This document shows, piece after piece, positions 1 to 64,000 of a stretch of DNA of 64,000 bases. The notes beneath the pieces are model-generated. The model did not search any database and was not told the DNA's origin. It saw only the letters and a list, made by a program, of their open reading frames with translations. The position numbers and the translations under genes are program-made. The stretch is from assembly GCF_000772955.1 (NCBI RefSeq), contig NZ_JPVO01000054.1, positions 1 through 64,000 on the forward strand. The letters run 5' to 3'. The stretch comes from Ureibacillus sinduriensis BLB-1 = JCM 15800 (GTDB lineage: Bacteria; Bacillota; Bacilli; Bacillales_A; Planococcaceae). Numbering within the stretch: the stretch's first letter is position 1; every line of letters begins with the position of its first letter.

Positions 1-399
1 TCCAGCAGGTCCAGTCGGTCCAGCAGGTCCAGTCGGTCCAGCAGGTCCAGTCGGCCCAGCAGGTCCAGTCGGTCCAGCAGGCCCAGTCGGCCCAATGATA
101 CCATTAGAGGTTAACTGAACAACTTGTTTCAATTTATTATCCAGTAATAATTCTTTTTTAATAGCCATAGCGAGTGTATCTTGCACACTAGTATTTACTG
201 TCAAAATATCCTCAAGAGAGGCTGGCGGGGATAACCCGGGGATTGTCCCTAATGAGTATTGTATTTTTTCACCTTCAGCATTAATGATATGTGCTAGACC
301 CAATTCTTCCATAGCAATTGATGCTAGAAGTAGATTAATTACAGAATTTCTGCTTAGGGAAATATTAGGGGTTATATTTGGTAAATTTGGTTGAGACAT
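1..399 (-). CDS. Collagen-like spore-surface-type protein, C-terminus cut by window edge
   Basis: The reading frame begins at ATG 399..397 behind an AGGAGAAG ribosome site and stays open to base 1, so the C-terminus is outside the window. The first ~100 residues ([11 protein letters not shown]..., then a segment with [16 protein letters not shown]) form the same N-terminal domain as the neighbouring gene at 708..1010. From about residue 103 it becomes Gly-Pro-Thr-Gly-Pro-Ala collagen triplets. Collagen-like proteins of this build are known from exosporium or spore-surface layers of Bacillales; that location is inferred here. The repeat DNA is a nearly perfect 18-bp tandem array, so its length probably varies between strains. 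Confidence 0.85.
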
Positions 400-707
400 T
401 CCACTTCTCCTTTCATATTAATTTGGTTGAACATATAACCTGATTTGAGTAATGACCAGACAAATTTTCTGTATTTGTTTGGCCATACACTCTTCTGTAA
501 TGTATTCCTTACAAACCAAGTAGTTAAGAATAAAAGCCTATATTAGGGAAACTTTCCCAAACTAAGGAAAACCAGCTCAGTTATATCAGGACTAAAAAAT
601 CTAGTTAATAAAAAAACTAGCGAATTAAATAAAGAACAAATATTTGGTAGAGTTATAATCTAGATGAAAAAAAGTTGAGTATTGCATAATAAAAAACTCG
701 TTTCCCA
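400..707. other. Intergenic region upstream of the collagen-like gene
   Basis: This stretch lies between two minus-strand paralogues and must hold the promoter of the collagen-like gene. It is AT-rich. I see no clear terminator for the 708..1010 gene and no convincing sigma-A promoter. A sporulation sigma factor promoter would be expected from the gene type but cannot be assigned by eye. Confidence 0.4.
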
Positions 708-1010
708 CTAAGAGTCAGAGAGTAAATCAATTACTTGTTTTAATTTATTATCCAGTAGTAACTCTTTTTTTATTGCCATAGCAAGTGTATCTCTTACACT
801 TGAATTGACTTCTAATATGTCATCAAGTGAAGCTGCGGGGGATAAACCTGGAATTGTACCAATGGAATATTGGATTTTTTCCCCTTCTGCGTTTATGATA
901 TGTGCTAGACCTAATTCTTCCATAGCTATTGACGCTAGAAGAAGATTAATAACATCTTCCCGATTAATGGAAATTATCGGTGTAATGTTCGGTAAATTTG
1001 GCTGTGACAT
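708..1010 (-). CDS. Paralogue of the collagen-like protein N-terminal domain, no collagen tail
   Basis: This 100-residue protein matches nearly residue for residue the first ~95 residues of the adjacent collagen-like protein ([14 protein letters not shown]..., [16 protein letters not shown], then [13 protein letters not shown]) but stops at LLSDS just where the other enters Gly-Xaa-Yaa repeats. The start is ATG 1010..1008 preceded by a purine-rich AGGGAGAAAG site. It probably assembles in the same spore layer, perhaps as a partner or cap for the collagen-like paralogue; that is inference. It could also be a remnant of a longer collagen gene that lost its tail, although the end is a clean stop codon. 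Confidence 0.75.
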
Positions 1011-1689
1011 ACACTTTCTCCCTTCTTAATTGACCCGATAAGCATGGTTGATTTAATCAAAACCTCAATTTAATTACTTCGTTTTGCCTTTATTCTTGTT
1101 ATTGAAGACATCTACTTTGTAATATATTCTTTGTTTTCAAAAATGGCCTTAAAAATTTATGAAAATACTTAATCCTGCTTAAGAGAGGCTTCAGAAATAC
1201 AAGATGATTATTGTACTGTTGAGGAGTTACAAATTCGATAGGCCCTACAAACTGTCCTACGCATACTCCAATTAATTTCACCATTTCAATAAAACCAATT
1301 TTAATTGCTGATAAATCACTACAGAAATTTCTGAGAGAATCTCCCTTACTTATGAAGTTAAAGGAATTTTGTTGAATTTGAGTGGATCGGTAAATCGTTT
1401 ATCAAAAAAAGGGTTAGGTTGTTAAGGAATATGGAGTAGTATGATTACATTAACATTGGGTTATTTAGGATGATTACTCTGTGCAGCTTCGAATCCTCAT
1501 ACTTACATTTTTTTGGTTTGGATCTTAGTATTCAATCCAACGAGTTAAACTTTATTAAGGGCTTTTAAGTCAACCCTTCGATGACGATAAGGCTGACGTT
1601 ACGGGGAGGGGACCATTAGATTGATAAGGGGATGCAGTTAATATGCAGATGCAGAATGCGGTTGGCACATAGAAACATCTTTTTCTGAC
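1011..1689. other. Non-coding stretch, nothing recognised
   Basis: About 680 bases between the 100-residue spore-type gene and the terminator of the endonuclease gene. A 61-codon minus-strand frame at 1099..1284 has no usable ribosome site and was not called. The sequence is AT-rich with scattered stops in all frames and probably contains the promoter of the 708..1010 gene near its left end. No RNA gene or repeat was recognised. Confidence 0.4.
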
Positions 1690-1738
1690 AAAGAGAAAAA
1701 GACAAACGGTATGTTCAATTTCAATATACCGTTTGTCT
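1690..1738 (-). terminator. Rho-independent terminator of the endonuclease I gene
   Basis: A 13-bp perfect inverted repeat (AGACAAACGGTAT at 1700..1712 and its complement at 1726..1738) with a 13-base loop is followed on the minus strand by a short T-run, 84 bases past the stop codon of the endonuclease gene. Confidence 0.8.
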
Positions 1739-1821
1739 TCAATTTTGAATGGCGGATTGGCGTCTACCTTTCAATTTCAATACTTGTAAAGACCCTCGAT
1801 GAAGGAGTTTTCAATATCTTT

Positions 1822-2637
1822 TCATCTTTCTTTCGTGAAAATAGCTTCTGCCATCTCTGGATAATCAATAAATGGGTTCCGATTGCCTTGCAGTTCATGG
1901 ATAGCTAGGTTGCGATGCTTTTCATAAATCGATACCGGAAATGTTTGATGCCATTTTACCATTAAAGAGGTATCCGCTAGCTCTTTTTTTATTGTATATG
2001 GGTAGCGAATTAGGAAGTAGAGTGTTGCTCTCGCAATGATTCCCTTGCCGTATTCCGGTTCGAATTTTCCTTCTTCAGCCTTGCCGCAGCCATCTTTGAT
2101 TACCGCAATCAATGCTTCAGGGCTATAATCGTGAAAGTCGTAGTATGGGAAGTTGCTACGTCTGCTATTGCAGGTAGGTTCGCACGCAAATAGGTGATGC
2201 AAGTCTCCTCTAAACGGTTCTTTTTTATCGAACCAAGATTGGGGCACTACATGTTCACAGTTAAACTGATCGTCCGAGAGAATGCTGACTAACCCTTTTG
2301 CTTGCATATCATGGAGCCGAATGTCCTCCTCTATGACAGTAAGGGGATCCATTCGATTTCCTGAATATAGGCTTTTTAATGTTCCGTTTTCTTGCAAGTC
2401 CACCCAAGGGTACAGATAACGATGCGGTCTATAGGTTAACTGATTTGTATGTGTCTTTTTAAGCAATGTGTGAAGGGTGTCTTCAAGATTACCATCCGTG
2501 AATCTAAAGTCCAGATAATATTGAGTGATAGCATTCTTATCTTTCTCTTCGTCAAAATAGGGGCGATTTTCTTTATAGGTTAAAAAGTCGGATTTGGCCA
2601 TTTCCCATTCAAAGTCAAGAGAATCTAGTTTTCCCAT
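1822..2637 (-). CDS. Endonuclease I family nuclease, no signal peptide
   Basis: The 271-residue product carries the endonuclease I (Pfam Endonuclease_1, beta-beta-alpha metal) signature: CEHVVPQSWF near residue 128 with the catalytic histidine, GDLHHLFACEPTCNSRRSN, ARATLYFLIRYP, and the C-terminal QGNRNPFIDYP typical of EndA/Vvn and Bacillus Bsn (YurI) enzymes, which cut DNA and/or RNA non-specifically. Those relatives are usually secreted. This one starts MGKLDSLDFEWEM with no hydrophobic leader, so it is predicted cytoplasmic or released another way. The start ATG 2637..2635 has a GGTGG-type ribosome site. It is a single-gene unit with its own terminator. The family call is firm; the biological role is unknown. 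Confidence 0.85.
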   Translation of the reverse strand: MGKLDSLDFEWEMAKSDFLTYKENRPYFDEEKDKNAITQYYLDFRFTDGNLEDTLHTLLKKTHTNQLTYRPHRYLYPWVDLQENGTLKSLYSGNRMDPLTVIEEDIRLHDMQAKGLVSILSDDQFNCEHVVPQSWFDKKEPFRGDLHHLFACEPTCNSRRSNFPYYDFHDYSPEALIAVIKDGCGKAEEGKFEPEYGKGIIARATLYFLIRYPYTIKKELADTSLMVKWHQTFPVSIYEKHRNLAIHELQGNRNPFIDYPEMAEAIFTKER

Positions 2638-2651
2638 TATATTTCCACCGC

Positions 2652-2935
2652 CTATGCAGGAGATTTTGGTTGAATCAATCCATGACCACTATAATCGGTA
2701 AATACATCAGGTTGTACATCAGCAGCGTTGAAATCCCTTCCACCCACCACTCTAATCAGATTAGTTGCCTCAGCCGCCTATTGTTAAAATCTCGGCAAGC
2801 GAAATCCTTCCTTTGAAATTTTTTTGCGAAGTTTGAACCGAATACTTTGTCGCACCACTTTTCACCCATTTCATTAACTTGATACTGAAATAAATTTAAT
2901 GCTGGGGTGCTCCTTCCCGGACTTCCTGTGTATTT
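2652..2935 (-). pseudogene. Decayed remnant resembling an intracellular subtilisin-type protease
   Basis: On the minus strand the frame ending at the TAG at 2652..2654 encodes VVGGRDFNAADVQPDVF followed by TDYSGHG. This closely resembles the segment around the catalytic histidine of intracellular subtilisins (IIGGRNF...DYNGHGTHVAG). After SGHG the match stops abruptly at a stop codon. Upstream, pieces such as GEKWCDKVFGSNFAKKF and FKG... occur in shifting frames with stops, as expected for a frameshifted, truncated gene. The catalytic Ser region and C-terminus are absent. The call rests on motif recognition only. Confidence 0.45.
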
Positions 2936-3385
2936 TTGGAAGTTAATAATAGTTTAACTATTCAGAATATGAATTAACAGTTACAATAGATATGATCCTA
3001 TCGAACTACCGGTATACCAAAGAAATAGAGAATTGGATGTTTACTATCAGTCTGAACGGTATGTTTCAACAGCCAAACGAGATTGCTAGGTGTAGTTTGG
3101 CAGTGTCTCGATAAGGACATTTGTCCAGCAGATATCTATACGTATGGAAAACTCTATTTTAACGCCGTTTGAGAATGATAAAATTGCTTCACAAACGGGT
3201 CATATTACGTTTCTATGAAAAGGCTTACATGATGTTTTACTACTAAATGGAGATGAAGGCAAAGGATAATTGATTGAACGACTTCAGACTAGACAACTTG
3301 TATTCTAATCCAGGATACCAGATGAAATACGCGTATCTAACCTTAAACTATCATTTTATTAATCAAGATGTGTTCGTTGAGCAAT
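2936..3385. other. Non-coding stretch downstream of msmX
   Basis: About 450 bases with stops in all frames. A plus-strand frame from 3143 reads protein-like in pieces but is broken by several stop codons. No clear terminator for the msmX-like gene was found here. Confidence 0.35.
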
Positions 3386-4486
3386 TTATACTTTTTGAGG
3401 GTATTTGACAGATTCACTAGGAATGGCTAATTCTGAAACAGGGTCGAAGAAATGCAATTTATCCTGCTGGAAAGTAAAGGAATACTGTCCGCCTAAAGCG
3501 AAATGTATTTCTCCAGAAACCCTGCTAATAAAACTATGACCATTCACCGTACTATGAATAAAAGACTCTGATCCTAGTGATTCCAGTACCTCGATTTCAG
3601 AATGGAAGCTATTTTCACCGCTTTGTCCAACTAGAATATGCTCGGGGCGAATACCAACAATTGTTTCAGAGACATTTTTTAATGCGTTTCTGTACGCTGG
3701 TGGAATCGCAAATTGATGTTCGCCAATGATAAAATGCTGGCCTGAAACGGTAGCATTAAAAAAGTTCATTGCCGGGGAGCCGATAAAGCTGCCTACAAAA
3801 ACATTATTTGGGTTCGCATACACTTCTTCAGGAGTGCCGATTTGTTGAATAACCCCGTCCTTCATTACAACAATGCGAGTTGCCATTGTCATGGCTTCCG
3901 TTTGGTCATGCGTTACATAAATGGTTGTCGTATTTATATTTTGATGTAATTTTTGAATTTCGGCACGCATTTGTACACGTAATTTCGCATCGAGATTGGA
4001 TAATGGCTCATCCATCAGAAATACCTTTGCTTTACGGACAATAGCGCGACCTAATGCCACCCGCTGACGCTGACCGCCGGATAAAGCTTTCGGTTTTCTC
4101 TTTAAATAAGGCTGCAGGCCCAATATTGCAGCAGCTTCATTTACCCGTCGCTCAATCTCTTGTTTAGGTACTTTGGCAAGCTTTAAACCAAAGGCCATAT
4201 TTTCAAAAACAGTCATATGCGGATAGAGGGCATAATTTTGGAAAACCATTGCGATATCTCTATTTTTCGGTTCTACATCATTCATTAATTGATCGTCAAT
4301 GAAAAGCTTGCCCCTCGTAATGTCTTCAAGCCCCGCGATCATCCGTAATGTTGTAGATTTCCCGCATCCAGAAGGTCCTACAAAAACAATAAATTCCTTG
4401 TCCTTAATGTGTAAATTGAACGCTTTTACCGCTTCATTCTCTTTATCATAAACTTTATAAATATTTTCAAGACGGATTTCTGCCAA
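3386..4486 (-). CDS. msmX: MsmX/UgpC-type ATP-binding protein of carbohydrate ABC importers
   Basis: This 366-residue ATPase energises carbohydrate ABC importers of the MalFG type. Walker A GPSGCGKST is at 37-45, the signature LSGGQ at 135-139, Walker B VFLMDEP ends at ~161, the H-loop histidine is ~193, and a C-terminal MalK-like TOBE region includes IVGIRPEHI. The start is placed at TTG 4486..4484: an AAGGGGG site lies 9 bases upstream, and translation gives MAEIRLENIYK, matching the MsmX N-terminus. It lies 48 bases after the PucR-type gene on the same strand. The divergent importer at 7975..11132 has no ATPase of its own, so this protein is its likely motor. MsmX proteins often serve several importers. 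Confidence 0.9.
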   Translation of the reverse strand: MAEIRLENIYKVYDKENEAVKAFNLHIKDKEFIVFVGPSGCGKSTTLRMIAGLEDITRGKLFIDDQLMNDVEPKNRDIAMVFQNYALYPHMTVFENMAFGLKLAKVPKQEIERRVNEAAAILGLQPYLKRKPKALSGGQRQRVALGRAIVRKAKVFLMDEPLSNLDAKLRVQMRAEIQKLHQNINTTTIYVTHDQTEAMTMATRIVVMKDGVIQQIGTPEEVYANPNNVFVGSFIGSPAMNFFNATVSGQHFIIGEHQFAIPPAYRNALKNVSETIVGIRPEHILVGQSGENSFHSEIEVLESLGSESFIHSTVNGHSFISRVSGEIHFALGGQYSFTFQQDKLHFFDPVSELAIPSESVKYPQKV

Positions 4487-4534
4487 TAGATCCAACCCCC
4501 TTATGATTATAGTTAAAGGGTAATGGAAATCGGA

Positions 4535-5431
4535 TTACGTGCCTAGTGGAATTTCTTCCACTCTTTCATTCGGGTAAGTGTGCATTTTGTACAATTTTAA
4601 TGCAATGCTTATTTTTAAAAGGTCATCGCTGTCCTTCAAATTTCTGCCGCTTAATTCTTCAAAACGTTCCAGTCGCTTTTGGAGGGTATTTCGATGGATA
4701 TAGAGCGCTTTAGCCGTTTGACTAAAATTACCAGTATGTTGGATATAACATTCAACCGTTTCCAATAGCAACGTTTCATAAGCCGAACCTTTTAAGACGA
4801 CTGAGACGAATTGTTCACTTTCATATTTTAGTACCGAAGTAAGCATTTTCGTTAAAATCATCTCGTCGAGTTCAAAAACAATCTTTCGCTCAAAATAGCA
4901 AATTTCCTTTGGAATACTTTGCAGCAATCGATAGCATTCCCTGAGCTTCTCTTTTTGTTCAAGAGGAGTTGTCATTATCGTGAAAGATGTTTTAAAATCA
5001 TCTTCAATCAATGCGATAAAAGGAGTGAAATTTGTAAATTGTTCAACATTCACTAGCAGAATAAAAAAAGTACACTCATCCACCGGCAATAGATGGCAAC
5101 GGCAACCTGCAATGGACTCTAAAACTAGTTGCAAGTCATTTAGTTTATTAAAAGGTTCATAGAAAACGATTTTTAATAATTGAAAGAGATGAATATCTTC
5201 GGGCGGTTGTATGGATTCGTCTGTAAAAAAATGCGCCCAAAGATGCTGATGTTCGAAATGCTCGGGAAGTGGCTTCAAGAAAATAGACAGCACTTTATAT
5301 TCGTGAACAGTTAACTGACTCTTGGGCACCTCCAATAAACCGTGCTCACTTTGAAAGATAAACTTGTTTTTCGTATCAGTTCGATAATCTGTTAATTGCG
5401 GAAATGTTTCATTTAACAATTCATAATCCAT
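4535..5431 (-). CDS. PucR/CdaR-type transcriptional regulator
   Basis: The 298-residue protein has no recognisable N-terminal sensor family. Its C-terminal ~70 residues (LLETVECYIQHTGNFSQTAK, then IHRNTLQKRLERF) are the PucR-family helix-turn-helix found in CdaR and PucR regulators. The ribosome site GTGGAGGGAACGCA precedes ATG 5431. It is cotranscribed with msmX (39 to 48 bases apart) and diverges from the histidine kinase gene with only 35 bases between start codons. It probably controls msmX and/or the xylan locus; the ligand is unknown. Promoters for both directions must lie inside the opposing coding sequences. Confidence 0.8.
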   Translation of the reverse strand: MDYELLNETFPQLTDYRTDTKNKFIFQSEHGLLEVPKSQLTVHEYKVLSIFLKPLPEHFEHQHLWAHFFTDESIQPPEDIHLFQLLKIVFYEPFNKLNDLQLVLESIAGCRCHLLPVDECTFFILLVNVEQFTNFTPFIALIEDDFKTSFTIMTTPLEQKEKLRECYRLLQSIPKEICYFERKIVFELDEMILTKMLTSVLKYESEQFVSVVLKGSAYETLLLETVECYIQHTGNFSQTAKALYIHRNTLQKRLERFEELSGRNLKDSDDLLKISIALKLYKMHTYPNERVEEIPLGT

Positions 5432-5466
5432 TGCGTTCCCTCCACTTTGACTAAAGGAATGATTTA

Positions 5467-7176
5467 ATGAGAGCGTTTATCAAAAAGTATAATACATTAC
5501 ATAACCAAATCTTTTTGTTATTTTCATTGGTGTCTGTCATCAGTATTAGTGCTGTTACTTATATCGGATATAATAAATTTTCTTCTGTTTACAATGACGT
5601 GGTGCAAGCACAGTTGGAACAAACAAGCGTCGAATTAAACAGTACCATTGATGCAAAGTATACGCAGGTAAGTATGATCGCTTCCCAAGTTTCAACAGAT
5701 GAGGACATTCAAAATGCGATGTATCAAATGCTAGGCAACCCTGAAATGGCTGGTTTGCAAAAGCAAACGTTTAAGCGGACACTAAATAGTTATTATCCTT
5801 ATGTTGATAGTATTTTAGATTACCGTTTTTATGCATTGGATGGAACGGGCTTGTTTCCAACTTCGCAAGAATTAAATTTAATTATTGATGATGCATCGAT
5901 TCAAAAGGCTCTGGATGCGGAGGGACAACTCATATGGGTAGGGCAGGATACGAAGAGTTATCGGTATTCCTATGCGATAAAAGTCATAAGATTAATGAAC
6001 CACTCCTATGAAAATAGTGGTTTTCTTGTCTTGAAACTTGCAAATGATTTTTTCGATACGCGGTTTGGCGATCGCGATAACTTTATCCAAATTTTCGATA
6101 ATTCCGGGCGTTTTCTAACAGGACAAAATTCTTCTAAATTATTATTTTCGGACGACGGTGAAATTTCCATCTCAGGAGAGCCATTTTATGTTGTTAAAAG
6201 TGTGTCGACCCGAACCGAGTGGACAATCTATGTTGCACAGTCAATGGTGTCTTACAATCAAGAAATACAAAAAATTCGGTTATTTCTAGTTGGAATTGCG
6301 ATGATCGGTGTAGTGCTCGGTTTTTTATTATCTTGGATTATTGCGTCCTATATCACGTCACCATTAAAACGGTTAATTGAGGCAATGCGCAAAGGACCGA
6401 AAAGGCAACTGCTGCATATTGAAGAGACGAACAGCTCTATCGAAATGTATACTTTGCATCATACGTACAATCAATTCATAACGGATATCGAGAGGCTCAT
6501 TGAAGAGGTATATGAAAAGCAACTACACCAACAGCAAGCAGAATTGAAAGCATTACAATCCCAGATCAATCCGCATTTCCTATACAATACGTTAAATACA
6601 TTTTATTGGAAATTAATTGATGATGGCAAGGACGAACTTGCGGAATACGTGTTATCAATGTCCGCACTTTTTAAATATAGCGTTAGCTCTTCAACAACTG
6701 CAACGGATGTTGTGAAGCTTCACGAGGAATTGGATCAGATTGAGCATTATTTAAATTTGATGAAAATGCGCTTGGATGAGCGGCTGTCATGGAGTATACA
6801 ATGCGAACCTGAACTGAAGGACGTGCAAATACCAAAGCTGATATTGCAGCCGTTTATTGAAAATGCAATTATTCACGGGATTGAACCAAAACGTACAAAA
6901 GGTATCATTAATATAAACATTCAGTCAAATGGGCCAAAACGGTTATCGATTATTATTGAGGATAACGGAAAAGGGATTCCTGCAGCGATGCTAGAAAAAT
7001 TAAATAAAGGAACAGATATTTCAACGGGGATTCATCATATCGGTATTCATAATATACGGATGCGGCTTGCTATTCATTATTCGGTAAATGTTGCAGATTC
7101 ACTATGCTTCTCAAGCGATGAAGTGCGGGGTACAAAAGTATCGCTAGTTTTGCCAAAGGGGGAAATAGAAGGATGA
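5467..7176 (+). CDS. YesM-type sensor histidine kinase
   Basis: This 569-residue membrane kinase has a TM helix at ~13-33, an extracytoplasmic sensor region of ~235 residues, a second TM at ~271-295, a HAMP linker, then the LytS/YesM-type kinase core. The core shows SQINPHFLYNTLNTFYWKL with the phospho-accepting His370, PFIENAIIHG as N-box and EDNGKGIP as G-box. Kinases of this group typically sense extracellular saccharides or their binding protein and regulate adjacent sugar ABC importers. Translation is coupled to the response regulator by a 4-base ATGA overlap. The ATG at 5467 follows AAAGGAATG. It probably senses xylo-oligosaccharides, judged from the downstream genes. Confidence 0.9.
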   Translation: MRAFIKKYNTLHNQIFLLFSLVSVISISAVTYIGYNKFSSVYNDVVQAQLEQTSVELNSTIDAKYTQVSMIASQVSTDEDIQNAMYQMLGNPEMAGLQKQTFKRTLNSYYPYVDSILDYRFYALDGTGLFPTSQELNLIIDDASIQKALDAEGQLIWVGQDTKSYRYSYAIKVIRLMNHSYENSGFLVLKLANDFFDTRFGDRDNFIQIFDNSGRFLTGQNSSKLLFSDDGEISISGEPFYVVKSVSTRTEWTIYVAQSMVSYNQEIQKIRLFLVGIAMIGVVLGFLLSWIIASYITSPLKRLIEAMRKGPKRQLLHIEETNSSIEMYTLHHTYNQFITDIERLIEEVYEKQLHQQQAELKALQSQINPHFLYNTLNTFYWKLIDDGKDELAEYVLSMSALFKYSVSSSTTATDVVKLHEELDQIEHYLNLMKMRLDERLSWSIQCEPELKDVQIPKLILQPFIENAIIHGIEPKRTKGIININIQSNGPKRLSIIIEDNGKGIPAAMLEKLNKGTDISTGIHHIGIHNIRMRLAIHYSVNVADSLCFSSDEVRGTKVSLVLPKGEIEG

Positions 7177-7907
7177 CAATTCAGTTGTTAATCATTGAAG
7201 ATGAAGCGATTGTTCGGAAGAGCATAAAAAATATGATTGAAAAAAATAGACAGTCCATAACGGTCTATACAGCAGCCGATGTTTATGAAGCCAATGAGTA
7301 TCTTAAGGTGGCGCCAATACATTTATTAATACTCGATATCCAACTTCCTGAGATTGATGGCCTTACTTTCTTAAAACAACTCCGGAAAAAACATCCTGAT
7401 TTATGTGTGATTATTTTATCTGCGCATGCTGATTTTGCGTATGCGCAACAGGCGATCGATTTAAATGTCGTTAAATATTTGGTTAAACCCGTTTCCAGAG
7501 AAGCATTATTGGAGGTGATTGATCAAAGCATTGGGCAGATGGAGATACCTCCAAGCACAGATCACACAAGTATCCAACAAGCGTTGCATTATATCCACTC
7601 ACATTATAGTGAACCTCTAACTTTGCAGGAATTATCAGATATTGTGCACCTTAATACAAGTTATTTCAGCTCTCTTTTCAAGCAAACGGTTGGCGTGAAT
7701 TTTATGCAATACATAACCAATTACCGGATTAAAGAAGCGAAAAAACTTTTATTGGAACACAATTATTCGATTGAGGAAATTTCGATTCGAGTAGGCTACA
7801 AAACTTCTAAATACTTCATCCAAATTTTTAAGGAGCATGAGAAGATTACACCTAATCAATACAGAAAACAAAGACATTCCAAAGATAATGGTGTTTATCC
7901 TAAATAA
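7173..7907 (+). CDS. YesN-type AraC-family response regulator
   Basis: The 244-residue regulator has an N-terminal receiver domain with the phosphoacceptor Asp55 in LLILDIQLPEIDG, conserved EDE near residue 9-11, and the signalling lysine in VKPVS. A C-terminal pair of AraC-type helix-turn-helix motifs follows (~135-240, ending in FKEHEKITPNQYRK). It overlaps the kinase stop codon and is the expected partner of that kinase. It would activate the sugar-importer genes that begin 67 bases downstream; the target site is not identifiable by eye. Confidence 0.9.
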   Translation: MTIQLLIIEDEAIVRKSIKNMIEKNRQSITVYTAADVYEANEYLKVAPIHLLILDIQLPEIDGLTFLKQLRKKHPDLCVIILSAHADFAYAQQAIDLNVVKYLVKPVSREALLEVIDQSIGQMEIPPSTDHTSIQQALHYIHSHYSEPLTLQELSDIVHLNTSYFSSLFKQTVGVNFMQYITNYRIKEAKKLLLEHNYSIEEISIRVGYKTSKYFIQIFKEHEKITPNQYRKQRHSKDNGVYPK

Positions 7908-7974
7908 TTTGGAATTTTCTGTTTATTGAATCTGCTATGATAAAGATAATCAAATAAGGGGGAGAGATTCAAAA

Positions 7975-9291
7975 ATGCAGAGAATTAAGAAAGCGCATAC
8001 ATTATTCCTGGCTTTTATTGTAGGGGCGATATTGGTCTTGGGCGGATGCAGTTCTTCAAGCAGTGATAGTAGTGAAGAGAGTGATGGAAGCAAAGTGATA
8101 AAGTTCATGCACATTTGGCCACCGGGCAGTTCGAAAACGCAAAATCAAATTGTTGAATCGGTGGTTGAAAAGTATGAGAGTGACAATCCGGGTGTGAAAG
8201 TACAAGTTGAATATTTAGAAAATGAGCAATACAAAGATAAAATTAAAGTTCTTTCTTCTTCCAACGAATTGCCTGATGTAGGGGTGACATGGGCAGCTGG
8301 CTATTTAAAGCCATTCGTTGAAGGGGATTTAATCGCAGACTTAACCGACGTCTTAGCAAAAGATAACTTGAAAGATCAATTTGTTGGCGGTACCACAGAA
8401 GCATACGCTTTTGATGGCAAAACATATGGCCTGCCAATCGAGTTGAATATCGCACCAGTTTATTACAACAAAGAGATTTTTGAACAAAATGGTTTAGAAG
8501 TGCCGACATCATACGCTGAATTTGTGGATGTAGTAAAAACATTGAAAGCGGGTGGTGTAACACCAATTGCACTTGGAAATAAAGAAGGATGGACTGGCTC
8601 GCTGTGGTATATGTACTTAGCCGATCGAATTGGGGGCTCAACACTTATTTCGGAAGCGATTGCACAAGAAGTTTCCTTTGAAAACCCTGCATTAGAACAA
8701 GCAGCCGCAGATTTCAAGGAATTAGCGGAGTTAGGCGCATTTAGTAAAGGTACAAATGGATTATCGAATGACGAAGCAAAAGTTGAATTTTTAAATGAAA
8801 CAGCGGCAATGTACCTTATGGGTAGTTGGGAACTGCCGAATTTCACAACGAGTGATGAAACAACACAAGAATTTAAAGACAAAATCGGCTACTTTAATTT
8901 CCCTAATTACGAAAGCAATGCAGGTGAAGCGGAAAGCTGGATTGGTGGACCGGGTGTCGGTCTATTTGTTTCGGAAAATTCGAAAGTAAAAGATGAATCA
9001 AAAGAATTCATTCGTTACTTTATCGAAGAATGGGGGAAACAATCATTCACCAAAGCGGGCGTGATTCCGGCTACGAAGGTAGATACGTCTTCGCTGGATT
9101 TACCGCAGATGAATATTGATGTTTTAGATGACCTGAACAAAGCAAAGAATATTACACTTTTTGCAGATGTACAGATGCCTGCCTCAGCAGCGGAGGTACA
9201 TTATAATTTATTGCAATCATTGGTCAGTGGGGAAATAACACCAGCCGACTTTACTAAACAAACAGAAGAATCATTGAAGTCTGCTAAATAA
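7975..9291 (+). CDS. Sugar ABC importer substrate-binding lipoprotein
   Basis: The 438-residue protein has a lipoprotein signal (MQRIKKAHTLFLAFIVGAIL) and a lipobox VLGGC with lipidated Cys25, followed by a Ser-rich linker. The rest is a family 1 extracellular solute-binding protein (FMHIWPPGS, GLPIELNIAPVYYNKEIFEQ, GSWELPNF). It captures an oligosaccharide outside the membrane for the two permeases that follow. The neighbouring beta-xylosidase suggests xylo- or arabinoxylo-oligosaccharides. It starts at ATG 7975 behind AAGGGGGAGAG and is separated from the permease genes by a stem-loop, which should give it higher expression than the permeases. Confidence 0.9.
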   Translation: MQRIKKAHTLFLAFIVGAILVLGGCSSSSSDSSEESDGSKVIKFMHIWPPGSSKTQNQIVESVVEKYESDNPGVKVQVEYLENEQYKDKIKVLSSSNELPDVGVTWAAGYLKPFVEGDLIADLTDVLAKDNLKDQFVGGTTEAYAFDGKTYGLPIELNIAPVYYNKEIFEQNGLEVPTSYAEFVDVVKTLKAGGVTPIALGNKEGWTGSLWYMYLADRIGGSTLISEAIAQEVSFENPALEQAAADFKELAELGAFSKGTNGLSNDEAKVEFLNETAAMYLMGSWELPNFTTSDETTQEFKDKIGYFNFPNYESNAGEAESWIGGPGVGLFVSENSKVKDESKEFIRYFIEEWGKQSFTKAGVIPATKVDTSSLDLPQMNIDVLDDLNKAKNITLFADVQMPASAAEVHYNLLQSLVSGEITPADFTKQTEESLKSAK

Positions 9292-9298
9292 ACCTATT

Positions 9299-9331
9299 AG
9301 GACATATCTATTTTTGATATGTCCTATTTTT
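9299..9331 (+). terminator. Intercistronic stem-loop after the binding protein
   Basis: A 10-bp perfect stem (AGGACATATC, loop, GATATGTCCT) is followed by ATTTTT. It lies between the binding-protein and permease genes, so it probably acts as a partial terminator or 3'-end stabiliser that raises binding-protein output over permeases. Confidence 0.75.
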
Positions 9332-9347
9332 AAGAGGAGGGCTAGCT

Positions 9348-10223
9348 ATGAATCGATTGAAAGCTTCGAAACTTGATATATTGATCTATGTCGGACCGGC
9401 GTTGGTATTACTGCTCGGTATTGTTTATATCCCTATTTTACAAACGGGCTATTTTGGTTTAATGGAATGGAACGGGATTGGACAAAAAACATTTGTGGGG
9501 CTTGAAAACTATTTTGTTTTGCTGCAAGATACAAAGTTTTGGAGCAGTGCCTATCATTCGCTTATTTTAGCAGTGGCTTCAATTATTAGCCTTGTTTTTT
9601 ACTTGGCCATTGCAGTTATTTTAGCAAGCCGCATAAAGGGTGCGAACCTGCTGCGCAAAATTTACTTGATTCCGATGTTACTTGCCTCGGTTGCTATAGC
9701 ACAACTTTGGATGAAAATTTACAATCCAACGAATGGTATGCTCAATATCTTTTTAATGAAAATTGGATTCGAAAATCCACCTGCATGGTTAGGCGATGCG
9801 AACTTGGCACTCTATGCAATCATCTTGCCAACGATTTGGCAATATGCAGGTTTCTATATTCTGATTTATTATGCAGCGTTAAAAAATGTCCCTGAATCTC
9901 TTGTTGAAGCAGCCCGTATTGATGGCGCTTCATCACTCCAAATTGCAACTAAAATTAAATTGCCTTTAATTATGAACGTTGTGAAGGTAACAATCGTACT
10001 AGCCGCTGTTGGATCGCTAAAATATTTCGATTTAATTTACATCATGACAGGCGGGGGCCCTAGCGGTTCAAGTGAAGTGATGGCCTCGTATATGTATAAT
10101 ACTGCTTTTAATAAATTTGATTTTGGCTATGGTAGTGCTATTGGCTTTTTCTTATTAATAATTTGCCTCGTGGCGACATTCATCATCCAGCGTTTGACAA
10201 TCTCGGATAAGGATCTTTATTAG
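9348..10223 (+). CDS. Sugar ABC importer permease, MalF/UgpA type
   Basis: This 291-residue membrane protein has about six hydrophobic helices and the EAA loop motif VEAARIDGASSLQIATKIKL near residue 187, which docks the ATPase. GGGPSGSSEVM follows in the last periplasmic loop, typical of MalF/UgpA permeases. The start ATG 9348 has an AGGAGGG ribosome site. With the next gene it forms the heterodimeric channel for the oligosaccharide delivered by the upstream lipoprotein. Confidence 0.9.
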   Translation: MNRLKASKLDILIYVGPALVLLLGIVYIPILQTGYFGLMEWNGIGQKTFVGLENYFVLLQDTKFWSSAYHSLILAVASIISLVFYLAIAVILASRIKGANLLRKIYLIPMLLASVAIAQLWMKIYNPTNGMLNIFLMKIGFENPPAWLGDANLALYAIILPTIWQYAGFYILIYYAALKNVPESLVEAARIDGASSLQIATKIKLPLIMNVVKVTIVLAAVGSLKYFDLIYIMTGGGPSGSSEVMASYMYNTAFNKFDFGYGSAIGFFLLIICLVATFIIQRLTISDKDLY

Positions 10224-10238
10224 AAAGGGTGAGCAGCT

Positions 10239-11132
10239 ATGGAAATTTTAGATGAAAAACTAAATATGCCGGAAGCAATAGTGAAGAAAGCGTCAGAGCG
10301 AAGTTTAATACATCGAATCGGAAAAGCCGCCCTTTATGCAGTATTAATTGTCATTGCCTTGATTCAGCTATTCCCTATCTATTGGCTTGCACTATTTTCA
10401 TTGAAAAATAACTACGAAATTTTTAATTTATCACCACTTGCGTTACCGCAGGAATTACGGTTTGAAAACTACATTAAAGTATGGACCGAAGGAAATATAG
10501 CGACATATTTTTTCAATAGTATTTTTTACACGGTTTCGGCGGTTTTTTTAACCATTTTATTAGGGAGCATGATTACTTTTGCGATTACACGTTTGCAATG
10601 GAGAGGAAATAAGATTGTGCTCGGTCTTTTTATGCTTGGGCTGATGATTCCAATTCACTCCACGCTTATTCCATTGTTTAATACGTACACAGCAATAGGG
10701 TTGATTAATCATCCGCTTTCACTGATTTTGTCTTATACGGCATTTAACATGCCTGTAACGATCATGATTTTATTAGGATTTTATGAGGCATTGCCGCATG
10801 AAATTGAGGAAGCGGCCATTATCGATGGTGCATCCATCCATCAAATATTTTTCCGGATAACATTGCCGATGACAGCGCCGGTAATTGCTACCGCGGCCAT
10901 CATCAATATGATCTATAACTGGAATGAATTTGTATTTGTAAATACCTTCATTAGCTCTGATGAACTGAAAACATTGACGGTAGGAATACAAAACTTCATC
11001 GGACAGTACTCGACAGATTGGGGGGCAATCGGCGCAACGCTAATGTTCAGTATCATTCCGATATTGATCATCTTCCTTATTTTAAGTGATCGAATCGTTG
11101 AAGGGATTGCTGCAGGTTCTATCAAAGGCTAA
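10239..11132 (+). CDS. Sugar ABC importer permease, MalG/UgpE type
   Basis: The 297-residue permease has six predicted TM helices and the EAA motif IEEAAIIDGASIHQIFFRIT with the preceding LPHE, plus a C-terminal DRIVEGIAAGSIKG, the usual ending of MalG-type permeases. It starts 15 bases after the partner permease behind AAAGGGTG. It acts in the cytoplasmic membrane with the upstream permease and an MsmX-type ATPase. Confidence 0.9.
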   Translation: MEILDEKLNMPEAIVKKASERSLIHRIGKAALYAVLIVIALIQLFPIYWLALFSLKNNYEIFNLSPLALPQELRFENYIKVWTEGNIATYFFNSIFYTVSAVFLTILLGSMITFAITRLQWRGNKIVLGLFMLGLMIPIHSTLIPLFNTYTAIGLINHPLSLILSYTAFNMPVTIMILLGFYEALPHEIEEAAIIDGASIHQIFFRITLPMTAPVIATAAIINMIYNWNEFVFVNTFISSDELKTLTVGIQNFIGQYSTDWGAIGATLMFSIIPILIIFLILSDRIVEGIAAGSIKG

Positions 11133-11144
11133 GGAGGAATGGAG

Positions 11145-11753
11145 ATGTTGCAACAAACCTTTACCAAACTATTTATCGTTTGTGAGTGGATAATGAATCT
11201 GGTGCTGCTGAACCTGTTGTTTATATTTTTTAGTTGCGCAGGGCTGATTCTTTTCGGATTTTCGCCGGCGTTTGCGGCAATGAGCCATGTTTTTAAACAA
11301 CTCTATGAGAGGAAAGATGTACGGGTTGTCCGCAGCTTTTATACAACCTTTAAAGGTGAGCTTATTAAGAGCAATAAATTTGGACTCTTATACGGGTATT
11401 TATTTTCACTCCTATTTATCAATTTTTTATTTATCCAGACATTCCCTGCATCCATTCAAACGGCTGCAATGCTTGTGCTTATTGGAATCGCGCTGCTTGC
11501 GCTATGTAGCAGTTTGTATGTCTTCCCTTTATATACAAATTTCAAGTCCACAGTATGGCAGCTCATAAAGAATAGTTTGCTTTTGGCCATTGCCTTTTTG
11601 CCGCGTACAATTTTCACACTCATCCTTATTTTGGCAGTGGCAATTATTTGTTTTTATCAACCAATTCTTATTTTCCTGATTGGGTTCAGTAGTATTTGTG
11701 CCATCACGATGCTAACTAGCCAACCATGCATTCAAAAAATAAAAACAGCCTAA
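11145..11753 (+). CDS. YesL-like DUF624 membrane protein
   Basis: The ~202-residue protein has about five hydrophobic helices and the DUF624 hallmark near its N-terminus ([20 protein letters not shown]). DUF624 genes regularly sit beside YesMN two-component systems and carbohydrate ABC importers; their biochemical role is not established. The start is taken at the second ATG (11145), 7 bases after AGGAGG, rather than at 11139. Its stop codon overlaps the ribosome site of the xylosidase gene, so the two are translationally linked. Confidence 0.85.
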
Positions 11754-11764
11754 GGAGTGTTTAT

Positions 11765-13354
11765 ATGATTCAAAATCCTATTTTAACAGGTTTTAATCCT
11801 GATCCTTCGATTTGCCGTGTCGGCGATGATTATTATATTGCAGTATCCACTTTTGAATGGTTTCCTGGTGTAGGCATTTACCATTCAAAAGATTTAGCGA
11901 ATTGGACACTTGTCCGCAGACCATTGGAGCGCCTTTCCCAATTGAATATGATCGGCAATCCGAATTCCGGCGGTGTTTGGGCACCTTGCCTGACTTATAG
12001 CGACGGCCAATTTTGGCTTATTTATAGCGATGTGAAAGTTGTTGAGGGGCAATGGAAAGATGGTCATAATTACTTAGTAAATGCTGCAAATATCGAAGAT
12101 GAATGGTCGGAGCCAATATACTTGAATAGTGCGGGATTTGACCCATCTTTATACCATGATGAGGATGGGAAAAAATATCTTTTAAATATGGTATGGGATG
12201 CAAGACACCGTCATCATCCGTTTTACGGCATTAGTCTTCAAGAGTATGATCACGAAAAAAAATCCCTTGTCGGGGAGCGTAAAATCATATTTAAAGGCAC
12301 AAACGCTAAGCTGACAGAGGCACCCCACCTTTATAAAATAGACGGTTATTATTATTTATTAACGGCAGAAGGGGGCACACGCTATGACCACCGTGCAACA
12401 ATTGCCCGATCGTCATCTATTGATGGACCATATGAAGTGTCTCCACATAATCCATTAATTACAAGTTTCTTCACACCAGAGGAGCCTTTGCAGAAAGCGG
12501 GGCATGCGTCACTTGTCCAAACACATACGGATGAATGGTACTTGGTCTATTTAGTAGGACGTCCATTGCAAGATGAAAACAAGCCATTACTTGATCCGCG
12601 AGGGTATTGTCCTTTAGGGCGCGAAACTGCAATCAGCAAAATTGAATGGAGAGACGGTTGGCCTGTTGTAGTTGGCGGCAATTATCCACAATTACAAGTC
12701 GAGGCGCCTGCAATCTCGCCGCAACCAGTTGATGGGCCGGCACCAACGATTACGTATTTTGATAGTGAACTGCCTTTGGATTTCCAAACATTGCGCCAAC
12801 CGATGGACAGTTTTGCATCATTGTTGGAACGGCCAGGATATCTACGCTTGATAGGGAAGGAATCCTTAACTTCAAAATTTCAGCAGGCATTCGTTGCGAG
12901 GCGTTGGCAGGACTTCCACTTCGAGGCGGAGACAAAGGTGGATGTAACGCCGACAACTTTCCAACAATACGCGGGGCTTGTTAATTACTATAATACGGAA
13001 AATTGGACTGCCCTTGATATTACATTCGATGAACAGCTTGGGAGGGTTCTTACAATTTTAAGTAACGACAATGCAGTCTTTAGTGCGCCTTTGGAAAAGC
13101 CGGTTGTGCTTCCTGAGGAAGGTGAGGTCTATTTGAAAGTTTGTGTCGCAGCGAATGCTTATCAATACAGTTATTCATTGAATGGGTTGGATTGGGAGGA
13201 GGTAGGACCAAGATTTGAAAGCTATAAGCTTTCAGATGATTATGTACAAGGTGGAGGTTTCTTTACGGGGGCTTTCGTCGGAATGCATTGCGTGGATTTA
13301 GAACGGCAATCTCTTCCGGCTGATTTTGAATATTTCAGCTATAAACCGTTATAA
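11765..13354 (+). CDS. xynB: GH43 beta-xylosidase, cytoplasmic
   Basis: This 529-residue enzyme is a family 43 glycoside hydrolase of the XynB type, which removes xylose from the non-reducing end of xylo-oligosaccharides. The three catalytic carboxylates are in their expected contexts: Asp13 in GFNPDPS (base), Asp126 in GFDPSLY (pKa modulator) and Glu185 in LTEAPHLY (acid). A C-terminal beta-sandwich of ~200 residues follows the five-bladed propeller. There is no signal peptide, so it acts on imported sugar. The start ATG 11765 follows AAGGAGTG. Thirteen upstream in-frame codons overlapping the previous gene were excluded for lack of a ribosome site. It may also have alpha-arabinofuranosidase activity, as many relatives do. 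Confidence 0.9.
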
Positions 13355-13390
13355 AACATATATAATTATTTCGGAATATGTTGTAACATA

Positions 13391-13440
13391 AGGGTTCTGC
13401 CGGGGCTGAGGCCATCGATGCATGAGCCCTATTTTTGTTT
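13391..13440 (+). terminator. Probable terminator of the xylan-utilisation operon
   Basis: AGGGTTC at 13391..13397 can pair with GAGCCCT at 13424..13430 (one G-U pair), followed by ATTTTTGTTTT. The loop is long, so strength is uncertain. Confidence 0.5.
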
Positions 13441-13506
13441 TCCGGATAAAATAAAGTTGTTTTCATGAGGAAATGAACTTATAGTTTCGGGGGATCGGTA
13501 TACATG

Positions 13507-13537
13507 AAAAAAGAGATGCTAACCCAGCATCTCTTTA
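13507..13537 (-). terminator. Terminator of the DUF2179 gene
   Basis: An 11-bp perfect stem (AAAGAGATGCT and its complement, 5-base loop) is followed by TTTTTT on the minus strand, just past the stop codon of the 13560..14069 gene. Confidence 0.85.
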
Positions 13538-13559
13538 TAGCAAACCCAAACACCATCCA

Positions 13560-14069
13560 TTACTTTCTAAGTAGGCCATATCCACCATGAATAACTTTCA
13601 CATCGGATGAAGTAATAAGTGCTTTTTCAACTTTTTGCTCAATATCTCCAATCACTTTATCTTTGAGTTTGCGTTTCAAGTGAAGAATCAAGATGCTTCG
13701 ATTGGTATCTCTTCCTTCTCCATGCATGACCGTAACGGCTACGTTATGGCTCCGTAAGTAATCCGCCAACCCTTTACCTTCACTTTCATCCACAATGACT
13801 TGAATGGTAATAAGCCCTATGGCTAATTTGGATTCAAGCCATATCCCAATATAATTCCCGATTGCAAAGCCGATCGCATAAGCGACCATATTCGCAGGAT
13901 TCTCGCTGATATCGATTAAAACAACACTTACTACCTTAAGCCAAATCAGAACTTCGATGAATGCAATTAAAGAAGAATATCCTTTCATCCCTTTTGAAAT
14001 AAAAACAGTCCGAACCGTACTCAAAGAAACTTCAATAACTTTCGCAAATAAGATGATGATAAATTCCAT
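13560..14069 (-). CDS. UPF0316/YebE-like membrane protein (DUF5698-DUF2179)
   Basis: The 169-residue protein has three N-terminal membrane helices (MEFIIILFAKVIEVSLSTVR onward) and a soluble C-terminal DUF2179 domain (~90-169) that ends VKVIHGGYGLLRK. The arrangement matches the UPF0316 family, including B. subtilis YebE. Function is not established; DUF2179 domains also occur in YitT-type membrane proteins. It starts at ATG 14069 behind GGAGGAATACG and is transcribed alone, with its own terminator. Confidence 0.8.
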   Translation of the reverse strand: MEFIIILFAKVIEVSLSTVRTVFISKGMKGYSSLIAFIEVLIWLKVVSVVLIDISENPANMVAYAIGFAIGNYIGIWLESKLAIGLITIQVIVDESEGKGLADYLRSHNVAVTVMHGEGRDTNRSILILHLKRKLKDKVIGDIEQKVEKALITSSDVKVIHGGYGLLRK

Positions 14070-14420
14070 ATCGTATTCCTCCGGATTTTGAAAATTATGA
14101 CCTTCGAAATTGTATAGCTGCGACTCTTATGATTAGTAGTTGATCGGTTCTATACTGTTTATTATCCTTAATGCTCCATTGTAAAACGTAGTTCAACCTA
14201 GTTTCATTGGAGTAAATAACGGTTATTATGCAGGAACTTAATGAATGATCCAGTGCTATCCGTGGAAGAAATCAGATTGATGCATTTTCAAAATTGCTAG
14301 TACCTATTTTTATGCAGTTCCACATTACCAACTAATGATAAAATGAGAATGCTTGTTCCGATTATGGAGACGAAATAAAAAAGGAGGGAGAAGGAAATAG
14401 ATGAGAAGGGGACTGCTGAA
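14070..14420. other. Intergenic region between divergent genes
   Basis: About 350 bases between the DUF2179 gene (minus) and a small plus-strand gene. It should contain both promoters. A seven-codon frame (ATG 14401 to a TGA overlapping the next start codon) sits behind an AAAGGAGGG site and could couple translation to the 14421 gene. No other structure was recognised. Confidence 0.35.
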
Positions 14421-14636
14421 GTGAGATTCAAAAAAGTGTCGTATGATGTGGAAAAAGAGCTGGGAATTGCCGCTCAAAACAAACTACCTTATTTTGAACA
14501 ATATAGGGAAATGCTCAAAACAGGGAAAACCTTTACCCATGATATTGAATTATTGCAAAAAATCAATGATCGAAACAATTATAGAGATGAAGTCAGCAAC
14601 TTTTTTGAAGAAAGATATTGGAAAAGTAAAAAATAA
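14421..14636 (+). CDS. Small hypothetical protein
   Basis: This 71-residue, charged, probably alpha-helical soluble protein (MRFKKVSYDVEKELG... ending YWKSKK) is not a family I recognise. It starts at GTG 14421, 9 bases after AAGGGG, and is followed 40 bases later by a strong terminator, which supports it as a real gene. A short upstream frame (14401..14424) overlaps its start by the sequence GTGA. Confidence 0.55.
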   Translation: MRFKKVSYDVEKELGIAAQNKLPYFEQYREMLKTGKTFTHDIELLQKINDRNNYRDEVSNFFEERYWKSKK

Positions 14637-14676
14637 ATTAAATAAAGAATTGGGGTATAAACATTTAATAGAAACC

Positions 14677-14715
14677 AAGCCTGCTCATCATGACACTTGA
14701 GCAGGCCTTTGGGAC
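14677..14715 (+). terminator. Terminator between convergent genes
   Basis: An 11-bp perfect stem (AAGCCTGCTCA at 14677..14687 and its complement at 14698..14708) separates the small plus-strand gene from the convergent dihydroxyacetone kinase gene. T-rich sequence follows on the plus side. Confidence 0.75.
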
Positions 14716-14785
14716 TTTTCATTTTCATTTGTTCTAGGTAACGTCAAGCACTCCATTTACTCCATCCGTAATCGCTCTTCTCTAT

Positions 14786-16525
14786 TTACTTGGCGTCATT
14801 TGCCAGCGCAGTGAAAATTACACCTAACCCGTATGCTCCGGCGTCTGGGTAACCTAAGCTGCGTTCACCGACAGTTCCTGCGCGTCCCATCCGAGCAACA
14901 ATTTGTTTTGTAGCTTCCGCACCTTGAACAGCCGCTTCTGCACCGCGTGTAAAGCTTTCCGCAAATGTTGCACCTTCAATTGCGGCATCACGCCAAGCCA
15001 TCGTGCATGGTACGAGCGCATCAATTAACGTTTTATCACCGACAACCGCACCACGTCCAAATGATCGTTCGCCAATCGTTTGAATCCCTTGTACAGCGGC
15101 TTCCAACATCGCCGCAAAATCAGTAACTGTCAAAGCTTCTTTTCCTTCAACCGCTTTTCCTGCAGCACGGAAAGCAGAGCCCCAGATTGGACCGGATGCA
15201 CCGCCGCAATGCTCCATAATAATCATCGAGCAATTAGATAGGAACGCACTCATCGAAGTTGCTCGCGTCAGCTCGGACCATTCACGTTTTAACTGTTTGA
15301 ATCCTTTTGCGATACTCATTCCGAAATCGCCATCACCTGCATGGGCGTCGAGCTCGCAAAATGGCACTTCGTTCTCAATGATTACCTCGCTCATTTTATC
15401 GATATAATAGTGCAGGTTGTCTAGCGTAAATTGTCCGTCTTTGATGTTGGCAAACTGTTTGTCAGTTTCAACTTTAAATGAAGGTTCAGCCATTCCAGTT
15501 GTTTTCTTAGATTGGATTATTTGAATCGCTGCTGCCTCCCCATCTACTTTAAATGCGGGTGTTGAAGCGGGGGAATCTAAAAATTGTTTCAGCTCATCAT
15601 CCATTTTCAAAAGTGATAAAGATGCACCCGCCATATCGATGCTCGTCATATAATTTCCTACAAATATCCTGTGGACATGGACACCTCTTTCAACAAGTGT
15701 TCGGATGACGCTATTGTTAAATACATATAATTCCTGAAGTGGCGTCGAACCAAAGCCATTAACCAATACAGCTGCTTCACTTACTTCCCCCAAATCCCGT
15801 AATAAATCATTTACCATCCGTTCAGCCAATGCATCGGCACTCATTGTTTTTTCACGTCGAATCCCGGGTTCGCCATGAATTCCAACGCCATACTCCATTT
15901 CTTCCTCTGCTAAAGTGAAGGTTGGAGTCCCTTTTGCTGGAACGGTACAAGACGTAAGGGCAAAGCCGATGCTTCGAATTTGCGCGGCAGCTTTTTCTGC
16001 AATTTTCTTGACATTGGCCAGATTCAACCCAAGCTCGGCTGCAGCCCCTGCAATTTTATGGACAAATATTGTGCCGGCAACTCCACGCCGTCCGACCGTA
16101 TACAGGCTATCTTCAACCGCGATGTCATCGTCTACTTTCACGTAATCCACTAAAATACCGTCTTCTTCAGCAAGTGCAGCACCATTTTTGAAATTCATCA
16201 TGTCGCCTGAATAGTTTTTAATAATCATTAAAACACCTTGTTCAGTGGCTACTTGTTTAATTGATTGATAGACCTGAATTTGGGAAGGGGAAGCAAAGAT
16301 ATCTCCGCAAACAGCCGCATCGAGCATCCCAGTCCCGACAAATCCTGCATGTGCCGGCTCGTGGCCGCTACCGCCGCCGCTTATTAAGCTCACTTTATTC
16401 TCTTTTCTATTGCGCCGTGAAATGACTTTATACTTTTCGTTTAGTTGTAGTTCGGGGTGGGCAAGCACAAGACCATGGCACATTTCCATTACTAAATCTT
16501 CAGCTTGGTTCATTAGTTTTTTCAT
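14786..16525 (-). CDS. ATP-dependent dihydroxyacetone kinase (DhaK-DhaL fusion)
   Basis: The 579-residue enzyme phosphorylates dihydroxyacetone to DHAP with ATP. An N-terminal DhaK domain (1 to ~330) shows SGGGSGHEPAHAG at ~49-61 and the substrate-binding His217 in GIHGEPG, to which the hydroxyacetone covalently binds. After a linker the DhaL nucleotide domain has the metal-binding HAGDGDFGMSIAKGF and the CGGASGPIWG loop. The start is ATG 16525: GGAGGT lies 7 bases upstream and overlaps an upstream in-frame ATG at 16540 that lacks its own site. It is transcribed alone. No glycerol dehydrogenase is nearby, so the dihydroxyacetone source is not shown. Confidence 0.9.
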   Translation of the reverse strand: MKKLMNQAEDLVMEMCHGLVLAHPELQLNEKYKVISRRNRKENKVSLISGGGSGHEPAHAGFVGTGMLDAAVCGDIFASPSQIQVYQSIKQVATEQGVLMIIKNYSGDMMNFKNGAALAEEDGILVDYVKVDDDIAVEDSLYTVGRRGVAGTIFVHKIAGAAAELGLNLANVKKIAEKAAAQIRSIGFALTSCTVPAKGTPTFTLAEEEMEYGVGIHGEPGIRREKTMSADALAERMVNDLLRDLGEVSEAAVLVNGFGSTPLQELYVFNNSVIRTLVERGVHVHRIFVGNYMTSIDMAGASLSLLKMDDELKQFLDSPASTPAFKVDGEAAAIQIIQSKKTTGMAEPSFKVETDKQFANIKDGQFTLDNLHYYIDKMSEVIIENEVPFCELDAHAGDGDFGMSIAKGFKQLKREWSELTRATSMSAFLSNCSMIIMEHCGGASGPIWGSAFRAAGKAVEGKEALTVTDFAAMLEAAVQGIQTIGERSFGRGAVVGDKTLIDALVPCTMAWRDAAIEGATFAESFTRGAEAAVQGAEATKQIVARMGRAGTVGERSLGYPDAGAYGLGVIFTALANDAK

Positions 16526-16842
16526 CAATAAAACCTCCATTTATTAAAATCTTATATGGGAAAAATTGTCCTTCTTGTAAATAATAACCGATATTGCGTT
16601 TAAGGGGGGATGTAAACATTCTATCCGTCAAAGTTATGGGAACACCAACGTGAAGCTTAATTGAGGCAATCAAGAAAAACGCATCTGCTAGTTTACTTTA
16701 TGTAGGGCTTGGCTGCAAAATGAAGAAATCGTTTTCTTACTATGTAAAGTGACGCCAACATTTAACGACCATGTTTTACTTCACCATTAAATTGCATTAT
16801 GGAGATGTTCCACGGCAACGCATAATAGTTAAAAAAGGATGA
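16526..16842. other. Promoter region of the kinase gene with a possible decayed frame
   Basis: This interval must contain the dihydroxyacetone kinase promoter (minus strand). On the plus strand, 16636..16752 reads as one frame of 39 codons with a single internal TGA (MGTPT, stop, SLIEAIKKNASASLLYVGLG...). This could be a gene fragment but I do not recognise it. Confidence 0.3.
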
Positions 16843-16884
16843 AAACAAACAGCCAGTCGCGGTGGGATACCGTCAACTGACTGC
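16843..16884 (-). terminator. Terminator of the proline-rich repeat gene
   Basis: On the minus strand CAGTCAGT...CGGT pairs with ACCG...ACTGGCTG and is followed by TTTGTTTTC. It lies about 80 bases past the stop codon of the 16962..17369 gene. Confidence 0.6.
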
Positions 16885-16961
16885 AATGTAGGCTTGCTTT
16901 TTGTTGTCTCAATATTAATGCTCAGTACGATTAAATGTCCTTCTTAGACTGGAGTTAAATA

Positions 16962-17369
16962 TCAACAAGTCATAAATGTAATTTCATCCAAATCTATTGC
17001 AACTTGTTGGCCATTCGGAAGAAAACCACCTAAACTTTTTTCTGCAATCGATGTGACATATACATCTAATGTTCTTCCGTCTCTTAATTGCATATTAGCC
17101 CATCTTTGTGTACAACCTCCGACAGTTGGCTGCGGGTAAGGTTGCGGATACGGTGGATATGGCTGCGGGTATGGGTATGGATATGGTTGTGGTTGAATTG
17201 AACCCGGACTTAAGTAAGGCTGTGGTTGGATGGAACCTGGGCTCAGTCGATATGGTTGCGCTGAACCTGGACTTTGCGGAAATGGTTGCTGTTGGATGGA
17301 ACCGGGACTTAGTTGACGTTGTTGTGGTTGGATGGAACCTGGACTTAGCCGACGAAATGGCTGATTCAT
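16962..17369 (-). CDS. Proline-rich LSPGS-repeat protein, probably spore-associated
   Basis: The 135-residue protein has an N-terminal half made of about six copies of SPGSIQPQ-like units (LSPGSIQPQ, LSPGSIQQQ, QSPGSAQPY...), then a Tyr-Pro-Gln-rich stretch. A ~50-residue C-terminal domain follows with GGC, LRDGRTLDVYVTS, GGFLPNGQ, IDLDEITFMTC. The C-terminal pattern (LRxGR...S.GGF...IDL..I..F.C) resembles small Pro/Gly-rich Bacillus proteins often found with spores; that link is from memory and tentative. It starts at ATG 17369 behind GAAGGAAG; 23 upstream in-frame codons lack a ribosome site. The repeats make length variation likely. Confidence 0.7.
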   Translation of the reverse strand: MNQPFRRLSPGSIQPQQRQLSPGSIQQQPFPQSPGSAQPYRLSPGSIQPQPYLSPGSIQPQPYPYPYPQPYPPYPQPYPQPTVGGCTQRWANMQLRDGRTLDVYVTSIAEKSLGGFLPNGQQVAIDLDEITFMTC

Positions 17370-17714
17370 GAATACACTTCCTTCTCTTTTGTTCATTTGC
17401 CTAAATTTTAATCCTAAATATCTTATGTAGAGCATCATAAATTGTCTCCGCGAATGTCACGGTTTGATGATGAAAAAATACAAATACGATTTGTTTCATA
17501 GTGCAGCCAATCGGTAATTTTCCGCGTTACGGGTGCTTGAAATGGTGTATTCCTTGCCGAAAGGACTCACTTAAAGAAGAGTGGGGAAAACGCAATTTGA
17601 TCAGTCATTCCGGAAAAATATTATGAATAGAATAAACTAGTTGTGCCTCGGAACTAATTTGATGCAGTTGTCTACTTTTTCGTGAAAAGTTAAAAAATAC
17701 GAAGGAGTGAAAAC
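17370..17714. other. Intergenic region between divergent small genes
   Basis: About 345 AT-rich bases between the proline-rich gene (minus) and the 17715 gene (plus). It should hold both promoters; no repeat, terminator or RNA structure was recognised. Confidence 0.35.
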
Positions 17715-17992
17715 GTGGGGATATTAAACAGTGATTACGCATTTTTGGAAGCCGATTATAGTAACTCGAGCTTGAGTCGGCTCCAATTAAAAGTTGGTAG
17801 CAATCGTGTACAAAGTACTGGCCAGTCCGTGGATGAAGGAAATAGCCTCAAAAATATGCTTATAGGGCTATTAATCAAGGTAAACCCAGTGGCGCCAATA
17901 TTGGCATGGATACCGGCGGATATTTATTGTATTGTTTTTCTGATGACCGGGGAATTGCTGACGTTCTGAAAGTCCTTTCTTTTTATCGATAG
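17715..17992 (+). CDS. Small hypothetical gene, probably frameshifted
   Basis: A GTG start at 17715 follows a good GAAGGAG site and opens an 84-codon frame to 17969 (MGILNSDYAFLEADYSNSSL...). After about codon 46 the composition becomes odd and hydrophobic. A different frame open from 17846 to the TAG at 17990..17992 reads more naturally (YAYRAINQGKPSGANIGMDT, then GGYLLYCFSDDRG). I infer one original ~92-residue protein with a frameshift near 17850. A strong terminator follows at 18027. I do not recognise the family. If no frameshift exists, the CDS ends at 17969. Confidence 0.45.
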
Positions 17993-18026
17993 CAAAATTT
18001 TGCAAGCAGTGTTAAGTTATCAGTCT

Positions 18027-18058
18027 AACGTCGGGAGTGTACCCTCCCGGCGTTTTCT
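18027..18058 (+). terminator. Terminator after the 17715 gene
   Basis: An 11-bp stem (AACGTCGGGAG with CTCCCGGCGTT, one G-U pair, 6-base loop) is followed by TTTTCT. Confidence 0.8.
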
Positions 18059-18215
18059 AATGGCTTATGGACCTGTAACTCGAGCAGTCCAACATTAGAT
18101 CAAAAACGAGCAGAGTGCCCATAGAAGGATTATCGGTGATTTTTGTTGAATAAGTCTTTGAATCAATTATGTCCAAATAAAATCAGGTAAAATCCTATTT
18201 TTGAGGTGATATTAA

Positions 18216-18728
18216 GTGTTAAGTAGTGTGAAAATTGAACAATTATTAACGGTTGAAGCGCACATTGTGGAACTTTCAAATCTTCTAATCCAAACGGTGG
18301 AAGATGGGGCATCGATTGGATTTTTACCACCATTGCATCCTACAGAAGCTAACGAATATTGGAAAGATGTCCTCAATACAGAAACGATTCTATTGGTTGC
18401 AAAAATAGATAATCATATAGTAGGAAGTATCCAATTGCATCTAAATACAAAGCAAAACGGCAGTCATCGAGCTGAAATCGCGAAACTAATGACTAATCCC
18501 AATTATCGTCGTATGGGCATCGGACGCCAACTCATGAAACAAGCGGAAGAGCGGGCGAAGCGGGAAGGACGGACAGTGTTAGTACTCGATACAAGAGAAG
18601 GTGATCCTTCTAACCTGCTTTATTCCGCACTGGGCTATATAGAGGCTGGTAAGATCCCTTATTATGCAAAATCGGCCAATGGTGAGTTGCATGCTACTGT
18701 TTTTTACTATAAAACCCTAATGGATTGA
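18216..18728 (+). CDS. GNAT family N-acetyltransferase
   Basis: The 170-residue protein has the GNAT acetyl-CoA signature: a beta4 segment (GSIQLHL...AEIAKLMTNP), then the pyrophosphate loop YRRMGIGRQLMKQAEERA near residues 108-125, and LYSALGYIEAGKIPYY near the C-terminus. It transfers an acetyl group to an unknown amine. The start is GTG 18216, behind TTGAGGTG. It may head the four-gene set that runs to the terminator at 21601; the gap to the next gene is about 85 bases. The substrate cannot be told from the sequence. Confidence 0.85.
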   Translation: MLSSVKIEQLLTVEAHIVELSNLLIQTVEDGASIGFLPPLHPTEANEYWKDVLNTETILLVAKIDNHIVGSIQLHLNTKQNGSHRAEIAKLMTNPNYRRMGIGRQLMKQAEERAKREGRTVLVLDTREGDPSNLLYSALGYIEAGKIPYYAKSANGELHATVFYYKTLMD

Positions 18729-18735
18729 TCGATTT

Positions 18736-19404
18736 TTGTATATCCATCAAAATTGGAACAATTATACAGTTGACCACGACCTCTCATTTATAGAAGGAGA
18801 GGGAGGAATTCATATAAAAAAAGTTGTCCTTTATTTATCAGTTAGTAGCAGTTTAATAATTTTAGGGTTCTATTTATTTCGATGGGGTTTAATTGATGCG
18901 TTTTCTGTATTCTTAATGCCTTTTTTATGGTTATTAACCGTTGGATTTTTCATTGTAGGACTCGTTTTATCGATTATTGGAGTTTTTAAAAATAAATATT
19001 GGAAGCCACTTTTGATACATCTTATAACAATACTATTATTGTTCCTTGTTCCTTTCAATGAGTTATCATTGAAATTCGATTTTTTGATGAAAAAGGAGGA
19101 TAGAGTTGAGGTAATTTCCATGATAAGTAGCGGAAACCTACAACCTAATGTTTCTCATAATAAATCACTAATTAAGTTGCCCTATAAATACAATCAATTA
19201 TCAAGTGGTGGAGGAGAAATTGTTGTCGAAAGACAGGGTGATGCTTATTCTGTCTTATTCTTCACATTACGTGGAATCTTAGATGGATTTTCAGGTTTTA
19301 TTTATTCCCCGGATGGACTTAAACCGGGAAAGAATGATTTTGGTGGAGATCTTAAAGAGATTGATAAGCTAAATGAAAACTGGTATTTTGTTGTTTCGTA
19401 TTAA
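18736..19404 (+). CDS. Hypothetical membrane protein with unusual start site
   Basis: The protein has three or four hydrophobic helices in its N-terminal half (KKVVLYLSVSSSLIILGFYL, FLMPFLWLLTVGFFIVGLVL, LLIHLITILLLFLVPF) and a soluble C-terminal half of ~110 residues of no family I recognise. The only conventional in-frame start is TTG 18736, which has no ribosome site. A textbook GGGAGG at 18801..18806 instead points, with a 7-base gap, to an ATA codon at 18814. Translation from there gives IKKVVLYLSV..., a natural membrane-protein start of 197 residues. So the true start is either a non-canonical ATA or an ATG lost by mutation. Confidence 0.6.
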   Translation: MYIHQNWNNYTVDHDLSFIEGEGGIHIKKVVLYLSVSSSLIILGFYLFRWGLIDAFSVFLMPFLWLLTVGFFIVGLVLSIIGVFKNKYWKPLLIHLITILLLFLVPFNELSLKFDFLMKKEDRVEVISMISSGNLQPNVSHNKSLIKLPYKYNQLSSGGGEIVVERQGDAYSVLFFTLRGILDGFSGFIYSPDGLKPGKNDFGGDLKEIDKLNENWYFVVSY

Positions 19405-19454
19405 AAATATTGATATTTCTAACAGAAGATAAATTATATCCTAGGGGGGATCAC

Positions 19455-20024
19455 ATGATTGAATCTTCTCTAATCTATTGGCTTTTTTGCTATATAATAG
19501 GCAATTTCATGACGGCATATGTCGTTGGCAAGATGAATCATGTTGATTTACGTCTAGAAAACAGCCGAAATTTAGGTGCGCGAAATGCTGGGCGAGTCCT
19601 TGGGCGTTGGGCATTTATTGTTACGTTATTAGGCGATGCCCTTAAAGGGGGGCTGGTCATCGGTTTAGGTCGCTCGATGGGCTTTGAACAATGGGTATTG
19701 GCGGGAGGCTTATTTTTTGTCATTGTTGGACATCTATATCCATTTTGGCTTAAGTTTCACGGTGGAAAAGGCGTGGCTACCTTCATTGGAGCCGGGTTAT
19801 GTTTGGAGCCATCGTTATTTTTATGGATGATTTCAGGTAGCATTTTGCTGTTGCTGATTGTACGAAGCTTAACAGTCTGTATGCTTGGGGGGTTCACTTT
19901 ATACATAGCGGGCATGGTATGGGAAGGGAGTTTGATGGCGCATTGCGGTGTTGTTCTATCAATCTGTTTGATTATATGGAAACATCGGCGTAACTTTTGG
20001 CATATTATGGGACAGCAGAAATGA
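19455..20024 (+). CDS. PlsY-like glycerol-3-phosphate/acyl-phosphate acyltransferase paralogue
   Basis: The 189-residue membrane protein has ~5 helices and PlsY landmarks: motif 1 appears as SRNLGARNAGR (canonical SGNxGATNxxR, so Gly to Arg and Thr to Arg), and motif 3 is GHLYPFWLKFHGGKGVAT. PlsY moves an acyl chain from acyl-phosphate to glycerol-3-phosphate. The altered motif 1 suggests a different acceptor, which is inference. The start is ATG 19455 behind a GGGGGGA site; 15 upstream codons in frame have no such site. It is followed 10 bases later by the acyltransferase-aminotransferase fusion and is probably a dedicated paralogue, not the housekeeping PlsY. Confidence 0.8.
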   Translation: MIESSLIYWLFCYIIGNFMTAYVVGKMNHVDLRLENSRNLGARNAGRVLGRWAFIVTLLGDALKGGLVIGLGRSMGFEQWVLAGGLFFVIVGHLYPFWLKFHGGKGVATFIGAGLCLEPSLFLWMISGSILLLLIVRSLTVCMLGGFTLYIAGMVWEGSLMAHCGVVLSICLIIWKHRRNFWHIMGQQK

Positions 20025-20034
20025 GGGGGATATG

Positions 20035-21594
20035 ATGTATTGGTGTAAAATCGCAACTACGGAGAAGGAGTTTGAGGGCATTGCTGCGCTAAATTATGAA
20101 ACCTTCGTGGAAGAAATTCCACAGTATGAGCCAAATAAAACGAAACGAAAAGTGGATCGCTTTCATGAAGAAAATCAATACATAGTTGTTTATAAAGAAA
20201 CAGAAATCGTTGGGATGCTTGCTTTTCGAGATAAGCGGCCTTTTTCATTGGACGAGAAAATCGGAAATGTTGAACGATACTTAGAAGAAGCGGATTGCGG
20301 GAAGTTGGCTGAAATACGGTTATTAGCAGTAAAAATGCCATACCGGACAGGACGGGTTTTCTTTCGCTTAATCCAGGCGGTTTATGCATTCGCCTATCAC
20401 CGTGGCTATACGGCGGCCGTCATCTCAGGAACCACGAGGGAACAAAAGTTATATAAGCAGATGGGATTCGTTCCTTTTGCTGAAGCGGTGGGGACGGAAG
20501 AGGCGAAATTTGTACCGATGATTTTGACGAAAAATAAATTTGAACAAGCGTTGGAAAAAAGAATTTCAAAGGGAAACCACTTTACATTTTACCCAGGTCC
20601 AGTAAAGCAAAATGTACCTTTGTCTCATACGAACTTATCGCACCGTTCTTCCGAATTTATGGACATATACACAAGGATGAAACAACAATTGCTAAAAATC
20701 TCTGGAGCAAATCATATTTCGACTGTTGTCGGGAGTGGCACGCTGGCAAATGATATTATGTTGGGGCAATTAAAAGTTAATTGCGAGAAAAAGGGACTTA
20801 TTTTAGTAAACGGTGAATTTGGTGAAAGATTGGTGGAACAGGCGCGAAGCTGGGACCTTCCTTTTGAGCAAATATCTTGGGAATGGGGGATGGCATACGA
20901 GACGGAAGTGACCGAACGGTATTTAGCATCAGGGGAAATTGAATGGCTTCTAATGGTCCATGGTGAAACATCAACCGGAACACTCAATGCCATTGAACCG
21001 ATTCTGGAAATAACAAAACGTAATCATGTGAAATTATGTGTTGACTGCATAAGTTCTTTTGGGGCTATGCCTTTCTCAATGAATGAATTGTATATGGCTA
21101 CAGCTGTAAGTGGGAAAGCGATCGGTGCAATGAGTGGTCTTTCCTTTATTTTTTCGCAGCAGCTTGCGAAGGAGGCAAAACTGCCTTCGTATCTCAATCT
21201 AGCCAAGTATCAACATTCCAAACCACCATTTACCGTACCCGCAACCCTTGTGGCGAATATGTTGGAGGCATTAAAAGAATATCCGCAACGTTATAGATTG
21301 TTGGAACAACGTTTTATGGAATTGCAAAATTTGGGGATAGTCGAGAAATATGGGATTCCGACAAATAATTACCCGATGATCGTAACGTTGCAACTACCGA
21401 ATGAATTAAACGGGTTGCACAAAGATTTAAAGTTAAATGGAATTCTGCTGCACGCAGACAGTGCCTACTTGCGTGAGCGAGGCTTAATGCAACTTTCCAC
21501 TATCCAGCCAGATTTTGAAGAAGCATTCAAACAGCTAAAAGAAATCCTCGGTTATTACTTATCTGTTATGGAAGATGCCCGCGTAAATTCATAA
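20035..21594 (+). CDS. GNAT-like acyltransferase fused to class V aminotransferase
   Basis: This ~519-residue fusion has two enzymes. Residues 1-165 are GNAT-fold (AALNYETFVEEIPQ, AEIRLLAVKMPYRTGRVF, YKQMGFVPFAEAVG) and recall acyl-ACP N-acyltransferases of the FeeM/OlsB kind more than acetyltransferases. From ~183 a class V PLP aminotransferase of the alanine-glyoxylate/AEP transaminase group follows: FYPGPV, SHRSSEF, CVDCISSFGAMPF with the PLP aspartate (~337), and SGKAIGAMSGLSF with the likely PLP lysine (~361). It lies 10 bases after the PlsY paralogue, ATG 20035 (or 20032) behind GAGGGGG, and a terminator follows. Together they look like a lipid-modifying module producing an acylated amino compound; this is inference. 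Confidence 0.8.
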   Translation: MYWCKIATTEKEFEGIAALNYETFVEEIPQYEPNKTKRKVDRFHEENQYIVVYKETEIVGMLAFRDKRPFSLDEKIGNVERYLEEADCGKLAEIRLLAVKMPYRTGRVFFRLIQAVYAFAYHRGYTAAVISGTTREQKLYKQMGFVPFAEAVGTEEAKFVPMILTKNKFEQALEKRISKGNHFTFYPGPVKQNVPLSHTNLSHRSSEFMDIYTRMKQQLLKISGANHISTVVGSGTLANDIMLGQLKVNCEKKGLILVNGEFGERLVEQARSWDLPFEQISWEWGMAYETEVTERYLASGEIEWLLMVHGETSTGTLNAIEPILEITKRNHVKLCVDCISSFGAMPFSMNELYMATAVSGKAIGAMSGLSFIFSQQLAKEAKLPSYLNLAKYQHSKPPFTVPATLVANMLEALKEYPQRYRLLEQRFMELQNLGIVEKYGIPTNNYPMIVTLQLPNELNGLHKDLKLNGILLHADSAYLRERGLMQLSTIQPDFEEAFKQLKEILGYYLSVMEDARVNS

Positions 21595-21600
21595 CCTTGC

Positions 21601-21638
21601 ATGCTAATCCGCTGAACTGTCGGATTAGCATATTTTTG
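21601..21638 (+). terminator. Terminator of the PlsY-like/fusion operon
   Basis: A perfect 11-bp stem (ATGCTAATCCG and CGGATTAGCAT, 9-base loop) is followed by ATTTTTG. Confidence 0.85.
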
Positions 21639-21741
21639 TTGATAGATAAATAGGGGCGTAAGTCTTGGAAATAATTTTACCTATCAATAGAAAGCAGCTA
21701 AAGCTATACTATGCTTAATGTTAATTGAAGGAGATCAAGAA

Positions 21742-23163
21742 ATGAATGAAAACGCTGGATTACCAACTGAATTAATACATAAGAATGAAAAGAAATATTT
21801 TTGGCTTGTCCTTAGCATTAGTATGCTGATTTATATTGTATTGGCATTGTCGATTGTTGGGATAGTTGTTTTGGTTCTACTGATGTTGGTGTCATTATTC
21901 TTTAACGCGCTAATGATTGGAAATATTCGTTCGAATGCAGTGAAAATCAGCCCTGATCAGTTCCCGGAAATTTTTGGGAAAGCAGGGGAGCTATGCAGAA
22001 AGATGCAAATCGATAAAATTCCAGATATTTATGTGCAGCAATCAGGTGGGATGTTAAACGCCTTTGCAACAAGGTTTTTTGGACGAAATATGGTCGTGAT
22101 TTATGCAGAGATTTTTGAATTATACGGTACGAACGAGGAAGAGGAACTGAACTTTGTCCTGGCTCATGAACTTGCCCATATTAAACGTAACCATTTAACA
22201 AAACAGATGTTAATTTTACCGGCAATGTGGATACCCGGCGTTGCTGAGCTGTATTTGAGAGCGTGCGAGTATACTTGTGATCGTTACGCAGCCTACTACA
22301 CTGAAAATAGTGCTGCGGCCAAAAATAGCTTAACAATGCTCGCTATTGGAAAACAACTTTATTTGCATGTTAATAAAGAACACTATATGAAACAATTAAA
22401 TGAAGAAAAAGGGTTCATTGTTTGGCTAAGCCAAGTCTTATCAACTCATCCACCTCTACCAAAACGAATTGATGAAATTGGGTTGTTCTTTGGAGAGAAA
22501 GAAAAAGCACTGATTGAGCCAAACAAGATGAAAATTATTTGGTTACTGGTAAGTATTGCGATTTTCGGGTTTGGTGCTATTTTGTCAGCAGGGATTTACT
22601 ATTTTGCGAATACAGGACTATTAATTGACCTGATGGACGATTATGAGGACGCAGAATATTACGAGGACGAGGGGTATTATGAGGAAGAAATAGAAATCTC
22701 ACCATTCATCCAAGCGGTAGTAAATGGAGAAATCGAGCAAGTAGCGGCGATGATTGCTGAGGGGGAAGATGTTCACCAAGAAGACTATTACGGAAATACA
22801 GTCTTGGATTGGGCTGTGAAGAGTGGTGATGCGAAAATGGTGGAATTGTTGCTCGAGTCTGGAGCAGATGCAAATTACGAAAGTAGTTATGGAATGACGG
22901 CATTAATGACGGCCGCTGAAATGGGTGACCCGGAAATGGTTAAGCTGCTGGTTGAATCTGGTGGGGATCCAAATTATCAAGAATACAGCGGACTGACGGC
23001 ATTAACTTATGCAATTCAAAGCTCGGATATGGAAACGGTTCAAACTTTACTCGACCTGGGAGCAGATCCAAGTTTAATTGATTCAGAAGGCATGAACGCC
23101 TATATGATAGCAATTCAGGCAGGGAAGCGGGAAATCGCGGAACTTTTGAAGTACGATAATTAA
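21742..23163 (+). CDS. M48 membrane metalloprotease fused to ankyrin repeats
   Basis: The 473-residue protein has two adjacent TM helices (~19-58), then an M48 peptidase domain with the zinc motif HELAH at 142-146 and the third ligand Glu ~176 in ACEYTCDRYAAYY, and a further TM helix (~264-290). An acidic Asp/Glu/Tyr-rich linker leads to about four ankyrin repeats (~325-473; GNTVLDWAVKSGDAKMVELL, GMTALMTAAEMGDPEMVKLL, etc.). M48 membrane proteases such as HtpX take part in quality control of membrane proteins; the cytoplasmic ankyrin array could recruit substrates or a regulator. The start is ATG 21742 behind AAGGAGATC. The fusion is unusual and not a frame artefact: the frame is continuous. 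Confidence 0.85.
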   Translation: MNENAGLPTELIHKNEKKYFWLVLSISMLIYIVLALSIVGIVVLVLLMLVSLFFNALMIGNIRSNAVKISPDQFPEIFGKAGELCRKMQIDKIPDIYVQQSGGMLNAFATRFFGRNMVVIYAEIFELYGTNEEEELNFVLAHELAHIKRNHLTKQMLILPAMWIPGVAELYLRACEYTCDRYAAYYTENSAAAKNSLTMLAIGKQLYLHVNKEHYMKQLNEEKGFIVWLSQVLSTHPPLPKRIDEIGLFFGEKEKALIEPNKMKIIWLLVSIAIFGFGAILSAGIYYFANTGLLIDLMDDYEDAEYYEDEGYYEEEIEISPFIQAVVNGEIEQVAAMIAEGEDVHQEDYYGNTVLDWAVKSGDAKMVELLLESGADANYESSYGMTALMTAAEMGDPEMVKLLVESGGDPNYQEYSGLTALTYAIQSSDMETVQTLLDLGADPSLIDSEGMNAYMIAIQAGKREIAELLKYDN

Positions 23164-23180
23164 TAAGTGATTGAGTAAAA

Positions 23181-23427
23181 AGCGTCCATCATAAGTGGAC
23201 GACCAGATTGTAGACAAAGTCGATATTCGACTTTGTCTACATGTTTTTTTAGGTTATTTCCTTACAAATAAAGAGTTATTCATACTGTCTTGAAAACGCT
23301 TCGCAGACAAGGCGGGCAGTTGAGTGAAGAGATGAATAGAACATTACGTTCACGAGGGGACGAACGAGACAACCAACGCAGGATGAAAGCGTTCGTCAAC
23401 AGTCTGAGCGTCCGTCATAAGTGGACG
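23181..23427 (+). repeat. Dispersed ~205-bp repeat nested in a duplicated terminator hairpin (copy 1)
   Basis: The element body (23202..23406) matches the reverse complement of 54953..55152 over its whole length; for example 23329..23352 and 23368..23393 are identical to 55007..55030 and 54967..54992. It is bounded by two copies of a 21-bp hairpin (23181..23201 and 23407..23427, one mismatch: AGCGTCC, 7-base loop region, GGACG). Only the right copy has the T-tract (CCTTTTTAT). The hairpin is the terminator of the M48 gene and is not part of the other copy, so it looks like a target-site duplication. The body contains its own terminator near the left end. Confidence 0.8.
23210..23251 (+). terminator. 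Terminator carried inside repeat copy 1
   Basis: A perfect 14-bp stem (GTAGACAAAGTCGA and its complement, 3-base loop) followed by ATGTTTTTTTA. The same structure occurs in reverse at 55105..55149, so it belongs to the repeat. Confidence 0.85.
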
Positions 23428-23544
23428 CCTTTTTATATAGAGGAGTATTTAAAAGGATAAACAACAGCAAAACTAGAAGTTATAAAAGGGAGCGCAGTCC
23501 GTCACGGTTTGGTTAATGAAAAAAGCACTTAATGGAGGTTTGAT

Positions 23545-24330
23545 ATGAAATTAATGGACCCTAGCAAGCTGGTCGATTGGTTGCCACCGCATTCCATCGC
23601 GTGGTATCAACAGCTAAGTGATTCTGTAGGAAAGTACGTTTACCCGTGGAATTCCACCCTGAAAGAACCAAACGGAGAGTCGATATTCGAAAGGGATGTG
23701 GCTCAAATGATAGTAAATAAGAAGGTATTGGATGTTGGATGCGGTCATGGAGAATTCACAATTAAATGCAGTGATACAGCCAAAGAAATAGTAGGCTTTG
23801 ATATAACAGATCATTTCGTTCAAGTAGGTCAAGACCTGGCGAATAGAAAACCAAATGTGAAATTCATAGCGGGTAATAGTAAAGATGGATTGCCTTTTAA
23901 AAGAGATGAGTTTGATTGTGCATACATAAGAAAAGGACCAACCTCCGCCTATCCATTTTTGAAAGCAGTTGTCAAAAAGGATGGCTCGATTATCGGTCTA
24001 CATCCCGGTGATGATTCAGGGAAGGAGTTGGCCATGCTATTTCCCAACCTGTTTGAACAGGTAAAAGGAACACCAATTTTAGATACCATTGAAAAAAGAT
24101 TGGCTAGTAGCCATTTTTCTTCCACAAGCTTGGAAAACGTAACTAGTATCGAATTTATCAAAACACCAATCGATCTAATAAAACTTCGTTGCTTTGGCCA
24201 AAAAATTGCCATTTATGAAACAACGAAAGAAAAAAATCTATCAATTGTCGAAAAGATATTTGAACGAAATGCAACTGATGATGGCTTACCGATAACATTT
24301 TCACGTTATTTGGTTCGTATAAGTGTTTAA
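23545..24330 (+). CDS. Class I SAM-dependent methyltransferase
   Basis: The 261-residue protein has the Rossmann methyltransferase motif I VLDVGCGHGEFTIK (~63-76), an acidic motif II (IVGFDI), a motif near KDGLPFKRDEFDCAY and a motif III-like region (KKDGSIIGLHPGD). The methyl acceptor is unknown. The first ~60 residues, with several Trp/Tyr residues (VDWLPPHSIAWYQQLSDSVG), are a helical cap that could shape substrate choice. It starts at ATG 23545 behind a GGAGG site (23532..23536) and is transcribed alone between the repeat and the next gene. Confidence 0.8.
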   Translation: MKLMDPSKLVDWLPPHSIAWYQQLSDSVGKYVYPWNSTLKEPNGESIFERDVAQMIVNKKVLDVGCGHGEFTIKCSDTAKEIVGFDITDHFVQVGQDLANRKPNVKFIAGNSKDGLPFKRDEFDCAYIRKGPTSAYPFLKAVVKKDGSIIGLHPGDDSGKELAMLFPNLFEQVKGTPILDTIEKRLASSHFSSTSLENVTSIEFIKTPIDLIKLRCFGQKIAIYETTKEKNLSIVEKIFERNATDDGLPITFSRYLVRISV

Positions 24331-24529
24331 TAGAATCTCGTTATTAAAATCGGCTGTTAGCTTTAAGTTAAGAGGTATACAGGATATTTTTATTAGCTTT
24401 CTATGCAAGGCCCCTTTTTTCTTTTTGAAATTATGTTGATGGTGCAGGTGCAATAGAACTTCTAAAAAAAAGAATAGGAACATATGTTCTTTTTGTGGTA
24501 TGATATGTTTAAAAAGTGGGAGGGACTAC

Positions 24530-25564
24530 ATGCCTTTGCTTAATATCAACATCAAGGAGCGGATGGAGCATTATCAAGTGACTGGTTTAAGTGTATCTGT
24601 AATACGCAATCATGAAATTAGTTTTGTTGAAAATTATGGCTTGCGAGAAGCTGATACTCTGAAAAAAGTGAATAATGATTCGATTTTTAGTGCTTGTTCA
24701 ATCAGTAAGTTTGTAACCGCCATGCTGGTAATGAAATTAGTACAACAGGGGTCTCTAGATTTGGATGAAGATGTAAACGTGAAATTGAAATCGTGGAAAG
24801 TCCCTGATAATCATTTTACAGTGAAGAGATGTGTGACATTAAGAAATTTACTTGGTCATCAATCAGGGATAACTGATCCGGAAAAGAGTTTTATGGAACT
24901 GAACTCGGATGGCCGGTATCCTACGATGGTTGAGTTATTAACAGGAAAAACCCCATATTGTGATGTTCCGATTGAAGTAAAGTATGAGCCGGAAACAGAT
25001 TTTCAATATTCCGATGCTGGATTTTGTATTATCCAGCTCATCATAGAAGATGTGTTGGGAAAGTCATTCGTAGAAGTAATTGACGAATTAATCTTTCACC
25101 CTCTAAAAATGACAAACAGCACATATACTTTAAACCTTCCAGAGAAGTTTTATGAGGATTTTACATCAGGCCATAACAATAGTGGATGCTTAGCAGAAAA
25201 TAACTATCCTATTTACCCATACCCAGCGGCTTCAGGTTTGTGGACAACTTCGAAGGATTTGTCACAACTAGTGCTTGAGTTGATGAATGCTTTAAAAAAT
25301 AAAAGTAAGCTTGGAATTTCTGTCGAGCAAGCAAATGAAATGATACAAGCTCGAGGCTGTAAAGGTTGGAATGGGCTTGGCGTGTTTCTGGAAGGCTCGG
25401 GAATTGAAATTGAACTTTCGTCTCTTGGGTGGGGCGAAGGCTTCCAATCGATGTTGGTAGCTTTTCCTTTAAAAGGTGATGGTATCGTAATTATGACAAA
25501 TACAGACTTAGGCGTCCACCAAATGAAAGGAATCATTGGTGAAATCTATCAATCATTCAACTAA
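24530..25564 (+). CDS. Serine hydrolase of the beta-lactamase/PBP4* family
   Basis: This 344-residue protein belongs to the class C beta-lactamase-related hydrolases (Pfam Beta-lactamase). It has the nucleophile motif S-x-x-K as SISK in SACSISKFVTAML (~57-60), a Tyr motif YSDAG (~159) and LWTTSKDLSQL in the C-terminal half. No signal peptide is present. Family members include esterases, D-aminopeptidases and PBP4*-like enzymes, so beta-lactamase activity should not be assumed. The start is ATG 24530 with GGGAGG seven bases upstream; an upstream in-frame ATG (24500) lacks a ribosome site. The VOC protein gene follows 36 bases later. Confidence 0.8.
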   Translation: MPLLNINIKERMEHYQVTGLSVSVIRNHEISFVENYGLREADTLKKVNNDSIFSACSISKFVTAMLVMKLVQQGSLDLDEDVNVKLKSWKVPDNHFTVKRCVTLRNLLGHQSGITDPEKSFMELNSDGRYPTMVELLTGKTPYCDVPIEVKYEPETDFQYSDAGFCIIQLIIEDVLGKSFVEVIDELIFHPLKMTNSTYTLNLPEKFYEDFTSGHNNSGCLAENNYPIYPYPAASGLWTTSKDLSQLVLELMNALKNKSKLGISVEQANEMIQARGCKGWNGLGVFLEGSGIEIELSSLGWGEGFQSMLVAFPLKGDGIVIMTNTDLGVHQMKGIIGEIYQSFN

Positions 25565-25600
25565 TTGCTTCAACCAAAATGGATAAAGGAGATGGACTTA

Positions 25601-25978
25601 ATGACAAAACCACTATTAAAGGGGATGGAAGGTGTTTTTATTCCAGTTAAAGACCCAAAAACATCTGCTAAATGGTACGAAGAGATTTTAGGCTTTCAAC
25701 TGGTTTATATGGAAGAAGAGGCGTGCGTCATGAGAATTCACGAAGATGCCCAAACTGTTGTATGCCTTGTTCGAACTGAGGACCACGAACCGATGAAATT
25801 CCCGAAAAATGATTTTGGAGTGGGCAAGTATTATAATTTCATTCCTGATGATATCGAAGAAACATATCAGTCCCTAATTAAAAAGAATATTAAAGTAAAC
25901 AAAATGGATGGGGAAGGAACAAGTAAATTCTTTACGTTTTATGACCCGGACGGCAATCCTTTAGGTGTCTGTGGATAA
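25601..25978 (+). CDS. VOC/glyoxalase-fold protein
   Basis: The 125-residue protein has the vicinal-oxygen-chelate fold pattern: GVFIPVKDPKTSAKWYEEIL at ~10-29, then a C-terminal FYDPDGNPLGVCG. This matches glyoxalase, bleomycin-resistance and dioxygenase superfamily members. Substrate and metal ligands cannot be fixed by eye. The start is ATG 25601 behind AAAGGAGATGG, 36 bases after the serine hydrolase and probably in its operon. Confidence 0.75.
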   Translation: MTKPLLKGMEGVFIPVKDPKTSAKWYEEILGFQLVYMEEEACVMRIHEDAQTVVCLVRTEDHEPMKFPKNDFGVGKYYNFIPDDIEETYQSLIKKNIKVNKMDGEGTSKFFTFYDPDGNPLGVCG

Positions 25979-26349
25979 ACCTTTTTGCTCCAAGAGGGGC
26001 TGGGACAAAAACCAAAAACACTATTTTCCTCGAGTAGGAATATAGTGTTTTTTTGACGAAATGAAAATTGATTTCCATTGTGAAGGGGCGCAACCAACGA
26101 CACTGCCCGAGCCTGTAGTCTCTCGTTTGTTCTGTGACGTGCACCCAGGAGTCGGCCCTCCACTTCAATCAATACAGTTTCCTAATATGAATTCTTCCAT
26201 CGTTCATAGAATTCTCTATTTCTGTCCAGGTCTCTTTTTTTAACCAAAATAAACAATAAATATAAGTTGGAAATTAATAAAAAATTATTGAAATGCGATA
26301 AATTTTATGTTAAATTCAATTTAACAATAAGTAAGTGAGGTGCTTTTGA
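25979..26349. other. Intergenic region with terminator and possible dispersed repeat
   Basis: It starts with GGGGCTGGGACAAAAA, a sequence type often seen in intergenic terminator repeats of Firmicutes, then a stem-loop (26014..26054). A GC-richer stretch (about 26080..26175) with no coding potential has the look of a second dispersed repeat family, but no other copy is in this window. The promoter of the DUF2975 gene must lie at the right end. Confidence 0.4.
26014..26054 (+). terminator. Terminator after the VOC gene
   Basis: AAACACTATTTTCCT pairs with AGGAATATAGTGTTT (one mismatch, CGAGT loop) and ends in a seven-T run. Confidence 0.8.
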
Positions 26350-26841
26350 ATGAAACGAGGGTCAACACTCTTCTTAAAAATATCTGTTATTTTTATAGGG
26401 CTTCCGGTTCTGGCAATATGTCTATTTTTATTGCCTCAGATAGCAGGTGAAGCTAATGCTGCAGTTAAAAAAGGTTCAGATTTGGCCTATGTGGTATATG
26501 GCATTTTAATGATTATGTATATTTCGGCGATTCCATTTTACTTTGCTCTATACCAATCTTTTATCCTCCTAACATATATTGACAAGAACCAAGCGTTCTC
26601 TCTAAACTCTGTAAGAGCTTTAAAGAAAATTAAAAACTGCGCCATCACAATCAGCGGCTTATATGTGGTAGCCCTGCCATTGATCTATATTTTAGCAGAG
26701 GTTGATGACGCACCAGGGCTCATACTTCTAGGAATGGTCTTTATCTTTGCTCCACTGGTAATTGCAGTTTTCGCTGCTGTTCTCCAAAGACTGCTGCAGG
26801 AAGCCATTAATATAAAATCAGAAAATGATTTAACGGTCTGA
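26350..26841 (+). CDS. DUF2975 membrane protein
   Basis: The 163-residue protein has four hydrophobic helices (LFLKISVIFIGLPVLAICLF; VVYGILMIMYISAIPFYFAL; ITISGLYVVALPLIYILAEV; LILLGMVFIFAPLVIAVFAA) and the DUF2975 pattern with IDKNQAFSLNSVRALKKIKN between helices 2 and 3. Family function is not established. Such genes are commonly paired with a small XRE regulator, as here (10 bases to the next start). The start ATG 26350 follows GTGAGGTG. Confidence 0.8.
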   Translation: MKRGSTLFLKISVIFIGLPVLAICLFLLPQIAGEANAAVKKGSDLAYVVYGILMIMYISAIPFYFALYQSFILLTYIDKNQAFSLNSVRALKKIKNCAITISGLYVVALPLIYILAEVDDAPGLILLGMVFIFAPLVIAVFAAVLQRLLQEAINIKSENDLTV

Positions 26842-26851
26842 GGTGAAAACA

Positions 26852-27073
26852 ATGGCAATTATAATCAATATTGACGTCATGTTGGCAAAAAGGAAAATGA
26901 GTGTAACTGAGTTATCGGAAAGGGTGGGCATCACAATGGCCAACCTTTCAATCTTGAAAAATGGGAAGGCAAAAGCGATTCGATTATCTACGTTAGAGGC
27001 GATTTGCAAGGCGCTGGAGTGTCAGCCCGGGGACATTTTGGAATACAAAAATGACGAAGTTGGTCACGGGTAA
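26852..27073 (+). CDS. Small XRE-type helix-turn-helix regulator (YozG-like)
   Basis: The 73-residue protein is a single Cro/CI helix-turn-helix domain (VMLAKRKMSVTELSERVGIT, then LSILKNGKAKAIRLSTLEAI and CQPGDILEY), typical of the YozG/YdaS-like group found with DUF2975 proteins. It probably autoregulates the pair. The start is ATG 26852, six bases after GAGGTG; a GTG at 26843 overlaps that site and was rejected. Confidence 0.85.
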   Translation: MAIIINIDVMLAKRKMSVTELSERVGITMANLSILKNGKAKAIRLSTLEAICKALECQPGDILEYKNDEVGHG

Positions 27074-27075
27074 AA

Positions 27076-27708
27076 ATGATGGCGGAAAAGAACAAGACGG
27101 TTTATATTTTATTGACCGATACTGGTACCGTTCTGACAAAAGTCATCCAATGGTATACCAATGCGCCTTATAATCACGTCTCGATTTGTTTTGATGATAG
27201 ACTCGATGAGATTTATAGCTTTGGGCGGAAAAATCCCGGTAATCCACTCATTGCTGGTTTTATAAAAGAAGATGTTTACTTTGGCACCTACCGATATTTT
27301 GATGATACGAGATGCCTCTTATTGAAAATTGAGGTTTCAGCAGGTGAATACCGTCGCATTCGAAATGTGATCGAAAGCTTTTATCATAATCAAGAACGGT
27401 ATTCATATAATTTACTGGGGCTCTTCGGTGTGGCCATGCAATATCCTATCCATCAAAAGAATAAATACTTCTGTTCGCAATTTGTTGCGGAGGTCTTTGA
27501 AAAGAGTGGCTTACAACTTTGGAGGCAGCCAACTGCTTTAATTTCTCCCAATGACTTCTTGATGCATCCGCAATTCGAATTAGTTTATGAAGGTAGTTTA
27601 TATCATTATCCTTTACTGGATCATGGTCTGCTTTCAATAGCTCCAGTTGCTCCCCGGTATGCTTACAGGCAACCTTTTGAGCTGCTTAAAAAGAAACTGA
27701 CTCTTTAA
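27076..27708 (+). CDS. YiiX/YebB-like permuted papain-fold (NlpC/P60) hydrolase
   Basis: The 210-residue protein has a circularly permuted papain-fold layout: the catalytic His comes first in YNHVSICF (~33) and the Cys later in KYFCSQFVAEVFEKSG (~133). No signal peptide is present. The YiiX/YaeF group includes putative amidases or peptidases with uncharacterised substrates. It begins 2 bases after the XRE gene stop codon with only a weak ribosome site (GGGT), so translation is probably coupled. A terminator follows. Confidence 0.7.
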   Translation: MMAEKNKTVYILLTDTGTVLTKVIQWYTNAPYNHVSICFDDRLDEIYSFGRKNPGNPLIAGFIKEDVYFGTYRYFDDTRCLLLKIEVSAGEYRRIRNVIESFYHNQERYSYNLLGLFGVAMQYPIHQKNKYFCSQFVAEVFEKSGLQLWRQPTALISPNDFLMHPQFELVYEGSLYHYPLLDHGLLSIAPVAPRYAYRQPFELLKKKLTL

Positions 27709-27714
27709 GAAATT

Positions 27715-27748
27715 CAAGCTGATCTCCATTTGGGGATCGGCTTTTTTG
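27715..27748 (+). terminator. Terminator of the DUF2975-XRE-hydrolase operon
   Basis: AAGCTGATCTCC pairs with GGGGATCGGCTT (G-U pairs, short loop) followed by TTTTTTG. Confidence 0.8.
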
Positions 27749-27836
27749 TATTTTTAAAAGAAATCATGTCTAGCATTAGGGGAGAGGTACATATAGGTGT
27801 AGGACATGGAGATTTTTTATATAGGAGGGTTTATGG

Positions 27837-28733
27837 ATGTTAGATTGCGTCATTATTGGTGGGGGTCCATCGGGCTTAAATGGTTCGCTTGTTTTGGCAA
27901 GGGCAAACAAAAATATCATCTTATTTGATGAAGATAAACCGAGAAATGCGGTCACTCACGAATCTCATGGGTTCATCACAAGAGACGGGATAAAGCCTTC
28001 CGAGTTTAAAAGGATCGCCAAAGAAGAATTGATGAAATATCCAAATTGCAAAATTGTAAATGAACGAGTTATGCATATAAAAAAGGAGAAGCAATCCTTT
28101 ACCATTTACATAAAGACTGGTAAGGTCTATAAATCACGAAAAGTAATCTTATCAACAGGTTTAATTGACGTTCTCCCGTCGATACATGGAATGAGTGATT
28201 TTTATGGCACTAGCTTGTTCAGTTGCCCATTTTGTGATGGCTGGGAACTGAAGGATCTTCCGCTTGTGCTTATCGCAGAAAATGCAGGTGCATTTCATAA
28301 AGTAAAGTTGCTTTATAACTGGAGCAAGGATCTGGTTGTTTGCACGAATGGGAAGAGAGTATTTTCACAGGAGCAGCGAGATTTGTTAGCGAAGAAAAAA
28401 ATCAAGCTGATAGAGGATGAGATAATGGTATTGCAAGGTGAAAAAGGGCAATTGAAGACGATTCGCTTCAAGAATGGCACCCAAATCGAAAGAAAAGGCG
28501 GCTTCGTAACGGCCGGTCTAAAACAAGCATCTTCATTAGCTATGACCATGGGGTGTAAGCAACATAAAAATGGAGGGATTGAAACCGATAGCTTTGGACG
28601 TACCAATATTGAAGGGGTCTATGCAAGCGGGGATATTTCACTATCTGCACCATCCCAAGTCATTAATGCAGCAAGTGAAGGTAGTATTGTGGCGATGGGT
28701 GTCATTCACGATTTAGTGAGAGAAGATTTTTAA
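27837..28733 (+). CDS. Thioredoxin-reductase-like FAD oxidoreductase
   Basis: The 298-residue protein has the FAD-binding VIIGGGPSGL at 5-14, a redox motif SCPFCDGWE (Cys130, Cys133) as in thioredoxin reductases, and the C-terminal FAD motif GVYASGDIS...VINAASEGSIVA. The second dinucleotide site, normally GxGxxA/G, reads LVLIAENAGAFHKVK and is not canonical, so NADPH use may be altered. A partner such as thioredoxin or a peroxidase is not adjacent. The start is ATG 27837 behind GGAGGG, and the gene is transcribed alone with a downstream stem-loop. Confidence 0.85.
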   Translation: MLDCVIIGGGPSGLNGSLVLARANKNIILFDEDKPRNAVTHESHGFITRDGIKPSEFKRIAKEELMKYPNCKIVNERVMHIKKEKQSFTIYIKTGKVYKSRKVILSTGLIDVLPSIHGMSDFYGTSLFSCPFCDGWELKDLPLVLIAENAGAFHKVKLLYNWSKDLVVCTNGKRVFSQEQRDLLAKKKIKLIEDEIMVLQGEKGQLKTIRFKNGTQIERKGGFVTAGLKQASSLAMTMGCKQHKNGGIETDSFGRTNIEGVYASGDISLSAPSQVINAASEGSIVAMGVIHDLVREDF

Positions 28734-28747
28734 TGGTTTCCCTATAA

Positions 28748-28792
28748 GATAAAAAAGCGGCAGAATTCATTCCTGAAGTCTACTGCTTTTTT
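28748..28792 (+). terminator. Terminator after the TrxR-like gene
   Basis: AAAAGCGGCAGA pairs imperfectly with TCTACTGCTTTT, ending in a T-run. Confidence 0.65.
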
Positions 28793-28845
28793 ATGCACGA
28801 TATAAACAATTTGATGGTTCCAGATCCCCTTGAGAGATAAAAGGG

Positions 28846-28974
28846 TCATGAGGAAGCTGGAGGGAAAATCCCCAGGATAAGCAAAATAAAAAGCAAGAGC
28901 CCGACGACTAGCAGGAGTATGGAAGCGAAAAAAATCGGCCCCCTTTTAAAAATAAAAGGTTCCCTTTTTTGCAT
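28846..28974 (-). CDS. 42-residue membrane miniprotein
   Basis: A short minus-strand frame starts at ATG 28974, behind AGGGATC, and ends at TGA 28848..28846. It encodes MQKREPFIFKRGPIFF, one long hydrophobic helix (ASILLLVVGLLLFILLILG) and IFPPASS. It begins 9 bases after the stop codon of the 66-residue membrane protein gene, so both are probably one transcript. The positive N-terminus and single helix suggest an N-in membrane miniprotein. No family recognised. Confidence 0.55.
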   Translation of the reverse strand: MQKREPFIFKRGPIFFASILLLVVGLLLFILLILGIFPPASS

Positions 28975-28983
28975 GATCCCTGT

Positions 28984-29184
28984 CTAGGCACTTACTTCGG
29001 ATGAGGCCATATTGGAAATAATGCCTCCGCTACTTGTGAAAAAGTAGATTATTACAGTGAAGGCAATCCCTGTGAAGAACATGACTTCAATCATTCTCAC
29101 TGAGAAGAAAGATGCGACTAGATAAGTGGTAAGCAATTCTATAGTAAAGGCAATCATCATGGTTGCTAGAAATTTTCTTTTCAC
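28984..29184 (-). CDS. 66-residue membrane protein
   Basis: The protein (MKRKFLATMMIAFTIELLTT... ending SNMASSEVSA) has two hydrophobic segments of about 20 residues each and no domain I recognise. It starts at GTG 29184 behind a strong AAGGGGGG site. It forms a two-gene unit with the 42-residue membrane miniprotein just downstream. Confidence 0.65.
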   Translation of the reverse strand: MKRKFLATMMIAFTIELLTTYLVASFFSVRMIEVMFFTGIAFTVIIYFFTSSGGIISNMASSEVSA

Positions 29185-29355
29185 AAATTTCCCCCCCTTA
29201 TTAGAAATTCATTTTAATATTCTTACGCAATACAATGGTGAAAGTTTCAAATTTTCATCGATTCATAAACAAATTAGCTTATAAATCTCCTGCATACACA
29301 ATGAATGGGCTTGTTGCATATTGTAATAAAAGTCTAACATAAGGGGAAGAAATGC

Positions 29356-31410
29356 ATGAATTCTAATTTGTTTCCGGCTCTATTGGCCGGTCCAATGGTA
29401 CGGCGGGTGGATTCATCAGAAGCATTTATTTGGGCGGCAACAAGTGAAGAATTTGCTATTACTGCAGAAGTGTATGCCATTTTCACAAAGGGGGAATCAA
29501 ATCATTATTCAAAAATAGACGCTAACACCGAAACACAAACCATTCAATTTGGAGAAAACTTGTATATCCATCTCATCAAAGTAACCCCCACTTCAAATAC
29601 TTTTCCTACCAATCGATTAATCGGCTATAATTTGCATTTCCGAAATCAGCAGGAAAGCTTCGATCTGGATGATCTTGGCCTTCTTTCCCACACGAATCCA
29701 AATTGCATTGTCTATGGTTCACTTAAGTTGCCAACCTTTTTCCTTCCCGGAAAGGATTTGGAGCAACCCGCCCAGTTTTTATATGGCTCTTGCAGAAAAC
29801 AGCATGGTGAGGGAGAAGATATGTTGGTCCGAGGCGACCACCTTTTGGAGGAACAGTATCTTAATCTAACTAAACGGCCACAATCACTTTTTTTAATGGG
29901 CGATCAAATTTATGCAGATAATGTGGCAGATCCACTTTTCCGTCCGATTAATGAATTGGGGAAAATGTTAATGGGTGTGGACGAGGCGCTCCCTTCAATC
30001 GACAAACGTTTGGAAAGCAATGCTTCTTATAACCGTATAAATGGAAGGAAAGAAATCATGAAGGACGTCGCTCGTTTTTCATCGAGGAATGCCTCCAATC
30101 ATCTCATTCAATTTGGTGAATATGCAGCCATGTATTTATTCTCGTGGAGTCCTGTGTTATGGGAAGTATCTAGGGAGCAAAATCTTTTGGAATCCTTTGA
30201 TGACTCATTTGAAAGAGGGCACTTTCATTTGAAATTAGCCAAGGCAACGGATAAATTAAAAAAACTAGAGAGTCTTCAATTGCAAAAGCGTTACACTGAA
30301 CAGGAAAAGCTCATCCTGAATTGTCAATCTGCCTCTTATAGGATTAGAAGATTAATCGCCAATACGCCGACATATATGATATTCGACGATCATGAAATTA
30401 CAGATGACTGGAACATCAATGCACAATGGAAACAAGCTGTTCAGGAGTCCGCACTGGGTAAACATATTGTGGCAAATGGTTTGTCGGCTTATTTTGCATT
30501 TCAAGCGTGGGGAAATGAGCAGGAAATCTTCGACGATGAATTCATTTCCAAAATAACAAAGCATTTCCTAGGATTACGAAACGGTCATATAATGACCAAC
30601 TATGAGGAATGGGTTGAGTTATTATGGAACCATCATCCGTGGCATTTTGTAGCGCCAACCGTTCCAAAAGCTTTATTCCTTGATACAAGAACAATGAGGG
30701 AGTATGATGATTGGCCAATTATGGACCAGCAGCACGTGAATGGAAGTGCTAGTCCTAGTCCTCCTCAATTGATCAATGAACAAGAGTATAGGGCATTGAC
30801 GAAAAAGCTGGGGGAATATGGCTGGGAAAAAGGAGATGCACTTATTATCGTTTCCCCAACGCCGGTAATTGGTTTTGAATATATCGAAAAGGTGATTGTT
30901 CAGTTTCTCCCCACTCTAGAAAGGCTGGGTTCCCAGGTCCAGACAATTTTTGATGTGGAGGCATGGAGATATAACGGGAGGGGACTTACGAATTTTTTGA
31001 CTCAATTGGCACAATGGGCTCCGAAAAATCCTGTGATTCTTTCAGGGGATGTACATTACAGCTTTTCGGTTAATTCAACATTTACATTTAAGGATGAGAA
31101 TGAACTGGATATAGTGCAAATTACTGCAAGCCCAATAAAAAATATGAGCTTCAAAAATTTCGGAACTCTCATGAAGGTGACAACAGCATTCAGTCAGTTG
31201 TTGCAGCAAACCGAAACCATTTACCAATACTGTGATTCGGCATATGAGCTTCATGATGCGGATGAAACCTTTCATCCAGTGAATGATTTTATATGGAAAG
31301 TGCGACTGCACTATGATCAAGTTGCTGGCAGTTTCATTATTGAAACGGAAAATAACTTGGGGCTGCTCTCGTATTCAACTGATTATATTGAAAATAAGTT
31401 TTTAAGATGA
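29356..31410 (+). CDS. PhoD-like metallophosphatase
   Basis: This 684-residue protein shows PhoD/alkaline phosphatase D-type motifs: LYGSCRKQHGEG (~142), LFLMGDQIYADNVADP (~177-192), MIFDDHEITDDWN (~340) and VILSGDVHYSFSV (~560), which carry the metal-binding Asp and His residues. Unlike Bacillus PhoD it has no twin-arginine signal and starts MNSNLFPALLAGPMVRR, so it is predicted cytoplasmic. It probably cleaves phosphodiesters or phosphomonoesters; the substrate is unknown. The start ATG 29356 follows AAGGGGAAG. It ends at a simple stem-loop and is monocistronic. Confidence 0.85.
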   Translation: MNSNLFPALLAGPMVRRVDSSEAFIWAATSEEFAITAEVYAIFTKGESNHYSKIDANTETQTIQFGENLYIHLIKVTPTSNTFPTNRLIGYNLHFRNQQESFDLDDLGLLSHTNPNCIVYGSLKLPTFFLPGKDLEQPAQFLYGSCRKQHGEGEDMLVRGDHLLEEQYLNLTKRPQSLFLMGDQIYADNVADPLFRPINELGKMLMGVDEALPSIDKRLESNASYNRINGRKEIMKDVARFSSRNASNHLIQFGEYAAMYLFSWSPVLWEVSREQNLLESFDDSFERGHFHLKLAKATDKLKKLESLQLQKRYTEQEKLILNCQSASYRIRRLIANTPTYMIFDDHEITDDWNINAQWKQAVQESALGKHIVANGLSAYFAFQAWGNEQEIFDDEFISKITKHFLGLRNGHIMTNYEEWVELLWNHHPWHFVAPTVPKALFLDTRTMREYDDWPIMDQQHVNGSASPSPPQLINEQEYRALTKKLGEYGWEKGDALIIVSPTPVIGFEYIEKVIVQFLPTLERLGSQVQTIFDVEAWRYNGRGLTNFLTQLAQWAPKNPVILSGDVHYSFSVNSTFTFKDENELDIVQITASPIKNMSFKNFGTLMKVTTAFSQLLQQTETIYQYCDSAYELHDADETFHPVNDFIWKVRLHYDQVAGSFIIETENNLGLLSYSTDYIENKFLR

Positions 31411-31492
31411 ATTGAAACAACTAACTAAGAAGTATGTAGTCGTGCATCCATTTTTTTCTGTTAAAGACATAGACTATTATATTGATTAACGA

Positions 31493-31517
31493 AATCCTGC
31501 GCATGCAGGATTTTTGG
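31493..31517 (+). terminator. Terminator of the PhoD-like gene
   Basis: AATCCTGC, GCAT loop, GCAGGATT, then TTTGG: a perfect 8-bp stem with a T-run. Confidence 0.8.
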
Positions 31518-31662
31518 CTTACTATATTTTATTTTGTTGGATAATAAAGACTATGTTAAAATTAGGAAGAGTTTAGCTTGGATCTTTTTTCTGGAGATCA
31601 GTAAATCACTATCGAACATGTAAATGTATTTTTATGACTGCATTTAAGACAGGAGGGCTGAA

Positions 31663-31824
31663 ATGAAAAGAGGTATAGTTGCTTCCATTGCTTACATGAC
31701 TACAGGAATAGGCATTTATCATACGTTTTTTGGTACTTCCGCAATATTCGGAATGCTATTCTTAATCATTGGGCTTGTAGGAATTTTATATGATATCTTT
31801 TATGAAAAGTTAGACACAGTATAA
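31663..31824 (+). CDS. 53-residue membrane miniprotein
   Basis: ATG 31663 follows AGGAGGGCTGAA and opens a 53-codon frame (MKRGIVASIAYMTTGIGIYH... ending FYEKLDTV). It has a second, longer hydrophobic helix around AIFGMLFLIIGLVGILYDIF. It is a small membrane protein of unknown family, monocistronic, with a stem-loop at 31908..31938. The strong ribosome site supports it as real. Confidence 0.65.
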   Translation: MKRGIVASIAYMTTGIGIYHTFFGTSAIFGMLFLIIGLVGILYDIFYEKLDTV

Positions 31825-32128
31825 CTCAACAAGAAAGAAAAAATAGAATCAATAAATGGATTTCTCTCAACTAGGTGTATTTTGAAAAAAGAAATATTTT
31901 TGTGGGGGCTCTTTCTGTTAAGGAAAGTGCTTTTTTTGTGTGGTATATTATAGGCCGGCAGCTGGCTTTATGGGCAGCCGATAAAACTCCGCAACAGATA
32001 TCTTTACGAAAGTGATGTATCTACATAAAGTTGGGGATAGATGATTTTTTGTACCTTTCCAACGTATCCAATACGTATAGAGGAAACGATCGAGTATAAA
32101 TTGAATATATAAGCAAGGGGGATGAGTT
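31825..32128. other. Intergenic region with a terminator and a promoter region
   Basis: About 300 bases containing a stem-loop for the upstream miniprotein gene (31908..31938) and the unassigned promoter of the alpha/beta hydrolase gene. Nothing else recognised. Confidence 0.4.
31908..31938 (+). terminator. Terminator after the 53-residue gene
   Basis: GCTCTTTC and GAAAGTGC form an 8-bp stem with one mismatch, followed by TTTTTTT. Confidence 0.65.
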
Positions 32129-33091
32129 ATGAAGAAAAGAATGACAATCGTTTTAAGTATTTTAGCAGTAGGGTTAGGGGCTGCATACATAGGAGTAGGA
32201 AATTATTTTTATAACTTTGCATTGAAAGCAAATGATGAAAAAGAATTTATGGAAGGAAATCCTCACTTGGAGGAGAGCATCGCCGTGGTGGCAGAGGTGG
32301 CAGAAGCAGCCGAGCTGGCAGACAGTCAATTCGAGTTGCAACATGAGGCATCTGCTATGTCGATCATTTCGGATGATGAGCTTCAGCTAAATTTACATGC
32401 GGACTATTATGCGAACGGAAGCGACAATCATAAATGGGCAATAGCTGTGCATGGCTATACCGGGAGCGCAGATGGGATGACAAGATATATTCGTAATTTT
32501 TATGAACAAGGCTTTCATGTAGTTGCTCCGGATTTACGGGGACATGGACGAAGTGAGGGAGAATATATCGGAATGGGATGGCATGATCGCCTTGATTTGC
32601 TGAAATGGATTGATGAAATCATTTCGTTGGACCCGGATGCGGAGATTGCACTGTTCGGTATCTCCATGGGGGGGGCAACCGTGATGATGACATCCGGCGA
32701 AGATCTGCCATCCAATGTGAAAGTAATAGTAGAAGATTGTGGTTACTCATCGGTTAGTGATGTTTTTGTTTATCAGTTGGATGATTTATTCGGGTTGCCC
32801 GAGTTTCCGGTACTCAATGCGGCCAACACCGTAACAAAAATGCGGGCTGGATTCGACTTATATGAAGCTTCTGCTGTACGGCAAGTCGCAAAGAGTAAAA
32901 AACCAATGTTATTTATCCATGGAAACCAGGATACCTTTGTTCCATATGAAATGCTGGATGAAGTGTATGAGGCAGCCAATGTGGAAAAGAATAAACTCAT
33001 TATTGAAGGTGCCGGTCATGGAGAAGCGGAAAAAATAGACCCTGATAGCTATTGGAATGCGGTTTGGTCGTTCGTGGGGAAATATATATAA
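32129..33091 (+). CDS. Membrane-anchored or secreted alpha/beta hydrolase (YqkD-like)
   Basis: The 320-residue protein has an N-terminal signal or anchor helix (~6-28, TIVLSILAVGLGAAYIGVG), then an alpha/beta hydrolase with AIAVHGYTG (oxyanion region), nucleophile Ser in FGISMGGA (~181), PDLRGHGRSEG, the acid in IHGNQDTFVP (~275) and His in EGAGHGEAE (~299). It resembles B. subtilis YqkD. The ester or peptide substrate is unknown. ATG 32129 follows AAGGGGG. The 33148 gene follows after 56 bases. Confidence 0.85.
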   Translation: MKKRMTIVLSILAVGLGAAYIGVGNYFYNFALKANDEKEFMEGNPHLEESIAVVAEVAEAAELADSQFELQHEASAMSIISDDELQLNLHADYYANGSDNHKWAIAVHGYTGSADGMTRYIRNFYEQGFHVVAPDLRGHGRSEGEYIGMGWHDRLDLLKWIDEIISLDPDAEIALFGISMGGATVMMTSGEDLPSNVKVIVEDCGYSSVSDVFVYQLDDLFGLPEFPVLNAANTVTKMRAGFDLYEASAVRQVAKSKKPMLFIHGNQDTFVPYEMLDEVYEAANVEKNKLIIEGAGHGEAEKIDPDSYWNAVWSFVGKYI

Positions 33092-33147
33092 GCAGAAAAT
33101 AAATAGAATGTGAGAATTCATATTTTGTGTTATAGAAGGAGGTACTT

Positions 33148-33681
33148 ATGAGTAGAAAGCGGAAAATTGTCGTATTTATTGCATCTAGTCTGGATGGCTA
33201 TATTGCCACAAAAGAAGACTCTCTTGACTGGTTATTTGAAGTTGAGGGCGAAGGGGATAATGGTTATTCAGAGTTTTATGAGACGGTGGACACGGTTGTA
33301 ATGGGGAAACGGACATATGATTGGTTGATTAATCAAGGGCTTGAGGAATTCCCTTATAAAAATAAAGTATGCTATGTATACACACGCTCTTGCCTGGAGG
33401 ATACAGAAAATGTGAAGTTTGTAAATGGGGATGTCAAGGAGTTTGTTGAAAAACTAAAAAGGAAGAATGGCAAAAATATTTGGCTTGTAGGTGGGGGAGA
33501 ATTGTTGCAAGCCTTTATACAAGAAGAAATGGTTGATGAATTTATTGTTACAATTGCGCCCACCATACTCGGCAGTGGGATTCCCCTATTTCGAGAGGGT
33601 AGTTATCAGATGAATCTATCATTGTTGGGAACGAAAAATTACAAGCAATTTGTTGAACTCCATTATGAAGTGAAAAGGTAA
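33148..33681 (+). CDS. RibD C-terminal/DHFR-like reductase family protein
   Basis: The 177-residue protein has the dihydrofolate-reductase fold pattern of RibD C-terminal homologues (B. subtilis YwjB/YyaP type): VVFIASSLDGYIATKEDSLD at the start, VVMGKRTYDWL, and NIWLVGGGELLQAFIQEEMV with the NADPH-binding GGG. It is a stand-alone reductase with unknown substrate. ATG 33148 follows GAAGGAGGT. A terminator follows at 33730. Confidence 0.85.
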   Translation: MSRKRKIVVFIASSLDGYIATKEDSLDWLFEVEGEGDNGYSEFYETVDTVVMGKRTYDWLINQGLEEFPYKNKVCYVYTRSCLEDTENVKFVNGDVKEFVEKLKRKNGKNIWLVGGGELLQAFIQEEMVDEFIVTIAPTILGSGIPLFREGSYQMNLSLLGTKNYKQFVELHYEVKR

Positions 33682-34111
33682 CAACGCTCTTGTTAAGTTG
33701 GAAATGCTTTGACATTCAATTCGTTTTATCACTACTCCAAAGAATTTTGGGAGTAGTTTTTTTTGCTGGAAAACAAAAGTCTGTATTATCAAATAATTGT
33801 TAGTAGTTTTGTTTCTGGAATTAAACTTCGTTTATTTTCATATACAAAAACCTTATAAAACTAACAATTTGTATAAAACGGAACTTTAACTATTTTTAGA
33901 ATATTAGTTCTTTTGACATTCCGGTTAATAACTATTTGACTATAGTATTGAGGTGGTATAAAATTTTTCGATATACATTATTTATTTTCATTTTAATATA
34001 AGAAATCTAGCAGAATTTCTGATGAGGTTAATTTGAAATTATAACAATGAATAGGAAAAAACTACGTGGTGTATCATATCACCGAATCTAGGACAATTGA
34101 GGTAGAGAATC
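33682..34111. other. Intergenic region upstream of the nucleoside transporter
   Basis: After the terminator (33730..33764) about 350 AT-rich bases lead to the transporter gene. A small stem-loop (GGTG...CACC, around 34070..34085) lies near the start codon. I looked for a purine-type riboswitch and did not find the conserved core. No promoter was assigned with confidence. Confidence 0.35.
33730..33764 (+). terminator. Terminator of the RibD-like gene
   Basis: ACTACTCC and GGGAGTAGT form a stem, followed by eight T residues. Confidence 0.8.
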
Positions 34112-35296
34112 ATGTCAATTTTAATCGGAATTTTAGGGTTAGTGGTAGTTTTTGGCCTAGCATACTTACTGAGTAACGACAAAAAGGCAATCGACTACAA
34201 AGCAGTGGGAATTATGCTAGTTATGCAAGTTGTTCTAACATTAGTCATGTTTAAAACGACAATCGGTTTAACAGTGATTGAGGCTATAGGAAATGGTTTT
34301 ACGAAAGTAATAGAAATCGGACGTGAAGGTGTCGTCTTTGTCATAGGGGGCTGGGTGCCTGAAGGCAATTCAGTATTCTTTGTAAATGTTCTGCTTATTA
34401 TTATTTTCACTTCAATGTTGCTTTCAGTATTAACTTACTTAAGAATTTTACCTATCATAATAAAATATCTAGGTGGATTCCTATCCAAAATAACAGGCTT
34501 ATCTAGTGTCACTACTTTTCATGCAATCAATAATATTTTCTTTGGCCAATCGGAAGGGCTTTTGGCCATTAAATCTCATATTCATAAAATGACGAACAAT
34601 AATTTATTTGTTATCTCAGTTTCCTCAATGGCTTCTGTATCCGCCTCAATAATGGCTTCTTACATAACAATGTTGCCTGCAAAATACGTCTTAGGCGCGA
34701 TGGCTTTAAATGCTCTATCGGCATTGATAATCGGAATTATTATTGCACCCGAGAAAAATAGTGCCAAGAACGAAGTGATCGATACCAAGGATGCTACATC
34801 TGCAAAATCTATTTTTGAATCCATATCAATGGGTGCTTTGGATGGCGGGAAGGTGGCACTTATCGTTGCAGCGATGCTGATCGCCTATGTTGGCCTAATG
34901 GCGTTGATTGATGCAGGCTTCAATGCAGTGATCGGTTTATCATTTACTGAACTTCTAGGGTATATTTTCGCACCAATTGCATGGTTGATGGGTGTACCTT
35001 CCAACGAAATTTTAGTTGCCGGTCAAACAATGGGGACAAAATTAGCAACGAATGAATTTGTCGCAATGCTTCAATTTGTTCAACATATTCCATCCCTTTC
35101 CGAAAAAACAGTGGGTGTTGTATCTGTATTTTTAATAAGTTTTGCTAATTTTAGCTCGATCGGTATTATAAGTGGTTCTATGCAAGCTATCAATGGAGAG
35201 AAAGCTTCTGCCGTTTCAAAGTTTGGTCTGAAAATGCTGTTGGCTGCTACAATGGTGTCGATGTTAACCGCTACATTGGTAGGATTGTTTATTTAA
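34112..35296 (+). CDS. CNT/NupC-family nucleoside transporter
   Basis: The 394-residue membrane protein has the concentrative nucleoside transporter layout: an N-terminal three-helix region, then GWVPEGNSVFFVNVLLIIIF, the FFGQSEGLLAIK repeat (~150, a substrate-binding QxE motif), MASVSASIMASYI, and the second repeat GTKLATNEFVAML (~311) with FANFSSIGIISGSMQAI. It imports nucleosides with Na+ or H+. Its length matches B. subtilis NupC (~393). The start is ATG 34112, with GAGGTAGAG upstream. It is monocistronic and ends in a bidirectional terminator shared with brnQ. Confidence 0.9.
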   Translation: MSILIGILGLVVVFGLAYLLSNDKKAIDYKAVGIMLVMQVVLTLVMFKTTIGLTVIEAIGNGFTKVIEIGREGVVFVIGGWVPEGNSVFFVNVLLIIIFTSMLLSVLTYLRILPIIIKYLGGFLSKITGLSSVTTFHAINNIFFGQSEGLLAIKSHIHKMTNNNLFVISVSSMASVSASIMASYITMLPAKYVLGAMALNALSALIIGIIIAPEKNSAKNEVIDTKDATSAKSIFESISMGALDGGKVALIVAAMLIAYVGLMALIDAGFNAVIGLSFTELLGYIFAPIAWLMGVPSNEILVAGQTMGTKLATNEFVAMLQFVQHIPSLSEKTVGVVSVFLISFANFSSIGIISGSMQAINGEKASAVSKFGLKMLLAATMVSMLTATLVGLFI

Positions 35297-35341
35297 TAAC
35301 TATTTAAGTGCCTAATTTCACTTTCGCTTTGAAGGGGAATT

Positions 35342-35388
35342 AAAAAGTACCTTATTCGAAAGCGATTGCCTCGAATAAGGTACTTTTT
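35342..35388. terminator. Bidirectional terminator between nucleoside transporter and brnQ
   Basis: A perfect 18-bp stem from AAAAAGTACC... at 35342..35359 pairing with 35371..35388, with A- and T-rich ends, serves both convergent genes. Confidence 0.9.
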
Positions 35389-36699
35389 TTACTTATTAAG
35401 TTTTCGCACCTTGGATGCTCCGACTACGGCACCAATCGCAATGCCGACAATTGCGGGAACAACCCAACCAACACCTTGCTCGTATAGGGGGATAATGCCC
35501 AAAATATTTGACCATGCCTTGTCCAACAGTGCGGTGTTAATCGTATCGATGAAGCTAAATATGGCAGTTAGAATAATGCCATAAAGGTAAATTGAATGAT
35601 TCACGAAGCGATTCAGCAATCCCAAAACAATCAGCACGATTGCCAGCGGATAGATGGCACCTAAAATCGGTACGGAAATTGCCAATATTTGATTCAAACC
35701 TAAATTTGCAATAATAAAACTGATGACTGCCACAATGGTTGCCCATGTTTTATAAGAGAAAAACGGTATTAGACGCGAGAAATACTCCCCACATGAAATT
35801 ACCAGGCTGATGGATACGCATAAACAAGCCACTGTAAATAAAACACCTAAAAGAATGATGCCCGTTTGTCCAAACAATTCGTTCATTACTAATGTTAATA
35901 CATTCGCACCGTTATTCATCTGTTCCAATGCGGAAACGGAGGCACCAAGGAAGGTCAATATGCTGTAAATGATTGCCAGCAAAATTCCTGCACCCAATCC
36001 TGCAAACAGCATATATCTCGAAATACTCGAATCGTCCTTAATTCCTTTCAAACGAATGGTATTCACCACCACTATTCCGTAAACAAGTGCCGCTAAAGCA
36101 TCCATCGTCAAATAGCCGTCCAAAAACCCCTGAAAAAATGAATTGTTGGCATAAAGTTCGATAGGTTTAGCTAAAGAATCAACCGGCGTAAGAATTGCCT
36201 TCACAAAGATGATGGCAATCAAAAATAATAAAATCGGTGTTAATAGTTTTCCGAATCGATCCACTAGCTTTGATGGCGAGAGACTTAGATATAGGACTAA
36301 TGCAAAGAACACCAAAGTATAGAGGAACAACATGGCCGGACTGCCCGAGAGAGCATTCGGCAAAAATGGTTTGATGCTCATTTCATACGCAACGGTGCCG
36401 GCGCGGGGGATGGCTAGACCGGGCCCGATTGATAAATAAATCAAAAAAGGAAATACCATTGCAAACCAAGGATGAACCCGTGTGGATAGGGTATTTAAAC
36501 TTCCTGCTTTCCCTACGGCAATTACCCCCAAAATCGGGAGCCCCACAGCCGTAATAATAAATCCGGCTAGTGAAACCCACATTTCAGTACCTGCAGCGTT
36601 CCCTAAAAAGGCAGGAAAGATTAAGTTTCCCGCTCCAAAGAACATGGAAAATAACATAAAAACAATAAATAATAAATCTTTTGATGATAATGAATTCAT
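35389..36699 (-). CDS. brnQ: Branched-chain amino acid transporter BrnQ (LIVCS family)
   Basis: The 436-residue protein has about 12 membrane helices and LIVCS hallmarks: KDLLFIVFMLFSMFFGAGNL followed by IFPAFLGNAAG at the N-terminus and PRAGTVAYEM near 90. It imports Leu, Ile and Val with Na+ or H+. The start is ATG 36699 with AAAGGAG eight bases upstream; 20 further in-frame codons upstream have no ribosome site. It is transcribed alone, toward the shared terminator. Confidence 0.9.
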   Translation of the reverse strand: MNSLSSKDLLFIVFMLFSMFFGAGNLIFPAFLGNAAGTEMWVSLAGFIITAVGLPILGVIAVGKAGSLNTLSTRVHPWFAMVFPFLIYLSIGPGLAIPRAGTVAYEMSIKPFLPNALSGSPAMLFLYTLVFFALVLYLSLSPSKLVDRFGKLLTPILLFLIAIIFVKAILTPVDSLAKPIELYANNSFFQGFLDGYLTMDALAALVYGIVVVNTIRLKGIKDDSSISRYMLFAGLGAGILLAIIYSILTFLGASVSALEQMNNGANVLTLVMNELFGQTGIILLGVLFTVACLCVSISLVISCGEYFSRLIPFFSYKTWATIVAVISFIIANLGLNQILAISVPILGAIYPLAIVLIVLGLLNRFVNHSIYLYGIILTAIFSFIDTINTALLDKAWSNILGIIPLYEQGVGWVVPAIVGIAIGAVVGASKVRKLNK

Positions 36700-36848
36700 A
36701 GATGACTCCTTTTGTATACAATAAACTGCATTATAACAGCTATAGTAGAGTGAATCCATAACAATTGAAATAATAGAAATATTGAATGTATTATGAATAT
36801 TAAAAATAGATTCTATACATTATCCAGTGATATTTAAAACAGAATAAG

Positions 36849-36876
36849 AGGCTCAAAATGGAATTTGAGCCCCTTA
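36849..36876 (-). terminator. Probable terminator of the phosphodiester glycosidase gene
   Basis: GGGCTCAAA and TTTGAGCC form a 9-bp stem on the minus strand; the following tract is only moderately T-rich. Confidence 0.55.
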
Positions 36877-36885
36877 GTTATTAAG

Positions 36886-38001
36886 CTATTTAACTATTAA
36901 AGCAACAGCAATATTTCGTCCGGGAGTTGTTAAATATTTACCGTTTGCATATAGACCACTCGAGGCACCGCCATCTAAATTGATGGCATCAATTGCGCCG
37001 AGTTGTTTCATAATGGAAGCTAAGTGCTCGACTGTCGCTCCAGAAGTTGTAACAAATATTAATTGGCGGTTTTTTAAAATACCAATCGCACTTCTCGCAC
37101 CAGGGGAGCTTAAAATTTTGTGACTTGTAAACCCTTCTGATAGTGGATTTAGAGATACTTGGCCATTTGTTATAAGCCGGGGTCCAATTTGGATGGCTTC
37201 TTGGACAATCCCTTTATTGTATAGTTCTTTTACCTTGGCACCCGGCAAAATGCCAATATCGCCATCCTTCGTAGAATAAAAGCTAGAAAATTTCGGATCA
37301 AACTCCTGAACTTTTTTCCCGTTCATTATGAGCCCATTATAGACGGTGCGATAGGAATTATTCGTATAAGCATCAAAGAAGTTTGCATTAATGGCTGCTT
37401 TGGCATTGTGATTTTTTGCAATTGATGCCAAAGTACCGACAGATCCTATTTTATTATTTGCTGCCTCTACATGGAGGGTAGTATTCGGGGCTAGTAGATT
37501 TATGGAAACGATTTTTACTGGATAGCTCTTTACCCCTACCTTTATTGACTGATTTTTAACTTGGATTTTTGCTTTACCAACGACTGCTTCCCCGTAAACG
37601 GGTAGTGTATATAAAGAATGATCCACTGTATATTCAATCTGCTGTTTTTCTTTATTCCAAGAGATAGGTGTATTGAATAAATAACCAATCTCTTTTACTG
37701 GAACATAGACGGCGCTGTTTATCATTTTTGGCTGTGAATCCATGCTCTTAATGACTGTCCCATTTTGTTGCAAATTTTTGCTTCCGATGGATAATGTGTA
37801 TTGCTGGTTAACTGTAACTACTTTTTTCTTATTATCCCATTCTACAGGAACATTAAAAGTTTCTGAAACCGTTCGCAGTGGAACTAATGTCCGATTCGTA
37901 CTTTCCTCAATGACGCCATACGAGCTGGCATTGACTTGCGAATCGGTAAAAATTCCAATTAGTACAAAGAATAATAGACTTACTAGTGCATTTTTGGTCA
38001 T
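36886..38001 (-). CDS. Secreted phosphodiester glycosidase (NAGPA) protein with stalk domain
   Basis: The 371-residue protein has a signal peptide (ALVSLLFFVLIGIFTDSQVN-ASS), then a copper-amine-oxidase N-terminal-like (stalk) domain with two repeats (TLVPLRTVSETFNVPVEWD; AVYVPVKEIGYLFNTPISWN). The C-terminal ~220 residues form a phosphodiester glycosidase (NAGPA) domain: AAINANFFDA, YNGLIMNGK, GARSAIGIL, AINLDGGASSGLY. NAGPA domains remove alpha-N-acetylglucosamine from phosphodiesters and occur in bacterial cell-wall or exopolysaccharide enzymes (YngK/EpsE-like contexts). The start ATG 38001 follows TAGGAG. The substrate is unknown. Confidence 0.85.
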   Translation of the reverse strand: MTKNALVSLLFFVLIGIFTDSQVNASSYGVIEESTNRTLVPLRTVSETFNVPVEWDNKKKVVTVNQQYTLSIGSKNLQQNGTVIKSMDSQPKMINSAVYVPVKEIGYLFNTPISWNKEKQQIEYTVDHSLYTLPVYGEAVVGKAKIQVKNQSIKVGVKSYPVKIVSINLLAPNTTLHVEAANNKIGSVGTLASIAKNHNAKAAINANFFDAYTNNSYRTVYNGLIMNGKKVQEFDPKFSSFYSTKDGDIGILPGAKVKELYNKGIVQEAIQIGPRLITNGQVSLNPLSEGFTSHKILSSPGARSAIGILKNRQLIFVTTSGATVEHLASIMKQLGAIDAINLDGGASSGLYANGKYLTTPGRNIAVALIVK

Positions 38002-38229
38002 GTGTATTTTCTCCTATGAATTAATAACTATCTATTACAATTATACAAGTTAATCCTTAATTGTTAAGACCTAACATGAAATTACAATAAATAAATATCA
38101 AAAAGAAAGAATGGAAAAGCCCTTTAATGGAGTACATTCGCTTTTATTCTGAATTGAAAGCGGAGTATAATAGAAGTTCCTAAAAGTAGATTATTTCTAT
38201 AATGAAGTCATTTAACCAGGAGATCATAG

Positions 38230-39807
38230 ATGAAAATTCTGAGTGAAAAAATAAAACTAAAGTATTTAATAATAGGATTAATCTCTTTAGCTTTTCTATT
38301 ATCTGTGGCGAGCAGTCTGTATAGTAGTTATGAACGAAGTATCGCTTTATTAGAGGAACAATCGCTGGAAAAAAACCGGGTTTATGCACAAAAACTGTCC
38401 CAAACGGCCAACTTATTTCTTGAACATTCAATTAAAATACTCGATTATAGTGCATCGAAAATTGCCGATCAAATGAATGATGAAGAGGCACTGAATAATG
38501 AAGTAATGCGTCTATTTCATCAACAAAGTTCATTCAATTCCGTAGTTATAGCCAATTCCGAAGGCTTAATGTTGGCAGGAGCGCCTGATCAATATAGGCT
38601 GAAAGGAAAGACGATAACTTCCAAGGAAGGTTTGGAACAATTAAAAAAGCAAACGATTTCGATTTCTGATCCCTATAGAGCTTCCACCGGGAAATTACTT
38701 ATAACGGTATCTTACCCAATTTTCTCTAGTGATGGGCAATTTAAAGGGGTCGTTAACGGAAGTATTTACATTCATGAATCAAACTTCTTCGAACAAATCT
38801 TGGGAGAGCATCACTACCATGACGGAACATATGTCTATGTAGTAGATTCTGAAGGGAAGCTGATCTATCATGTCGATAAATCGAGGCTTGGCGAGGATGT
38901 TTCCAAAAATCAGGTGGTGCAAAGGCTGGGACATGGCGACAGCGGAGCACAGCTTGTTACCAACAAGTTGGATGAAGAAATGCTTGCAGGATTCAGCCCT
39001 TTGGAAAAAGCGAATTGGGGAGTTGTCGTCCAAACTCCGCGTGAAGTAGCGATTCATTCGGTTGGCGAACAGGTATTGACAATCTTTTACTTCGAATTAC
39101 CGCTGTTGTTCATCTCAATTATTATCGTATTAATATTGGTAGTCAAAATTACAAAACCATTGCAGCAGATTGCAACACTTACAGAATATAGTATCAATGA
39201 AAGCGAGATGGGTAATCTGGAAAGCCTTAATGCTTGGTTCTATGAAGCTTCCCAGATTAAAAAAGCGTTGATACGGAGTCTTTCCTTCTTGCACGGTCAA
39301 GTGAGTACTTTAAAGGATGAAAATTCCATCGATCCCCTTACGAATTTAACGAATCGGAGAGCATTGGACAGCGTGCTGCAATCATGGACAGTCCAGGGGA
39401 AAATGTACGCTGTGATAATGTTGGATATTGATTTCTTTAAATCAATCAATGATACTTATGGGCATACTATCGGTGATGAAGTGTTGAAATTTTTATCTTT
39501 CCAAATGAGAAATGCTGTAAGGGGACAGGATATCTGTTGCCGCTATGGAGGGGAAGAATTTATTATCTTATTACCTGAAACGGGCATCGAGAATGCTTTC
39601 GATATCGCGGAACAATTACGCAAGAGGGTCGAGAGTGCAACCAGCCCTTCTGGTAAACCTGTTACATTTTCTGCTGGAATTGCGGGGTTCCCTAAACAAG
39701 CGGCAAACCCGGACGAGTTGATCGAACTGGCAGACCGTGCGCTATATGAAGCCAAACATCTAGGGCGGAATCGCGTGGTAATTGCTGAAGCAAAAAACCA
39801 ATTATAG
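38230..39807 (+). CDS. Membrane diguanylate cyclase (dCache-HAMP-GGDEF)
   Basis: The 525-residue protein has a TM helix (~12-32), an extracytoplasmic double-Cache-type sensor (~40-280), a second TM helix (~288-308), a HAMP-like linker and a C-terminal GGDEF domain (~360-525). The active motif is GGEEF in RYGGEEFIILLP, preceded by the inhibitory RxxD site (RGQD) exactly five residues before. It makes cyclic di-GMP and should be feedback-inhibited; both active and I-site residues are intact. The start ATG 38230 follows CAGGAGATC. No phosphodiesterase is nearby. Confidence 0.9.
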   Translation: MKILSEKIKLKYLIIGLISLAFLLSVASSLYSSYERSIALLEEQSLEKNRVYAQKLSQTANLFLEHSIKILDYSASKIADQMNDEEALNNEVMRLFHQQSSFNSVVIANSEGLMLAGAPDQYRLKGKTITSKEGLEQLKKQTISISDPYRASTGKLLITVSYPIFSSDGQFKGVVNGSIYIHESNFFEQILGEHHYHDGTYVYVVDSEGKLIYHVDKSRLGEDVSKNQVVQRLGHGDSGAQLVTNKLDEEMLAGFSPLEKANWGVVVQTPREVAIHSVGEQVLTIFYFELPLLFISIIIVLILVVKITKPLQQIATLTEYSINESEMGNLESLNAWFYEASQIKKALIRSLSFLHGQVSTLKDENSIDPLTNLTNRRALDSVLQSWTVQGKMYAVIMLDIDFFKSINDTYGHTIGDEVLKFLSFQMRNAVRGQDICCRYGGEEFIILLPETGIENAFDIAEQLRKRVESATSPSGKPVTFSAGIAGFPKQAANPDELIELADRALYEAKHLGRNRVVIAEAKNQL

Positions 39808-39828
39808 TTTAGTTGATGTTGGAGAAAC

Positions 39829-39865
39829 AAAAATGCAATTTGCGACGAGGCAAATTGCATTTTAT
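39829..39865 (+). terminator. Terminator after the diguanylate cyclase
   Basis: A perfect 14-bp stem (AAAATGCAATTTGC and its complement, 6-base loop) followed by ATTTTTG. It may serve both convergent genes. Confidence 0.85.
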
Positions 39866-39890
39866 TTTTGCGAAAAACAAAAAGGCGAAT

Positions 39891-40913
39891 TTATTGGATT
39901 AGTGCTTTTATATCTTCTATAAGCTCCACACAAACTTCTTTTGTTGTTGACCATGAAGTGACGAACCGGATTGCGATTTTGTCTTCAACCAGCTCCCATA
40001 TTTCAAAAGCATAGAGTTGTTGCAGTTTTTCAACTTGCTCTTTACTAAAGATGGGGAAGATTTGATTGGTAGGCGACTCACTTAAAAGAGGTATACTTAA
40101 TTTTTTTAATTCATCGCTCAGATAACGTGCCAACTCATTTTCATGCTGCCCCATTTTAAAGTAGAGGTCATTTTCGAATGCCGCTTCGAATTGGATGCCG
40201 ACAACATAACCTTTTGCTAGCATAGCTCCTTTATTTTTAATATGGTATCTGAAAAAGGGTTTTAACTGGTTGTGGAAAATGACAATTGCTTCACCGCTCA
40301 GCATGCCGATTTTTGTCCCGCCAATGTACATCACATCGCAAAGGTCTTTCAATCGGTTGAATTCCACATCGCTCGCTGCAAGACCACTTGAAAGACGAGC
40401 TCCATCAATGTAGAAATATAGATCATTCTCTTTACAAAAATCATATAAAGTTTTTAACTCGGCTTCACTATATACCGTTCCGATCTCAGTGGATTGGGAA
40501 ATATAAACCATGCCGATTTTCACCATATGTTCGTCTTGGTGATACTTAAGGGCCGATTCGATATCTTTTGGGGTTAGCTTTCCATCCACTCCTGGAACCG
40601 TGTACACTTTATGACCTGTTGCTTCAATTGCCCCGGTTTCATGAACATTGATATGACCCGTGCTGCATGATAAAACCGCTTCGTATGGTCGGAGTATGTG
40701 GGAAATGACAGAAGCATTGGCTTGGGTGCCACCTGTTACAAAGTGGATATCGCAATCGCCGGATTCCAGTTTTTCTTTTATCAACTTCTTGGCAGAATCT
40801 GAATGCTTGTCCAAGCCATAGCCAGCATTTTGCTCATTGCTTGCTTTTTGTAATGCAGCCAGTAATTGCGGATGGCAAAGTTCACTATAATCATTTTTAA
40901 AACTATGTTTCAT
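39891..40913 (-). CDS. Threonine aldolase/beta-eliminating lyase family PLP enzyme
   Basis: This 340-residue enzyme is a low-specificity threonine aldolase homologue. It has CHPQLLAALQKASNEQNAGY near the N-terminus, FVTGGTQANASVISHILRP, the PLP-binding aspartate in FYIDGARLSSGLA (~174) and the Schiff-base lysine in MYIGGTKIGMLSGEA (~201). It cleaves L-threonine or L-allo-threonine to glycine and acetaldehyde. The start is ATG 40913 with a GAAGG site; 14 upstream codons in frame were rejected. It is monocistronic. Confidence 0.85.
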   Translation of the reverse strand: MKHSFKNDYSELCHPQLLAALQKASNEQNAGYGLDKHSDSAKKLIKEKLESGDCDIHFVTGGTQANASVISHILRPYEAVLSCSTGHINVHETGAIEATGHKVYTVPGVDGKLTPKDIESALKYHQDEHMVKIGMVYISQSTEIGTVYSEAELKTLYDFCKENDLYFYIDGARLSSGLAASDVEFNRLKDLCDVMYIGGTKIGMLSGEAIVIFHNQLKPFFRYHIKNKGAMLAKGYVVGIQFEAAFENDLYFKMGQHENELARYLSDELKKLSIPLLSESPTNQIFPIFSKEQVEKLQQLYAFEIWELVEDKIAIRFVTSWSTTKEVCVELIEDIKALIQ

Positions 40914-41108
40914 TTTTTGGACCTTCTTTTCTAGTTTATTTACTATAGTATACATTAATTGTTATTTTCGAGCTGTTTAGAATATTATATTAAAAGAGAA
41001 ATAGATTAGGAAGGTCGCTTCTATATTGGAATTGAAATGTATGCAAAATGGAGCGGCTTTGGCATGAATACTATAAGTGTTCATGCCTCTTTGTTGACAT
41101 GCTGAAAA

Positions 41109-41378
41109 TTAAAAGAAAAAGTTTTTCAGATTAATGGCTTTAGAAAATAATCGGGCATCTTTTCCAAGTTTGTTGTTCATGTTGCTATATTGTCGCAAAC
41201 ATTGCTGGAATAAGTCATCGCAATATCTTCTGGAAGTTCTATGTCTATTGTATAAATAGCATTCATCATGAAATTTGCAGCAAGCGTCAACTGGGTTTGT
41301 GGGGGAACCGGGACCTGTGCAGCCGGGACCACAGTAGCGGTATCCGGGATAGCAGAAACCAATCTTCCCATTTCTCAT
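41109..41378 (-). CDS. Phospholipase A2-like miniprotein
   Basis: The 89-residue protein has the secreted-PLA2 core in miniature: a calcium-loop-like CGPGCTGPGSP (16-26) and the catalytic helix DACCKFHDECY with His37-Asp38, followed by paired cysteines (RYCDDLFQQC). The same domain is known in parvovirus VP1 and a few Bacillales proteins. It has no signal peptide, so it may be cytoplasmic or spore-located. It would hydrolyse the sn-2 ester of phospholipids; activity is not proven. ATG 41378 lies eight bases after GAGGT. The role could be membrane remodelling during sporulation or germination, but that is a guess. Confidence 0.75.
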   Translation of the reverse strand: MRNGKIGFCYPGYRYCGPGCTGPGSPTNPVDACCKFHDECYLYNRHRTSRRYCDDLFQQCLRQYSNMNNKLGKDARLFSKAINLKNFFF

Positions 41379-41482
41379 AGGTGCGACCTCATTTCTGAAT
41401 TCTAGTTTTTACTAGCATATGTATTTTCAATTATTCTAGTAACGGCTATTCATCTTATTTTCATGAAAGGGAAAAAATGTTT

Positions 41483-41525
41483 AAAAAAATCACCTCAATT
41501 TCCTGTAATAAAGGAAGTCAAGGTG
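41483..41525 (-). terminator. Terminator of the Gly-rich membrane protein gene
   Basis: On the minus strand CACCTTGACTTCC pairs with GGAAATTGAGGTG (small mismatches) and is followed by ATTTTTTT. Confidence 0.75.
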
Positions 41526-41562
41526 CTATCTAATAATTAAACTTTTAAGAGTGTTAACGGCA

Positions 41563-41847
41563 TCAGTCACCGCCACCACCACCACCATCGCCGCCACCGC
41601 CGCCATCAGCGCTGCCGCCACCGTCAGAACCAAAATCCCACCAATCAAATGCATTGCCGGAACTGGACCTTTTTCTTCTGATGCGTTTTTCGTAAGCGCG
41701 TTCCGCAGGTGTCATCTTGCGCCATTTGAAAAAGTAAAGGATACCGGAAATAATTCGGACTACAACGAAAATAGCAAAATATACGACAAAACAAATTGCT
41801 GCAATTCCGATGACAATCCCCAAAATCTCCCCCAATGTCTCTAGCAT
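41563..41847 (-). CDS. Small membrane protein with Gly-Asp-rich tail
   Basis: The 94-residue protein has one long or two short hydrophobic segments (ILGIVIGIAAICFVVYFAIF, VVVRIISGILYFF), a basic stretch (WRKMTPAERAYEKRIRRKRS) and a tail almost entirely Gly with Asp (GGGSADGGGGGDGGGGGGD). The tail is low-complexity DNA (CCACCGCC repeats on the plus strand), so length slippage is likely. No domain recognised. ATG 41847 has no strong ribosome site, but the terminator and membrane pattern support it. Confidence 0.55.
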   Translation of the reverse strand: MLETLGEILGIVIGIAAICFVVYFAIFVVVRIISGILYFFKWRKMTPAERAYEKRIRRKRSSSGNAFDWWDFGSDGGGSADGGGGGDGGGGGGD

Positions 41848-42067
41848 TTATCCACCAGCCTTTTATGTAGTGAAAGTTAGTAAATTTCAAAGTAAAATCA
41901 AGCTCAACTATCTTAATGGTTAAACTTAAACAGGAGCCAAGTTGTATATAATTGTACCAGATTTTTACTTATGATGACCAAGGTAGATATACTTAAAACT
42001 GTGTAGTGAAAAATGACTAAACATTTTACTAATGCATAGCCAAAAATGCGGGCTTCCTGTTGTAATG

Positions 42068-42099
42068 CCAAAAAAGAAAAGAGCACGTCATGTGCTCTT
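42068..42099 (-). terminator. Terminator of the 57-residue gene
   Basis: AAGAGCAC, five-base loop, GTGCTCTT then TTCTTTTTT on the minus strand. Confidence 0.8.
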
Positions 42100-42105
42100 C
42101 CCATA

Positions 42106-42279
42106 CTAACGACGATGTTCTACCAGGTCGATTGCCCCTAAAACGATGTGCGCCAAACCGAAACCGAAAATGGTATTCGCCAACATCTGGTTCGAACCTT
42201 TTTGTTTCATGGCATACCCTGCAGCAGTTACAGCTGACCCAAGTACAGTTGGAATTAAGCCTTCACGAAAATTGTTCAT
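42106..42279 (-). CDS. Small hypothetical membrane-associated protein (57 residues)
   Basis: The protein (MNNFREGLIPTVLGSAVTAA... ending LGAIDLVEHRR) has two short, glycine- and alanine-rich hydrophobic segments. The family is not recognised by name, though similar small proteins occur in Bacilli. The start is ATG 42279 with a perfect GGAGGG; a GTG 15 bases upstream overlaps that site and was rejected. It is monocistronic with its own terminator. Confidence 0.65.
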   Translation of the reverse strand: MNNFREGLIPTVLGSAVTAAGYAMKQKGSNQMLANTIFGFGLAHIVLGAIDLVEHRR

Positions 42280-42549
42280 AAAAGTTCCCTCCACATCGAA
42301 AGTTAGTAGGTGTTATCTCACCATTCCTATTATGACTTATAAACACGTTGAATATTCTACAATCAACACTGAATGTACGTTCAGGATAAAACCAAGCGTG
42401 TAATGATCAATATTTGTGAGAATGATAAAAGTATTGGAAGGAAAAGGGCTGGATCTGTGGAAATATAAATCCATGGATTCATTAAAAGGGAGGAAAGAAA
42501 TTTTTGATTTAGGGAAGTTCAATTTGGGCTTGATAAAAGGAGTGTAAAT

Positions 42550-43617
42550 ATGAACAAAAAAGCACGGGAATTGGGCGTTGAAATTGGAAAGCTTCCAACA
42601 GGAAAGAAAAACTGCATTACCGATGTAGCGGGTGTCAAGGTTGGCCATGTTACACTGGACTATCATTTGGAGAATGAGGGTGGATATGCCTGTACAGGAG
42701 TAACTGCCATACTGCCTCATGGTGGGAACCTTTTCAAAAATAAGGTCACTGCTGCATGCTATGTCATAAATGGCTTTGGCAAATCTGTGGGGCTCGTTCA
42801 AGTAGATGAGCTGGGTGTAATTGAATCACCAATCATGTTAACAAATACGTTTGGTGTGCCTCAAGTTACTCAGGGGACATTGCAATATATGCTGGAACTA
42901 AACGATGATATTGGTATCAGTACGGGCACGATCAATATCGTTGTGGGTGAATGTAATGATAGTTACTTGAATTCCATAAGAGCGTGTCCGGTAAAGCCTG
43001 AACATGCAATTGAAGCGATTCAGAGTGCAACCAGCGAAAGAGCGCGGGAAGGGGCGGTTGGTGCAGGTAAAGGAATGGTTTGCTTCGGATACAAAGGCGG
43101 GATAGGAACTTCCTCCCGGGTGGTGGAAATGGATACAGACGGAGAAAATCCTATTTGCTACACGGTGGGATGTATCGTATTGAGCAATTTTGGGAGCAGT
43201 ACTGAATTTTTGAAGGAAAATTATAAAATTCCGAACTCCCACAAAGAGCCAATCCATAAGCCTGTGGATGGTTCCATCATTATTGTTTTGGCTACGGATG
43301 CGCCACTTAGCAGCAGACAATTAACACGGGTCATTAAACGCTGCGGAATTGGTTTGGGACGCATAGGGAGCTATTTTTCTCATGGGAGCGGCGATATTGT
43401 GATTGGGTTTACTACTGCCCATGATATACCACATACGACGAACGAATTTCTTGAAAGCCGTACACAGCTGCGTGAGGATCACCTCATAATGAATCAATTG
43501 TTTGCTGCCGCGGCAGAAACGACAGAAGAAGCGATTATCAACTCGTTATCTCAAGCAGAGACAACGACTGGTCGTGATGGAAATATAGTTCATGCATTTG
43601 ATTTTGCACAAAAATGA
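42550..43617 (+). CDS. P1-family (DmpA) aminopeptidase
   Basis: The 355-residue protein matches the DmpA/P1 family (Ntn-like, self-processing aminopeptidases with D-/beta-aminopeptidase activity). N-terminal ITDVAGVKVGHVTL (~23), GVTAILPHGG and GAVGAGKGMVCFGYKGGIGT followed by SSR are present. The likely autocleavage and nucleophile site lies at DGSIIIVLATDAPLSSRQL (Ser ~243). It has no signal peptide and is probably cytoplasmic. It sits directly upstream of the muropeptide salvage operon but ends in its own terminator. It may finish degradation of D-amino-acid peptides. ATG 42550 follows AAAAGGAG. Confidence 0.85.
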   Translation: MNKKARELGVEIGKLPTGKKNCITDVAGVKVGHVTLDYHLENEGGYACTGVTAILPHGGNLFKNKVTAACYVINGFGKSVGLVQVDELGVIESPIMLTNTFGVPQVTQGTLQYMLELNDDIGISTGTINIVVGECNDSYLNSIRACPVKPEHAIEAIQSATSERAREGAVGAGKGMVCFGYKGGIGTSSRVVEMDTDGENPICYTVGCIVLSNFGSSTEFLKENYKIPNSHKEPIHKPVDGSIIIVLATDAPLSSRQLTRVIKRCGIGLGRIGSYFSHGSGDIVIGFTTAHDIPHTTNEFLESRTQLREDHLIMNQLFAAAAETTEEAIINSLSQAETTTGRDGNIVHAFDFAQK

Positions 43618-43622
43618 TATTG

Positions 43623-43661
43623 AAGTTATTTAAGGAATCGTCTCCTTGGATAACTTTTTTT
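43623..43661 (+). terminator. Terminator after the DmpA-like gene
   Basis: AAGTTATTTAAGGA pairs with TCCTTGGATAACTT (two G-U pairs), ending in TTTTTTT. It separates dmpA from the following operon. Confidence 0.85.
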
Positions 43662-43719
43662 AATTGTGCACCCTTTATTTTTCAAACGGAGAACTAAGGT
43701 TGAAAAATTAGGGAAATTC

Positions 43720-43735
43720 ATTATTACGTAATAAT
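43720..43735. promoter_or_regulatory. Perfect 16-bp palindrome upstream of muropeptide operon, possible operator
   Basis: ATTATTACGTAATAAT is an exact palindrome in the 250-base gap between the dmpA terminator and the first salvage gene. It may be a regulator binding site, but the bound protein is unknown and AT-rich palindromes can occur by chance. Confidence 0.3.
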
Positions 43736-43868
43736 GTTAAGTTCGTAATTATTCGCCATAAATATTATTTAATGCCTAGTAAAAAAATGTAAAGTATGAT
43801 AGATTTGTTTTTAAATACGGAATAATCAAAATATTCATACTAATGAAATATCTCGATAAATCTGTGAG

Positions 43869-44627
43869 GTGATTTTTATACAAGGAAACATCTTTTCCCC
43901 GATACCCATCCTTGCTCCTGTTAATGGCAATTCCTGTCCGAACGTTTGTGAAAATCGTGAACCTTTACTGAACTTAACAAATCGCCACCCAAGAATATAC
44001 TCAAAATCCATGTATTTTACACAACAAATCCCAGGCAGTCTGCAATCAATCTACGTAAGGCAAAACGCTTATGAAAGGTTGTTGCAGGCCCTAGCCTTAT
44101 TGCCGGAAGAATATAGTTTCATAGTATATGATGGCTATCGCCCACTACAGGTGCAAAAGCATTTGTTCCAATGCTTTTATGACGAGATCAAAAAACGTCA
44201 TTCTAATTTCTCGGATGAGCAGGTTCTGGAAGAAACGCTGAAATATGTAGCATACCCGAGTGTAGCCCCAACTAAAACCTCACCCCATTTAACAGGGGGA
44301 GCCATTGATTTAACGTTGGGGGATTTGCAGGGCAACCCACTGGATCTCGGAAGTGTATTTGATGAAATGTGTGTACGATCGGCAACCCGCTACTTTGAGC
44401 ACAATCCTTTTGAGAATGAAGAAGCATTAAAACATCGGCGCCTTTTGTATAACAGTATGACCTCGGTCGGTTTTACGAATTATTCCGAGGAATGGTGGCA
44501 TTTTGACTATGGAAATGTCGCTTGGGCAAGGCGCGTAGGATCGGCTGAAGCGGAGTATGGCGCAGTACAATCAATTATTGAGAGACATCAACTAAAGGAG
44601 TATGGATATTATGAAAGTATATATTAG
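43869..44627 (+). CDS. ddpX: VanX/DdpX-type D-Ala-D-Ala dipeptidase
   Basis: This ~250-residue zinc peptidase hydrolyses D-Ala-D-Ala. The VanX active-site set is intact: YDGYRPLQVQKHLF, SPHLTGGAIDLTL with zinc ligands His140 and Asp147, and EEWWHFDYG with Glu208 and His211. It has no signal peptide. In this context it most likely salvages D-Ala-D-Ala from imported wall peptides rather than giving vancomycin resistance, since no VanH or VanA ligase is nearby. The only conventional start is GTG 43869, which overlaps a GAGGTG ribosome site. That site points, six bases later, to an ATA at 43878, so initiation may be non-canonical. It heads the salvage operon and overlaps dppA by 17 bases. Confidence 0.85.
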   Translation: MIFIQGNIFSPIPILAPVNGNSCPNVCENREPLLNLTNRHPRIYSKSMYFTQQIPGSLQSIYVRQNAYERLLQALALLPEEYSFIVYDGYRPLQVQKHLFQCFYDEIKKRHSNFSDEQVLEETLKYVAYPSVAPTKTSPHLTGGAIDLTLGDLQGNPLDLGSVFDEMCVRSATRYFEHNPFENEEALKHRRLLYNSMTSVGFTNYSEEWWHFDYGNVAWARRVGSAEAEYGAVQSIIERHQLKEYGYYESIY

Positions 44628-45405
44628 TGCGGATTTAGAAGGAATAACTGGTACAACTGCTTGGAGCGAAACAGAGCTTAATACGCAGGATATTCAACCC
44701 TTTCTGAAGCAGATGACGAAGGAAGTGGAGGCTGCTATTGAAGGAGCCATAGCAGGAGGGGCTACAGAAATTTTGCTCAAGGATGCCCATGATTCTGCCC
44801 GCAATCTGGATATTTCAAATTTGCCAGTAAATTGCAAAGTGATACGCGGTTGGACAGGAGACCCGATGTGCATGGTTGCAGGGCTGGATGAAAGCTTCGA
44901 TCGGGTCATTTTTATCGGCTACCACAGCAAAGGAGGGAGCCAGCGCAATCCGTTAGCCCACACATTGGTTGTGAATGCGGATGTAAAGATCAATGGGGAA
45001 TATGCAAGTGAATTTTTAATTAATACCTATGCAGCCGGTTTGCACGGGGTGCCTGTTGCTTTTGTCAGTGGGGATGTCGGCCTTACTGAGGAAATCCGAT
45101 CCGTTAATGAAAAAATCGTCACTTTTGCTACTAAAGAAGGTGTTGGTGGTGCGACGGTGAATGTGAGCCCGAATCTAACAATCAAAGAGACCAGGATACT
45201 TGTAGAAGAAGCGATGAGGGTTGATCGAGAGGCTCTGCAAGTCAAATTGCCCGAGCGTTTTGTTGTAGAAATCATCTATCGTGATCATGCCCGGGCGTAC
45301 CGCAACTCCTTCTACCCGGGTGCAACTTTTAAACCGCATAATACAGTGGAGTTTGTAACCGACGATTATTATGAGGTTCTACGTATATTGCAGTTTTTGA
45401 CGTAG
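44611..45405 (+). CDS. dppA: D-aminopeptidase DppA (M55)
   Basis: The 264-residue protein is an M55 metallopeptidase like B. subtilis DppA, which forms a decameric, zinc-dependent D-aminopeptidase. MKVYISADLEGITGTTAW carries the Asp and Glu ligands at ~8-10; KDAHDSARN, FIGYHSKGGS and FVSGDVGLTEE follow. It acts on D-amino-acid-containing peptides in the cytoplasm. The ATG at 44611 is chosen over 44602 because AAAGGAG lies at correct distance; it overlaps the VanX gene end. Second gene of the salvage operon. Confidence 0.9.
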   Translation: MKVYISADLEGITGTTAWSETELNTQDIQPFLKQMTKEVEAAIEGAIAGGATEILLKDAHDSARNLDISNLPVNCKVIRGWTGDPMCMVAGLDESFDRVIFIGYHSKGGSQRNPLAHTLVVNADVKINGEYASEFLINTYAAGLHGVPVAFVSGDVGLTEEIRSVNEKIVTFATKEGVGGATVNVSPNLTIKETRILVEEAMRVDREALQVKLPERFVVEIIYRDHARAYRNSFYPGATFKPHNTVEFVTDDYYEVLRILQFLT

Positions 45406-45417
45406 AAAGGTGATGGA

Positions 45418-46485
45418 ATGAAAATTACAGATATCAAAGTGGGGGTTGTGGAAGCACCCCTTATTACACCATTTAAAACAGCACTAAGGACTGTGGAAAA
45501 AATCCAGAATATAGCCATTTATATCCATACAGATGCCGGTCGGATCGGTATTGGCGAGGCGGCTCCGACAGCGGTCATAACAGGTGAGACAAAGGCATCG
45601 ATCTCTAATGCAATCACTGAATATATAAAGCCTGCGATTATCGGAATGGATATTGAAGAATTTGCCCAAATAATGGAGCGTCTCGAAAAATGTATCCATA
45701 AAAATACAAGTGCCAAGGCAGCTGTTGATATGGCGCTTTATGATTTGCTTGCACAAAGCTATAAAACACCGCTTTTTAAGCTTTTAGGGGGTTATAGGAA
45801 GGAATTGATCACAGATATTACAATTAGTGCCAATGATGTCGATGAGATGGTGAAAGATAGCCTTGCTGCTGCAACAAAAGGCTTTCACATACTAAAGGTA
45901 AAGGTTGGCAAAGACCCTGCTGGTGACGTAAAGCGTATTGTTGCTATTCGCGAAGCGGTTGGTCCCAATGTCATTTTGCGTATAGATGCAAACCAGGGCT
46001 GGACTCCGAAACAAGCAGTCCAAATAATACATGCTTTAGAGGACGCCGACACAAATATTGAACTTGTTGAACAACCAGTTCACTATAACGACATAGAAGG
46101 TATGCGTTATGTAACCGCGAACACGCTAACTAAAATTTTGGCGGATGAAAGTGTTTTTTCTCCAAAAGAAGCAATCACATTAATCGAAAAGCGTGCCGCC
46201 GATTTAATTAATATTAAGCTGATGAAAACGGGCGGCATCTACCAGGCCCAAAAAATTGTCCATATTGCAGAGGCAAATGGCATTGAATGCATGGTTGGAT
46301 GCATGCTTGAAACAAAAGTGAGTGTAAGTGCTGCCGCCCACTTTGCTGCATCCCAGAAAAATATCACCATGATTGATTTAGATGGACCTTTACTATGTGT
46401 GAACGATCCAATGCCTGGAGGCCCAACATTCGATGGGCAAGTCATTACAATGTCCATTAAACCTGGTATCGGATTTTCATTATAA
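45418..46485 (+). CDS. ykfB: L-Ala-D/L-Glu epimerase YkfB (enolase superfamily)
   Basis: The 355-residue enzyme is a dipeptide epimerase of the muconate-lactonizing subgroup. Catalytic lysines sit in LKVKVGKD (~161-163) and NIKLMKTGG (~263), and metal ligands in RIDANQGW (~190), LVEQPV (~219) and ILADESVF (~244). It converts L-Ala-D-Glu from murein to L-Ala-L-Glu so normal peptidases can cut it. It lies 12 bases after dppA with AAAGGTGATG as the ribosome site. Confidence 0.9.
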   Translation: MKITDIKVGVVEAPLITPFKTALRTVEKIQNIAIYIHTDAGRIGIGEAAPTAVITGETKASISNAITEYIKPAIIGMDIEEFAQIMERLEKCIHKNTSAKAAVDMALYDLLAQSYKTPLFKLLGGYRKELITDITISANDVDEMVKDSLAAATKGFHILKVKVGKDPAGDVKRIVAIREAVGPNVILRIDANQGWTPKQAVQIIHALEDADTNIELVEQPVHYNDIEGMRYVTANTLTKILADESVFSPKEAITLIEKRAADLINIKLMKTGGIYQAQKIVHIAEANGIECMVGCMLETKVSVSAAAHFAASQKNITMIDLDGPLLCVNDPMPGGPTFDGQVITMSIKPGIGFSL

Positions 46486-46515
46486 AAAAGATATTCAAGA
46501 AACGGGAGGGGTTTT

Positions 46516-48351
46516 ATGAGAAAGTTGTGGTTATTGCTTTTAGCTACAGTAACAGCTTTCGTTTTGGCTGCTTGTAGCGATAAAGGAGACGGGTCTTCCA
46601 AAGATGAAGTTTCAGAATACCGTACTGTATATTCAGGGGAGATTAAAACTTTGAATTACTTAAAAACAGCAGAAGCAAATGAATTTGCTATGTCGGCAAA
46701 CTTGATTGACGGTTTAATCGAGTATGATCAGTATGGAATTGTACAACCAAGTTTAGCCGAGGAATGGTCTGCAAATGAAGATAATACAGTTTGGACATTC
46801 AAGTTGCGTGAAGGAGTGAAATGGGTTACGCATGAAGGGGAAGAATATGCGGATGTTGTGGCGCAAGATTTTGTAGAGGGCTTAAATTATGTTCTGGATG
46901 CCAAAAATGAATCATCCACTGCATGGATAGCTACGGTCGTTAAAAACGGCGATGCCTTCTACAATGGGGAAATTACAGATTTTGCGGAAGTTGGAGTCAA
47001 AGCTTTGGATGATTACACGCTTGAATACACGATGGAAAATCCAACACCTTATTTCCTATCAATGCTTAACTATGTATGTTTCTTCCCGGTTAATGGAGAG
47101 TTTTTAGCTGAGAAAGGTGACACATTTGGTACTACTAAAGAAACAACTCTCTATAACGGTGCATTTATCCTGGATAAATTTGAATCCCAGAATGAGCGTG
47201 TACTTGTAAAGAATGAATCTTACTGGGATAAAGACAATGTATACATCGACCGTATCAGATATAAATATAATAAAGAGGCTTTAACGGTGGCACCGGAATT
47301 ATTTTTACGTGGTGAAATCGATTCGGCAGAAATTCCAACTTCAGTAGTTGATGAATGGTTTAATGATGAAGAGAAAAAATCGCAGCTTCGTCAAATCCGT
47401 AATAACTTCTATACGTATTTCTATGCGTTAAACTTTAATCCGCAATTTGATGAAGAATATGAACCGCAGAATTGGAAGGTTGCTGTAAACAATAAAAACT
47501 TCCGTAAATCATTATACCATGCACTAGACCGTGTATCCGCTATGTTGACAACGGAACCTTTCGAGCCGGAAAGTTTGCTTAACAACACTATCACACCTAA
47601 AAACTTCGTGGATGTTGATGGTGTGGATTATACACAGCTAGCACCATTAGCCGACATTTCGAATACTGATTCATTCAATTCGGATTTAGCATTGGAATTC
47701 AAAGAAAAAGCGATGGCAGAGCTTGATGGAAAAGCAACATTCCCGGTTAAGATGGTAATTCCATACAATTCTGGTAGTCCGGATTGGGCAAATCGTACAC
47801 AGGTAGTAGAACAACAACTTGAAAATCTATTGGGAGCGGATTATATTGATTTAATTGTAGAAGCGGGTCCTTCTACCGGTTTCTTATCAGAAATTCGTCA
47901 CCCAGGAAAATATGCATTACTTGAAGCAAACTGGGGTCCTGACTATGCTGACCCGGCTTCTTATACGGACCCATTCACGGAAGGTGGAACATACAACAAG
48001 CCAGAACTTGCTGAAGGCTACACAGATGCAAATGGAAAATCAAAATATCAAAACTTGGTAGATGCGGCAAAAGCAGAAATGGATCCAGCAAAACGTTATG
48101 AATTATTTGCTCAAGCGGAAGCCTTCCTAATCGAAGAAGCATTTGTTATCCCATATGCAGTAGGTGGTACTGGTTATATAGCTTCAAAGTTAAATCCATT
48201 TGAAGCACAATACTCTCCATTTGGTGTAACGTTAGAGAAATTTAAAGGGCAAAGACTTCTGGAAGAGCCAATGAGTAACGAGGAATTTAAAGAAGCTTTG
48301 GCAGCATGGGAACAAGAAAGAACGGAAGCATTGGCCAACGCAGGTGAATAG
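46516..48351 (+). CDS. Peptide ABC importer substrate-binding lipoprotein (OppA/DppE-like)
   Basis: The 611-residue protein has a lipoprotein leader with lipobox FVLAAC (Cys ~20) and the SBP family 5 layout: GEIKTLNYLKTAEANEF, LAEEWSANEDNTVWTFKLR with GVKW, YVLDAKNESSTAW, ALNFNPQFDEE, NWGPDYADPASYTDPFTEGG. It binds peptides outside the membrane; its neighbours argue for murein tripeptides or tetrapeptides. It is more than 60 residues longer than B. subtilis DppE, nearer to OppA. ATG 46516 follows GGGAGGGG. A stem-loop follows at 48378, likely to raise its level over the permeases. Confidence 0.9.
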   Translation: MRKLWLLLLATVTAFVLAACSDKGDGSSKDEVSEYRTVYSGEIKTLNYLKTAEANEFAMSANLIDGLIEYDQYGIVQPSLAEEWSANEDNTVWTFKLREGVKWVTHEGEEYADVVAQDFVEGLNYVLDAKNESSTAWIATVVKNGDAFYNGEITDFAEVGVKALDDYTLEYTMENPTPYFLSMLNYVCFFPVNGEFLAEKGDTFGTTKETTLYNGAFILDKFESQNERVLVKNESYWDKDNVYIDRIRYKYNKEALTVAPELFLRGEIDSAEIPTSVVDEWFNDEEKKSQLRQIRNNFYTYFYALNFNPQFDEEYEPQNWKVAVNNKNFRKSLYHALDRVSAMLTTEPFEPESLLNNTITPKNFVDVDGVDYTQLAPLADISNTDSFNSDLALEFKEKAMAELDGKATFPVKMVIPYNSGSPDWANRTQVVEQQLENLLGADYIDLIVEAGPSTGFLSEIRHPGKYALLEANWGPDYADPASYTDPFTEGGTYNKPELAEGYTDANGKSKYQNLVDAAKAEMDPAKRYELFAQAEAFLIEEAFVIPYAVGGTGYIASKLNPFEAQYSPFGVTLEKFKGQRLLEEPMSNEEFKEALAAWEQERTEALANAGE

Positions 48352-48377
48352 AAACTAGTAGTTTTGTAGACTAAGTG

Positions 48378-48420
48378 AAAGAAGGAGATGACCTGGAATA
48401 GCATTGGCATCTCCTTCCTT
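48378..48420 (+). terminator. Intercistronic stem-loop after the peptide-binding protein
   Basis: GAAGGAGATG at 48381..48390 pairs with CATCTCCTTC at 48408..48417. The T-run is poor, so partial termination or 3'-end stabilisation is more likely than full stop. Confidence 0.6.
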
Positions 48421-48447
48421 CTTTTGAGACTCTGGGGGGATAAGAAT

Positions 48448-49392
48448 ATGTTGTGGTATATAGGAAAACGTTTATTGCAGTCTGTGTTAACACTTTTTAT
48501 TATTATCACGATTGTTTTCTCCTTACTACGCCTAATGCCGGAAGAAGGGTATCTAGGAGCTGCAGCCGAGAAAATGACACCGGAACAACAAGAAATAATT
48601 TTAACAAATTTAGGTCTGCGGGACCCGTTACTCGTTCAATTAGGTAATTTTTATATGGATTTATTTAAGGGAGAATTAGGCACTTCAGTTACATACCGTA
48701 CCGATGTACCGGTCACGACCATCATTTCCGAAAAAATTATGTATTCGTTGCTGTTTGGGCTTGGAGCAGTAGTAATGTCGCTTGTTATCGGCGTACCATT
48801 AGGCATTTTAATGGCACATATGAAAGGACGCTGGCTCGATCGACTGGGTACTGGATATATTGTTTTTGTGGTTGCTGTTCCAGCTGCAGTTTATTATATT
48901 TTTATCCAAATGTATGTAACGGATCTATTCAACCTTCCATTATTATTTGATGAATACAATAAGATGAGTTGGATTTTACCATTGACATCTATGGCACTTG
49001 CACCTACCGCTTCGTATGCTATGTGGATGCGTCGATATATGGTGGATGAATTAAACAAAGACTATATAAAGCTTGCACGAGCAAAAGGTGTTAAAGAACG
49101 TACCCTGATGTTTCGCCATGTAATGCGAAATGCTTTCATCCCAATGGCTCAGTACTTACCGGCAACAATATTGTTTACAATCACCGGTTCGATTTATATT
49201 GAATCATTATATTCTATCCCTGGAATGGGTGGTTTGCTTGTTGATGCTATTCAGCGACAAGATAATTCAGTAGTGCAGGGATTGGTATTAATATTCTCTT
49301 CATTAGGAATTATAGGTCTATTTTTGGGAGATTTGGCAATGGCACTTGTAGATCCTCGAATTAAGTTAGGTAAAGGAGGAAGTACACGTTAA
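48448..49392 (+). CDS. dppB: Peptide ABC importer permease, DppB/OppB type
   Basis: The 314-residue permease starts MLWYIGKRLLQSVLTLFIII at ATG 48448 behind GGGGGGAT and has about six helices. The ATPase-docking EAA loop is around DYIKLARAKGVKERTLMFRH (~209-228), and YIESLYSIPGMGG is near the C-terminus, as in OppB/DppB. An upstream in-frame ATG at 48388 lies within the intercistronic stem-loop and was rejected. Its stop overlaps the ATG of the next permease by one base. Confidence 0.9.
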   Translation: MLWYIGKRLLQSVLTLFIIITIVFSLLRLMPEEGYLGAAAEKMTPEQQEIILTNLGLRDPLLVQLGNFYMDLFKGELGTSVTYRTDVPVTTIISEKIMYSLLFGLGAVVMSLVIGVPLGILMAHMKGRWLDRLGTGYIVFVVAVPAAVYYIFIQMYVTDLFNLPLLFDEYNKMSWILPLTSMALAPTASYAMWMRRYMVDELNKDYIKLARAKGVKERTLMFRHVMRNAFIPMAQYLPATILFTITGSIYIESLYSIPGMGGLLVDAIQRQDNSVVQGLVLIFSSLGIIGLFLGDLAMALVDPRIKLGKGGSTR

Positions 49393-50366
49393 TGGGCATC
49401 TATTCGGAGGAAATTTCAAATATTTCACAAAAGTCGAACGATAATTTATTTGATTTTGCTATTGTTGATGAGAAAAAGGCGGAACAAACAGGATACTCGA
49501 ATTATTCTTATTGGCGTTCTACTTGGCAATCTTTTTTAAAAAATCGAATTGCTGTATTCCTATTAGTGGTAGTTGGACTAATTATTGCATTCGTAATTAT
49601 ACAGCCGTATTTACCATACCAAAAATCTCCAACAGAGATTTATATAGACGAAACTACAGGATCCCAAGCTCGGAATATTGCTCCAGGCTCAGAGTTTTGG
49701 TTTGGGACGAATTCAATCGGACAAGATTTATGGTCCCGAATTTGGACTGGTACAAGAACTTCTTTATTTATTGGGTTCGTTGTAGCATTTGCTGAAGTAA
49801 TAGTGGGCATCTCTGTAGGTGCGTTATGGGGATTCTCTAGAAAACTGGAAACACCTATTACGCAACTTTACAATATTGTAGAAAATATCCCGACAACAAT
49901 TGTTTTAATCTTGATGTCTTTTATTTTACGCCCAAGCATTTCGACGATCATTATTGCAATGTGTATTACTGGATGGGTGGAGATGGCAAGGTTTATTCGA
50001 AACCAGATTGTTATTTTACGGGACCGAGAATACAATTTAGCATCGAAATGCTTGGGGACACCAAGCTATCGAATTATTCTGAAGAACTTATTGCCATATT
50101 TAATCTCCGTTATAATGCTACGGATGAGTTTAGCTATTCCATTTGCTATTGGGGCAGAGGTATTTTTAACGTATATCGGTTTAGGATTGCCAATCAGTGA
50201 ACCATCATTAGGAAATTTAATTAATGAAGGACGTGTGCTGATGATGTCACCGGATTTACGTTATCAGTTGATTTTCCCGAGTGTCGTATTAAGTATTATA
50301 ACGATTGCTTTCTATATTATAGGAAACGCTTTTGCTGATGCAGCAGATCCAAAAAATCACGTGTAG
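49392..50366 (+). CDS. dppC: Peptide ABC importer permease, DppC/OppC type
   Basis: The 324-residue permease has a long cytoplasmic N-terminus (~55 residues), the OppC-type N-terminal segment WRSTWQSFLKNRIAVFLLVV, FGTNSIGQDLWSRIWTGTRT, EAA loop REYNLASKCLGTPSYRII, and GLGLPISEPSLGNLINEGR. It pairs with DppB as the transmembrane channel. The TAATGG junction shares one base with the upstream gene, so translation is coupled. Confidence 0.9.
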   Translation: MGIYSEEISNISQKSNDNLFDFAIVDEKKAEQTGYSNYSYWRSTWQSFLKNRIAVFLLVVVGLIIAFVIIQPYLPYQKSPTEIYIDETTGSQARNIAPGSEFWFGTNSIGQDLWSRIWTGTRTSLFIGFVVAFAEVIVGISVGALWGFSRKLETPITQLYNIVENIPTTIVLILMSFILRPSISTIIIAMCITGWVEMARFIRNQIVILRDREYNLASKCLGTPSYRIILKNLLPYLISVIMLRMSLAIPFAIGAEVFLTYIGLGLPISEPSLGNLINEGRVLMMSPDLRYQLIFPSVVLSIITIAFYIIGNAFADAADPKNHV

Positions 50367-50378
50367 AGGAGGATGGCG

Positions 50379-51437
50379 ATGGGGAGTAACAACGAAAAGC
50401 CACGCATTTTATCCATTCAAAATCTAATCATTAAGTTTAAACTGCGTGGCCAAGTGCTAACCGCAATTCGTAATATCTCTCTAGATTTATACAAAGGTGA
50501 GAGTCTTGCAATTGTGGGTGAATCGGGTTCGGGTAAATCCGTTCTTGTAAAATCCATCATGGGTTTGCTAGATAAAAATGGTTTTATTGATCAGGGACAA
50601 ATTCTCTATAAAGATTATGATTTAGCACAATTCAACACGGAAAAGGATTGGTTGAGAATCCGCGGCAAGGAAATTGCCATGGTAACACAGGATCCAATGA
50701 CCTCGTTGAATCCGCTTAAAACGGTCGGGAAACAGATTGAAGAGTGTGTAGTGCTGCACCAAGGGTTAAAAGGGAAAGAAGCTTACGAACGCACACTAAA
50801 GCTGTTGAGAGATGTGGGTATCGGCGATGTTGAAAAGCGCTATAAACAATATCCGCACGAGTTTTCTGGAGGAATGCGTCAAAGAATCGTGATCGCCATC
50901 GCGGTCGCTTGCAATCCGAAAATTCTTATTTGCGATGAACCTACAACCGCGCTAGACGTGACGATCCAAGCACAAATTTTGCAGCTACTGAAAAATCTAC
51001 AAGAAATGTATGGTCTTACAACAATCTATATTACCCATGATCTTGGGGTAGTTGCAAAAGTAGCCGACCGGATTGCAGTTATGTATGCCGGTGATATTAT
51101 CGAGATTGGCAAAACACATGAAGTGTTTTTCGATGGAAAGCATCCATATACGTGGGCCCTTCTTTCTTCTTTGCCGCAATTGGGATCCAAAGGGGAAGAA
51201 CTTTACTCCATTAAAGGGACACCTCCCAATCTATTTAATGAGATAAAAGGGGATGCTTTTGCACCTCGCAACCCATATGCTCTGAATATTGATTTTGTGG
51301 AACGTCCCCCGTTCTTTAAAGTGACGGAAACGCATTTTGCGAAAACATGGTTGCTGCATGCCGATGCACCAAAAGTAGTGCCTCCGCAAAGCCTGCAAGC
51401 ATTTTTCGAAGAAGGGAGACGGTACGCCCATGAGTAG
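50379..51437 (+). CDS. dppD: Peptide ABC importer ATPase, DppD/OppD type
   Basis: The 352-residue ATPase has Walker [10 protein letters not shown] (~48-56), a Q-loop in [13 protein letters not shown], signature FSGGMRQR, Walker [14 protein letters not shown] and H-loop [12 protein letters not shown]-terminal oligopeptide-type extension follows ([18 protein letters not shown]), although the usual Cys cluster of DppD/OppD C-termini is missing. The start is ATG 50379, six bases after GGAGG; ATG 50373 is too close to the site. It overlaps dppF by 8 bases. Confidence 0.9.
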
Positions 51438-52371
51438 CAAGGAAGTATTATTGGAAGTCAAGGGCTTAAATGTAACTTTCGGCAAAGGAAAAAGTAAATT
51501 TGAAGCCATCAGGGATGTAAGTTTCGAAATCTACAAAGGTGAAACTTTTGGGCTCGTTGGGGAATCGGGTTCTGGCAAAACGACAATCGGACGTTCGATT
51601 ATGCGGATTAATGAAGTGACGGGCGGAGAAATCTTGTTCAGGGGTAGGCCGATCAATGGCAATATCCCGAAGGAGTGGGATCGAGAAATTACCCAAAAAA
51701 TTCAAATGATTTTTCAGGACCCAATGGCTTCTTTGAATGAACGAGCTAAAGTGGACTATGTTATTTCAGAGGGTCTACTGAATACGAAAAAGTTTGGAAA
51801 TGATGCGGAACGAATGGAAAAAGTCCGAAATGCCCTGTTGGAAGTAGGGTTGCTGCCGGAGTTTGCCAGTCGCTTCCCGCATGAATTTTCTGGGGGGCAA
51901 CGACAAAGGATTGGCATTGCGCGTGCACTTGTAATGGAGCCGGAATTTATAATAGCCGATGAACCGATTTCTGCATTGGATGTTTCGATTCGTGCTCAAG
52001 TTTTGAATCTATTATCGAATTTACAAAAACAAAACAATTTAACCTACCTATTTATTGCCCATGATTTGTCAATTGTTCGTTTTATTACCGACCGAACGGC
52101 GGTTATTTATGAGGGGGAAATCGTGGAACTAGCGCCAACAGAGAAACTGTTTTCGAATCCGATCCACCCATATACTAGGGCTTTGATTTCGGCCGTGCCG
52201 GAGCCAAATCCATACAAAGAGCGGGCCAAAAAAGTGGAAATCTATAATCCTGCCCAGCATAACTATGAGAAAGATCGCCCATCTTTCGTAGAGATAGAGG
52301 ATGGCCATTTTGTGCATGCAAATAAAGAAGAAATTTCCCGTTACCGTACAATGTATAAAATAGGAGTGTGA
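51430..52371 (+). CDS. dppF: Peptide ABC importer ATPase, DppF/OppF type
   Basis: The 313-residue second ATPase has Walker [10 protein letters not shown] (~43-51), [16 protein letters not shown], signature [10 protein letters not shown], Walker [15 protein letters not shown] and [13 protein letters not shown]. The C-terminal oligopeptide transporter extension is short ([16 protein letters not shown]). It pairs with DppD to drive import of murein peptides. It starts within the end of dppD. Confidence 0.9.
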
Positions 52372-52376
52372 CTTGA

Positions 52377-53309
52377 ATGAAGATTCCGAAGGGGTTAAAA
52401 AAGGGAGGTACGATCGGTCTTGTTGGCGCTTCCGGTGCTACGCCTCCTGAAAGCTTGCCGCAAGCTATCGATGCCGTTGAAAGACTGGGCTTTAAAGTAG
52501 TTGTGGGCAATTCCTGCCGAGAAAGACATGGTTATTTAGCTGGAAGTGATGAACTGCGTGCAAACGATGTGAATCGGATGTTCCTTGATTCATCGATTGA
52601 TGGTATTTTCTGCATTCGGGGAGGCTACGGCGCCACCAAAATTTTGCCTATGTTGGATTACGGAATGATCAAGGAAAACCCAAAAGTATTTGCCGGCTAC
52701 AGTGATGTTACGGCGTTGCATATCGCTTTCAACCAGTTGTGTGATTTAGTGACGTATCATACTCCCATGCCATCCACGGAATTCATTAAGCCGGAGATGG
52801 ATGATTATACTTTGTCATCTTTTAAGGAAGGTGTGTCCTTTACAGAAAAAACGCATTATTACTTAACGAATCCACCAAATCAGGAAATGACAACCCTTGT
52901 ACCAGGAAAAGCAACAGGTCGACTTGTAGGAGGAAATTTAACCTTAATAGCTTCTTCCCTTGGGACACCCTATGAAATTGATACGAAGGGGAAAATTTTA
53001 TTTTTGGAGGATATAGACGAGTATGAACGAAGTATCGATCGAATGCTCACCCAACTGAAGTTATCTGGGAAGCTGGATGAGGCATCGGGAATCTTGTTGG
53101 GGGCATGGACAAATTGTGGGCCTCATAATTCGGGTAGTCCGGAACATAGTTTGCGATTGCAGACGATTTTTGAAGAAATCCTTGTTCCATTACAAAAGCC
53201 GATTCTAATGGATATAGCTTGCGGTCATTGCTTGCCAACCATGTCTCTTCCTCTAGGTAGAACTATTTCTTTAAATTCAGAAACAAAAACGATAGAAGTC
53301 ATTCAATAG
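52377..53309 (+). CDS. ykfA: LD-carboxypeptidase YkfA (S66)
   Basis: The 310-residue serine peptidase of family S66 cleaves the terminal D-Ala from murein tetrapeptides. Landmarks are IGLVGASGATPPES near the start, IRGGYGATKILPMLDY, the nucleophile in FAGYSDVTALHIAF (~115), catalytic Glu in ILFLEDIDEYERSIDRML and the active His in CGHCLPTMSLPLG near the C-terminus. It lies 6 bases after dppF. It is the cytoplasmic LdcA/YkfA of this salvage operon. Confidence 0.9.
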   Translation: MKIPKGLKKGGTIGLVGASGATPPESLPQAIDAVERLGFKVVVGNSCRERHGYLAGSDELRANDVNRMFLDSSIDGIFCIRGGYGATKILPMLDYGMIKENPKVFAGYSDVTALHIAFNQLCDLVTYHTPMPSTEFIKPEMDDYTLSSFKEGVSFTEKTHYYLTNPPNQEMTTLVPGKATGRLVGGNLTLIASSLGTPYEIDTKGKILFLEDIDEYERSIDRMLTQLKLSGKLDEASGILLGAWTNCGPHNSGSPEHSLRLQTIFEEILVPLQKPILMDIACGHCLPTMSLPLGRTISLNSETKTIEVIQ

Positions 53310-53317
53310 GTGCTGTG

Positions 53318-54130
53318 ATGGAAAAAGCCATTCTACGATTGTTGGAACAGGCCCCATTCGATATCAGACTGATAATAAAGGATGCTGGGGGGAGTCAGTT
53401 CTTGCTTTCAAAAAATCCTGATGATGTATTTCAAAGTGCCAGCCTGATTAAAGTGCCAATTTTACTGGCCTTGTTGGATTCGATAGAAAACAGAAACTTC
53501 ACATTGCATCAGACTGTGCAAATCTCAAAAGAAAACCGGGTGGAGTACAGTGTTTTAACTGAGCTTGGAACAGAGGAATGTTCTTTGCATGATCTGTTGG
53601 TGTGGATGATTATTACAAGTGACAACACGGCAACAAATGTGCTAATCGACTTGATAGGTCTTGAAAATATAAATCGATATTTTAAAAAAGTTGGTTTAAC
53701 ACAAACAAAAATTCAAAGAAAAATGATGGATTTTCATCAAATGGCAAGAGGCTTTGATAATGTAACAACTGCCGCAGACATGGCGACACTTTATACAGCG
53801 ATTTATCGCAAATCATTATTATCGAAAGAACACAGTGAGTTAGTCATTGATATACTTAGCAGGCAACGCGTCCATGAGTCTTTAAGAAGATATCTAGTTG
53901 AGGATGTCAAAATGGCTCATAAAACCGGCAGCCTGGCTACGGTAGAACATGATGTTGGAATCGTTTTTTCCAGCAAGAGGGACTATATTATAGGTGTTTT
54001 TGTCACGGATCATACAAACAGCGAAGAAGCGAAACGATTCATAGGGCAGGTTTCCAAGATTGTATATGATCATCTGGCGAAGGAGGATGGAAGGCTTGAT
54101 GAAAGCAGTTATAAAGTCAATGATCGCTAA
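53318..54130 (+). CDS. Class A beta-lactamase-fold serine hydrolase lacking the omega-loop glutamate
   Basis: The 270-residue protein has the class A set S-x-x-K (S42-L-I-K45), SDN at 101-103 and KTG at 202-204. Where class A enzymes have R164-x-E166-x-x-x-N170, this protein reads R134-K-M-M-D-F-H, so both the deacylating Glu and the Asn are missing. It has no signal peptide. It is thus unlikely to be a true penicillinase. Being between ykfA and ykfC, it may be a cytoplasmic peptidase or esterase acting on muropeptides. Start ATG 53318 follows AGGTGC. Its 3' end overlaps ykfC by 32 bases. Confidence 0.85.
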   Translation: MEKAILRLLEQAPFDIRLIIKDAGGSQFLLSKNPDDVFQSASLIKVPILLALLDSIENRNFTLHQTVQISKENRVEYSVLTELGTEECSLHDLLVWMIITSDNTATNVLIDLIGLENINRYFKKVGLTQTKIQRKMMDFHQMARGFDNVTTAADMATLYTAIYRKSLLSKEHSELVIDILSRQRVHESLRRYLVEDVKMAHKTGSLATVEHDVGIVFSSKRDYIIGVFVTDHTNSEEAKRFIGQVSKIVYDHLAKEDGRLDESSYKVNDR

Positions 54131-54917
54131 TTTACATGCTGCTCCTGATTCCGCATCGGAGCTGATAGATGAAGGACTATATGGAATGGTTGTAGAAATA
54201 GTGGAACAACGACATGACTGGTTCTTTGTAAAAACTCCTTACCGCTATGAGGGCTATTGCAAGGCGTCTGATTTAATATTGGATACAGAAAACGCAATTG
54301 AGTGGCAGGAAGGTGCGAACCATTGCATTTCTCAAGGTTTTGCGGATGTTTTGCAAGAGCCTAAAATTCAAAGTGCAAAAATAACAACGCTTGTGAGGGG
54401 TTCAATTATTCGTGTCTTGCCAAAGGAAGGATTAGGAGAAGAGTGGACTATAATCCAACTGGCGACAGGCGGAGTAGGATTTACCCGTAAGCAGTGGATT
54501 AAAGAGAAAGTAGATCGAAATGAATTAACCGAAGATAATTTTAGGGATCGAGTCGTACAGACGGCATTAAGTTATCTAACAACGCCGTATCGATGGGGCG
54601 GGAAGTCGCCTTTAGGAATTGATTGTTCAGGTCTTTGCTCGATGGCTTATATGTTGAATGGCGTAGTAATCTATCGGGATGCCAAAATGATAGACGGGTT
54701 TCCCATTAAAGAAATCGAAATGGAACAGATTCAAAAGGGCGATCTTCTATACTTTCCCGGCCATATTGCCATGTATATAGGGGATGATTTGTACGTGCAT
54801 TCATCCTTGGGAGGGAATGAAGTGAGTATAAATAGTTTAAATAAGTCGCATTTTCACTATCGCGATGATTTGGCCACAACAATCACGGCAGTAGGTAGCT
54901 TATTTCCTGCAAAATAA
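54099..54917 (+). CDS. ykfC: Gamma-D-glutamyl-diamino acid endopeptidase YkfC (NlpC/P60)
   Basis: The ~272-residue protein has two N-terminal SH3b-like segments (ANLHAAPDSASELIDEGLYG; GFADVLQEPKIQ...IIRVLPKEG) and a C-terminal NlpC/P60 catalytic domain: YRWGGKSPLGIDCSGLCS with the nucleophilic Cys (~179), then FPGHIAMYIG with His. YkfC cuts the D-gamma-Glu to diamino acid bond in peptides with a free N-terminal L-Ala. No signal peptide is seen, fitting cytoplasmic use. The ATG at 54099 is preceded by AAGGAGG; it overlaps the upstream gene, so translation is coupled. It is the last gene of the operon. Confidence 0.9.
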   Translation: MKAVIKSMIANLHAAPDSASELIDEGLYGMVVEIVEQRHDWFFVKTPYRYEGYCKASDLILDTENAIEWQEGANHCISQGFADVLQEPKIQSAKITTLVRGSIIRVLPKEGLGEEWTIIQLATGGVGFTRKQWIKEKVDRNELTEDNFRDRVVQTALSYLTTPYRWGGKSPLGIDCSGLCSMAYMLNGVVIYRDAKMIDGFPIKEIEMEQIQKGDLLYFPGHIAMYIGDDLYVHSSLGGNEVSINSLNKSHFHYRDDLATTITAVGSLFPAK

Positions 54918-54926
54918 TGACAGTGA

Positions 54927-55178
54927 GGCACATCATCAAATAAGATGATGTGCCTCACTGTTGACAAACGCTTTCATCCTGCGTTGGTTGTCTCCTTCCC
55001 CCCTCATGAACGTAATGTTCTATTCATCTCTTCACTCGACTGCCCGCCTTGTCTGCCAAGCGTTTTCAAGACAGTCTGGGTAATTTTTCATTGAAAAAAA
55101 TAGCCTAAAAAAACGTGTAGGCAAAGTCGAAGATCGATTTTGTCTACACTCTGGCACATCATCAAGTAAGATGATGTG
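54927..55178 (-). repeat. Dispersed ~200-bp repeat nested in a duplicated terminator hairpin (copy 2)
   Basis: The body (54953..55152) is the reverse complement of the repeat body at 23202..23406. It is bounded by two copies of a 26-bp hairpin (54927..54952 and 55153..55178, one mismatch: GGCACATCATC, 4-base loop region, GATGATGTG), different in sequence from the hairpin at copy 1. Only the distal right copy is followed by TTTTTTTG. The hairpin is the terminator of the muropeptide operon. The left copy gains a 17-bp perfect stem with flanking CAGTGA/TCACTG. Confidence 0.8.
55105..55149 (-). terminator. Terminator carried inside repeat copy 2
   Basis: TGTAGACAAAATCGA and TCGACTTTGCCTACA form a stem with a T-run on the minus strand, equivalent to the one at 23210..23251 in copy 1. 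Confidence 0.75.
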
Positions 55179-55343
55179 TTTTTTTGAGGTTTTGGAAAAA
55201 TTCGATTAACAAGTACCAGGCAATATTTTAGTTCGATTCATGTTTATCGGACATCCAAAATGATTAATACTACAAAAGTAAACAATTGCGTTTACATAGA
55301 ACAAAAATGGGTACTATGAATTAAGGAAAAATGGAGGTCGATT

Positions 55344-55766
55344 ATGATAAAACATTACGAAAAAATTGCGGTAGCAATAGATTTCTCGAAACTGTCCATG
55401 AAGGCTTTTCAACGTGCAATTCTTGTAGCAAAAGATAATAACGCAAGTATGCAGCTGGTTAATGTAATTGATACGAAATCCTTTGGTTCAGTAGCGGCGT
55501 ATGACCTGGAATATGCAGAGCGATTAAAAGAGGAACGTATTACGAAAATGGATGAATTGAAAAATGAAGTGATTGCGGCAGGTGTGCCAATTGTAGAAGT
55601 TACAATTAAAGAGGGAGCGCCGGAAGAAATTTTAACTCAGCTCCCGGGAGTAGAATTGCTTATTTGTGGTGCCACAGGTGTAAGCAATATTGAAAAGATG
55701 GTAATTGGATCGGTCGCAGAGCGTATTGTAAGTTTGGCAAATTGCGACGTACAGCTTGTTCGGTGA
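55344..55766 (+). CDS. Universal stress protein (UspA family)
   Basis: The 140-residue protein is a single Usp domain: YEKIAVAIDFSKLSMKAFQR at the N-terminus and the ATP-binding pattern G-x-x-G-x9-G-S in GATGVSNIEKMVIGSVAERI (~109-128). It should therefore be an ATP-binding Usp. ATG 55344 follows TGGAGGTCG. It is monocistronic with a terminator. The next gene is an MFS transporter after a 750-base gap, so common regulation is not shown. Confidence 0.85.
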   Translation: MIKHYEKIAVAIDFSKLSMKAFQRAILVAKDNNASMQLVNVIDTKSFGSVAAYDLEYAERLKEERITKMDELKNEVIAAGVPIVEVTIKEGAPEEILTQLPGVELLICGATGVSNIEKMVIGSVAERIVSLANCDVQLVR

Positions 55767-56515
55767 CAAAAGCTTCTAGTTGTTGATAATTGTTAATTGT
55801 AGTACTGCTTTGCTTGTTGATTTCAATAATAGGAATTAATTTGCCTGTTCACAGTTCTACTTGGCGCTTTTCTAACAATATTTTTCGAAAGGAATTATCG
55901 GAAAAATATGCAGACTAATATCTTTTTATACTTTAAACATCTATTTTATTTGATAATAGATGTTTTTTTTTGATTGTGATACATAAGGAATTTTCTCTTT
56001 AATGAAAGGTTATTCTGCATCATAACAAAATAATAGTATTAATAGATAGTTGAGCTTCTAAAGTTATTCCAATATATCGTATGTCTATTATGTAATAGTG
56101 AAAAGTGAGACTAGTAATCAAGTTTGCAAAAGTATTCTGCTAGAAAAATGAGGAAATGTTTATTCTGTAAAATGTATGCAATTAACTATAAAATGCATAT
56201 AAATTCTAAACTATCTAATGTTGGTATCCGCTTTAATACCACCTGTTATCATCCTATAAACTGTGTTATAACAAGGGATTATCGCGGTCCGTTGAACTAT
56301 AGGATGAAAGCATTTTTTTGTGTTTTTCATAACTTGCGATAAGTCGCAAATTTGCGTTTAACTTCATTTTTTCTATGAAATGCAGAAAAAATCTCTTTTA
56401 CTCAAATAACTTTTTTAAAAAAACTATTGCTTTTCATATTTTGTAAATGTTATCTTGAGATAAGAGTTGTTCACAACTTTATCATATTTACAGAGAAAGG
56501 GGCTAAAAGAGAATT
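55767..56515. other. Long intergenic region upstream of the MFS transporter
   Basis: It begins with the Usp terminator (55936..55972). A 72-codon frame at 56124 has no ribosome site and an unlikely composition. Near the transporter, TTGCTT (about 56428) and TATCTT (about 56452) are 18 bases apart and could be a promoter. Just downstream is an inverted repeat AGTTGT-TC-ACAACT, a possible operator. The length suggests a long leader or regulatory region. Confidence 0.4.
55936..55972 (+). terminator. Terminator of the Usp gene
   Basis: AACATCTATT and AATAGATGTT form a 10-bp stem followed by TTTTTT. Confidence 0.85.
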
Positions 56516-57793
56516 ATGAAGAAAAATCGATGGTTAATCGCTCTTTCTGCCATTGCAATTCATCTATCAATTGGAGGAGCTTATGCATACAGCGTGTATA
56601 AAATTCCGATTGTAACAGAGATGGGATGGACTGAAACTAACGTTACTGTAGCATTTACAATTATGATGGGGCTTGCTGGTTTTGCAGCTGCACTATTTGG
56701 AAGTTTAGTAGAGAAAATGGGTCCTAGAAAATCAGCCATGGTTGCGGCTGTATTATTTGGAGCTGGACAAGCGGGTGCTGGACTGGCTATCATGATGGAC
56801 TCGGTTGTACTATATTGGTTGACTTATGGAGTATTAAGCGGTTTAGGTATGGGAATAGGATATATTGCACCAGTGTCGACATTAGTAAAATGGTTCCCTG
56901 ATCGTCGTGGTTTAGCAACAGGGATGGCTGTTTTAGGATTCGGTTCAGGCGCACTGATTACTGCACCGGTTGCCAATAGCTTGATGGAAGGTGTAGGAAT
57001 TTCGACTACATACTTTATTTTAGGGGTTAGTTATTTTATCTTAATGATTTTGGGGGCTTCTTATATTGCACCTCCTGTTAAAGGATTTATGCCTGAAGGA
57101 ATGAAGAAGGCAGCGGAATCCGGCGAGAAGAAAGTGAAGCAAGATTTAGCTCAGATGACAGCGAAAGAAGCTGTGAAAACAAGACAATTCTGGATGCTGT
57201 GGGCTATGCATTTAGTGAATGTGACGGCAGGTATCATGATGATTTCCGTAGCCTCTCCAATGGCACAAGAAATCGTTGGGTTATCAATGGCAGGCGCAGC
57301 AACAATGGTTGGTGTAATGGGATTATTTAACGGTGGTGGACGTTTGATTTGGGCCGCAATCTCCGACTATATTGGCCGAACGAATATATTTGTCATCTTC
57401 TTTACAATCCAGTTAATTACATTTGCAGTTTTACCATTTACAACAAACGTTATTATTTTCCAATTATTCATCTTCTTAGTAGTAAGTTGTTATGGTGGCG
57501 GATTCTCTAATCTTCCTGCCTATGCAAGTGATTTATTCGGAACAAAACAGCTTGGGGTTATCCACGGATATCTATTAACGACTTGGTCTTTAGGCGGAAT
57601 TTTTGGTCCGATTATTGTAAGTACAGTGAAAAATATGTACGGCAGCTATGTGCCGGTGTTCTACCTGTTTACAGGATTAATCGCGATTTCACTATTAATC
57701 GCATTATTGCTTCGTGCTGATGTAAACAAAAAGAAAAAATCACTTGAACGCAAAAAAGAATCAGTTGGAGATCTTTCAACTACAACTTCTTAA
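56516..57793 (+). CDS. OFA-family MFS transporter
   Basis: This 425-residue, 12-helix major facilitator resembles the oxalate/formate antiporter family (YhjX-like). It starts NRWLIALSAIAIHLSIGGAY with AYSVYKIP, has the loop motif WFPDRRGLATGMAVLGFGSG between helices 4 and 5, and a second-half loop WAAISDYIGRTNIF. Substrates in this family are small carboxylates such as oxalate, formate, pyruvate or lactate; none can be chosen here. The start ATG 56516 follows AGAAAGGGG. The C-terminal tail is Lys/Ser-rich and cytoplasmic. Confidence 0.85.
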   Translation: MKKNRWLIALSAIAIHLSIGGAYAYSVYKIPIVTEMGWTETNVTVAFTIMMGLAGFAAALFGSLVEKMGPRKSAMVAAVLFGAGQAGAGLAIMMDSVVLYWLTYGVLSGLGMGIGYIAPVSTLVKWFPDRRGLATGMAVLGFGSGALITAPVANSLMEGVGISTTYFILGVSYFILMILGASYIAPPVKGFMPEGMKKAAESGEKKVKQDLAQMTAKEAVKTRQFWMLWAMHLVNVTAGIMMISVASPMAQEIVGLSMAGAATMVGVMGLFNGGGRLIWAAISDYIGRTNIFVIFFTIQLITFAVLPFTTNVIIFQLFIFLVVSCYGGGFSNLPAYASDLFGTKQLGVIHGYLLTTWSLGGIFGPIIVSTVKNMYGSYVPVFYLFTGLIAISLLIALLLRADVNKKKKSLERKKESVGDLSTTTS

Positions 57794-58098
57794 AAGTAAA
57801 TATATAAACTATTAATTGCCGAATGAGGATATTTCGTATATGTCCTTATTCGGTTTTTTTGTTGTATTACAGAAATTAATTCTATTAAGACTGTAATATA
57901 GTGCCCATTAATCGTCAATTTGATGGACAAAACTCTCTACAAATATGATTAAAAAGAGCAGAATGTGTAATATATATACTGTGTTTTCTTCAATGCTTTG
58001 TTTTTCCAGATGTATGACAAATATCATTTGATAAATATTACATCTTGCCCTGCCCAAAATGATTCCTTGTGTAATAATAATAGCGAGAGGTGAAGATT
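57794..58098. other. Intergenic region with terminator
   Basis: Contains the MFS gene terminator (57818..57862) and ~235 AT-rich bases with the unassigned promoter of the hemolysin III gene. Confidence 0.35.
57818..57862 (+). terminator. Terminator of the MFS gene
   Basis: CCGAATGAGGATAT pairs with ATGTCCTTATTCGG (two mismatched or wobble pairs) followed by TTTTTTTG. Confidence 0.85.
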
Positions 58099-58740
58099 AT
58101 GGCGCAAATGACAGCCGGCCAAAGTAGTTATAGTAAAAAAGAAGAATTTTTAAATTCGATCAGTCATGGTCTTGGAGCGCTGCTTACAATCCCGGCCACT
58201 CTATTGTTAGTTCATAAAGCACTTGCAAGAGGGACTACGACCGAATTGGTAAGCTACATCATCTTTGGTATATCGATGTTCTGTTTATATGCAGCATCCA
58301 CTATCTATCACGCATGGCCAACACATAAAATTATTTTGAAAAAATTAGATCATAGCTCAATATTTCTGATGATTGCCGGGACTTATACTCCAGTGGCGTT
58401 AATTGCTATCGGAGGTAAGTCGGGGTGGATTGTCTTCTTCGTAGAATGGGGATTGGCGTTATGTGGCATTCTCTTTAAAATGTATTTCGTACATCGTTTT
58501 GCAAGGCTATCACTCCTGATCTATTTAGGGATGGGTTGGCTTGCAATCGTCTTTTATCAACCGATGTTGGATTATATTACAATGAATGGATTTCTTCTGC
58601 TCTTAGCTGGAGGGCTATGTTATACAATTGGTACGTATTTTTACAGAAATAAAAAAATCCCCTACAATCATGCAATTTGGCATGTATTTGTAATGGGGGG
58701 CAGTTTATTTATGTACCTTACCATTTACCTATACATGTAG
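58099..58740 (+). CDS. Hemolysin III family (PAQR-like) membrane protein
   Basis: The ~213-residue protein has seven helices and PAQR/HlyIII metal-site motifs: EFLNSISHGLGALLTI near the N-terminus, AASTIYHAWPTH in helix 2-3, KKLDHSSIFLMIAGTYTP, and the C-terminal HAIWHVFVMGGSLFMYL. Family members such as YqfA and YplQ are integral membrane proteins with likely zinc-dependent hydrolase activity; hemolysin action is not established for most. The start ATG 58099 is placed behind GAGAGGTG; an in-frame GTG at 58090 overlaps that site. Confidence 0.85.
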   Translation: MAQMTAGQSSYSKKEEFLNSISHGLGALLTIPATLLLVHKALARGTTTELVSYIIFGISMFCLYAASTIYHAWPTHKIILKKLDHSSIFLMIAGTYTPVALIAIGGKSGWIVFFVEWGLALCGILFKMYFVHRFARLSLLIYLGMGWLAIVFYQPMLDYITMNGFLLLLAGGLCYTIGTYFYRNKKIPYNHAIWHVFVMGGSLFMYLTIYLYM

Positions 58741-58742
58741 CA

Positions 58743-58786
58743 CAAACCTGTACAACTCTTATGTAAGAAGTGTACAGGTTTTTATT
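58743..58786. terminator. Terminator of the hemolysin III gene
   Basis: AAACCTGTACA and TGTACAGGTTT form an 11-bp perfect stem with a 16-base loop, followed by TTATTTTT on the plus strand. It lies at the end of the convergent 58782..59270 gene and may act both ways. Confidence 0.8.
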
Positions 58787-59270
58787 TTTGCATTTCGAAT
58801 CCATTAATTTGGGTAATATCCACCACCAACGTATGATGGTCGGGGGTTGAGAAAGTTACTGTATTTTTTCGTTCATGAAAATCGAGTAATTCACTGACTT
58901 CAATAGGGGAGCCGTTAACGTAGATTTTTTTTATGTTTTTTGAAGGTACGGTTTTTCTCATCAGTTTAAGGAATTCCTCATTTTGAATTGGCTTACTCAT
59001 CAATTCGATTACTGTGCTTTGAAGCATTTTCAAATGGTTGCTTAAAAGGTTGGTGGAGTATTTAGAATTGAGCATAAGATTATTGATCACTTGATGAAAT
59101 TTAATGAGGGATTGTTCCAACATGACTTGTTTATCCATAATTTGTTTTATATCCGAACTGATTTTTTCATCCAAATATGAAATGTTAAAAGAGTTTTGAT
59201 TTACTTTATTATCGAGGTGAGGGTTAAAAAAGATTTTTGGATTAGGATAATTGGTTTTGGGAGGATTCAT
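58782..59270 (-). CDS. Hypothetical soluble protein with helical centre
   Basis: The 162-residue protein has an Asn/Pro-rich N-terminus (MNPPKTNYPNPKIFFNPHLD), a helical middle that may be a coiled coil (ISSDIKQIMDKQVMLEQSLI, FHQVINNLMLNSKYS), and a beta-rich C-terminus (KKIYVNGSPIEVSELLDF, TVTFSTPDHHTLVVDITQIN). The C-terminal part recalls small spore or morphogenesis proteins, but I do not recognise a family. ATG 59270 follows AAAGGAG. Confidence 0.6.
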   Translation of the reverse strand: MNPPKTNYPNPKIFFNPHLDNKVNQNSFNISYLDEKISSDIKQIMDKQVMLEQSLIKFHQVINNLMLNSKYSTNLLSNHLKMLQSTVIELMSKPIQNEEFLKLMRKTVPSKNIKKIYVNGSPIEVSELLDFHERKNTVTFSTPDHHTLVVDITQINGFEMQK

Positions 59271-59350
59271 GGGTGTTAACTCCTTTCCCGTTATAAGCTA
59301 TTTGTAATATATGCGTCGAAGTAAATTGTTGCCATTCTTAAAAAGAAATT

Positions 59351-59388
59351 ATAAAAAAAATCGACTAACTGGCAATAGTCAGCCGATT
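59351..59388 (-). terminator. Terminator of the SDR gene
   Basis: AATCGGCTGACT pairs with AGTTAGTCGATT followed by a T-run on the minus strand. Confidence 0.85.
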
Positions 59389-59395
59389 CGCAAGC

Positions 59396-60142
59396 TTACT
59401 CTTCATAGATCATTTTTTTTGTCATCCCGCCATCAACCGTCAAATTGATTCCTGTGACAAAATCGTTCCTTTCATCAGTCAAATAGAAACAAGCACGTGC
59501 AATATCTTCAGGTTTTCCAACGCGGCCGGAGAAGTGCTGGAGATGGTCTTGCTCACTCAAGTTTTCGTAGTCGCCTGTTTCGATCCAACCAGGTGAAATA
59601 CAATTTACCCGAATGGAGTCCGGCCCAAGTGAACTAGCGAGTGCATGGGTAAGTGCCACAATTCCCCCTTTTGTCGCAGCATAGGATTCTGAATGTGGTT
59701 CAGACATAAAAGCTCGTGTTGAAGCCATTGATACAATTGATCCACCTTTTTGATTCAATCTCATAAACTTTGCAGCTTCTCTTGAACATAAAAAGACGCT
59801 TCGCAAGTTTGTATTCACAATATCATCGAACATCTCCACAGAAAGGTCGTAGGGGGAAACTGGGTGAAAAACGCCTGCATTATTAATGAGAATATCAATC
59901 TTTTTAAAGTGTAGAACAGCATTTGTCATTAGATGGATGATATCTTGCTCTTTTCGTACATCTGCAGGAATGAAAATGACTTTATGGCCATCTTGCTCAA
60001 GTTCTGAACAAACCGACCTGCCCAATGCTTCATCAAGATCTGCCATGACCACGCAAGCACCCTCCCTTGCGTATTGTGTTGCCACCTCTTTGCCGATTCC
60101 TTGGGCAGCGCCTGTGACGATGACGGTCTTATTTTCAAACAT
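59396..60142 (-). CDS. Short-chain dehydrogenase/reductase
   Basis: The 248-residue SDR has the dinucleotide motif TGAAQGIG (~9-16), NNAGVF (~85), the catalytic set Ser in GGSIVSMASTRAF (~136) and Tyr-x-x-x-Lys in SYAATKGG (~150-154), and the C-terminal NLTVDGGMT. The NADP/NAD choice is not clear: DLDEALG after beta2 has an Asp, which favours NAD. The substrate is unknown. The ATG at 60142 has a strong AGGAGGAGG site; 14 upstream in-frame codons were rejected. Confidence 0.9.
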   Translation of the reverse strand: MFENKTVIVTGAAQGIGKEVATQYAREGACVVMADLDEALGRSVCSELEQDGHKVIFIPADVRKEQDIIHLMTNAVLHFKKIDILINNAGVFHPVSPYDLSVEMFDDIVNTNLRSVFLCSREAAKFMRLNQKGGSIVSMASTRAFMSEPHSESYAATKGGIVALTHALASSLGPDSIRVNCISPGWIETGDYENLSEQDHLQHFSGRVGKPEDIARACFYLTDERNDFVTGINLTVDGGMTKKMIYEE

Positions 60143-60198
60143 AAAATTCCTCCTCCTTTTGTATCTATTTATTATAAAATACATAATTTTAGCTGAAT

Positions 60199-60240
60199 GG
60201 AAAAGTGGTTGACTCGAAAAACAACCGAGCCAACCACTTT
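60199..60240 (-). terminator. Terminator of the DUF3231 gene
   Basis: AAAGTGGTTG and its complement (with a paired CTCG/CGAG inner stem) form a long hairpin at the end of the 60253..60765 gene. Confidence 0.7.
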
Positions 60241-60252
60241 ATATGCTTTGAT

Positions 60253-60765
60253 TTATCTTTCGTCGTGAGGTGCTACATGCAATGGTGGAGGTACCAACCA
60301 TCCTTTGTTCTTGTTTAACCGCAATAACCTTGCACCAAGTTGCGCCTTTGACATATGCATCTGACCATACATCATGGCTATATCTTCACGAGTACACATA
60401 CCCATTGCCGTGCTGCATGCAACTAATCCGGCAGCGAGGTTTCCAGAAATGATTGCACTGATCTCTGGGTCATTGTATCTTGCACCAACAGGGATATCTT
60501 CCAGCCTAGCGTTTGGACGTTCCGGAGGTGCAGGTGGAAGGCCGATGCCGTTTACTTTTAAAATTTCCTTTAATTGCTTGTTTTCTTCTTCCATTCCTGT
60601 AATTGATTCCTCAACCAACTTAGCAAGGTCGCGGTCGCCGGTATGATTGTATAATGTTTGGTACATCGCAATCATGCCGTTATTCGTTAAAATGTTAGAC
60701 CAAATGGTGAAAATTTCACCATAGTGTAGCGGCTCATCTTTAGGATTTCTACTCATTATTCCCAT
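60253..60765 (-). CDS. DUF3231 family protein, possibly spore-associated
   Basis: The 170-residue protein matches the DUF3231 family: HYGEIFTIWSNILTNNGMIA near the start, LAKLVEESITGMEEENKQLK, LPPAPPERPNARLEDIPVGA and a helical C-terminus with a glycine/alanine-rich stretch (IISGNLAAGLVACSTAMGMC). The fold is probably a ferritin-like four-helix bundle. The family is widespread in spore-forming Bacillales and related to CotF-type spore proteins; direct function is unknown. ATG 60765 follows AAGGAGTG. Confidence 0.75.
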   Translation of the reverse strand: MGIMSRNPKDEPLHYGEIFTIWSNILTNNGMIAMYQTLYNHTGDRDLAKLVEESITGMEEENKQLKEILKVNGIGLPPAPPERPNARLEDIPVGARYNDPEISAIISGNLAAGLVACSTAMGMCTREDIAMMYGQMHMSKAQLGARLLRLNKNKGWLVPPPLHVAPHDER

Positions 60766-61048
60766 TTTTAACACTCCTTATTGGTTATTAAAATTTTCCT
60801 ACAAAACTAGAGTAGTCAAGATGTGAAATAATATTCAAAAATGATAAATTGTCACAAATTTATTAAAATACATTACTCACATTTGTTTAGTACCTTGCAT
60901 TGAACTATAACGATAATTGAACGCCCAATTTAAAAAGGAAGAATGCTTTACAACATACTTAAAAGAATCAACAGAGGAGCCACCGCGTAAATTTTACCGA
61001 ATCACTTCTTTAGGCAAAGGAAAATTAAAGGAACTTCGAAAGGAATAG

Positions 61049-61491
61049 CCGAATTTTAGTAGGTGTAAAAGAATTAATTTGTGGGGAGGAAAGTTAAGTG
61101 TCAGAGGAAATATTTTTAGAATAACTCGAAAAGGAATTAATTTTACAGATGTAAATGCAAAAACAGACAATGGACGGATTTGTGTAAGCCTATTGAGATA
61201 AATGAAGCTGATGGCGAAATTTGGGCTACTACAGATAACGGTCGTATTGAAGGGTATATACCACATGTCACAAAACCACTTCAATGGAAGACAGATAATG
61301 GCAGCATCACATTAAAAACGGATGAAATATTGGATAATGTGACTTTATCTGCAAAGTCAGATTTTGGCCGAGTTAGTGTTTATGGGGAAAAAGGGAAGAA
61401 ATTCAAATTTGGGGATGGGTCAACTTCTGTTCGATTTAAAACTGATAATGGCCGTATCACGGTAGCAACAGCGGTTTTGCAAGAAGTATAG
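61049..61491 (+). pseudogene. Frameshifted, truncated DUF4097 (TDNG-repeat) protein
   Basis: Two frames together encode a beta-solenoid-like DUF4097 protein. The first (61049..61203) reads GINFTDVNAKTDNGRICV; after a frameshift near 61180 the second (to 61491) continues ADGEIWATTDNGRIEGYI, WKTDNGSITLKTDE, AKSDFGRVSVY, FKTDNGRITVATAVLQEV. The recurrent TDNG[RS]I units at ~20-30-residue spacing are typical of DUF4097 putative adhesins. There is no ribosome site or start for the first part and no membrane anchor, so the N-terminus is lost. The last codons lie 20 bases before the epimerase gene. Confidence 0.6.
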
Positions 61492-61513
61492 GATAAAGTG
61501 TGGGGGGAACATG

Positions 61514-62386
61514 ATGAAAAAAATTTTGGTATTTGGTGGTACAAGATTTTTTGGAAAAAAACTTGTGGAGTTGCTGATTTCAGAAGGTCACGAGGTAACA
61601 ATTGCTACCCGCGGGCAAACACGACATTCCTTTGGAGAAAAGGTGAATCATGTAATAGTAGACCGTACAAACAGGGATGGATTGGCATCTACCTTTGCAA
61701 AAGGGGATTGGGATATTATTTACGATAATATTTGTTATTCACCTAATGATGCTTTGGCTGCTTGTGAGATTTTTGAAGGCAAAACAAAAAAATATGTGTT
61801 TACTTCAACTATGTCCACTTATGTAAATTTAGGTGCGGATCTTACCGAAAATGAATTTGATCCATATAATTATGAAATAAGGTATGGGAATGTTGATGAT
61901 TTTTCATACGGTGAAGGAAAACGGCAGGCAGAAGCCGTGTTTTTCCAAAAGGCGAAATTCCCTGTTGTGGCAGTTCGTTTCCCTATCGTACTGGGGGAGG
62001 ATGACTATACAAGAAGATTGCATGTTCATATTGAAAATGTTGCAGAGGAGAAAGTCATCAGTTTCTTGAATGTGGATGCCCGCATGTCCTATATTTTGTC
62101 GGATGATGCGAGCGGCTTTTTAAGGTTTGCAGGTTTCTCCAGTATCGCTGGTCCATATAATGCAACGTCTTCCGGAACGTATTCATTGAAGGAATTGATG
62201 GAAATGGTTGAGAAAAATGTGGGGAAGAAAGCAAAAATCGCGCTTATTGGAAACGATGAAACGAGATCGCCGTTTGCAGTGCCAAAAGACTGGTATATGT
62301 CACAGGGAAAATCGATTGATGCAGGTTTTGAATGTCAGCCATTAGAGAGGTGGCTCCCAAAACTTATCGAAAAATTATCGCAGTAA
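61514..62386 (+). CDS. NAD-dependent epimerase/dehydratase family protein
   Basis: The ~290-residue protein is an extended SDR/epimerase: KKILVFGGTRFFGKKLVELL with the Rossmann motif GGTRFFG (~7-13), IYDNICYSPNDA, the catalytic-region Ser in FTSTMSTYVNLG, and a Tyr-Gly-Glu-Gly-Lys-Arg sequence (DFSYGEGKRQAE) in place of the YxxxK set. It resembles nucleotide-sugar epimerase-like proteins of the TIGR/atypical group. The substrate is unknown. ATG 61514 is preferred over 61511 by spacing from the GGGGGG ribosome site. Confidence 0.8.
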   Translation: MKKILVFGGTRFFGKKLVELLISEGHEVTIATRGQTRHSFGEKVNHVIVDRTNRDGLASTFAKGDWDIIYDNICYSPNDALAACEIFEGKTKKYVFTSTMSTYVNLGADLTENEFDPYNYEIRYGNVDDFSYGEGKRQAEAVFFQKAKFPVVAVRFPIVLGEDDYTRRLHVHIENVAEEKVISFLNVDARMSYILSDDASGFLRFAGFSSIAGPYNATSSGTYSLKELMEMVEKNVGKKAKIALIGNDETRSPFAVPKDWYMSQGKSIDAGFECQPLERWLPKLIEKLSQ

Positions 62387-62886
62387 ATAGCTAGTGAATA
62401 GTTTCGCTTGAGAGGTACGCTCTAATTAACACTGCGGGGCCCGTACTGTTGCTAATTCTTTTAAGGGGCAAATTCTTCATCAGAATAGCTTGTTTGGTAT
62501 CTCGAAGCTTTCCCGTATTTACCTATCCGCATAGTCGTTTCAGGAAGTTTTTGTTCAACCGTCGATCATCATCCGTCGGTTCGTAGCAATAAGCTTTTGT
62601 ATTTTTTCATGGGGGCCCCCATATTATGTTTCAAATTTAAAAATATGCAACTATAGTCCTCAAATTCATTCGATTAAAATCAAGAAAATACGGTTAATAC
62701 TTGTATAAATTAAAAATAATTGTTTCTATCGAAAATAAAATGTTAAAATAGCATGGATTGACTGGTAATATTTTCATCGGAAAATAAGAAAGATAAACTT
62801 TCCTAGTCTCGCATAAGTGCAACGATGGCCTATCGTTTCCAAATCGATAAGCTTAGTTTTCAAATTGACATCAGGGAGTGAGACGT
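62387..62886. other. Intergenic region upstream of the TPR gene
   Basis: About 500 bases without a gene. A perfect 14-bp GC-rich palindrome (ATGGGGGCCCCCAT, 62609..62622) stands out in AT-rich sequence. On the minus strand a piece at about 62462..62533 reads MRIGKYGKASRYQTSYSDEE then stops; it may be a gene remnant. A promoter for the TPR gene is not clear. Confidence 0.35.
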
Positions 62887-63885
62887 TTGAAAAAAAGGCA
62901 ATTAAAACACACAACATTTGACAATGTCGTTATATTTCCTGGTACAGTTGAAAAATTAATTGCTCGTGCCCATGAATATGTTGAGAACTACCAATATGAT
63001 TTAGCCAATGACAGCTTCGAGGAAGCACTTCAATATACGGAGGGTGATGAAGTAACCCTTAGCGTTTATGCGTATTCACTTTACGAAACAAAATCATTCG
63101 AAAAAGCTAAAGAAGTTTGTGAACAACTATTGAGCATTGGCCCTACAATGTATTTAGAAGTAATGGAATTATATTTAACGATATGTATGCAGTTAAAGCA
63201 ATATAAACAAGTAGAAACCATTATTGCTTCGCTATTGGAGGAAGGGGCCATTCCCCAGGAGCAAATTGATAAATTTGAGCGACTGAAAGATATAAATGCG
63301 AATATAGCTGACAATGCAAAAAAACAGGAAGACATCGCCATGAGTGTCAATGAAATAGATGAAGAACTATTTCAATTAGAAAGATTTATGTCGCTTTCAC
63401 CGAACAAGCAACTAACCTTGGTACATGAACTGACTACATTGAATATTCGACCGATCATGCAGCACTTAAAGGCAATTATTGAAAATGCCAAAACCCATCC
63501 TTTTATTAAAAGTATTGTCTTGATTTTGCTTGTCGAGCAGCAAGTGGACGTCAATATAAAAGTGAGTAAGTTCGATCAAGAAAAGTATGTGAATCCATCA
63601 GTAATGGAATTACCGACGAAAATGCCCCAGTTTATTGCGGTTTCGAAAATGATTATCGATAAACTGGAAAAAGAGCCCTCTACTTTGGAAATGGTAGAAT
63701 ATTTGCTTTCAAAACACGCAATTGTCACTTATCCATTTGAATGGCTTCATTACGAGACGGAAGATGTGGCCCTTGGTTATATTGATCTAGTCAGGACGAT
63801 GTTTGGCGGTGTCCAAGAAATGGATTATGAGCTGGTAGAATTTTTGCAGATCCTCGAAAAGTTAACAGAACTACAAGAAGTATGA
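62887..63885 (+). CDS. YsoA-like TPR protein
   Basis: The ~332-residue soluble protein has N-terminal tetratricopeptide repeats (LIARAHEYVENYQYDLANDS, VYAYSLYETKSFEKAKEVCE, YLTICMQLKQYKQVETIIAS) and a long helical C-terminal half. Position directly before trigger factor (tig) is the conserved place of B. subtilis ysoA. Function is unknown; TPRs suggest protein binding. The start is probably TTG 62887 (MKKRQLKHTTF), with GGGAG at good distance; an in-frame GTG at 62878 overlaps that site. Confidence 0.8.
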   Translation: MKKRQLKHTTFDNVVIFPGTVEKLIARAHEYVENYQYDLANDSFEEALQYTEGDEVTLSVYAYSLYETKSFEKAKEVCEQLLSIGPTMYLEVMELYLTICMQLKQYKQVETIIASLLEEGAIPQEQIDKFERLKDINANIADNAKKQEDIAMSVNEIDEELFQLERFMSLSPNKQLTLVHELTTLNIRPIMQHLKAIIENAKTHPFIKSIVLILLVEQQVDVNIKVSKFDQEKYVNPSVMELPTKMPQFIAVSKMIIDKLEKEPSTLEMVEYLLSKHAIVTYPFEWLHYETEDVALGYIDLVRTMFGGVQEMDYELVEFLQILEKLTELQEV

Positions 63886-63891
63886 AAAAAG

Positions 63892-63919
63892 TTGAAACTG
63901 CGAGTATCTATGTTATACT
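63892..63919 (+). promoter_or_regulatory. Sigma-A promoter candidate for tig
   Basis: TTGAAA at 63892..63897 and TATACT at 63914..63919 are 16 bases apart, just after the ysoA-like gene and ~73 bases before the tig start codon. Confidence 0.6.
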
Positions 63920-63991
63920 AAAATGGTTGTCAAAATCGTAGATACGAGTGGTTTGTCTAACAATTGTAAACTAATTTTGGAGGTATTATAT

Positions 63992-64000
63992 ATGTCAGCG
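63992..64000 (+). CDS. tig: Start of trigger factor, cut by window edge
   Basis: ATG 63992 follows TTTGGAGGTATTATAT, an excellent ribosome site, and encodes MSA before the window ends. In Bacillales the gene after the ysoA-type TPR gene is tig, the ribosome-associated peptidyl-prolyl isomerase/chaperone, which commonly begins MSA. The identification rests on gene order and three residues. Confidence 0.55.

Follow-up and report, generated by a model that had tools for sequence, protein, structure and literature searches.

Targeting of hairpins and terminators by elements of the IS1182 family has already been published (PMC3098183, PMC4923244, PMC5678879). IS1272 and TnSha1 of Staphylococcus, both of this family, take as targets stem-loops without a sequence consensus, several of them terminators, and TnSha1 is reported in both orientations at one target; the stem-loop is deleted or replaced and no target duplication results (PMC5678879, PMC4923244), whereas at the sites described here the whole stem-loop is duplicated. 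Duplication of a whole hairpin does figure as pathway b in the model of Fig 13 of PMC5678879, presented there as a possibility beside the replacing pathway that fits IS1272. ISCbo5 and ISBma2 of clostridia belong to the same family, and all of their sites but one lie at hairpins at gene ends, which were read as transcription stop signals; the insertion-site description in that paper, however, does not state that the hairpin is duplicated (PMC3098183). Non-autonomous elements with IS1182-like ends or an IS1182-family partner are also on record: the IS1182-related MITEPye1 of Paracoccus yeei, whose direct repeats are of 4 bp and which numbers 1-3 copies in each chromosome (PMC11578231), and the ISMac2-related MITEs (PMC3852290). 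For neither do the passages that deal with these MITEs describe hairpin duplication (PMC11578231, PMC3852290).

The initial annotation of the locus presented here had held that no such element was known. This needs to be toned down, since insertion of IS1182-family elements into terminator hairpins is published. The literature searched (with subscription reviews and ISfinder outside it) contained no report of a MITE that duplicates its hairpin, of whole-hairpin duplication as a rule, or of a clade split in this respect. Whole-hairpin duplication may be known to curators; the ISfinder family table reportedly lists direct repeats as long as about 60 bp for IS1182, and curators may have seen long repeats.

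The window (the whole stretch of 64,000 nucleotides of Ureibacillus sinduriensis that was analysed) contains two elements that are reverse complements of each other, as had been annotated; their refined borders and their flanks are given in Table 1. Both are flanked by direct repeats of a hairpin. These had been put at 21 and 26 nt with one mismatch each; with the refined borders the length at copy 2 is unchanged, the repeats at copy 1 are 23 nt long, and each pair has two mismatches. The remaining details hold: the hairpin sequence differs between the two sites and belongs in each case to the terminator of the local host gene, the T-run is found only past the distal copy at both, and a terminator of the element's own is predicted. 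We take the ORF upstream of copy 1 to encode, by eye, an M48-peptidase/ankyrin protein; the ORF upstream of copy 2 is presumably NlpC/P60-like, again by eye. At copy 2 one end of the MITE is mutated (CTCACTGT for CAGACTGT) and consequently pairs with the upstream flank, by which the proximal hairpin is lengthened to a perfect stem.

Table 1. Features of the two MITE copies and their flanks in the window.
Feature	Position	Strand	Remarks
MITE copy 1, 203 bp	23204..23406	+	ends CAGATTGTAGACAAA / TTCGTCAACAGTCTG
Proximal copy of host-terminator hairpin (TSD), copy 1	23181..23203	+	no T-tract on this side; 2 of 23 nt differ from distal copy
Distal hairpin copy, copy 1	23407..23429	+	followed by TTTTT at 23430; host terminator of ORF 21718-23163
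Left terminal hairpin of MITE copy 1	23209..23241	+	perfect 15-bp stem; TG and T7 (23244-23250) follow; predicted terminator of the element itself
MITE copy 2, 200 bp	54954..55153	-	orientation opposite to copy 1
Proximal hairpin copy (TSD), copy 2	54928..54953	+	within 18-bp stem 54920-54961, which includes the mutated MITE end
Distal hairpin copy, copy 2	55154..55179	+	followed by TTTTTT at 55180; host terminator of ORF ending at 54917

Both ends of the MITE are hairpins. On the left, TGTAGACAAAGTCGA...TCGACTTTGTCTACA forms a hairpin with a T-run behind it, which is predicted to act as a terminator. The right hairpin encloses some 85 nt: in it ACAGTCTG, at the very end, is paired with CAGACTGT further in, and AAGCGTTT is paired with AAACGCTT. 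In the terminal hairpins of 62 copies (61 distinct) 94% of cells remain paired, and compensatory change is evident: 36 cells carry double changes, compared with 9.5 after shuffling and at most 15 in slid controls. Three short forms of 140, 137 and 109 bp (L055, L056 and L057) have lost inner sequence and kept both ends together with the flanking repeats. The element is about 200 bp long, is without useful coding sequence and has terminal inverted repeats in common with an autonomous element, as a MITE should; judged from sequence – the same end motif and the same layout of terminal hairpins – the window elements are a non-autonomous element of the IS1182 family. A retroelement resembling group IIC introns and landing after terminators would share the association with terminators and the structured element of 200 nt, but no Rfam family is matched at gathering score in the window, the MITE occurs in either orientation with respect to the terminator, and its inverted terminal ends are those of a DDE transposon: we see next to no chance that such an element is the explanation.

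The MITE of the IS1182 family is present in at least 46 copies, some of them partial, in the 4.0 Mb genome. These loci (L001-L030, L036-L045 and L052-L057) are the best 40 of 69 candidates from a similarity search of the genome plus six from a search with the end motifs; matches to the end motifs number 66 + 65 in this genome, against 8 + 8 for the control, and the data suggest a total, with IS remnants counted in, of some 55 copies. At 43 of the 46 loci (all but L043, L053 and L054) the two ends were located. As a control, 1,806 mismatched flank pairs were aligned, and direct repeats were accepted where the alignment of left and right flank scored higher than their 99th percentile: this is true for 33 of the 43 copies, 30 of which exceed the highest control pair. 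For 22 of the 33, the repeat contains a hairpin that exceeds the control, here the 95th percentile of random stretches of 40 nt. The 11 repeats below this threshold have shorter or imperfect hairpins and include window copy 1, whose stem is short, and L004, whose repeat has no hairpin at all.

MITE-like copies in relatives behave similarly. Here 49 loci were given, 17 were not located and 32 were analysed, with 992 mismatched pairs as control; repeats are found in 24 of the 32, strong hairpins in 21 of these 24, and the two hairpin copies are identical at L059, L062, L073, L181, L183, L188, L189, L191 and L198. Copies lacking a duplication had been named beforehand as something that would speak against duplication of the target, and they do occur beside those with repeats: a significant flanking repeat is absent from 10 of the 43 copies in the genome itself and from 8 of the 32 in relatives. 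Five of the ten (L026, L038, L040, L045 and L052) keep a strong hairpin on one side, as expected for old copies, and the other five do not; repeat-less MITE copies are read as the outcome of decay or rearrangement. In three genomes (L076, L077 and L079) a stretch of 126-128 bp akin to the right part of the MITE lies between near-identical flanks without flanking repeats, and may be an old copy passed on at a single locus.

The genome that carries the MITE has five matches to IS1182-family transposases, none above the cut-off, the fragments being interrupted or short. No intact IS1182 element was found in this draft genome; a multi-copy IS may be missing from a draft assembly. One IS right end searched against it gave no match, a result that carries no weight. 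Three of the IS1182 places can be read at their start: each begins with CAGACTGTAGACAAAC or a one-base variant, this start belongs to a hairpin with a T-run behind it, and the places themselves adjoin hairpins. Among 250 genomes of the family, IS1182 matches occur in 188 and exceed the cut-off in 94, and matches to the MITE query occur in 65, many only over the left-end hairpin (some 45 bp). One relative (G149) has an intact IS1182 element whose left end and that of the MITE match over 47 bp at 87%.

The transposase of a relative (L107) scores 472.9 bits against NF033551, for which the curated NCBIfam cut-off is 270, and has the Pfam domains DDE_Tnp_1_6 and DDE_Tnp_1. In 21 proteins of the clade to which the duplicating elements belong (clade A), D146, D251, D275 and E402 are invariant, as are the cysteines C324, C350, C353 and C359; the catalytic residues presumably lie among the first four. 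The AlphaFold model of the transposase (mean pLDDT 77.8) has the Mos1 transpososome as its best Foldseek match, a weak one (E 9.3e-4, TM-score 0.17 by query), and the predicted fold resembles RNase-H-like transposases and integrases only weakly; a search by sequence found no relative of solved structure (best E 0.2). Most likely, then, the MITE is moved by a transposase of the IS1182 family, of which relatives have intact copies and this draft genome broken ones.

MITE and IS1182 elements share the same kind of target duplication, that of a hairpin. Seventy clade A IS loci were given, and 63 have both motif-defined ends (L090, L096, L116, L118, L119, L127 and L173 were dropped). Direct repeats flank 58 of the 63 copies, 53 of them without mismatch: their lengths run from 20 to 52 bp with a median of 27 and take 17 values, odd and even, and a target-site duplication (TSD) of fixed length is rejected on these lengths. 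None of the 3,906 mismatched flank pairs reaches the score of the clade A TSDs (maximum 6). A T-run after the repeat or an A-run before it, as at terminators, is present in 53 of the 58.

A single hairpin sequence at all copies, which had been named beforehand as a sign that the hairpin is part of the element, is not what is found, all 58 TSDs being distinct. Pairwise BLAST within genomes, for which no motif is assumed, delimited the element completely in eight of the 13 groups of clade A (G125, G106, G102, G149, G122, G131, G119 and G188), the other five having one or both borders inside the element. Outside these borders lie different palindromes at each site, yet in those eight groups the IS copies of one genome share 94-100% identity, and this is evidence against the proposal that the hairpins belong to the element. 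Its variant, that the element lies between two pre-existing hairpins, is contradicted by relatives whose empty sites have one hairpin (below). Two different hairpins do stand on either side of 5 of the 63 IS copies, those without a repeat (L091, L114, L137, L162 and L178), as both versions would allow; we nevertheless consider the proposal in either version very improbable, and the two-hairpin copies are read as products of recombination between copies. At one of them (L137, in G149) the right hairpin occurs once in the genome, as it would after a deletion between two IS copies; the single place of this hairpin fits such a deletion without proving it.

Empty sites, whose absence from relatives had likewise been held in advance to count against insertion, exist for window copy 2 and for one IS copy. 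The site of copy 2 has one similar hairpin with a T-tract and no element in four species (G113 and G119, loci L261 and L262; G125 and G143, loci L263 and L264); one arm of this hairpin, GCACATCATC, is identical in all four, and the other arm has changes of the G:U type in three. The IS copy (L124) stands in G125 at the terminator of a gene that we take, by eye, to be msrB-like: two species of the genus (G113 and G143), which align through the joined flanks, have one hairpin and a T-tract there. Tandem hairpins before insertion are ruled out by these sites with one hairpin. At the site of copy 1, three relatives have the upstream gene and no element, and their terminator hairpin is of another sequence; with the sequence turned over in this way, the site gives no indication of the ancestral hairpin. 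The terminator of the same msrB-like gene carries IS1182-type insertions in two further species of the genus (L244 and L252), and the three insertions, in three species, are apparently independent.

The empty sites also bear on replacement of the hairpin in the manner of IS1272. This would be attractive in that the transposase family is the same and hairpin targeting by it is published, but two full hairpins flank the element where relatives have one, and 58 of 63 IS copies duplicate: for clade A, replacement instead of duplication is contradicted, and we give it scarcely any credence. The repeats, the distinct TSDs and the empty sites together support what the initial annotation had proposed, a hairpin-sized duplication of the target by a MITE-like element that would depend on an enzyme supplied in trans.

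The TSDs of the clade A elements are self-complementary from end to end. Of the outer 8 positions, 7.57 pair on average (2.2 after shuffling), and pairing collapses to 2.6 when the frame is shifted by 1 nt and to 2.8 when one end is moved by 1 nt: the two cuts are thus symmetric about the dyad of the target. The offset of the dyad centre is 0 in 57 of the 58 TSDs, and in 56 of the 58 if hairpins are sought in the wider context, so that the TSD is, as far as comparison of sequences establishes it, a dyad-centred stem-loop. The cut falls symmetrically, 1-4 nt beyond the outermost G:C pair, in 48 of the 58; among the remaining 10 are 8 in which the inverted repeat extends further outward on at least one side. 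Since cutting does not occur at the outermost foot of the repeat in every case, the correlation of TSD length is only moderate, both with the G:C span (r = 0.47) and with the maximal repeat span (r = 0.54). The first base of the TSD is A in 84-86% of cases, and targeting thus has a sequence component too.

DDE transposases link an element to the strands of its target through the element's 3' ends. We consider it probable that the element is an IS1182-family MITE for which a clade A transposase, acting in trans, strikes the 5' feet of a stem-loop, the stem-loop being duplicated by gap repair. In this reaction the transposase, with DDE chemistry, would pick a stem-loop, usually an intrinsic terminator; the 3' ends of the transposon would be joined at symmetric points near both 5' feet of the folded target, one per strand; and repair of the gaps would leave the element between two copies of the entire stem-loop. 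That the target is extruded, as a cruciform or a hairpin, when attacked is suggested chiefly by the 17 lengths and the dyad symmetry. We also infer which 3' end would join where, and that these particular MITEs were moved by an IS1182 transposase. A transposase dimer that reads the inverted repeat in ordinary duplex with flexible spacing, no hairpin being extruded, would equally yield dyad symmetry and A at the first duplicated base, and would accommodate cuts that are not always at the outermost foot; its targets, however, differ in sequence in all 58 cases, and lengths that vary over 17 odd and even values would be awkward for a rigid dimer on the helix. We hold this duplex reading to be rather unlikely. 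Attack on a folded stem-loop, for its part, agrees with pathway b of Fig 13 in PMC5678879.

If the whole folded stem-loop is duplicated, the size of the duplication is set by the fold of the target and is not fixed. For most transposons TSD length is set by the enzyme; a TSD whose length follows the target stem-loop would be a natural read-out of structure recognition, and the insertions provide a large, ready set of sites for testing extrusion of terminator hairpins in cells. They also point to a strategy of neutral insertion, in which the distal hairpin keeps its T-tract and the MITE brings its own predicted terminator: if this is true, terminators would be safe landing sites throughout the genome, copied rather than destroyed by insertion.

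At the level of the class, 30 loci were considered (L200-L229). Hairpin repeats are present at 13 (L200, L204, L206, L207, L208, L211, L213, L214, L215, L216, L221, L228 and L229), those of L214 and L228 being partial or weak and L204 being the same place as L161. Six could not be assessed (L212, L217-L220 and L223) because on short contigs the two search stretches overlap. The remaining 11 have no hairpin repeat (L201, L202, L203, L205, L209, L210, L222, L224, L225, L226 and L227): among them L202 is the place of L114, L205 is that of L091, L227 is a remnant in the MITE-bearing genome itself with half a hairpin repeated, and the two hairpins at L209 differ from each other. Hairpin repeats reach other families of the class, with transposases of clade A type whose identity goes down to 44-45% (L229, and L228 with a weaker repeat). 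Duplication is seen in two of five plasmid copies, those on pB of Peribacillus sp. R9-11 and pBH-BAT-167 of Sutcliffiella horikoshii (L231 and L233); in two others the hairpin at one end differs from that at the other (L230 and L232). ISEfa7 of Enterococcus faecium plasmids is close in that its transposase is 56% identical to the clade A query and its left end is similar, but the one plasmid copy examined (L234) has no hairpin duplication.

In a midpoint-rooted FastTree tree, printed without support values, the duplicating elements fall in one clade, along with L210 and L225, at which no repeat was seen, and L114, which has two different hairpins. Elements of 1.8-2.06 kb with other ends (clade B) group apart. 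Hairpin repeats are found at none of the 16 clade B copies with borders; L143 alone exceeds the 99th percentile of the control (control maximum 23), and its repeat is T-rich and has no hairpin. Taking the members down to 44-45% identity together, we lean towards recognition of the fold as a property of the whole of clade A: its transposases would attack an extruded stem-loop at both feet in symmetry, in the way of a junction-resolving enzyme, with the hairpin as TSD, and the sister clade would be non-duplicating. With one clade that duplicates and one that does not, it becomes possible to test which residues, and which choice of strand, underlie each outcome. Of 379 plasmid records that match a clade B protein, 60 were listed; in these, the named annotations ISSep1, ISSau3 and IS1182 itself belong to proteins with 50-53% identity to it.

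Two minor observations may be added. At one clade B copy (L142, in G172) the flanks are two inverted arms (AAAAAGCT / IS / AGCTTTTT), as if the top of a hairpin had been entered or replaced without duplication, in this one case only. At the start of the window (1-1010) two adjacent minus-strand ORFs have an N-terminal domain in common, and the first of them extends past the window edge into collagen-like GPTGPA repeats.
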